DNA of 25,135 nucleotides, from IMG/VR virus record IMGVR_UViG_3300030060_004861, positions 1 to 25,135 of that record; one strand, 5' to 3'. The notes under the pieces are model-generated. The model had not been told where the DNA came from and did not search any database. It saw nothing but the letters and a program-made list of their open reading frames with translations. This document shows, piece by piece, positions 1 through 25,135 of this stretch. Origin of the DNA: a virus. Position 1 is the stretch's first letter. Every line of letters starts with the position of its first letter. The translations under genes and the position numbers were made by a program.

Positions 1-751
1 ATAATATAGAGTCTGTTTTAGTACCAATAACTATTCTGTCACTATACATTACAACTTGACCTGAACCAAAATTATTTAGATTATTCTGAAAGTCAACCGG
101 TAACTCAGCTTGAAGTGGTATGTTTACTTCTTGATCTGAGATTAACCATATACCAGCACTATCGGTTTCAAAATCTTCTACAGGAAGATATCCGTTTCTT
201 ATAATAGTTATAGGCGATGCACTATTAGTAGTACTTTTCCATGGTAAGTCTAATGTTGGATTAGAACCAGCTAGTCTTATGCTTTGACCAAATCTGCCTT
301 GCATTAATACATCACCTTCATAAACATCTAACGTTCTAACTAATTTAGGCATCGAAACAAAATACTGTCCTGAATAAGGTGCATCAGTTCCAGGTTTAAC
401 AGCTATATTGTCAGCGTTTAATAAGTGATTAAGAACACCACGTTCACCTGCTATACCAGTATAATACCACTCACCTGTTACACCATCTTTTATACAGTGA
501 ACTTTTTCATTTGGAAGCGGTATTGTAAAACAGTGTGGACTCATTGGTGAAGCAGTTTCGGTTAACAACCTACTTTGCTGTGTCTTTATTCTAACAATAA
601 TATCACCAATACTTTTATAAGATGAATCATCACTATTTAGAACCTCTACAACACTACCCATAGCACTTTCTTGAGCAACTGAACCTTTACGTCCTGTTTT
701 ATTACCAAAGCTAATATCAGTTAACATATTGTTATCACTAAACTTGCTCAT
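1..751 (-). CDS. Virion structural protein, possibly baseplate hub/spike (3' end beyond window)
   Basis: An open frame starts with ATG at 751 and runs off the left edge of the window, so only about the first 250 residues are seen. I translated it by hand: it begins MSKFSDNNMLTDISFGNK. A beta-rich segment around residues 30-85 ends in IPLPNEKVHCI, which resembles the OB-fold strands of gp5/VgrG-type hub proteins, and a later GRFGQSIRLAGS stretch recalls virion proteins of T4-like marine phages. Its start overlaps the stop of the upstream gene as ATGA (751-748), so the two are probably translated together. The structural role is an inference from general resemblance; the OB-fold reading is tentative. 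Confidence 0.55.
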   Translation of the reverse strand, partial: MSKFSDNNMLTDISFGNKTGRKGSVAQESAMGSVVEVLNSDDSSYKSIGDIIVRIKTQQSRLLTETASPMSPHCFTIPLPNEKVHCIKDGVTGEWYYTGIAGERGVLNHLLNADNIAVKPGTDAPYSGQYFVSMPKLVRTLDVYEGDVLMQGRFGQSIRLAGSNPTLDLPWKSTTNSASPITIIRNGYLPVEDFETDSAGIWLISDQEVNIPLQAELPVDFQNNLNNFGSGQVVMYSDRIVIGTKTDSIL

Positions 752-1083
752 TTTGCTACTCCTACTCTGCCAACTTCAGCTATTAATTGTTCTTTTTCAG
801 CATCTGTAAGGTACATTCCATCACCATCGTTATTACTTCTGTTTTGAGCTTTTTGTACAATAGCAGCCATTTTAATTAATGCTTCATCATTTTTTACTGC
901 TATTTCCATATAATCTTTTATTAGAGGTACAATTATAACAGCATCACCTATATTTTTAATCATAGGTTTTAATTCTGTTATTAAAATTTGTATTTGAGTT
1001 TCTTTACGTTTCGAGTTATTATAAATATCCTCTAGTAAACTATCAAATGTCTTGCCCTTAAATATTTCTTCGTTATTATCCAT
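748..1083 (-). CDS. Hypothetical protein, 111 aa, coupled to virion gene
   Basis: A mostly helical, charged protein with no signal peptide or clear membrane segment. I do not recognise the family. The start ATG at 1083 has CGGAG about five bases upstream, a fair Shine-Dalgarno. Its TGA overlaps the ATG of the virion gene that follows, which suggests coupled translation and a role in virion assembly or as a small structural part; this is inference from position. The C-terminal third contains an acidic, EF-hand-like sequence NNDGDGMYLTDAE (about residues 84-96), but no metal-binding function can be claimed. Confidence 0.7.
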   Translation of the reverse strand: MDNNEEIFKGKTFDSLLEDIYNNSKRKETQIQILITELKPMIKNIGDAVIIVPLIKDYMEIAVKNDEALIKMAAIVQKAQNRSNNDGDGMYLTDAEKEQLIAEVGRVGVAK

Positions 1084-1117
1084 ATATTACTCCGTATATA
1101 TAAATATAAAAAAAAGC

Positions 1118-1149
1118 AAAAAGCGCCTATATTTCTATAGACGCTTTTC
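1118..1149 (-). terminator. Intrinsic terminator after the small membrane protein gene
   Basis: Read on the minus strand, a hairpin pairs AAAAGCG (1148-1142) with CGCTTTT (1125-1119) and, inside one mismatch, CTATA with TATAG around a GAAA tetraloop. A T-rich run (TGCTTTTTTTT) follows. This is a textbook Rho-independent terminator placed just downstream of the 1182-1406 gene. Confidence 0.85.
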
Positions 1150-1181
1150 TATACTAGTATTTCATAAGTAACTATCTTACA

Positions 1182-1406
1182 TTACTTCTTCGTGAAAAAA
1201 GATGCAACGATGACTAATACAACTAGTCCAACGAATCCCGCTTCTCCTAACTGATTAATTAAACCAGTCAAATTAGCAATTACATCCATTCCGAAAACTT
1301 TCGTTCCTGTAAGAACTTGCCATAGGATTGTTACTGGCAAAACTGCCATCATGATAGTCATAAGACCACCGAAAAATCCTGTTACATATTTCATTACTGA
1401 ATCCAT
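1182..1406 (-). CDS. Small membrane protein, two predicted helices
   Basis: A 74-residue protein with hydrophobic segments at about residues 8-33 and 55-70, ending in a short basic tail (FFTKK). An AGGAG Shine-Dalgarno sits about seven bases before the ATG at 1406, and a strong terminator follows the gene, so it may be a highly expressed single-gene unit. Two-helix proteins of this size are common as phage holins or small virion membrane proteins, but nothing in the sequence decides between these. The leader (1407-1499) carries two copies of GGTTATAA, which could belong to a late promoter. No homology is claimed. Confidence 0.75.
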   Translation of the reverse strand: MDSVMKYVTGFFGGLMTIMMAVLPVTILWQVLTGTKVFGMDVIANLTGLINQLGEAGFVGLVVLVIVASFFTKK

Positions 1407-1499
1407 AGTATTCTCCTTATTTTATTTGATTGTGTGGCATTATTGCCTCGCGCGTTATAACCTTTACCTTGATTATTTTTATAACCTTTTATATACATA

Positions 1500-2291
1500 T
1501 CACCTTATTTTACTATCCTTATAAATTTCAAATAATCTTCTGTACTCTGTCTTTAGTATATTTACGACACGTGTAATATATTGTGTTTTTACATTCACCA
1601 TTTCACGTACCATAATATATAAAGCTTTTTTATTATAAGTTTCTATGTTATCACAGTTCTTAAATATTTCGAGTACAGCATAAGCGATAGGTATATCTCG
1701 TTTATATTTTATAATCGTATCGATATTTTTCTCACAGTGTTCTATAAATAAATGATAAAAGTCTTGTACTTCAGATCTGTATTCGTTAAGTACTAATTCA
1801 TTTACTATATTACGCGTTCTATCGATTTCAAGTACAGGCGCTTTACCTTTCTTTCTATTGTAGTGTTTATAATTATTTTGAATTAAATAATTTTTAGCAA
1901 CAATAGAAAAATACGAAAATGCTTTACCTTTATCTTGTGTATACTTAGGTAATTTTTCTAAAAGAAAAGCTATCACTTCATGTTCAACATCTTTTGATGC
2001 TGCATCAAAGTGATAAAATTTATATCTATGAATTAAATTTTCAGCCATCTTTTTTAATGGCTTATAAATAAAATCATTAAATACTTTATTTCTTAATTCA
2101 TGATTTTGCTCTGTATTATATGCTATAATAGCATCTTCTGTATCTTGTGTAAAATACAGTTTATTTTTTCTTGGTCGCCCTCTTCTAGGCTTACTAGCAG
2201 CTTCAACTACCGCTCTTTGCTGCTTTAACATTACATTTTCATAGAATAACTCTACTGGACTATTTTTCATTTTTGGTCTCTTCAATATCAT
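1500..2291 (-). CDS. T4 gp55-like late RNA polymerase sigma factor with AT-hook
   Basis: The central part (about residues 68-150: helices around NLIHRYKFYHF, then LPKYTQDKGKAFSYFSIVAKNYLIQ and a basic NRKKGK) matches the layout of sigma region 2 in T4 gp55-type late sigma factors, where an aromatic and basic helix binds RNA polymerase and opens late promoters. At 263 residues it is longer than T4 gp55 (185). The N-terminus carries an AT-hook-like RRGRPRKNK (about residues 36-44), which would bind the minor groove of AT-rich DNA. The C-terminus ends in RRLFEIYKDSKIR and could contain a clamp-binding peptide like that of gp55, but this is uncertain. ATG 2291 overlaps the preceding gene by 32 bases; ATG 2270 (residue 8) is an alternative start with GAAGAG upstream. 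Confidence 0.8.
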   Translation of the reverse strand: MILKRPKMKNSPVELFYENVMLKQQRAVVEAASKPRRGRPRKNKLYFTQDTEDAIIAYNTEQNHELRNKVFNDFIYKPLKKMAENLIHRYKFYHFDAASKDVEHEVIAFLLEKLPKYTQDKGKAFSYFSIVAKNYLIQNNYKHYNRKKGKAPVLEIDRTRNIVNELVLNEYRSEVQDFYHLFIEHCEKNIDTIIKYKRDIPIAYAVLEIFKNCDNIETYNKKALYIMVREMVNVKTQYITRVVNILKTEYRRLFEIYKDSKIR

Positions 2292-2550
2292 ATTTTAAGT
2301 TTATATTAGTAATAACATCTTTGATACCTGTAAATACAGTCCCTACTTCATCATCCTTTTCAAATATACGCTTGCTATCTATTTCATAAATTTTATTTTG
2401 AGCAGATTTTACTTGTACAATAAACTGTTCCATGTTCATTGATACATCACTTAACTCATCATCTACCCTTTCTATCTTACGTAATAAATTTATAATTACA
2501 AAGATGCAGACTATTAATAAAATTGATAAAATAACTATTGCTTCCATCAT
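2260..2550 (-). CDS. Small membrane-anchored coiled-coil protein
   Basis: A 96-residue protein with one strong N-terminal hydrophobic helix (about residues 3-23) followed by a charged, heptad-like segment (about 24-62). The start ATG at 2550 overlaps the HD hydrolase stop as ATGA, and the 3' end overlaps the sigma gene. The topology suggests an inner-membrane protein with a soluble helical domain. I do not recognise a family. The position between an HD enzyme and the late sigma factor suggests membership of a conserved expression block rather than a known function. Confidence 0.7.
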   Translation of the reverse strand: MMEAIVILSILLIVCIFVIINLLRKIERVDDELSDVSMNMEQFIVQVKSAQNKIYEIDSKRIFEKDDEVGTVFTGIKDVITNINLKYDIEETKNEK

Positions 2551-3311
2551 TTAGCATCTCCAAATAAATCCTTAAATAAATCTTTTGCAGAATCAGTTGC
2601 ACCTGATACAGTTTTAGAATTAGAAGCTTTACGAGCTACCTTTTTTGTTTCTTTAACTACAGTAGAAGAATCAGATTTCCACATTTCATATTCTATTTGA
2701 CTTGCCATATGATCAGCATGATGTAAAATAATAGGTAAGTTTATTCTCATTCTTGATTCAGGTCTAAATGCTACAAAGTAAGGTTTATTAGAATCATCAT
2801 AAAGTCCATCATGTAACTTTATACCCATCATTTCATTTTGATTGAACGTTATACCGAACTCGTTAAGTAATAGTAAAGATCTATCAGGTACAGACATAAA
2901 AGGGATATCAGGATTAATCTCATATATCTTACCTTGGTTCTTTCTATGCCACTCTGAAGGATTAGGTTTATACATTTCAAACTCTTGTGTACCTACTTTA
3001 CCAAGGTCATGATTAAGAGCTGCAAACATTAATTCTTCATATGTATAACCTGAACAATCTGAACCCATATCTTTCCATGAATGGTAAACTTTATGAGCAC
3101 AATCCATTACTCTAATAATATGATCAACATAACCTCCAGCGAAACAATTATGAAAATGCTCAAAGCTTGATGCAGGCATTAACATCATTCTATCTTGAAA
3201 AAACTCATACATCTCTATAAGTTTCTTTCTACGTGGGTCTGCAAAATTACCGTTAATCTTTTCTATTAACGTTTCCCAATTTTCTGCTATTTTATTTTCA
3301 TCTAGATGCAT
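2547..3311 (-). CDS. HD-domain phosphohydrolase
   Basis: A 254-residue protein with the HD metal-site signature AALNHDLGK at about residues 97-105 (H101, D102). Upstream histidines in EHFHNCFAGGYVDHI (about 51-65) and a later HHADHMAS complete the usual ligand set. HD enzymes hydrolyse phosphate esters of nucleotides or nucleic acids; in phages they are often found near DNA-metabolism genes, but the substrate here cannot be read from sequence. The last 35 residues are lysine- and serine-rich and look disordered. The start at 3311 overlaps the end of the upstream lytic gene by 14 bases, and the stop overlaps the next start, so the block is one operon. Confidence 0.85.
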   Translation of the reverse strand: MHLDENKIAENWETLIEKINGNFADPRRKKLIEMYEFFQDRMMLMPASSFEHFHNCFAGGYVDHIIRVMDCAHKVYHSWKDMGSDCSGYTYEELMFAALNHDLGKVGTQEFEMYKPNPSEWHRKNQGKIYEINPDIPFMSVPDRSLLLLNEFGITFNQNEMMGIKLHDGLYDDSNKPYFVAFRPESRMRINLPIILHHADHMASQIEYEMWKSDSSTVVKETKKVARKASNSKTVSGATDSAKDLFKDLFGDAK

Positions 3312-3900
3312 AACTTTCCTCTAATTCTAATTCAACTTTATTCCAATAACCTAATGTATATGGATTATTTATTCCTCGTGGACCACCATTCCAACAACGT
3401 GCAATCTGCTCTCCTGTTTCAAGTCCATAATATTTACAAAATATTTCAAACATTTCAGATGACTTATTTACGCACCATCTATCATCATATGTATAAAATA
3501 TATTTTTATTTTTTCTTTTCTGTATACGGTTTATATCATCTACCATACATTGTCTAATTTGAAGAATACCTACTGCATCCTCACTCTTATTATAAGCATC
3601 AGCATTACCACTACTCTCAACTTGCATGATTGCATTCATAATATCGATAAAATCGCTTCCTGGTTCTGTATTGAATATTCTATAACGTTTTTGTAGAGAA
3701 TCTAATTGATGCTCTAATTCTTCTTGATACTTATTATTAAAATCTAACATACTATTATTACATTCAATTTCTTGATTAAGAGTATCTATTATAGTTTCAA
3801 GTTTATTAATTTTATTTTCATATCTTACTACAGTAGTAATTACAAAAATAGAGCTTAAGAATAGCATAGCTATTATTAAGAAAAATTTAACACTGTTCAT
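3298..3900 (-). CDS. Membrane-anchored SLT-like lytic transglycosylase
   Basis: An N-terminal hydrophobic helix (about residues 5-24) is followed by a coiled-coil segment (about 28-72) and a soluble domain with lytic transglycosylase features: IMQVESSGN (catalytic Glu about residue 95), GILQI (about 111-115) and ARCWNGGP (about 167-174). This is the E...S-x-G-x-LQI...N-G-G order of SLT-type muramidases, which cleave peptidoglycan glycan strands. The anchor would hold it on the periplasmic side. It may act in lysis or as a virion wall-penetration enzyme; position next to HD and sigma genes does not decide. The start is ATG 3900 without a clear Shine-Dalgarno. Confidence 0.75.
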   Translation of the reverse strand: MNSVKFFLIIAMLFLSSIFVITTVVRYENKINKLETIIDTLNQEIECNNSMLDFNNKYQEELEHQLDSLQKRYRIFNTEPGSDFIDIMNAIMQVESSGNADAYNKSEDAVGILQIRQCMVDDINRIQKRKNKNIFYTYDDRWCVNKSSEMFEIFCKYYGLETGEQIARCWNGGPRGINNPYTLGYWNKVELELEESYASR

Positions 3901-3902
3901 AT

Positions 3903-4148
3903 TTAATCGTTTAAGAGTTTTTTATTACCGATATCGCCTTCCATGTATGTATTTAATACATCTACCTTATCTCTTGCTTCAGTTAATTTATCTAAAGCTT
4001 TACCAGCTTCTTTTACAAAGTGCTCAGATGTATGTTCACCTATAGCTGTTTGGTTCTTAAAACACATATCTAAAGTTAATAAAGCTTCATTTATTTTCGC
4101 TTCTTGTTCACTTTTAAGAGCATTATATAATCTTTCTTTATGAGTCAT
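3903..4148 (-). CDS. Hypothetical helical protein, 81 aa
   Basis: A short, soluble, charged helical protein with no recognised motif. Its ATG at 4148 is preceded by AAGGAG at about eight bases, one of the clearest Shine-Dalgarno sites here, and by a host-type promoter (4176-4206) about 27 bases upstream. It is therefore the first gene of a unit that can read on into the SLT-like gene, which starts two bases after its stop. No function can be assigned. Confidence 0.7.
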   Translation of the reverse strand: MTHKERLYNALKSEQEAKINEALLTLDMCFKNQTAIGEHTSEHFVKEAGKALDKLTEARDKVDVLNTYMEGDIGNKKLLND

Positions 4149-4175
4149 TTGCTTTCTCCTTTTGTATTATTATTT

Positions 4176-4206
4176 ATAATATAAGAAAAAATAACTATAT
4201 ATCCAA
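4176..4206 (-). promoter_or_regulatory. Host-type promoter for 4148 gene
   Basis: Minus-strand TTG (4206-4204), exactly 20 bases, then TATATTAT (4183-4176). It fits the family of twelve promoters in the window. A TATAAATA-like sequence overlaps its downstream edge and could serve as a gp55-type late element. Confidence 0.65.
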
Positions 4207-4680
4207 CTACTTTATTAATTTTTGTAGTTTTTTAATTTCAGAACTAATTTTTCTAACGTCTTTTTTATATTTAGCTTTACCTAAATCTTTTTTTAGTTTA
4301 TGTATTTTAGCTAATGCATCAGCTCTAAGGCGGTGCTTTTGACTTTTTGTTAACCGTTTTTTAGGTGTCTTTGGTTTAATAACTGTAGGCTCTAGAGTGC
4401 CTTTTAATTTAGGTTGTTCTTTTCCTCTATGATAAACATTGCCATCTTTATCTACATATTCTTTCATAAAGGCCCAACCTCTAGGTCTTCCAGTTGATAC
4501 ATAACCTGTTTTTGGAGTAAATGGAAAATCTTTTTCAAAATTTTCACGAACACAAACATCGCAAGTTACGGCTGTTGTATCTGGACTTACAGCGGTCATT
4601 TGACCACAACATTTACATTCCATATATCTTATTCCATTTCTATTTTCTGTTCTATATTCTATTTTGTTTTTTGCTTTCAT
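4207..4680 (-). CDS. Zinc-ribbon protein with basic C-terminus
   Basis: An N-terminal CKCCGQ...VTCDVC pair (about residues 23-42) forms a four-cysteine zinc ribbon. The middle contains a conserved-looking RGWAFMKEYVDKDGNVYHRG stretch, and the last 60 residues are lysine/arginine-rich and helical (from about TPKKRLTKSQKHRLR). This mix suggests a small nucleic-acid or protein-binding factor. I recognise the general type as common in T4-like marine phages but cannot name a function. The start is ATG 4680; no strong Shine-Dalgarno is seen. The stop lies at the edge of the 4176-4206 promoter, so this gene and the next are separately controlled. Confidence 0.7.
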   Translation of the reverse strand: MKAKNKIEYRTENRNGIRYMECKCCGQMTAVSPDTTAVTCDVCVRENFEKDFPFTPKTGYVSTGRPRGWAFMKEYVDKDGNVYHRGKEQPKLKGTLEPTVIKPKTPKKRLTKSQKHRLRADALAKIHKLKKDLGKAKYKKDVRKISSEIKKLQKLIK

Positions 4681-4706
4681 ATATTAATATATATAGTTAA
4701 AGTAAA

Positions 4707-5218
4707 AATACAGGCAGGCTTTTTTAATTTATTTTATTGTAACCTTTTTGGGTAAAGACTCTGTAGCTATCGGAATAGCTATAGTCAGTAAACCATTTTT
4801 CATAGATGCATTGATAATACTAACGTCATATCTAGCACTTATCTTCCATCCTAAATCGAAACTCTTTCTAGTTATACCCTTATGGATATAATCAGGAGCT
4901 TCTTCATCAGAAGGATTAGACTCTACATTTGGCTTCTTATATGAAACCTTTAATGTATTGCCCTCTGTCTGTATATTGATATCTTCTTTATCTAATCCGA
5001 CACAAGCGATATCAAAACAGAGTTCATTACCTAATGTATAAATATCAACCGGGTAATTTGGTTTCTGTTCAACATAAGATTGGAACCCTGTGTTCGTGTC
5101 GAAAAAATTTCTGAATAATAAGTCCGTTGGAAAGAACGAACGCTCTTGTAAATCTATTCTTGTCATAATTAATCTCCTAAGATAATTTATTAATTAAAGT
5201 AACTAACCTGCCTGTATT
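4707..5218. repeat. 12-bp inverted repeat flanking the hsp20 gene
   Basis: The sequence AATACAGGCAGG at 4707-4718 recurs as its exact reverse complement CCTGCCTGTATT at 5207-5218, on both sides of the Hsp20 gene. Next to each arm is a TTAAAGTAA-type sequence in the same orientation. The arms are the most G+C-rich bases in the local intergenic DNA. They could pair in the mRNA or mark the ends of an inserted gene cassette. Confidence 0.7.
4729..5166 (-). CDS. hsp20: Small heat shock protein, Hsp20/alpha-crystallin family
   Basis: A 145-residue alpha-crystallin domain protein, the normal length for phage Hsp20. The domain covers about residues 38-140, with the beta-strand pattern YPVDIYTLGNELCFDIACVG and EDINIQTEGNTLKVSYKK, a loop, and the conserved G-L-L-T-I-A-I-P strand (about 124-131). 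Small heat shock proteins hold unfolding proteins in a refoldable state; T4-like phages of marine bacteria often carry one, probably for virion assembly or host stress. The ATG at 5166 has TTAGGAG about eight bases upstream. The gene sits alone between inverted repeats (4707-4718 and 5207-5218), so it may be a self-contained acquired unit. Confidence 0.92.
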   Translation of the reverse strand: MTRIDLQERSFFPTDLLFRNFFDTNTGFQSYVEQKPNYPVDIYTLGNELCFDIACVGLDKEDINIQTEGNTLKVSYKKPNVESNPSDEEAPDYIHKGITRKSFDLGWKISARYDVSIINASMKNGLLTIAIPIATESLPKKVTIK

Positions 5219-5225
5219 AACTACT

Positions 5226-5855
5226 TTAGTCCATTTTGAAAATATAACTATGCATAGTAATATTTCCATGTTTTTTAATTCTATGTTCAAAGGTTACTTC
5301 GTTACTTCGAAGTACACGTTCTTTGAATCTATCTAGAGCATCTAAATTGGAAGAAGTAATAGCGATATATCCGTCTAAAATTTCTACCTTAGGTGTTCTA
5401 TGTATTCTATTATAAATATCATCGTGATGTATTTTTTTACCATCAGCGACTCTAAAAATTGTTTGATCTAGTTTTTTATCTGATAGTGTTGATAGCCACG
5501 AATAAAACTTATCTGGTTCAACATAATATTCTTTATCAGCTTTATTAAGCATATTCCATAACATATTTGGATTGCTCTCTGTAAACTCATAAATTAATTT
5601 ATCGAGTTTATTTAGATCTGATGTTGTAAGCTGTTTTAGAATCTGAATAATATTATCAATCTTGCCCGAATTACTTTTAATACTTTGAGATTGATTAATA
5701 GCACTAGATACACTTACATGCATATCTTTTATATATGATGGATCAAATCCTTGAGCGAAGTCATCTGCCTCTTCTTGAGTATACTGGAATAATTGTAAAG
5801 CGTCGTTACCACTTAACAAATCTTCTGTCGTAAAAAAATTAGTTACATCACTCAT
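5226..5855 (-). CDS. Hypothetical protein, 209 aa
   Basis: A soluble, moderately acidic protein with no motif I recognise. I chose ATG 5855 rather than ATG 5867 because AGGA lies six bases before the inner ATG and within the outer start. A helical N-terminal part (to about residue 125) is followed by a beta-rich tail that begins near KIHHDDIYNRIH and ends EHRIKKHGNITMHSYIFKMD. It lies directly downstream of the tmRNA and just upstream of hsp20. No function is proposed. Confidence 0.7.
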   Translation of the reverse strand: MSDVTNFFTTEDLLSGNDALQLFQYTQEEADDFAQGFDPSYIKDMHVSVSSAINQSQSIKSNSGKIDNIIQILKQLTTSDLNKLDKLIYEFTESNPNMLWNMLNKADKEYYVEPDKFYSWLSTLSDKKLDQTIFRVADGKKIHHDDIYNRIHRTPKVEILDGYIAITSSNLDALDRFKERVLRSNEVTFEHRIKKHGNITMHSYIFKMD

Positions 5856-5879
5856 GTTAATCCTCATTTTATTTTTACC

Positions 5880-6105
5880 ATCTTACCACCGAGGTTTTTA
5901 CGACATGACCTCCGTTTGCCGTTTGGTATGAGTACCTATCTAGGCAGCCATCGCCATTTCAACTTGTTCGCCAGTTAATTGCGGTTGACCTTCCTTATAC
6001 CCTTACTACCTGTCAATACCATTCACCCCCATATCGTGAATATTATTTAGTGGAGGTGCCGGGAATCGAACCCGGGTCCAGATTAGCAGCTAATACAAGT
6101 ACTAG
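5880..6105 (-). ncRNA. ssrA: Circularly permuted tmRNA (ssrA)
   Basis: tmRNA frees stalled ribosomes: it is charged with alanine and supplies a short tag frame. On the minus strand the 3' half comes first: P2 3' strand (6088-6079), T-arm CCGGG-TTCGAAT-type loop-CCCGG (6075-6059) and CACCTCC plus discriminator A (6058-6051). After 20 bases the 5' half begins: GGGGGTG (6030-6024), ATGGTATTGACAGG, P2 5' strand (6012-6004), then a tag frame ending GEQVEMAMAA with TAG at 5942-5940. GGGGGTG and CACCTCC pair fully, with a G-U at the third pair, the alanine identity element. CAGGTAGTA pairs with TGCTAATCTG around one bulge. Downstream GAGGT (5912-5908)/ACCTC (5895-5891) looks like a pseudoknot stem. 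CCA is not encoded. Outer ends are approximate. The tag with a glycine resume codon fits Bacteroidota tags. Confidence 0.88.
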
Positions 6106-6122
6106 CGGTCACATATAAATAT

Positions 6123-6506
6123 CTATTTAGAGTTCAAAATCTTTTGAATACCTAAATGTTTCTTATAAATTTTATTAACTACATTCATACTGGATTTAGA
6201 TAATGTATTCGTAGAAACTAATTTAGATTTTATATTAAAGATCTTATTTTTATCTTCCTGATATTCTGCTTCAGAAAAATTATTATAACCTTTACTCTTT
6301 AAGATATTATCTTTTATTAAGGATACTACAGACATTAATTTATCTATCTCTTTAGCTTTATCTAAATTTTCGAACGCAGCAAAAATATTCTCTATCGCAC
6401 TAGCTTGTTCAGGATTTCTTCTACCTAAATCTCTTAATGCTTCTTCATGATCTTTCATACGTAAAAGCTCATCAGCTAAATATTTTAGTTTCTTTTTAAC
6501 GTCCAT
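6123..6506 (-). CDS. Hypothetical helical protein upstream of tmRNA
   Basis: A 127-residue, lysine-rich and wholly helical-looking protein with possible coiled coils around DEEALRDLGRRNPEQ and KAKEIDKLMSVVSLIKDNI. It has no recognised motif. A host-type promoter (6604-6634) lies about 100 bases upstream, and the permuted tmRNA follows about 20 bases after its stop, so the two are likely made from one transcript. Nothing ties the protein to trans-translation; it does not look like SmpB. The start ATG 6506 lacks a clear Shine-Dalgarno. Confidence 0.65.
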   Translation of the reverse strand: MDVKKKLKYLADELLRMKDHEEALRDLGRRNPEQASAIENIFAAFENLDKAKEIDKLMSVVSLIKDNILKSKGYNNFSEAEYQEDKNKIFNIKSKLVSTNTLSKSSMNVVNKIYKKHLGIQKILNSK

Positions 6507-6603
6507 AGTATCCCTTAATAATCTATTATATTATATTATAAATAATCATTAATATTTTTATTATATTACTTATTAACATTATTACTAATATTACATAATA
6601 TAT

Positions 6604-6634
6604 TTAATATAATAAATTTTTTGCAGAAAGGCAA
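6604..6634 (-). promoter_or_regulatory. Host-type promoter upstream of 6506 gene and tmRNA
   Basis: TTG (6634-6632), 20 bases, TATATTAA (6611-6604) on the minus strand. The leader to ATG 6506 is unusually long for this family (about 97 bases) and extremely AT-rich. Confidence 0.65.
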
Positions 6635-6642
6635 CTTATTCA

Positions 6643-6969
6643 TTAATAAATTCCGTTTTTAATTCCTGCATGAGAGTTAGTCCTCCCTAATCGCACTCCT
6701 ACATTGTGCGCATGCTGAGCATCTCTCAGAGTTTCTATAATGCGATTAGTTTCTGAGAAAGTTAACTCATGCGACTTATCACCGATAAATAATTTACCAA
6801 TTACAGGTCCTTGTGCATCACCTTGAGGTACTCTATCCCAATCTTGCTCGAACCTAATTGAGCCCCATACCTGTCCATAACGACCCGGGTTAAATTTTTT
6901 ACCTTGATTATGTCTTGTTTTAGGAGCTTGTTTTTGCCAAGCGTACTTTTGCTTTCTTTTATAAGCCAT
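6643..6969 (-). CDS. Hypothetical basic protein, 108 aa
   Basis: The N-terminal 35 residues are rich in lysine, arginine and glutamine (YKRKQKYAWQKQAPKTRH) and look like a flexible nucleic-acid-binding arm. The rest has a small beta-rich core (GSIRFEQDWDRV, GPVIGKLFIGDKSHELTFSE) and a helix (NRIIETLRDAQHAHNVGVRLG). I do not recognise the family. Start ATG 6969 follows a short G+C-rich stretch (CCGGCTGGCAGCCC on the minus strand) that can fold into a small hairpin between this gene and the previous stop. Confidence 0.65.
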   Translation of the reverse strand: MAYKRKQKYAWQKQAPKTRHNQGKKFNPGRYGQVWGSIRFEQDWDRVPQGDAQGPVIGKLFIGDKSHELTFSETNRIIETLRDAQHAHNVGVRLGRTNSHAGIKNGIY

Positions 6970-7000
6970 TTTGTTTTAGCAGTTGGGCTGCCAGCCGGTC

Positions 7001-7252
7001 TTAATTTTGAAGTGCATTTGTAATATTAATTAGATCTCTGATAACAGCGCACTTCTCATACTGCTCTCTAGAGATATAGTATTTCATCATTTTATTTAAT
7101 ATAGATAACTGATTATCTATATCACCAGGAATAGCTTCTGCTAAACCTTTCTCGTCAATAGAAGTATATATATCATCTATTAATGAACCTATTAACTTAT
7201 CAGCTAACTCTTGCAATTCATCTAATGTTATTTTTCTTCCGTTGATATACAT
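7001..7252 (-). CDS. Small protein with UVR-like motif
   Basis: An 83-residue protein whose C-terminal part, YISREQYEKCAVIRDLINI (about residues 58-76), resembles the UVR motif of UvrB/UvrC and related adaptors, a helical hairpin used for protein-protein contacts. The N-terminus MYINGRKITLDELQELADKL is a helix-capping start. The gene overlaps the upstream one by 25 bases, so translation is probably coupled. It is most likely a small adaptor; a repair role is not implied by the motif alone. Confidence 0.65.
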   Translation of the reverse strand: MYINGRKITLDELQELADKLIGSLIDDIYTSIDEKGLAEAIPGDIDNQLSILNKMMKYYISREQYEKCAVIRDLINITNALQN

Positions 7253-7452
7253 TTTTCTATTTCTTTAATTAATTTTTTATCAGAACCTTTCTGATAAATA
7301 TCTAAGATATTACCTGACTCATCATCAGTTACAATATAAGCATCAGGTGTATGTAAATAACTCTTTACAGCTTCTAATCCTTCTCTTTTATAGATTGAAA
7401 TTATATTTTCGATATTTATCCAACGTTTATGAAATCCCATAGCATCACTCAT
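7228..7452 (-). CDS. Hypothetical protein, 74 aa
   Basis: I place the start at ATG 7452 (MSDAMGFHKRW), where it overlaps the upstream stop as TAATG, rather than at the in-frame TTG four codons earlier. The protein is soluble and mixed alpha/beta, with no recognised motif. It lies between the zinc-finger gene and the UVR-like gene and overlaps both, so all three form one tightly coupled unit under the promoter at 8007-8037. Confidence 0.65.
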   Translation of the reverse strand: MSDAMGFHKRWINIENIISIYKREGLEAVKSYLHTPDAYIVTDDESGNILDIYQKGSDKKLIKEIEKCISTEEK

Positions 7453-8003
7453 TACATTTTCCAATTTCTGAACGCGTATAGAATATCTTTATCTACCGGT
7501 TCATGTTCTACTTCTTTTACTTTAACAGTTACAGTAGGCTTAAACGTTTCTATTATTTCAAATATCTGTCTTCGTTGCATACCAGATATAACTTCATCTT
7601 TATAAGCCTGCTCTACTTTCTTGATCGCATAAGGTTTATCATCCAACCAAAGCATAGCTTCCTCTAATACCTTCTCAAATTTAGCTCTAGTAAATTCAGG
7701 TAACTTTCTCATTACTCGTTTAGGAGACTTACTCATTTCAGAAGCTTTAGTTTCAGGAATAGTTCTACTAGCTCGATATAAACTAGATCCAAACCCAGTC
7801 CTACCTTTAGCATCTAAACGTTTAAGATATTCTTTAGTATCTTTATTCTTGATAACTTCTATCTCAGAATAAGTAGTCTTACCCGATATAATAGTTCGTA
7901 CATAATTACGTTCTACATCAGAACACTCAACACAAGTTTTAGTACCGGGTAAAGCTTTAAGTCTAGCTTCGGGAATAACATTACAACATTTTATACAATC
8001 CAT
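7452..8003 (-). CDS. DksA/TraR-type zinc-finger protein
   Basis: The first 30 residues contain C3-x2-C6-C7 and C24-x2-C27 with IPEARLKALPGTKTC between them, the pattern of the DksA/TraR C4 zinc finger. DksA-type proteins bind the RNA polymerase secondary channel and change promoter choice. Here, however, the coiled-coil does not precede the finger as in DksA; the finger is at the N-terminus and 150 further residues follow, basic in the middle (SKSPKRVMRKLPEF) and helical near AKFEKVLEEAMLWLDD. It may therefore be a regulator or simply a zinc-binding DNA protein. Its ATG at 8003 lies only three bases after a promoter box, so the mRNA may be leaderless. Confidence 0.75.
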   Translation of the reverse strand: MDCIKCCNVIPEARLKALPGTKTCVECSDVERNYVRTIISGKTTYSEIEVIKNKDTKEYLKRLDAKGRTGFGSSLYRASRTIPETKASEMSKSPKRVMRKLPEFTRAKFEKVLEEAMLWLDDKPYAIKKVEQAYKDEVISGMQRRQIFEIIETFKPTVTVKVKEVEHEPVDKDILYAFRNWKM

Positions 8004-8006
8004 ATC

Positions 8007-8037
8007 TAAATATAAGAAAAATAATTAATAAATACAA
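8007..8037 (-). promoter_or_regulatory. Host-type promoter, leaderless geometry, for 8003 gene
   Basis: TTG (8037-8035), 20 bases, TATATTTA (8014-8007), then three bases and the ATG at 8003. With a start point five to seven bases after the box, transcription would begin at or next to the start codon. The TTG lies just inside the neighbouring gene's 3' edge region. Confidence 0.75.
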
Positions 8038-8574
8038 CTATTTAGTCAAGCCTTCTTCAGCAAATTCAGACCATACACCACCTTCAGACTCTCTATTCCA
8101 TTCCTCATCTAATTCTTTAGAACAAGGAATAGATTCATAACAAGCAGGGGAAGTATTATTCTCTGCTCCTTTCATATGATAGTCATGCTTTGACCATCCA
8201 TGACCTACCATCATAAATTTAGTTCTAGGTAGAAGTCCTGAAAAGCATCCATAAGAATACTCTTCGTGAATAGCATAATTCTGCATCATATCTATTTCGT
8301 TTCTGAACTCTTTATCAACATCTCCGATAGTATAACCATCACCGTAGCCAGAAAAACAAACTAACTTTTGAAGTTTAACAATTTGCGAATCATCACTCAA
8401 TAAAGCCCAATCTGAATCCATATCAAGTCTTTTGATAATAGCATTCCATTGCTTAAGAATATTAGCTTTCATTTCTGCAGCAACCATATCATTATGATCG
8501 TACATTTCTTGTGAGTGAGGTTTAGTAATTTCGATTCCGTATTTTACTTCGTTAGGTTTTTTTGCTCTCGCCAT
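8038..8574 (-). CDS. Hypothetical protein, 178 aa
   Basis: A soluble protein with a helical N-terminal half (EMKANILKQWNAIIKRLDMD) and a cysteine-, histidine- and tryptophan-containing second half (CFSGYGDGYTIGDV, YGCFSGLLPRTKFMMVGHGWSKHDYHMKG). The scattered Cys/His residues could bind a metal, but no known spacing is met. Family unknown. It has its own promoter (8602-8632) with a short leader ending ACACTATG and no Shine-Dalgarno, as in its neighbours. Confidence 0.7.
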   Translation of the reverse strand: MARAKKPNEVKYGIEITKPHSQEMYDHNDMVAAEMKANILKQWNAIIKRLDMDSDWALLSDDSQIVKLQKLVCFSGYGDGYTIGDVDKEFRNEIDMMQNYAIHEEYSYGCFSGLLPRTKFMMVGHGWSKHDYHMKGAENNTSPACYESIPCSKELDEEWNRESEGGVWSEFAEEGLTK

Positions 8575-8601
8575 AGTGTTTATTTTTTAATTATTATAAT
8601 A

Positions 8602-8632
8602 TAAATATAAGAACTTTATCTCGGGTTTCCAA
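8602..8632 (-). promoter_or_regulatory. Host-type promoter for 8574 gene
   Basis: TTG (8632-8630), 20 bases, TATATTTA (8609-8602). Leader of about 27 bases to ATG 8574. Upstream AACTG-type sequence precedes the TTG, as in several others of the family. Confidence 0.8.
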
Positions 8633-8650
8633 CTGTTACACCAGTTATTT

Positions 8651-8779
8651 TTATACAACTACAAAAAATAATATAGTAACAATTCCTATAAGAATTTTTA
8701 AGTTTCTAAGATCATTATCTTTCTTTCTATCTTCGTCTGTGATTAACGGTTCGAATAGTGGTCTATAATTAGTGTGCAT
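8651..8779 (-). CDS. Micro membrane protein, 42 aa
   Basis: ATG at 8779 opens a frame of 42 codons ending in TAA at 8651. The N-terminal half is polar (MHTNYRPLFEPLITDEDRKK), and the last 15 residues are a membrane helix (ILIGIVTILFFVVV). Support: it has its own promoter (8809-8839), a leader ending ACACACTATG as in neighbouring genes, and it fills an otherwise empty interval. The topology suggests a tail-anchored inner-membrane peptide, perhaps acting on a host membrane protein. Function unknown. Confidence 0.65.
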   Translation of the reverse strand: MHTNYRPLFEPLITDEDRKKDNDLRNLKILIGIVTILFFVVV

Positions 8780-8808
8780 AGTGTGTAATATTAATTATTT
8801 ATATACTA

Positions 8809-8839
8809 TAAATATAAGAACTATTTTTCAGAATTCCAA
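8809..8839 (-). promoter_or_regulatory. Host-type promoter for 42-aa gene
   Basis: TTG (8839-8837), 20 bases, TATATTTA (8816-8809), about 29 bases before ATG 8779. Its TTG end abuts the 3' end of the SWIM gene. Confidence 0.8.
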
Positions 8840-8843
8840 CTGT

Positions 8844-9053
8844 TTACACGAAAAGTTTTTCACGAAGTCTAGTAATATGCTTACATTGTCCTCTTCTAAA
8901 CTGACTAGCAGGGCAAGTACAAGAGAACGTTTCTCTCAGTACGTTTCTTGTTACAGTATAGTATTTACGTTTGCCAGTTTTCTTATCAATAGAACCCATC
9001 TCAGAGTATTTAGCCCAAGGGTTCTCCTGTCGCATTCTATCTATCCAATCCAT
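8844..9053 (-). CDS. Small SWIM zinc-finger protein
   Basis: A 69-residue protein with C45-x-C47-x9-C57-x-H59 in the context ETFSCTCPASQFRRGQCKHI. This is the CxCxnCxH signature of the SWIM zinc finger, normally a DNA- or protein-binding module inside larger proteins such as SWI/SNF enzymes and MuDR transposases. Here it makes up most of the protein. The N-terminus (MDWIDRMRQENPWAKYSEMG) is helical. Its start overlaps the upstream stop as TAATG, so it depends on translation of the 9056-9412 gene. A role as a small host- or phage-DNA binding factor is plausible but inferred. Confidence 0.82.
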   Translation of the reverse strand: MDWIDRMRQENPWAKYSEMGSIDKKTGKRKYYTVTRNVLRETFSCTCPASQFRRGQCKHITRLREKLFV

Positions 9054-9055
9054 TA

Positions 9056-9412
9056 TTATAAAGATTTATTTATTTCAGCTAATATCTTATTTACAAGTTT
9101 AGTGGTAGCATTCAAACAGTAACAATCATTATTGTGATCTTTAGCGATAGTAATATATCCTCTCTTGATCATCTTATTCATCATACCAACAGAACCCCAT
9201 TTCCATTTACCAGTTTCATAATGAATACCAACATATTGGTCTTTACCTTTTTCGACAGGAGCTTTAGCCCAATTGCAACTAATTTTTGTAATATCCATAT
9301 TCATAAGTTTACCGAAATAATCAGTATTATGATAAAGAAAAGCATTTAAGAAATCATTATCATTAGTATTTTTAGAAAGTCTTACTGAAGGTATTTTATT
9401 AATTGTATTCAT
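9056..9412 (-). CDS. Hypothetical protein, 118 aa
   Basis: A soluble protein with a winged-helix-like feel: helix GSVGMMNKMIKRGYITI (about residues 73-89) followed by a strand DCYCLNATTKL and a C-terminal helix. This would fit a small regulatory domain but no family is recognised. Promoter 9440-9470 lies about 27 bases upstream, with a leader ending ACACTATG and no Shine-Dalgarno. It is the first gene of a pair with the SWIM protein, which supports a regulatory guess. Confidence 0.65.
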   Translation of the reverse strand: MNTINKIPSVRLSKNTNDNDFLNAFLYHNTDYFGKLMNMDITKISCNWAKAPVEKGKDQYVGIHYETGKWKWGSVGMMNKMIKRGYITIAKDHNNDCYCLNATTKLVNKILAEINKSL

Positions 9413-9439
9413 AGTGTATAATTATTGATTTATATACTA

Positions 9440-9470
9440 TAAATATAAGAACTATTTCTCAGGTTTCCAA
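9440..9470 (-). promoter_or_regulatory. Host-type promoter for 9412 gene
   Basis: TTG (9470-9468), 20 bases, TATATTTA (9447-9440). Leader about 27 bases. Confidence 0.8.
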
Positions 9471-9503
9471 CTGTTTAGAGGATTATTTCTAAAAAAGTTT
9501 AGG

Positions 9504-9580
9504 TAGGCAAGATGGGACTTGAACCCATATGTAACCAGTTACTCTTTCTACAAGGTATAAGCTTGAGGAGATACATGCCT
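9504..9580 (-). tRNA. Irregular tRNA-like gene, anticodon not assignable
   Basis: On the minus strand AGGCATG (9580-9574) pairs with CTTGCCT (9511-9505) except for one T-T mismatch, and the discriminator is A. The T-arm ATGGG-TTCAAGT-CCCAT is canonical, and GTAAC-TG-GTTAC looks like a long variable arm. The half that should hold the D-arm and anticodon arm is too short (about 29 bases) and forms no normal five-pair anticodon stem; the best D-stem is GTAT/ATAC. It could be a decayed tRNA or a tRNA-like RNA with another role. It is co-transcribed with the tRNA-Leu seven bases upstream. Confidence 0.5.
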
Positions 9581-9586
9581 ATATAG

Positions 9587-9672
9587 TAGTCGGAGTGGGA
9601 TTCGAACCCACACGAGCTATTCAGCTCAACAGATTTTAAGTCTGTCATGTCTACCAATTTCATCATCCGACC
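9587..9672 (-). tRNA. tRNA-Leu (anticodon UAA)
   Basis: A class II tRNA: acceptor GGTCGGA/TCCGACT (with a G-U first pair), D-arm containing TTGGTAGA, anticodon stem ACAGA/TCTGT with loop CTTAAAA giving anticodon TAA, variable arm GAGC/GCTC, T-arm GTGGG-TTCGAAT-CCCAC and discriminator A. CCA is not encoded. It reads UUA, the expected leucine codon in such AT-rich genes, so it probably supports phage translation. Confidence 0.93.
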
Positions 9673-9681
9673 TAACATACC

Positions 9682-9712
9682 TTAATATAAGATAGACCGG
9701 GCAGGATGGCAA
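9682..9712 (-). promoter_or_regulatory. Host-type promoter for the tRNA pair
   Basis: TTG (9712-9710), 20 bases, TATATTAA (9689-9682), ten bases before the tRNA-Leu 5' end. The box and the following bases (9673-9691) are identical over 19 bases to the promoter at 16452-16470. Confidence 0.75.
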
Positions 9713-9762
9713 CTGTTCGGGGGAGAAAAAGTTGAGGAGGGTGAGCGAAGCGAACGTTGCGC

Positions 9763-9840
9763 CTACGCAAGTGCGAGCAAAAATACTATTATCATTAGAG
9801 TAATGTATATAGCGGGTGTTACGTCTAGTTTGTTTTCCAT
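9763..9840 (-). CDS. Micro membrane protein, 25 aa
   Basis: ATG 9840 opens 25 codons ending TAG at 9763: a polar start (MENKLDVTPA) and a hydrophobic helix (IYITLMIIVFLLALA). It lies in the 200-base interval between the zinc-finger gene and the tRNA promoter. Downstream of it is a G+C-rich stretch with a small hairpin (TTGCG-TAGG-CGCAA). There is no clear ribosome site, so support comes only from the clean helix and the pattern of other one-helix micro-ORFs in the window. Confidence 0.4.
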   Translation of the reverse strand: MENKLDVTPAIYITLMIIVFLLALA

Positions 9841-9906
9841 GTATATAAATAGAAAGAGTAGTGGTATAACATATTAAGCCAATATTAATTCTATATTAAA
9901 TAATCA

Positions 9907-10104
9907 TTAAGTAAGATACTCGTTTATTTCAGATATGGTAGGATAACGTAAACGTAGATGACACAGATCACACTCCCACTTATAGCTTGACTCTTCGGGT
10001 GACCATCGTATAGTTTGAGATTTATGATTACAGTTATTTTGTATTGACTCCAGCTCTCGTTTTAGCGCCTGTTGTTGATCCTGGATATCATCGGCGCGAG
10101 TCAT
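9907..10104 (-). CDS. Small zinc-finger protein, 65 aa
   Basis: The protein has a helical N-terminus (DDIQDQQQALKRELESIQ) followed by NCNHKSQTIRW and YKWECDLCHLRLRYPT: one Cys-His pair (C25, H27) and one C-x2-C pair (about C45, C48) plus a following His, a likely single zinc site. The start ATG follows the GNAT stop as TAAATG. Probably a small nucleic-acid or protein-binding factor; family unknown. Its base composition is, like the GNAT gene, richer in G+C than the flanks. Confidence 0.65.
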   Translation of the reverse strand: MTRADDIQDQQQALKRELESIQNNCNHKSQTIRWSPEESSYKWECDLCHLRLRYPTISEINEYLT

Positions 10105-10584
10105 TTAACAAGTCACAGGACAATCACTGGAAGTACCGTACGACTTGGGTGGTGATTGTTCGATTGAAGTTACTGAACGCTCTACATATGTACATACCTC
10201 ACCGGCATGAAATCCTTTCTCTATTAACAATGGTAACGATTTAGGTAAGCACCAGGCATATACTGTATGATCTGGATAAGTAGTGGTAACGTAACCCCAG
10301 CGAGTCTCCCAAAGTGATCTAAATATTCCTTTACGCCTATGATCAGGATGCACCCAAGCATCTAGAAACTTGATTCGATTGTCAGGTTCTATTTGCATGA
10401 ATATATGACCTACGGTAAGGCCATCTACGATAGCCAGCCAACCCTCTAATCCTTGGGCATGAGTACGGAAAGGTGTAATAGTGTGCACTTGAAGTCTCCA
10501 TGTGTGATTGTATATATACATATCATGTATCGGTCTAAACAATGGGGCTATAGCAGAAAAAAATTGCCCCGACAGAGACACCAC
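10105..10584 (-). CDS. GNAT-family N-acetyltransferase
   Basis: Residues about 72-92 read KFLDAWVHPDHRRKGIFRSLW, which contains the acetyl-CoA binding motif A of the GNAT fold (V-x-P-x-x-R-x-x-G). The preceding GWLAIVDGLTVGHIFMQI fits the beta-strand pair before it, and YAWCLPKSLPLLIEKGFHAGE fits the later motif B region. GNAT enzymes transfer acetyl groups to amines of proteins, tRNA or small molecules; the substrate is not readable. The frame starts at GTG 10584; ATG 10521 (MYIYNHTWRL) is an alternative. The gene is visibly more G+C-rich than the tRNA-side DNA, suggesting recent acquisition with its neighbours. Confidence 0.72.
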   Translation of the reverse strand: MVSLSGQFFSAIAPLFRPIHDMYIYNHTWRLQVHTITPFRTHAQGLEGWLAIVDGLTVGHIFMQIEPDNRIKFLDAWVHPDHRRKGIFRSLWETRWGYVTTTYPDHTVYAWCLPKSLPLLIEKGFHAGEVCTYVERSVTSIEQSPPKSYGTSSDCPVTC

Positions 10585-10649
10585 ATACCCCCGCTCAATC
10601 CAAAAAAAATTTTTATGATTTACAAGAAATTATTGCAGATACACGGAAA

Positions 10650-10667
10650 GCCCACCTGCCGATGAGC
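10650..10667 (-). terminator. Hairpin after the MoxR gene
   Basis: On the minus strand GCTCATC-GGCA-GGTGGGC forms a seven-pair stem (two G-U pairs), followed by TTTCC. It lies about 27 bases after the MoxR stop. The short T-run makes it a weak terminator candidate or an attenuator before the GNAT gene. Confidence 0.45.
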
Positions 10668-10693
10668 TCCCCTTCACACTATGTGGATCCTAT

Positions 10694-11845
10694 TTATTCA
10701 GCGGAATCCTCGCTTTCTACATTAAATAAGTCATCTGTATTGGCATCCGTAGGAATATACTTCTGAACGATCTGCTTAACGAATGTTCTCTCGCTATCTA
10801 GACCTCCTGCGTTGTCATACTGTGGGTATATAAGTACCGTAGCAGCCTCCTCGATAGTAAAGCCATCATATATAAGACCAGCCATCTCAACTGATGCACG
10901 TGTCGATATATGTGTACTAATACGTGGTGCCTCAGTACCTATCTCAGTACGTGTGTCGCCTACTATACCACTGATAGCATCTATAGCGTCTGTATCTAGA
11001 TTAGGATAAAGGTATCGCAAAAGCTCAGCCTCTTCAGTCTTCGCAAGCACATCCATCTCTACTATAATGAAACGGTCTATTAGAGCTCTATCCATTACTC
11101 TAGTAGCTGTATACTCGTTTCCGATATTCGCAGTAGCAATGAACGTCACGCCTTTCGCAACCTTAATAGTAGGAGCACCTTCAGCCTCATCTAGCCTTAG
11201 ATACCTTTGTCCTTCATCTAATACAGTCATTAGTATATTATGAGCTTCCGGATGGGCACGGCTCAACTCATCTAAAAGGATCACAGCATTCTCAGTCTGG
11301 ATAGCTTTAACAAATAATGCCTCCGAGAATACAGTCCCATCCTCCTTATTGAAGTGGGTATTACCTATAAGAGTAGCTCGCGGGTCTTGCGTAGCACCTA
11401 GGTTAAAATAGAAGTCCGGTCTCTCAAGAGCATTTACAACCGACTTCGCAGCCATAGTCTTACCACAACCAGCCGGGCCAGTCATCATAATATTCTTACC
11501 TCTCATAGCGCAACGCATAAGGTACTTCCACTTGATATCAGTCATCTTCATAACTTCAGGACGAAGTTCAGGTGACTTCTGAATAAACGACATAAGCTCT
11601 AACTGCTCTTCTGGTACGTCTACCGGAGCGTTAGCCTCATCAATCATACGATCCATAGTCTTGTTATCAATCTTAGACCATTTACCGTTTTCTAGTATAA
11701 AGCTCATATCGTCATCAAACGCTTTCTGAGCTGTATTTTTCCATAAGGCAGGGTGATCATGTCCTGCTGTGTTAAATGGTACTATCCTTCCATCTTGATC
11801 TACTGCAGTTAGCTTTCCTAACTGATTTGTAATTTTTACTAACAT
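10694..11845 (-). CDS. MoxR-family AAA+ ATPase
   Basis: A 383-residue AAA+ protein with Walker A GPAGCGKT (about 123-130), Walker B AVILLDE (about 187-193), sensor-1 ATAN (about 237-240) and an arginine-rich DRALIDRF segment (about 252-259). The insert GNTHFNKEDGTVFSEALF is typical of the MoxR/CbbQ/CobS clade. These ATPases form rings and remodel or load metal centres into targets together with a VWA-domain partner. That partner is present at 14361-16337. The first 100 residues (HPALWKNTAQKAF and onward) are extra to the core and may be a substrate module. It has its own promoter (11875-11905), an ACACTATG leader without Shine-Dalgarno, and is more G+C-rich than its partner gene. Confidence 0.9.
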   Translation of the reverse strand: MLVKITNQLGKLTAVDQDGRIVPFNTAGHDHPALWKNTAQKAFDDDMSFILENGKWSKIDNKTMDRMIDEANAPVDVPEEQLELMSFIQKSPELRPEVMKMTDIKWKYLMRCAMRGKNIMMTGPAGCGKTMAAKSVVNALERPDFYFNLGATQDPRATLIGNTHFNKEDGTVFSEALFVKAIQTENAVILLDELSRAHPEAHNILMTVLDEGQRYLRLDEAEGAPTIKVAKGVTFIATANIGNEYTATRVMDRALIDRFIIVEMDVLAKTEEAELLRYLYPNLDTDAIDAISGIVGDTRTEIGTEAPRISTHISTRASVEMAGLIYDGFTIEEAATVLIYPQYDNAGGLDSERTFVKQIVQKYIPTDANTDDLFNVESEDSAE

Positions 11846-11874
11846 AGTGTGTGTGTTTATTTATTATTTATACT

Positions 11875-11905
11875 TAAATATAAGAACTTTATTTCAATTT
11901 TCCAA
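11875..11905 (-). promoter_or_regulatory. Host-type promoter for MoxR gene
   Basis: TTG (11905-11903), 20 bases, TATATTTA (11882-11875). Upstream is GGGAAATAACTGGGGAAACAG, an extended element shared with the 12.3 and 16.4 kb promoters. Leader about 29 bases. Confidence 0.82.
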
Positions 11906-11927
11906 CTGTTTCCCCAGTTATTTCCCA

Positions 11928-12263
11928 TTAAAATTGAGAAGGGTGATCATTAAATGCTGCTTGTACTTCAGGAGTAGCGTTCATGAATTTAGCACGCTGT
12001 TTGAAGAATCCAACAAATAACTTATTATCAGTATAGAATTTATCCATACTCTCAGTCCATGCAGACTTCATAGGTACAATTTTAGTATCCTCTCCTTCAG
12101 GAGTATGAGAGATATACATATCATACTCACCTATCAGTATAGTACATCTACGCTCAGAATCCCACTCAGCAGATACTTTAACCTTGCCAGGTACTAGCTT
12201 ATCTAATTGTTTCTGAGTTGCTTTAACTTCCTGCGCGATTGTTTGACTGTTTCCTTTGTTCAT
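11928..12263 (-). CDS. Hypothetical protein, 111 aa
   Basis: A soluble protein with a helical start (SQTIAQEVKATQKQLDKLVPG), a central beta meander (VKVSAEWDSERRCTILIGEYDMYISHTPEGED) and a helical end (DNKLFVGFFKQRAKFMNATPEVQAAF). I do not recognise it. It lies between the MoxR gene and the VWA operon and has its own promoter, so it may belong to the same module. No Shine-Dalgarno is present before ATG 12263. Confidence 0.68.
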   Translation of the reverse strand: MNKGNSQTIAQEVKATQKQLDKLVPGKVKVSAEWDSERRCTILIGEYDMYISHTPEGEDTKIVPMKSAWTESMDKFYTDNKLFVGFFKQRAKFMNATPEVQAAFNDHPSQF

Positions 12264-12290
12264 AATTTTAATATCTTTTTATTTATAATA

Positions 12291-12321
12291 TAAATATAAG
12301 AACAATTCTGCAGGGAGGCAA
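12291..12321 (-). promoter_or_regulatory. Host-type promoter for 12263 gene
   Basis: TTG (12321-12319), 20 bases, TATATTTA (12298-12291). Upstream is a tandem 12-base repeat GGGAAATAGTTG (two copies back to back), the second giving the TTG. Leader about 27 bases. Confidence 0.82.
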
Positions 12322-12344
12322 CTATTTCCCCAACTATTTCCCAG

Positions 12345-12360
12345 AAAAACACAGGTTTTT
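12345..12360 (-). terminator. Terminator-like hairpin ending the VWA operon
   Basis: AAAAAC-CTGT-GTTTTT on the minus strand forms a six-pair stem with a four-base loop and a short T-rich 3' arm. It lies about 195 bases after the last small ORF of the operon and just before the next promoter. The stem is AT-rich, so it is a weak candidate. The rest of 12361-12554 holds no gene I can support, only an AT palindrome at 12505-12516. Confidence 0.4.
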
Positions 12361-12554
12361 TCCGTAGTCTCCACAGCAGAATATACGAGTAGGAGAGGGA
12401 TTCCATGGGGGAGACAAGGGGTTATATAGGAAATTTCAGGGGCTCGCGACACATACACATGACCTTTTCATAAGAATAATACGCTTATAAATACTTATAT
12501 GCATATATACGTATATTATCATATATGTATATCACACTCTCCTCTCGTACTACA

Positions 12555-12668
12555 CTAGAGCAATGGACCGGAAGAGCCTGTATGCCGAGCTGCCTCTATC
12601 CTCTGTTCCTCGATCCACGACCAGTAGGCATTCCATCGTTTGATACGTGCTATGATCCTCTTAATCAT
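12555..12668 (-). CDS. Cationic amphipathic micro-protein, 37 aa
   Basis: ATG 12668 overlaps the stop of the membrane-protein gene and is preceded by AAAGGAG, a strong Shine-Dalgarno at about six bases. The 37-codon frame begins MIKRIIARIKRWNAYWSWIE and ends at TAG 12555. It forms a basic, tryptophan-rich amphipathic helix. The segment IIARIKRW resembles LVARIARW in the 29-residue frame at 13344-13433 in the same operon. Such peptides often lie on the membrane surface; function unknown. Confidence 0.65.
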   Translation of the reverse strand: MIKRIIARIKRWNAYWSWIEEQRIEAARHTGSSGPLL

Positions 12669-13068
12669 CTTTATCTCCTTTGTATATATAATTATACCAT
12701 AAGGCTGCAAGACCGAACATCGTGAACACACTCAGGAACATATACAGTATATACATAGGAGTATCACCACCGTTGGTAATCAATGCCGGCCATCCCATGG
12801 CTATCACCCATATAACAAACACCCAGAACACATTCTTCTCGATCTTGTTCTCTATATATACGGTCTTCTCCAGGTTCATTAGTCGGTTCAAGGCATCTTG
12901 CATATCCTTACCGTACGCCGGCTGTTTATGTATGGTACCATCCTTCTCACAGATAGTTATCATATACTTGCAATACCCTTTATGAGTCGTCGACTTCTTT
13001 AGGATCTCACATTTTATCGCCCTTCTTCGGTCGTACTTATGCTTCTTTAATTTCGCCATCATTTTCAT
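12661..13068 (-). CDS. Membrane protein with two C-terminal helices
   Basis: A 135-residue protein with a very basic start (MMAKLKKHKYDRRRAIKCEI), a soluble segment containing YCKYMITICEKDGTIHKQPAYG, and two hydrophobic helices (about 79-96 and 107-128) before a charged tail. Both helices are joined by a short loop (TNGGDTP), so both ends would be cytoplasmic. The start region overlaps the previous gene by about 30 bases; ATG 13068, 13062 or 13059 are all possible. Family unknown. Visible codon use is more G+C-rich than in the VWA gene of the same operon. Confidence 0.65.
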   Translation of the reverse strand: MKMMAKLKKHKYDRRRAIKCEILKKSTTHKGYCKYMITICEKDGTIHKQPAYGKDMQDALNRLMNLEKTVYIENKIEKNVFWVFVIWVIAMGWPALITNGGDTPMYILYMFLSVFTMFGLAALWYNYIYKGDKDD

Positions 13069-13342
13069 ATTCTGTTACTAATTTATCAATTATTTCTTTA
13101 TCTGATACAGCACCATTCTCATGTACTTGATCGATATAATCCAATTTATCTAGCCAAGTTCTAGGATATGCTCTTACCATAGGATACTTGGTGTTACCAG
13201 TAGGCTTCATCTCAGTAGCCACTCTATCCTCGATAGCTGTTTCATACACCTTTCTACCTACTACCATACCTTGAGCCTTACCATAGTACTCAAACAATGT
13301 AACCATTTCACTGGGGTTACTCCAATTCTTAAAATTTTCCAT
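13037..13342 (-). CDS. Hypothetical protein, 101 aa
   Basis: I place the start at ATG 13342, because the in-frame ATG at 13357 contains the AAGGAG that acts as Shine-Dalgarno for the inner ATG. The soluble protein contains EMVTLFEYYGKAQGMVVGRKVY and ends in an acidic helical tail with DKEIIDKLVTEYENDGEIKEA. No motif recognised. The start lies one base after the stop of the small 13344-13433 frame, so reinitiation is likely. Confidence 0.65.
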   Translation of the reverse strand: MENFKNWSNPSEMVTLFEYYGKAQGMVVGRKVYETAIEDRVATEMKPTGNTKYPMVRAYPRTWLDKLDYIDQVHENGAVSDKEIIDKLVTEYENDGEIKEA

Positions 13343-13343
13343 A

Positions 13344-13433
13344 TTATTCTCCTTCATACGGGTCCTTATCTATTATATGATTCTTTACGAACGCTCGCCA
13401 CCATCGGGCGATTCTAGCTACCAGGCTTTTCAT
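13344..13433 (-). CDS. Cationic micro-ORF, 29 aa
   Basis: ATG 13433 lies inside the 3' end of the 13414-13626 gene, and its TAA (13346-13344) is one base before the next start. The product begins MKSLVARIARWWRAFVKNHI and ends DKDPYEGE, the tail codons doubling as the Shine-Dalgarno for the next gene. The ARIARWW segment matches the ARIKRW of the 37-residue frame at 12555-12668. The ATG itself has no clear ribosome site, so it would rely on coupling. Confidence 0.5.
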   Translation of the reverse strand: MKSLVARIARWWRAFVKNHIIDKDPYEGE

Positions 13434-13626
13434 AAACATCAATTATTCTCGATTTTTTAACTTCTTTAACTTCAAATTCTGATACATCCAACCCAAATAT
13501 CTCATGAGTGAGTGCTTCAGCATCCGTACACGATACCGCTTTAATAAGGTATCTTTCCGTGATTTTCTTTGCTTTTCCTTTGTCGTCAACGTCTACGTGT
13601 TGACATGTAACTTGATAATAAAACAT
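13414..13626 (-). CDS. Hypothetical protein, 70 aa
   Basis: A compact alpha/beta protein: strand FYYQVTCQHVDVDDKGKAKK, strand ITERYLIKAVSCTDAEALTHEIF and strand EFEVKEVKKSRIIDVYE. The YLIKAVSCTDAEA motif suggests a small ferredoxin-like fold seen in other phage proteins, but this is a guess. The ATG 13626 follows the stop of the 45-residue frame by three bases and has AGAGGA upstream. Operon member. Confidence 0.65.
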   Translation of the reverse strand: MFYYQVTCQHVDVDDKGKAKKITERYLIKAVSCTDAEALTHEIFGLDVSEFEVKEVKKSRIIDVYEKPGS

Positions 13627-13629
13627 ATT

Positions 13630-13767
13630 TTATTCCTCTTTTAATTTAATTAAACATTCTCTTAATTTTTCTATTAACACTGCAACCTCATCCGGTTCCA
13701 TGGTAATAGCACAGCATGTATTCACATTATCTTCTATCTCTTGTAATATTTCTAATGCTTCATCCAT
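13630..13767 (-). CDS. Hypothetical acidic micro-protein, 45 aa
   Basis: ATG 13767 follows the preceding TAG by one base and the frame ends TAA at 13630. The product (MDEALEILQEIEDNVNTCCA...VAVLIEKLRECLIKLKEE) is two helices joined by a CC-containing turn and is acidic. The tight head-to-tail spacing with both neighbours supports translation by coupling. Function unknown. Confidence 0.6.
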   Translation of the reverse strand: MDEALEILQEIEDNVNTCCAITMEPDEVAVLIEKLRECLIKLKEE

Positions 13768-13768
13768 G

Positions 13769-14068
13769 CTATTCGTAACTAACCTCGTCTTCTACAACAC
13801 ATACATTTTTCACGTCATTACGGAACTTCTTCGAGTTTCTATCCTCGATCTTATTCCAATGACTTACTATGTCTAAGTTGATATACGCGCTCATTACGTC
13901 CTGAGCAAATGCCATATCCGGATAGCGAAGAGCCATAATATTTCGGCCTTCCGCGTTCTCGATATAAAATCCGGCGCGTTCTCGGGCGCTTATCTTGCAT
14001 CCCGGATACATTTTCTCTATTCTCTTTCGAGCTTTTCTATACTGTGCTTGTCTTCTTTCTATATTCAT
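13769..14068 (-). CDS. Hypothetical protein, 99 aa
   Basis: I choose ATG 14068 (MNIERRQAQYRKARKRIEK), ten bases after the previous stop, over ATG 14122, which would overlap the previous gene by 44 bases. The start is a basic helix, then YPGCKISARERAGFYIENAEGRNIMALRYPDMAFAQDVMSAYIN, a small alpha/beta domain. Unrecognised family. Codon use is notably more G+C-rich than in the VWA gene upstream. Confidence 0.65.
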   Translation of the reverse strand: MNIERRQAQYRKARKRIEKMYPGCKISARERAGFYIENAEGRNIMALRYPDMAFAQDVMSAYINLDIVSHWNKIEDRNSKKFRNDVKNVCVVEDEVSYE

Positions 14069-14078
14069 ATTCTTATTT

Positions 14079-14357
14079 TTAGTCTCCAAATGGTTGATCA
14101 TCTTGATCGAATTCGATATCATCTATGTTATCGATATGCTCATTAGCTAATCTATTTCTATTATACTGATCAATCTTCCACTGATCACTATCCCTTTCTT
14201 CATTCTTTCTATCCTCTAATCTTATAAACTCATCTTTAGTTATCTCAACTTGAACATATCCGTCCCAGTTAGAAATTTGAGGTGGTCTATAGGTATAGTA
14301 ATCAGTAATATTACCAGTCATAACATCATTTTTATGGATCCAAATTAATATTTTCAT
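14079..14357 (-). CDS. Hypothetical acidic protein, 92 aa
   Basis: A beta-rich start (MKILIWIHKNDVMTGNITDYY), a WDGYVQVEITKDEFIRLEDRK segment and a strongly acidic tail (IDNIDDIEFDQDDQPFGD). The start ATG is three bases after the VWA stop, so it is the first co-translated follower of the VWA gene and could be a cofactor of the MoxR/VWA pair. No motif is recognised. Confidence 0.65.
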   Translation of the reverse strand: MKILIWIHKNDVMTGNITDYYTYRPPQISNWDGYVQVEITKDEFIRLEDRKNEERDSDQWKIDQYNRNRLANEHIDNIDDIEFDQDDQPFGD

Positions 14358-14360
14358 AAA

Positions 14361-16337
14361 TTATCTCTCAATAAAAGTTTTATTCAACGTTTTAGTCAAA
14401 GGAATCAATTCAGTTACTCCAACATAAGCAGTAGAATCTTTTCCGTATTTTTTATCGAATGATGCTCTAGATCTATCACCAAGATTATTACCATCGATAA
14501 AGTAGCTCAATACTTTAATACCAGCAGCTTTCATATTCATTACTTGCTTTCTAGTATGAGTATCAGCAGAATCACCATAGTAACAAAATGCACCAGACTC
14601 GAAGTAAGGTTCACCATCACTAAAGTTAATAAAGTATTTATCAGTAGACTTATCACCCATTCCAGCAATCTTATCCTGAATAGCTTCGAAGCATAATCCA
14701 GCAGGAGTAGTACCACCAGCTCTCAAATGCTTGAATATCTGAGTAATTTTAGAGAACTTATCTTTTCTAGAATCGTAAGCAATCATCATAAGAGGCTTAA
14801 CATTATTATTATCACCACAAATACTTCGGTAGCTAATTACTACATTCATATTATTAGTCATACTAGCAGCTTTAGCAATAGCAACAGCAGCTATTTGAGC
14901 ATTCTTCCATCTTTCACCACCCATAGATCCAGAAGCATCGATAGATAAGTGAAGACATACATCGTTATGACTAGAAGTCAATACTTTTTGAAATACAGCT
15001 TCAGCACCGTAACCTAGACTAGCAACAGCTCTTCTATCTAATTTACCAGTTCTTAAACGATTATACTTAAGAGTATTAGCTTGATTACGAACTTCTAATT
15101 TTCTACCTAACATAGTACCTAATCTAACACCTCTATTAATCGTATCCTGCTGCTCGTTAGCTCTCTTGATACCATACTCAGAACCATCATAAAGTAAGCA
15201 ATCGTAAACATTAGCATCAATAAGCTCTTTATTGAATTTCTCAACAACGATACAATCTACTGAAGGCTTTTTCCAAGCATTCCAGTTACCGTTAGCACCT
15301 TTACCAACTTCTACAGCAGAAGCTCCTGACTTACTAATAGCCTCAACTTTCTTCTTATCAGCTTTAGACATTCTAGACTTCTTAACGCTACCGTTCATAA
15401 AGTCTTTCTGCTTTCTAACAGCGTTATTAAGCATACCTTTTTCTCTTTGAGTAAGCTCAACATCACCTCCATTACCACTTTTAGCTTCTTCACCTTCAGC
15501 AGTAGATCCATCATCATTAGACTTACCTTCAGGAGTTTTAGATTCTTTACCTTGACCTTTCTCGCCATTCTCGCAAGTATCATCACAAGGACTTTTATCT
15601 TCTTCTTTTTCAGCTTTAGCAGCCTTAACATTAGTATCAATAATCTTATAGATCTCTTTAGCTACAAATAAAGCATCTTCACTAGTCTTAAGAGCAGAAA
15701 TATTACCAAGATCTAATACATTCCAGATATCTCTCAATCCTTTAAGAGCATCTAGATCTCTATTCTTATTAGTAATATTGATAAGTCTGAACATATAAGA
15801 TTCCCAATCTTCAGTTCTATATTCAGTAGATCTAAGACCTTTATCGATAGCTTTCGAGTTAAAGTACTTATCGTACATTGAATCGTAATAAGGTCTATAA
15901 CCAGGAGCAGAAGTATAGATAAAGTTATCTATTCTTCTATCTTCTACTACATTCAAGATATCTTTCACTTTCATCTTTACAGCCCAAGAATCACCATCTT
16001 CAACTAGATCATTAACGTGAGTAGCAAGATTATTTAACAATTTGAAATCAGATAATTTAATATGAGAACCTTCGTGAAGAGCTAAACCAACAGTAGCATC
16101 GAAGTTATTATCTTTTACATTAGCAGAAATAGTAACTTTCTTACCATCAGTAAAAGAATCACTTCCTTCGAACTTTACAGGAATACTCTGACCAGTTACA
16201 ATCTGAACAAAATTACCTACAGCTCTCAAAGTAGAAGCTAATTTTACATAATCCTTACCTTCTGATACTTTACCAGTTAATACATCTTCGTTAGAGTTCC
16301 AGTCTCCTAACCAAAAATTTGAATGCGATCTAAACAT
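14361..16337 (-). CDS. VWA-domain protein with HExxH metallopeptidase-like domain (MoxR partner)
   Basis: A 658-residue protein in three parts. The N-terminal part contains LALHEGSHIKLSD (HEGSH about residues 88-92) and, 40 residues later, NVVEDRRIDN, the HExxH plus E/D pattern of metallopeptidase-like domains found with VWA domains in CobT-type proteins. The middle (about 235-335) is low-complexity, rich in Lys, Glu, Gly and Ser. The C-terminal VWA domain has a complete MIDAS: DASGS (about 467-471), a threonine in GGTTPAG and FSDGEP. Such proteins act with MoxR AAA+ ATPases as a chaperone pair. The matching ATPase is at 10694-11845. Length is in the range of CobT. It leads a nine-gene operon from the promoter at 16364-16394. 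Confidence 0.85.
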   Translation of the reverse strand: MFRSHSNFWLGDWNSNEDVLTGKVSEGKDYVKLASTLRAVGNFVQIVTGQSIPVKFEGSDSFTDGKKVTISANVKDNNFDATVGLALHEGSHIKLSDFKLLNNLATHVNDLVEDGDSWAVKMKVKDILNVVEDRRIDNFIYTSAPGYRPYYDSMYDKYFNSKAIDKGLRSTEYRTEDWESYMFRLINITNKNRDLDALKGLRDIWNVLDLGNISALKTSEDALFVAKEIYKIIDTNVKAAKAEKEEDKSPCDDTCENGEKGQGKESKTPEGKSNDDGSTAEGEEAKSGNGGDVELTQREKGMLNNAVRKQKDFMNGSVKKSRMSKADKKKVEAISKSGASAVEVGKGANGNWNAWKKPSVDCIVVEKFNKELIDANVYDCLLYDGSEYGIKRANEQQDTINRGVRLGTMLGRKLEVRNQANTLKYNRLRTGKLDRRAVASLGYGAEAVFQKVLTSSHNDVCLHLSIDASGSMGGERWKNAQIAAVAIAKAASMTNNMNVVISYRSICGDNNNVKPLMMIAYDSRKDKFSKITQIFKHLRAGGTTPAGLCFEAIQDKIAGMGDKSTDKYFINFSDGEPYFESGAFCYYGDSADTHTRKQVMNMKAAGIKVLSYFIDGNNLGDRSRASFDKKYGKDSTAYVGVTELIPLTKTLNKTFIER

Positions 16338-16363
16338 ATCTTATAGCGTTTTTATTTATAATA

Positions 16364-16394
16364 TAAATATAAGAACTATTTCTCGGGGAGGCAA
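16364..16394 (-). promoter_or_regulatory. Host-type promoter for VWA operon
   Basis: TTG (16394-16392), 20 bases, TATATTTA (16371-16364), 26 bases before ATG 16337. Upstream GGAAATAACTGTGGAAATAG carries the extended dyad element. Confidence 0.83.
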
Positions 16395-16406
16395 CTATTT
16401 CCACAG

Positions 16407-16457
16407 TTATTTCCAAACTTTTTTAATAATAAATCCTCCTAATAGCACTAATAACAT
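16407..16457 (-). CDS. Possible leaderless micro-ORF, 16 aa
   Basis: ATG 16457 lies three bases after the promoter box at 16468-16461, the same geometry as the genes starting at 8003 and 17645. The frame MLLVLLGGFIIKKVWK ends TAA at 16407, inside the extended element of the next promoter. It could encode a tiny membrane peptide or be only a transcript leader. Weakly supported. Confidence 0.28.
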   Translation of the reverse strand: MLLVLLGGFIIKKVWK

Positions 16458-16460
16458 ACC

Positions 16461-16491
16461 TTAATATAAGAACTATTATTCAATTAAGCAA
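16461..16491 (-). promoter_or_regulatory. Second host-type promoter before VWA operon
   Basis: TTG (16491-16489), 20 bases, TATATTAA (16468-16461), with AACTGTGGAAATAG upstream. It reads through the promoter at 16364-16394 into the VWA gene, giving tandem promoters about 97 bases apart. Confidence 0.75.
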
Positions 16492-16511
16492 CTATTTCCA
16501 CAGTTATTTTA

Positions 16512-16604
16512 CTATTTATAGTAACTTTTATATAGAACAACAATTCCTAAAATTGTACCTGATAAAATAAATATATCACCAAAAATTCTAAAAAACTCAA
16601 TCAT
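16512..16604 (-). CDS. Micro membrane protein, 30 aa
   Basis: ATG 16604 overlaps the HNH-gene stop as TGATG and is preceded by GGAGG in the end of that gene. The 30-codon frame is one hydrophobic helix with a basic tail (MIEFFRIFGDIFILSGTILG... LYKSYYK) and ends TAG at 16512. The Shine-Dalgarno and overlap make it a credible gene. Function unknown. Confidence 0.65.
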   Translation of the reverse strand: MIEFFRIFGDIFILSGTILGIVVLYKSYYK

Positions 16605-17152
16605 CAATAACCTCCACTTTCTTTATATTCTTTTTTACCTGCTCTTGAATTACATGGATTACCAACCTGTAAATAATAGCAATTTAGACATAGAACTCTT
16701 AAATTATCTAATTTATGGTTTGTCTTATCACCATCAATCCAATCTAACATAAGAGGTACGGTATAGTCTGTCATTCGTCTTTCATTAAATCCACAAACCT
16801 CACACTCTTCTGCTTTATATGCTTCAACAAATAATCGTTGTTTAAGTTTAGAAGGAGGATGATCAGGATGTTTACCTTCTATAACTTCATTAATAGGATA
16901 TCTATTTTTATAACCTTTTCTGGATTTATGTTTTAATCCAATACCTCTCTGATTCTTATGAACTTCAAATAAATTTCGACCATCTGGATCATTATACATC
17001 TCAGCATACTTTTTATACGTCCTATAGTCAACACCAAGAAATCTAGCAGCTGATCTATTAGATTGTGAATTTTTCATAGCATGACGTATTTCACTTTCTA
17101 ATATATTAAATGATCCTCCTCTACCATCTCTCTTAAATTTATTCGCTCTCAT
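16604..17152 (-). CDS. HNH-like protein with helix-turn-helix, catalytic His altered
   Basis: A 182-residue protein with an N-terminal helix-turn-helix (NRSAARFLGVDYRTYKKYA, about residues 32-50) and a C-terminal zinc-stabilised HNH fold: CEVC (about 117-120), LDWIDGDKTNHKLDNLRVLCLNC (about 136-158). HNH nucleases of this type usually read L-x-H-I-D-G with a catalytic histidine; here the motif is LDWIDGD, so the first His is replaced. The enzyme may be inactive or use other residues, leaving a DNA-binding protein. Such HTH-HNH proteins often act as homing endonucleases. It overlaps the upstream gene by 14 bases. Confidence 0.75.
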   Translation of the reverse strand: MRANKFKRDGRGGSFNILESEIRHAMKNSQSNRSAARFLGVDYRTYKKYAEMYNDPDGRNLFEVHKNQRGIGLKHKSRKGYKNRYPINEVIEGKHPDHPPSKLKQRLFVEAYKAEECEVCGFNERRMTDYTVPLMLDWIDGDKTNHKLDNLRVLCLNCYYLQVGNPCNSRAGKKEYKESGGY

Positions 17153-17354
17153 TTTTCTTAAACTTTATATTACCTATTTCATAGGGTATATTGCCAAGCT
17201 GTTCTGACCATCGCTTACACTCTTCAACACACTGCTTGTAACCTCTTACTATTTTAGCTTCTATTTTAGTATTATCATTAGAAAGATGTAGATTTATTAT
17301 CCATTCATCTTTTGTATTTTTTTCTGTAGGAATTAAATAAGCTTGAATATACAT
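17139..17354 (-). CDS. Hypothetical protein, 71 aa
   Basis: The start is ATG 17354 (MYIQAYLIPTEKN), overlapping the stop of the upstream 33-residue frame as TAATG, with GAGGAGGG as a strong Shine-Dalgarno. An in-frame TTG two codons earlier is less likely. The product is beta-rich (WIINLHLSNDNTKIEAKIVRG) with a helical middle (CVEECKRWSEQLGN) and basic tail. Family unknown; coupled to the HNH gene. Confidence 0.7.
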   Translation of the reverse strand: MYIQAYLIPTEKNTKDEWIINLHLSNDNTKIEAKIVRGYKQCVEECKRWSEQLGNIPYEIGNIKFKKNESE

Positions 17355-17455
17355 TACCAACCCTCCTCAACTACGACAGATTCAGCATAAACATATTCAT
17401 AAATAATTTCAGTATCATCTCCTAATGTACTTGTTGTTACCCAATAATCATCCAT
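17354..17455 (-). CDS. Acidic micro-protein, 33 aa
   Basis: ATG 17455 has AAGGAG about seven bases upstream and overlaps the preceding gene's end; the TAA (17356-17354) overlaps the next ATG as TAATG. The product (MDDYWVTTSTLGDDTEIIYE...) is acidic and beta-like, and its last codons provide the Shine-Dalgarno for the next gene. Strong translational context makes it credible despite the size. Confidence 0.68.
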   Translation of the reverse strand: MDDYWVTTSTLGDDTEIIYEYVYAESVVVEEGW

Positions 17456-17645
17456 AATGTATCTCCTTATGTTTACTTCTATATTTCAGCATTACGTAAG
17501 TTAATGTAGTTTTCCTAATATTATAATTATATAATAAATTAATCATTCTCTTACATGCCATTAGATGCTCGATTGTTTTAGAGCTATCTATACAAGCTAT
17601 AACTTTCATAATAGCTCTATTTGTTAATGTCATTTTCTTTTTCAT
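17448..17645 (-). CDS. Small basic helical protein, 65 aa
   Basis: A lysine-rich helical protein (MKKKMTLTNRAIMKVIACID, then HLMACKRMINLLYNYNIRK). No motif recognised. ATG 17645 is three bases after the promoter box at 17656-17649, so the mRNA would be leaderless; ATG 17633 (residue 5) is an alternative with a ten-base leader. First gene of the unit that runs to the HNH gene and 16512. Confidence 0.65.
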   Translation of the reverse strand: MKKKMTLTNRAIMKVIACIDSSKTIEHLMACKRMINLLYNYNIRKTTLTYVMLKYRSKHKEIHYG

Positions 17646-17648
17646 ATT

Positions 17649-17679
17649 GAAATATAAGAAATTTTATTCGTTAAACCAA
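17649..17679 (-). promoter_or_regulatory. Host-type promoter, leaderless geometry, for 17645 gene
   Basis: TTG (17679-17677), 20 bases, TATATTTC (17656-17649), three bases, ATG 17645. Confidence 0.72.
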
Positions 17680-17683
17680 CTAA

Positions 17684-18676
17684 TTAACTCTGATTATTGA
17701 ATTCATTATCTCGATAATCAGCTCTAAATGAAGCTGGATTTAGCTCTTTTCTTAATTGATTTATTTCATTGTGTAGTTTACTATCATCTAGTACTACCTC
17801 TTTAATAACTTCTTTTTCTCGTACCTCTATTAAAGGCTCTGAAGGTGTATTTATAACTTCATTATTTTTCTTTCTAGGTGTTATTTTTGCGAATGCCATA
17901 TTAGCAGCTACAACCATAGTAATAGCTAAAGGATCAAAAACAAATATAATTAATATCATGAACCAGTTAACTATTTGTTCCATAGGCTTATTAGTTAATT
18001 CAGCCATATATTTTAATGGACCTAACTCTCTAGCTGATTCATTACCTATTTGTTGCTCTAATATCTTAACATCATATACTGCTATAGAGTCTGTAAGGGA
18101 ATTAACTTGTGATGTAATAGTATCCCTTTCTAGAATTGTTGTATTTAATTCTTTTTGTAAAGCTCTTCTAGTAGAACTAGATGTTGTTGTAATTACTGAT
18201 TGAGAATTTTCATCCCAATAAGATACTTGAGATGGATTAGATAAAGATATTCTTAAATCAGAAATCGACTTATTTAGTTGCTCTTTTTCAAGTACTAAAA
18301 TAGATTTATTCTCTTCGAATCTAGTTCTCTTCTTATCGATTATTTCTACTTGTTTTTCTAAAAATTCTGATTGAGTATTTGTTTCTTGAAATGCTCCTGA
18401 TAAAAATCCATATATACCACCTGATGTAATTACCATAAGAATAAATACAGCAATAGTTAGATAATACTTTAACCATCTATTTATATCATTCCAATATTGA
18501 TATAATAAAGATGCAACTACTAATTTAGCAGCTTCTAACGAACCTGCCATAATTAATACTTCTAAACTAGCTCCTGCAAATAATTTACTTAGCCCAAATA
18601 CAGAATAAAATGCTGCAGATGCAGACACAGAAAGGGCTGATAGTGCTATTACACTTGGAAATATATACTTTCTCAT
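17684..18676 (-). CDS. Multi-helix membrane protein with coiled coil
   Basis: A 330-residue protein with hydrophobic helices at about 6-28, 34-60, 68-92 and 233-262, and a long periplasmic or cytoplasmic coiled coil between the third and fourth (about 95-215, rich in Glu, Lys, Leu and Ser/Thr). The fourth helix contains MILIIFVFDPLAITMVVAAN, a stretch I associate with membrane proteins of large marine phages. The C-terminal tail has EVREKEVIKEVV and ends with a possible second coiled coil. The shape resembles a structural membrane scaffold or superinfection-exclusion protein; no activity is visible. The gene is separated from the downstream promoter by only four bases. Confidence 0.7.
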   Translation of the reverse strand: MRKYIFPSVIALSALSVSASAAFYSVFGLSKLFAGASLEVLIMAGSLEAAKLVVASLLYQYWNDINRWLKYYLTIAVFILMVITSGGIYGFLSGAFQETNTQSEFLEKQVEIIDKKRTRFEENKSILVLEKEQLNKSISDLRISLSNPSQVSYWDENSQSVITTTSSSTRRALQKELNTTILERDTITSQVNSLTDSIAVYDVKILEQQIGNESARELGPLKYMAELTNKPMEQIVNWFMILIIFVFDPLAITMVVAANMAFAKITPRKKNNEVINTPSEPLIEVREKEVIKEVVLDDSKLHNEINQLRKELNPASFRADYRDNEFNNQS

Positions 18677-18679
18677 AAC

Positions 18680-19120
18680 TTACCATTTACGGCATGACCA
18701 ATATCCAGCTGAAGTCTTAGGCTTTTTCTGATCACATTTATGTCTTGCTCTAAATGACTTTCTAGCTTCAGGATTATCTTTCTTTATATTCATACCTTTT
18801 TGTCCAAAATTAACTTTTACTACATTACCTTTTGGATTTTTTACATATACTTTGAATTTTTTTACATCACCTTGCATAGGTTTATTTAATTTTACTTTTC
18901 TACCTTGATATTCTGCTTCTTGAAATATAATAGGGTCAGAATGTTCAACAATCTCTATACGTAATTTATTACTTCTATAAAGTACGTTCTCACTCTTACC
19001 TTTCTTAAGTTTATTACCAGCTTTAACAGCAGCTTTATAAGCTTTTGAACCTTTAGGAGCTGAACGCTTACCAGATTTTTTCTTTTTATTTATATTGTAC
19101 CAAAGTCCTTTACTAGGCAT
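18680..19120 (-). CDS. Lysine-rich basic protein, 146 aa
   Basis: The N-terminus PSKGLWYNINKKKKSGKRSAPKGSKAYKAAVKAGNKLKKG is very basic and matches the GLWxNIxxKxKxxK type of small protein I know from T4-like marine phages. A middle beta part (LRIEIVEHSDPIIFQEAEYQGR) and an end HKCDQKKPKTSAGYWSCRKW follow. High positive charge fits a DNA-associated or internal head protein; it lacks the KxxDxxxE N-terminus of its three upstream neighbours. ATG 19120 overlaps the upstream stop by one base and has GGGAG upstream. Confidence 0.65.
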   Translation of the reverse strand: MPSKGLWYNINKKKKSGKRSAPKGSKAYKAAVKAGNKLKKGKSENVLYRSNKLRIEIVEHSDPIIFQEAEYQGRKVKLNKPMQGDVKKFKVYVKNPKGNVVKVNFGQKGMNIKKDNPEARKSFRARHKCDQKKPKTSAGYWSCRKW

Positions 19121-19533
19121 TATTTTCTCCCTGATTTCATATTAGCACACCAGTGATACATTTTACCTTTCTCACCACCATACTTTTTAGCTTTAGCTCT
19201 TAAATCAGTTACAGAGCCTTTGCAACTAGCACCTGAACGTTTTACTCTTCCAGGTCTACTTTTACCTTTAACTTTACCATCCTTAAAGTTCTCTTTTACT
19301 TTATCATATCCTGAACCATAAGGAGCAGCTTTACCATCATGATCTTCAACTGCATTCTCATTACATCCACAATCACAATCACCTTCTTTAACTCTATCAG
19401 GTAATTCTTCGTAATCTTTCTTCGTCATCTTACTAGCTAGCTTTTTTGCAGCCTTTTTATCGGTTGCAAACATATATCTTTGCTGTGCTTTAGATGCAAA
19501 CTTTTCTGATATGAGATCTCTTAATTTAATCAC
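19120..19533 (-). CDS. Basic protein with capsid-targeting-like N-terminus, 137 aa
   Basis: The GTG start at 19533 gives MIKLRDLISEKFASKAQQRYM; SKAQQRYMFAT resembles a short domain found in many phage and bacterial small proteins. The first ten residues, K-L-R-D-L-I-S-E, resemble the T4 capsid-targeting sequence (MKTYQEFIAE), with LISE as a potential prohead-protease site. The rest is Lys/Gly/Arg-rich, with a CDCGC cluster (about residues 53-57). Its start overlaps the upstream stop as GTGATTAA, the same junction as at 20343. Predicted internal head protein; inference. Confidence 0.65.
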   Translation of the reverse strand: MIKLRDLISEKFASKAQQRYMFATDKKAAKKLASKMTKKDYEELPDRVKEGDCDCGCNENAVEDHDGKAAPYGSGYDKVKENFKDGKVKGKSRPGRVKRSGASCKGSVTDLRAKAKKYGGEKGKMYHWCANMKSGRK

Positions 19534-19858
19534 CGTCTACCTTCCCTAACTCTGGATGATATCCTAGCCAAACAAATTTAGGACTACCAAATGATTTACC
19601 ATGTTCTCTAAAATCATCAGCATGAGTATTAGCTGCTCTTAATTCAGCTGGAACAATATTATCAGGTGTTCCATACCAATAAGCAACATCATATCCTCCA
19701 TCATCTTTCCATCTTACTATAAGTCCACGCTTATGTTCATCAGTATCAGCTTGTAAAACTATTGTTTTACCTTTAGGTATTCTAAGGTCAGCATTAATCT
19801 CTTGAGGCTGTTCATGAGAATCTTCTTTTATAATATCTTTTAGTTTAATTCGTTTCAT
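19526..19858 (-). CDS. Protein with capsid-targeting-like N-terminus, 110 aa
   Basis: The N-terminus MKRIKLKDIIKEDSHEQ shows the same K-L-K-D-I-I-x-E pattern as its neighbours, followed by a different body: a beta-rich domain with GKTIVLQADTDEHKRGLIVRW, DVAYWYGTPDNIVPAELRAAN and a C-terminal PKFVWLGYHPELG. Unlike the two flanking proteins, the body is not very basic. The shared leader on an unrelated domain is what a targeting peptide would look like. No Shine-Dalgarno before ATG 19858; the gene starts 11 bases after the upstream stop. Confidence 0.65.
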   Translation of the reverse strand: MKRIKLKDIIKEDSHEQPQEINADLRIPKGKTIVLQADTDEHKRGLIVRWKDDGGYDVAYWYGTPDNIVPAELRAANTHADDFREHGKSFGSPKFVWLGYHPELGKVDGD

Positions 19859-19869
19859 AATAATAAATA

Positions 19870-20343
19870 TCAGCCTTTACGCCAACCACCACCTAATTCC
19901 TTATACTTTTTAGCTGCCCATGCATTAGCATATGCAGATGGATATACATCAAACTTCTTACGTGCTTGTGATAAAGCATACGCCCATTTATCTGGCTTAG
20001 TAGGCTTATTCTTTTCAACTAACCTACTTATTTCTTTCAATTGTTCAGTAGATACCATTTTAGGTTTCTTACTAGGTTTACCTTTACCTTTATATGCAGC
20101 TCTCTTTCTTCTAGTAGCTGACTCTTTATCTTTTTTACTCATACTTGCTGCTTTACCTGCAGGGACACATTTAGGATAAGCTCTTTTACCACCAGCTCGT
20201 GATTTACTATCAGCGGAAGCACCACATTTAGGATGCTTACCGCTTTTAGTTTTACGAGATACATCAACCCATTTTTGACGGAACCATTTTCCTAGTCCGC
20301 CTCTTACTGGATCTTCTGATAATATGTCTTTGAATTTAATCAT
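19870..20343 (-). CDS. Basic protein with capsid-targeting-like N-terminus, 157 aa
   Basis: I choose ATG 20343 (MIKFKDILSEDPVRGGLGKW), where the start overlaps the upstream stop as ATGATTAA, over ATG 20379. The leader K-F-K-D-I-L-S-E matches its neighbours. The body is rich in Lys, Arg, Gly and Ser with conserved-looking GLGKWFRQKWVDV and KRAYPKCVPAGKAASM, and the C-terminus ARKKFDVYPSAYANAWAAKK...GGGW resembles a small domain recurring in T4-like marine phages. Predicted as a DNA-associated internal head protein; the role is inference. Confidence 0.7.
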   Translation of the reverse strand: MIKFKDILSEDPVRGGLGKWFRQKWVDVSRKTKSGKHPKCGASADSKSRAGGKRAYPKCVPAGKAASMSKKDKESATRRKRAAYKGKGKPSKKPKMVSTEQLKEISRLVEKNKPTKPDKWAYALSQARKKFDVYPSAYANAWAAKKYKELGGGWRKG

Positions 20344-20542
20344 GTTTACAGTGTTCACATTCACATGACATATGATCATGTGTTTTTCTAGTTACTTCTT
20401 CACCTTTAGAGTTTTTTATAATCATATCAGTATTACCTTTTACCATTATATCTTCTACTGTTAGATCTTTAACATGGCAGTTACATTTATCACAAATTTC
20501 TGTAATTTTTTGCACTCCATTTTTAATCTCTAATCGTATCAT
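20336..20542 (-). CDS. Small cysteine-rich zinc-finger protein, 68 aa
   Basis: Two cysteine pairs frame the protein: CDKCNCHV (about residues 17-24) and CECEHCKHD (about 60-68), with several histidines (HDHMSCECEHCKH), a likely zinc site. Between lies a short beta domain (DIMVKGNTDMIIKNSKGEEV). ATG 20542 overlaps the stop of the 16-residue frame as ATGA. Probably a small structural or binding protein; family unknown. Confidence 0.65.
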   Translation of the reverse strand: MIRLEIKNGVQKITEICDKCNCHVKDLTVEDIMVKGNTDMIIKNSKGEEVTRKTHDHMSCECEHCKHD

Positions 20543-20589
20543 AGTTGTGTATCAGGATGCCATCCATCCCACTCATCAGGCTCTTTCAT
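20539..20589 (-). CDS. Possible coupled micro-ORF, 16 aa
   Basis: ATG 20589 overlaps the YkuD-like stop as TAATG, and its TGA (20541-20539) overlaps the next ATG as ATGA, so the frame MKEPDEWDGWHPDTQL exactly bridges two genes. The perfect junctions at both ends support translation, though it is very short. Confidence 0.42.
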   Translation of the reverse strand: MKEPDEWDGWHPDTQL

Positions 20590-21191
20590 TACGCTATATC
20601 ATCACTCGTTAATAAAGTATAAGTAAAATTGTTACTCCACTTATCTCTAGCTGTTTGACAAATATCTAAAAACGCATGCCAATTATCATTAGATGCGATT
20701 ACTTGACATCCTGCTGACCATTTATCTACATAAGTAGATGTTTTACCAGCATGTTTAGTAGCTCTATGAATATTAATACCAAATAGACCTTCATCTATAG
20801 TAGTATCATCAAAATCGTAGTGCCCATCTTTATCTCTGTCTCTGTATACTTTAACAGATCTTTGTTGTCCTAAAGCAAGATATCTTCCTTGATGTAATCT
20901 TAATTTATGAGATCCTCTATATTGACCTGGAACTAAAATAGCACATCCTTTAGAGTTCATCGGATTATCCATCCAATCATCTCCTGGGTCTGTAGTACAT
21001 TCAAAGCAGTGAAATTTCCATTCACCTTCATCTTTGTATGATACTGTAATATGATCATCGAACTTGTTTGTTACTCTAGTTCCTGTCGCCATATTTCTTA
21101 TTCCAACGATGTTTACATTGTAATCACCATCTTCAAACCATTTATAATCTTTAGCTTTTACGGCAGCCTCTACCTGTTCTCTTGTATACAT
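20589..21191 (-). CDS. YkuD-like (L,D-transpeptidase-type) enzyme, candidate endolysin
   Basis: Residues about 138-165 read GINIHRATKH...DKWSAGCQVI: a histidine (H142), then S159-x-G-C162, the H...S-x-G-C arrangement of YkuD-type L,D-transpeptidases and -carboxypeptidases, which act on peptidoglycan peptides. A DxDxDG-like DRDKDGHYDFDD (about 118-129) could bind calcium. There is no signal peptide, so a cytoplasmic enzyme released by a holin is plausible. The next genes downstream in transcription are different, but those upstream (21203-22410) include small two-helix membrane proteins, which supports a lysis cassette. ATG 21191 has AAGGA upstream. Function inferred from motif and context. 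Confidence 0.6.
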   Translation of the reverse strand: MYTREQVEAAVKAKDYKWFEDGDYNVNIVGIRNMATGTRVTNKFDDHITVSYKDEGEWKFHCFECTTDPGDDWMDNPMNSKGCAILVPGQYRGSHKLRLHQGRYLALGQQRSVKVYRDRDKDGHYDFDDTTIDEGLFGINIHRATKHAGKTSTYVDKWSAGCQVIASNDNWHAFLDICQTARDKWSNNFTYTLLTSDDIA

Positions 21192-21202
21192 TTTATTCTT
21201 CC

Positions 21203-21427
21203 TTACTTACGGTTTGCAAATTTTTCCAAACCAGCTATACCGAAGCATCCTAATACAACCATAACAAATGAGTTGTATATTGCTTCATTTATTACTAAAT
21301 CGCTACCAGCCCATCCCGTTATAACGTCTGCTAGCATTACAATTACCATTACAACAAAAGCACAAAAACCTATTATAGACTTTTCGTTATAATCGTTATT
21401 ATCTTTGAATATTTCTTTCCAGCTCAT
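21203..21427 (-). CDS. Two-helix holin-like membrane protein
   Basis: A 74-residue protein: charged N-terminus (MSWKEIFKDNNDYNEKS), helix 1 IIGFCAFVVMVIVMLADVITGW (about 18-39), a short loop with GSDLVIN, helix 2 YNSFVMVVLGCFGIAGLEKF (about 51-70) and a basic tail. Size, helix number and tail fit class II phage holins, which make pores in the inner membrane at lysis. It is directly upstream of the YkuD-like gene (11-base gap). GAGG precedes ATG 21427. Called holin on topology and position only. Confidence 0.6.
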   Translation of the reverse strand: MSWKEIFKDNNDYNEKSIIGFCAFVVMVIVMLADVITGWAGSDLVINEAIYNSFVMVVLGCFGIAGLEKFANRK

Positions 21428-21438
21428 TTTAGCCTCAC

Positions 21439-21759
21439 TTAAATTTTACAAGTTGCTTTTCTTGTCATATAAGCCCATATACCAGCAGCAATTAGAAAAC
21501 CTAACCCCCACCAAAAACTTACACCAAACAAGCACCCAGCACCTACTGCTAATGCGTATCCACCGTAGCATTTAACATAGCACTTAATTTTATCTATTAG
21601 TCCTGATTCAACTGCATCTTTATACTCCTGTACAATCTTATCATCGATTTCAGTTTTATCTAAAATCTCATGCAATTTATCCATAACTTTTTCATCTATT
21701 GTAGTTTTCTCTAATAACTTATCTACAACTCGACTTAATTTACTTAATCTTTTACTCAT
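21439..21759 (-). CDS. Small membrane protein with helical domain
   Basis: The first 65 residues are charged helices (DKLLEKTTIDEKVMDKLHEILDK), then come two hydrophobic helices (about 66-80 and 82-97) with GGYALAVGAGCLFGVSFWWG, and a short basic end. A strong TTTAGGAG precedes ATG 21759. The pattern could be an antiholin, a holin partner or a virion membrane protein. No family recognised. Confidence 0.65.
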   Translation of the reverse strand: MSKRLSKLSRVVDKLLEKTTIDEKVMDKLHEILDKTEIDDKIVQEYKDAVESGLIDKIKCYVKCYGGYALAVGAGCLFGVSFWWGLGFLIAAGIWAYMTRKATCKI

Positions 21760-21769
21760 TATTTATCTC

Positions 21770-22117
21770 CTAAAACGAATCCATTAATATTTCGTCAATT
21801 TTTTCTTGTACTTCTTCTTTAGTTGCTTTCATAGCAAATGATATATCAGCCTGAAAACGTTTAATCTCTTCTCCTTCATGAAATACAATAATTGTTGGTA
21901 CAACTACTATCTCATATTTGTTCTGAGCTTTTGTATCAGTAGCTATATCACATTGTTTGATCTTACAGTCGGATAAATCATTTACCCACGTCACATCTGC
22001 AGCTGAATTCCAACCTGCATTAAAATGAACTACTGTAATCTCACTACCTACTTTTAATGTCTGTGTCAACCCAATCATTGGGAGCATTAAAAATAGTATT
22101 AGTTTAATAAATTTCAT
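21770..22117 (-). CDS. Secreted thioredoxin-like protein lacking CxxC
   Basis: A signal peptide (MKFIKLILFLMLPMIGLTQ) is followed by a thioredoxin fold outline: strand EITVVHFNAGWNSAADVTWV, a middle CDIATDTKAQNKYEI, and VVVPTIIVFHEGEEIKRFQ with the conserved cis-proline (V-P-T). At the place of the W-C-G-P-C active site it reads G-W-N-S-A-A, so both catalytic cysteines are missing and it cannot do normal disulphide exchange. Two other cysteines (DCKIKQC, about residues 50 and 55) remain. It would be periplasmic, perhaps a chaperone or inhibitor. TAGGAG precedes ATG 22117. Confidence 0.75.
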   Translation of the reverse strand: MKFIKLILFLMLPMIGLTQTLKVGSEITVVHFNAGWNSAADVTWVNDLSDCKIKQCDIATDTKAQNKYEIVVVPTIIVFHEGEEIKRFQADISFAMKATKEEVQEKIDEILMDSF

Positions 22118-22119
22118 AA

Positions 22120-22410
22120 CTATCTCCTATTTAATTCGTCAATTTTTTCTTCTATTCTATCAAGATCCTCTTTTATCTCTTCAACGTCTTCTTGAGTATT
22201 CTCAATTGTTAATCGTATGTTTTTATCTTTCATATCAAATTCCATACGTGTTACGTCTGGTGGAGGGGGTACAGGCAATTCTTTAGCTTCTTCTATGTCA
22301 GCTTGAAGAGCAAACCACATACCAATAATTGTAGCCATAGCAAATCCAATTGCTATCAATGTTTTTATACTAACCTTAAAACCTGAGTCTTCATTTAATT
22401 CTTTTGCCAT
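22120..22410 (-). CDS. Membrane-anchored coiled-coil protein (spanin-like topology)
   Basis: A 96-residue protein with one N-terminal helix (about residues 14-36, VSIKTLIAIGFAMATIIGMWF), a proline-rich linker (LPVPPPPDV) and a long acidic coiled coil (about 63-96, ENTQEDVEEIKEDLDRIEEK). This is the shape of an inner-membrane spanin (Rz), which links the inner to the outer membrane at lysis, but an Rz1-like lipoprotein partner is not obvious. AAGGGG precedes ATG 22410. Other membrane tether roles are possible. Confidence 0.6.
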   Translation of the reverse strand: MAKELNEDSGFKVSIKTLIAIGFAMATIIGMWFALQADIEEAKELPVPPPPDVTRMEFDMKDKNIRLTIENTQEDVEEIKEDLDRIEEKIDELNRR

Positions 22411-22421
22411 TGTTTAACCCC

Positions 22422-23579
22422 TTAAAAAATTACGTAGTTAACTCCTACGCTGAAATCATGCCAGTTACGATTCCAATATTTGTTATACTTTCCTTCTAGA
22501 AATATTCCTAAACTTTTATTAAACTTATAACCAAATATTAATCCACCTGAATAATCAAGCCACTGTCCATTATTATATGCATGATAAGAAAACTCATCAC
22601 CATCATCATAATGATATGGCATTAAATTACCCCATGAGTGTACCCAAAAATCTTTTGTATAATGATAGAAATCAAACCCAATAACTAACGAGTATTCGAG
22701 TGTCTGATCTAATTCACTTCTCTTTTTCTCTGTATAATTAGATAATGCTTCAGGTATAACTACACCTTCCCATATCTGAGTATTTTCAGCAACTAAATTA
22801 CCAGAAGGATCATAATAAGTAACGCCTCCTTCACCATCAAATTGAACTGAATATCCTTCTTGAATAGCTAGTTCTGTATAATGTAAATTACCATTAGATA
22901 ATAACCACTCCTCTAGAGGATCATAACCATAAGGTTCAGATAATCTTTGTACAGTACCAATATTTAATGATAATTTATTACCTAACTTTTGTCTATATCT
23001 CTGTGAAAATTCAAAGAACTGAATATCAGCAAACCCATCTTGCATGTATTCTACTTTAGCTATCCATCTATTACCAACATATCTTAAAAAGTGATGTTGA
23101 TTCAAAAAGTTAGTACCTTGTTGTCTAGTATAATCACCTTCAAATAAAAATTCAAACCCTTTTATTTTACCGATAGTAGCAGCATCAGAAAATGATTTTT
23201 CAGTACCATCATAAAATACATTAGCTCTATTTTCATATCCTAATCTAGCGATTTTTCTTACTCCGAAAGTAATAGAATAGTCAAAAGGAGTTTTTACTGT
23301 ATTAGTTTCTAATCCATTTGTAACTGAATAAATATCAACATCAGATATCGAGTTACCTCCATTTACCGCTCCATAAAACGTAGCAAATTTTAATAGATCT
23401 TTTTTTATAAAATCCTTAACTTTGTTTTGTTTTTTACTAGGTGCTGGTCCAAATTTAGGTTGTTGTGCATGAGCACAGCTAGAAATTAACATAAAGAAAG
23501 TTAATATTACTAACCCTAAGAAAGCAGCTACTTTTCTTCGACAGCTTTCTTTATATTGTTTTGGTGTTCTCTCTGTCAT
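22422..23579 (-). CDS. Outer-membrane beta-barrel protein
   Basis: A 385-residue protein with an N-terminal signal (LVILTFFMLISSCAHAQQ; either cleavage after AHA or a lipobox at ISSC), an acidic/basic linker, then many alternating aromatic strands (YSITFGVRKIARLGYENRANVFY, FEFLFEGDYTRQ, IAKVEYMQDGF, SGGLIFGYKFNKSLGIFLEGKYNKYW) ending GVNYVIF. The C-terminal phenylalanine is the usual barrel-assembly signal. Phage-encoded barrels can alter host receptor access or block superinfection; no specific function is visible. Its ATG overlaps the stop of the T9SS cargo gene as ATGA, so the two are co-translated. Confidence 0.75.
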   Translation of the reverse strand: MTERTPKQYKESCRRKVAAFLGLVILTFFMLISSCAHAQQPKFGPAPSKKQNKVKDFIKKDLLKFATFYGAVNGGNSISDVDIYSVTNGLETNTVKTPFDYSITFGVRKIARLGYENRANVFYDGTEKSFSDAATIGKIKGFEFLFEGDYTRQQGTNFLNQHHFLRYVGNRWIAKVEYMQDGFADIQFFEFSQRYRQKLGNKLSLNIGTVQRLSEPYGYDPLEEWLLSNGNLHYTELAIQEGYSVQFDGEGGVTYYDPSGNLVAENTQIWEGVVIPEALSNYTEKKRSELDQTLEYSLVIGFDFYHYTKDFWVHSWGNLMPYHYDDGDEFSYHAYNNGQWLDYSGGLIFGYKFNKSLGIFLEGKYNKYWNRNWHDFSVGVNYVIF

Positions 23580-25135
23580 TGCTTAATTACCCTCTTATTA
23601 AATCTTATATTATCATATATAATTATCAAGTTATACACTCCAGAATCGAATCCTGAAAGGTTAATTCTATTATCTTGTGTCTCGATTATCTTTCTTCCTG
23701 CCATATCCCATACTTCAACAGTTACATCTAAATTAGTAACAATATTTAATATATCTGGAGTAGGATTAGGATAAACCATAATAGCTCTTCCATCAATTTC
23801 ATCTATTGAAACAGGCCATCCATTTTGACAGTAATCATACATTGTTTGACATGAAGCATCCCAATCATCTGTACAGCAATAAGAATCTACATCAATTACC
23901 CATGCATAACATCCATCATTCAACCAATATGGAACACCTGGCCCGCCATAACAACCTGCATCATATAAACATGCATCAGGATCACTTACATTTGCAGTTG
24001 GATCATAATTATAAGCTGCTACATCTGTACATCCTGTCACAATAGTTATACAAGAGCCATCATCAAAACATGCATCTGGATCATAATTAAGAGCATCTTC
24101 ATCCATACATCCACTTACATAACAACAAGTATTATCATTTGTATTAGCTAAAGGATCATATGTTATTGAGTTTGGATCTGTACAACCATATATAAATGGA
24201 ACACATGAACCATTATCAGTATTAGCAGTTGGGTCATAATTAAATGATAAAGAATCAGTACAACCGTAAATATATGGTATACATGAGCCGTTATCTGTAT
24301 TAGCATTTGCATCATAATTAAACATCGTTGGATCTGTACATCCGTAGATTGGTAATATACAACTTCCATCATCCTCTGTAGCAATAGGATCAAAATTAAG
24401 TGCTGTATTATCAGTACATCCTAGAACTTCTAATTCATCACAAACTCCATCTCCATCTGTATCTGTTATACATACCCCATAACAATCATAATAAGTAATA
24501 GGATATTGACAGCCATTAGATATTGTTGCAGTTGAATCATAATTACAAGCTGTAATATCCATACATCCAATATAATAACATGAACCGTCATCTACATTAG
24601 CATTTGAATTATAATTATCTGCAGTAGGATCTGTACACCCATTTACTATTGCAACACAAGTTCCATCATCTACATTTGCTAGTGAATCATAATTAAGAGC
24701 GAATTCATTAGTACAACCATAAATAAAAGGAATACAAGTTCCATCATCTACATTTGCATTTGGATTATAATTAAATGAATTTGTATCCATACAACCTAAC
24801 ACTGTTGGAATACAAGTTGTACCACAAAAAGGTATATCAGTATATTTTGTCCAGAATGGAGATTCAAATGATTGTAGAGCTCCTTGACCATTATTTGCAA
24901 AAGGATTAACACCTTCATGCATTAATACAACACCATTTGCATTTGTTAACTTAAATGAATTATGCCATGTTTGGAATTGTACTTCTTGTGGTGGTTGTTG
25001 TGGTCCACCAACTTCAAAATATCTAATCTCAACTGGCACGCCTGGATCTAATATAATATTCCATGAATTACCATAATTACCAGGTCCCATTGTATATGTT
25101 CCAAGATCAATACCATTTTGATATACACCAATAAA
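23576..25135 (-). CDS. Repeat-rich T9SS cargo protein (5' end beyond window)
   Basis: The frame is open through the right edge (15 codons without stop before ATG 25090), so the N-terminus, including any signal peptide, is outside. The visible 519 residues hold about ten copies of a repeat of the form G-C-T/M-D-x-x-A-x-N-Y-D-P-x-A-N-x-D-D-G-S-C, one DTDGDGVCDE calcium-type motif, a cysteine-rich segment (YCCTDDWDASC), and a C-terminal domain VYPNPTPDILNI...VWDMAGRKI...LSGFDSGVYNLII...RFNKRVIKQ. The last is a type A sorting domain of the Bacteroidota type IX secretion system, which exports and anchors proteins on the cell surface. The product would be displayed or secreted by the host machinery. 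Alternatively, the repeats may form a virion fibre. Confidence 0.85.
   Translation of the reverse strand, partial: FIGVYQNGIDLGTYTMGPGNYGNSWNIILDPGVPVEIRYFEVGGPQQPPQEVQFQTWHNSFKLTNANGVVLMHEGVNPFANNGQGALQSFESPFWTKYTDIPFCGTTCIPTVLGCMDTNSFNYNPNANVDDGTCIPFIYGCTNEFALNYDSLANVDDGTCVAIVNGCTDPTADNYNSNANVDDGSCYYIGCMDITACNYDSTATISNGCQYPITYYDCYGVCITDTDGDGVCDELEVLGCTDNTALNFDPIATEDDGSCILPIYGCTDPTMFNYDANANTDNGSCIPYIYGCTDSLSFNYDPTANTDNGSCVPFIYGCTDPNSITYDPLANTNDNTCCYVSGCMDEDALNYDPDACFDDGSCITIVTGCTDVAAYNYDPTANVSDPDACLYDAGCYGGPGVPYWLNDGCYAWVIDVDSYCCTDDWDASCQTMYDYCQNGWPVSIDEIDGRAIMVYPNPTPDILNIVTNLDVTVEVWDMAGRKIIETQDNRINLSGFDSGVYNLIIIYDNIRFNKRVIKQ
24000..24800 (-). repeat. Internal coding repeats of the T9SS cargo
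   Basis: About ten imperfect units of 72-80 bases, each encoding GCTD...NYD...AN.DDGSC. They differ at the DNA level by many substitutions, so they are old. Approximate extent; units begin near 24820 and end near 23960. Confidence 0.7.

Follow-up and report, generated by a model that had tools for sequence, protein, structure and literature searches.

A circularly permuted tmRNA gene in a marine phage, probably derived from a one-piece Bacteroidota tmRNA by a separate permutation

The IMG/VR virus record IMGVR_UViG_3300030060_004861, analysed whole (25,135 bases; the window), carries a circularly permuted tmRNA gene of the two-piece type. The gene is located on the minus strand, as are all main genes of the record, and spans about 215 nt (about 5891–6105). 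It probably descends from a one-piece tmRNA of the Bacteroidota by a permutation of its own, would serve ribosome rescue with two RNAs and appears to behave as a cassette among Bacteroidota phages. The permuted order, a covarying structure, the conservation of the tag, characters of the Bacteroidota type and the presence or absence of the gene among relatives can be read from the sequences directly.

ARAGORN finds a single tmRNA in the record, of the permuted type (5849–6142, minus strand), and reads its tag as GEQVEMAMAA. In an Rfam 15 cmscan of the window against all families, RF04321 (tmRNA_permuted) matches positions 6100–5940 of the minus strand over the full model (1–213) with 70.6 bits (E = 5.9e-12), above the curated cut-off of 47 bits; the one-piece model RF00023 stays below threshold in the window (24.9 bits, cut-off 47). 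No second tmRNA is present in the record. The original prediction, made from the sequence letters, had placed the 3′ acceptor half before the 5′ half, and ARAGORN, RF04321 and covariation agree on this order. It had also named the searches with a covariance model and ARAGORN by which it could be checked, and had considered that the gene might copy a fragment of a one-piece tmRNA elsewhere in the genome. The permuted model does match, and there is no such one-piece tmRNA in the record or in a 153-kb relative (IMGVR_UViG_3300021375_000007, G001), where the other RF00023 match reaches 14.3 bits, far under the cut-off. The predicted 20-base spacer, CACCTCC, the discriminator A and GGGGGTG are all found on the minus strand, with seven acceptor pairs that include G-U at the third pair, and the tag frame is followed by TAG as proposed (Table 1). 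CTA comes next after the discriminator A, at the position of CCA, so that CCA is not encoded in the window gene. The nine proposed P2 pairs with one bulge do exist in the window; seven of them are backed by the comparative set, and a second P2 helix of 7 bp had been missed.

Table 1. Elements of the permuted tmRNA gene and of its flanks in the window
Feature	Position	Strand	Basis
Acceptor piece (3′ half, encoded first)	6051–6105 (5′ end approximate)	minus	ARAGORN 3′ tRNA domain; RF04321 match 6100–5940
T-arm CCGGG-TTCGATT-CCCGG	6059–6075	minus	T-stem pairs 100% kept, two compensated
Acceptor stem, 3′ strand CACCTCC	6052–6058	minus	Discriminator A at 6051
Intervening sequence between the halves, 20 bases	6031–6050	minus	Counted from the discriminator; 17 bases after CTA
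Acceptor stem, 5′ strand GGGGGTG	6024–6030	minus	Pairs with 6052–6058; 100% paired in 18 sequences
Inner P2, coding-piece strand	6006–6012	minus	Pairs with 6079–6086, one bulge
Outer P2, coding-piece strand, 7 bp	5994–6000	minus	Pairs with 6099–6093; four compensated pairs
Tag frame GEQVEMAMAA	5943–5972	minus	ARAGORN
Tag stop codon TAG	5940–5942	minus	ARAGORN
P5-like hairpin, tag stop codon in loop region	5933–5946	minus	Covariation analysis
H-type pseudoknot, 3′ end of coding piece	5891–5922	minus	S1 5922–5918/5904–5900; S2 5912–5908/5895–5891
GATATTTATA, possible promoter core just upstream of the acceptor piece	6114–6123	minus	Conserved in relatives
Upstream flanking gene, 127 aa	6123–6506	minus	PHROGs: no family match
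Downstream flanking gene, 213 aa	5226–5867	minus	No family match

Covariation was analysed in 18 distinct sequences, with the spacer removed and the halves joined, for 41 proposed pairs in the acceptor stem, the T-stem, the two-part P2, the stop-codon hairpin and the H-type pseudoknot. The structure was derived from the window gene and inspected visually in the relatives, and the percentage of cells that pair (96.7%, as compared to 43–48% in slid controls) leans towards the window sequence accordingly. Compensatory changes are stronger evidence than this percentage; changes on both sides are found in 18 pairs (shuffled mean 10.2). The covariation score is 0.347, against 0.157 for shuffled and 0.037–0.087 for slid controls, and none of 500 shuffles reaches the observed value. 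One acceptor pair, formed across the spacer, is C-G in ten sequences, U-A in five and G-C in three. The third acceptor pair (columns 50/56) is U-G in all 18 sequences, as expected for alanine identity. The tRNA-like domain consists of the acceptor stem and the T-arm, without an anticodon arm. Upstream of the tag, no pairing for PK1 was found by inspection; the gap between P2 and the resume codon is 21 nt, which leaves no room for this pseudoknot, a typical element of two-piece tmRNA (PMC3985003). The motif of the 3′ pseudoknot occurs in 11 of 11 sequences of the window family, in none of 30 alphaproteobacterial permuted sequences, in one of 14 other permuted sequences and in 5 of 550 shuffles.

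The minimum free energy of the whole gene is unremarkable (z = −0.56), and the case rests on the covariance model and on covariation rather than on energy. Such a value would suit a degraded fragment or tRNA-like pieces brought together by chance. This reading is ruled out by the cmscan E-value, the covariation in 18 sequences and the synteny, the position being conserved in close relatives, and we give it practically no weight.

The C-terminal AMAA of the tag is constant in the 18 sequences, where its Ala codons vary synonymously only, and the middle of the tag is variable. A stop codon is present in every sequence (11 TAA, 5 TAG and 2 TGA). The frame combines a resume site, this stop codon and a hydrophobic, Ala-rich C-terminus. 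Two members of the family (L253 and L276), also permuted, have tags of about 37 residues by hand translation that still end in AMAA; the tag of L276 reads GKQVKTANASVFALMYAIRSLAKEDVATIEQTVAMAA. For both, ARAGORN gives the final tag residues only. The conservation of the tag indicates selection on the peptide, which argues against a decoy or inhibitor that acts through the tRNA-like domain, similar to the TLD-only RNA of phage DS6A (PMC4131195). Reduced forms do exist in phages (PMC4131195, PMC11915505), and the window gene has neither an encoded CCA nor PK1. However, the C-terminal alanines of the tag are kept by synonymous change, the stop codon is conserved along with the resume site, and even the long-tag variants run towards AMAA; a decoy is thus very unlikely.

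A tmRNA active in ribosome rescue, which we prefer, would be made from a single transcript in which the 3′ half, the acceptor of alanine, precedes the 5′ half that codes for the tag. The spacer would be removed, most likely by host enzymes that act on tRNA ends, to give two RNAs. RNase P would cut directly before the GGGGGTG strand, and the acceptor end would be completed by 3′ trimming and CCA addition, again by host enzymes. The two RNAs would stay joined through the seven acceptor pairs and the two-part P2. The host alanyl-tRNA synthetase is predicted to charge the molecule with alanine, in keeping with the invariant G-U pair. In infected cells, the charged molecule and host SmpB would then rescue stalled ribosomes, and the tag (A)GEQVEMAMAA would be added as a signal for proteolysis. 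The phage would probably benefit from ribosomes kept available late in infection. We infer transcription, processing, charging, tagging and the use of SmpB, as well as the direction of evolution discussed below, from sequence.

This marine virus most likely infects Bacteroidota, in line with the original prediction. The C-terminal domain encoded by ORF 23576–25090 is Por_Secre_tail (PF18962), the T9SS sorting domain typical of Bacteroidota type IX secretion. ORFs 2547–3311, 1500–2291, 748–1083 and 2–751 match Flavobacterium phage immuto in conserved order, and the tRNA-like domain and the resume site of the tmRNA are of the Bacteroidota type. RF04321 has no match in phage immuto, and the T9SS protein has none among plasmids. 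In a scan of genome contigs with the neighbouring AAA protein (10694–11845), the sole cellular match was a 4.4-kb contig (L111, 68% identity) of an Alphaproteobacteria MAG; the MAG's own tmRNA is of the alphaproteobacterial type, and L111 is probably a misbinned phage contig.

Host-type tmRNAs for comparison were collected from contigs that flank proviruses, with the tags GETNYALAA or GENNYALAA as the sole criterion and the 5′ end unconstrained; ARAGORN matches GETNYALAA to the one-piece tmRNAs of Bacteroides fragilis and B. thetaiotaomicron. All nine are one-piece, and all nine have TTTGAC near the 5′ end. TTGAC is found at this site in 13 of 13 rows of the window family (some rows are one sequence in two loci), and TCGAC in 28 of 30 alphaproteobacterial and 14 of 15 other permuted sequences. 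The resume site of the window, TAACTGGCGAA, is identical in four one-piece tmRNAs (L287, L320, L342 and L343); in permuted tmRNAs of other types it is mostly AAACGC or similar. The T-loop is TTCGATT in the window and mostly GGCAGTA or GGCGGTA in Alphaproteobacteria. RF04321 scores the window family at 53–75 bits and alphaproteobacterial sequences at 115–166 bits. The Gly-Glu start of the tag, which had been described as Bacteroidota-like, is indeed that of one-piece host tmRNAs, and none of the marks of the alphaproteobacterial lineage (T-loop GGC[AG]GTA, TCGAC, a tag starting with Ala) is found in the window gene. A tree of the tRNA-like domain (54 columns) sets the alphaproteobacterial sequences apart and resolves the rest poorly; the best identities are 0.79–0.92 for some non-alphaproteobacterial permuted sequences and 0.81–0.92 for the host type.

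Since three segments (the 5′ half, the resume and tag region, and the T-loop) resemble the one-piece tmRNA of Bacteroidota, the permutation would be separate from the alphaproteobacterial one, and the gene probably represents an additional two-piece lineage that arose independently. The original prediction had raised an independent origin, which these characters favour, as they match one-piece Bacteroidota hosts and not the alphaproteobacterial permuted form. Alternatively, the gene could have come from a lineage that was already permuted (that of Alphaproteobacteria or their phages, of Betaproteobacteria or of cyanobacteria) and acquired the Bacteroidota features later. RF04321, built from these three lineages, recognises the window gene; permuted tmRNAs are present in pelagiphage HTVC008M and other marine phages (PMC9004378); and the pre-tag region of L191 (tag ANDNFALAA) is similarly short. 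Against this, the RF04321 score is low, the gene agrees with the one-piece Bacteroidota form in T-loop, TTGAC, resume site and the start of the tag, and none of the 30 alphaproteobacterial sequences has the 3′ pseudoknot. We consider such a source unlikely, on a sampling with at most one betaproteobacterial sequence (phage contig L176) and no cyanobacterial one. We reject an alphaproteobacterial source in particular, in view of the T-loop, TTGAC, the resume site, the pseudoknot and the score.

Relatives of the phage were fetched from viral contigs by the AAA protein and by a DNA pattern of the junction, and twelve related records score above the RF04321 cut-off. L158 and L165, both close relatives, have the tmRNA between homologues of the two flanking genes of Table 1. 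In L171 and L172, with an AAA protein 86% identical, these two genes adjoin about 70 bases apart without a tmRNA. L159–L161 have the tmRNA gene with other neighbours, which points to cassette-like behaviour, and the gene is most likely a small cassette among Bacteroidota phages. More distant relatives (AAA protein 55–67% identical) carry a one-piece tmRNA above the RF00023 cut-off, with tags such as GNTSYAMAA, matched by ARAGORN to Emticicia and Leadbetterella, or EYDYS...YAYAA. Permuted, one-piece and tmRNA-less phages coexist within this one related group. Conversion in place of the one-piece gene of a sister phage is not supported, as the positions in the gene order differ (G017–G019, G025 and G027; G020–G023).

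The permutation may also have arisen in a Bacteroidota bacterium, with phages capturing a gene that was already permuted. The sequence evidence for a Bacteroidota source would be the same in this case, and the host sample is small. Yet the host tmRNAs found by their tags are one-piece without exception, RF04321 has no match in the control genome of Bacteroides ihuae (the sole whole Bacteroidota genome scanned), and the permuted genes of the window type are all on viral records here. A bacterial permutation therefore appears improbable to us, and we favour a permutation separate from the alphaproteobacterial one that may have taken place within phages.

Some other features of these genomes were observed. 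The AAA protein, a MoxR-like ATPase encoded on the minus strand, and a 658-aa protein (14361–16337, minus strand) that weakly matches phage proteins, a peptidase family among them, occur together in many relatives, as well as in Microcystis phage Mel-JY01. A tRNA-Leu (TAA) gene is located at 9586–9672 (minus strand); in some relatives this region has tRNA-Glu or no tRNA gene. The element GATATTTATA is retained at the tmRNA-less site of L171/L172. Ten copies of the motif ATATTTATA are present, each on the coding (minus) strand (3.0 expected on both strands of the window), and the motif may be a promoter core common to the tmRNA and the next gene. Five alike promoter-like elements are located upstream of genes (8600–8650, 8807–8855, 9438–9486, 12289–12337 and 16362–16410, minus strand), each laid out as an AGTTG block, AGTTCTT immediately before ATATTTATA and a TATA-rich stretch.

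A BLAST search of the gene against phage records gave matches in the T-arm only, though these led to further permuted genes in the crAss-like phages cr125_1, cr10_1 and cr50_1 and in Chryseobacterium phage MA9V-3, all with tags that begin GN. Three of the four pass RF04321, with cr125_1 at 46.3 against the cut-off of 47. GenBank annotates these genes as tmRNA or SsrA with the form unstated, and the MA9V-3 paper mentions a tmRNA without its form. The spacers of two crAss-like loci (L226 and L227; 96 and 211 nt) share the T-arm-like GGTCAGAAGCATAGAGGTTCGACTCCTCTTGGCAAGGG, perhaps a remnant tRNA. The annotated tmRNA of Stenotrophomonas phage Marzo (L334), whose host belongs to the Gammaproteobacteria, is also permuted. 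Viral contigs were scanned twice more for a 5′ end of the Bacteroidota type, which yielded 99 loci selected by TTGAC; 53 of these are permuted, 32 one-piece and 14 undecided. Contigs repeat among them and not all are proven Bacteroidota phages, so that the proportions give no more than an indication.

Three main bacterial clades are known to have two-piece tmRNA (PMC11915505). A study of 133 distinct phage tmRNAs classed 53 as two-piece, of which 50 were aquatic, and its tree assigned marine phages to the three known two-piece lineages (PMC9004378). The literature searched, which did not extend to the supplementary tables of PMC11915505 and PMC9004378 (where single listings are possible), contains no description of permuted tmRNA in Bacteroidota phages. 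The suggestion that the form may be undescribed therefore stands to this extent, but it is not confined to this phage, being found in crAss-like phages and MA9V-3, and phages of other hosts were already known to carry two-piece tmRNAs (PMC9004378). We lean towards the view that Bacteroidota phages hold a further two-piece lineage, not described as such, which would stem from a one-piece gene of the Bacteroidota type that was permuted independently, perhaps in a phage, and span marine myophages, crAss-like phages and others. In the members examined there is no room for PK1, and the window family has a 3′ pseudoknot of its own. For the question of how and why a tmRNA gene becomes permuted, an additional phage lineage would offer a natural repeat; with permuted, one-piece and tmRNA-less phages in one related group, the change is open to direct comparison. 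The annotation of tmRNA in Bacteroidota phages, crAss-like phages included, should state the form of the gene.

The permuted tmRNA of Alphaproteobacteria and pelagiphages (RF01849/RF04321) shares with the window gene the order of the halves, a short spacer, the G-U third pair, P2, and a tag with stop codon. It differs in GGC[AG]GTA, TCGAC, the Ala start of the tag and its higher RF04321 score, where the window has TTCGATT, TTGAC, a Gly-Glu tag, the lower score and its own 3′ pseudoknot. The two-piece tmRNAs of phages Melnitz and HTVC008M (PMC9004378) are, like that of the window, phage-borne, permuted and marine; unlike it, the Melnitz tmRNA is of the alphaproteobacterial type (PMC9004378) and the HTVC008M T-loop is alphaproteobacterial-like. 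Melnitz is reported to have a glutamine riboswitch (PMC9004378), and the Rfam cmscan found none in the window. The tmRNAs of the crAss-like phages and MA9V-3 are permuted as well, with a Gly tag start and mostly TTGAC, and cr125_1 has a 3′ pseudoknot similar to that of the window; their spacers are longer (57–211 nt), and their tags (e.g. GNFYVTDYTRIAA) and neighbours are different. The one-piece tmRNA of Bacteroidota shares with the window gene the tRNA-like domain, TTTGAC, the resume site and the Gly-Glu start, and differs in its one-piece order, its length of ~395 nt, a longer pre-tag region and a long 3′ region.
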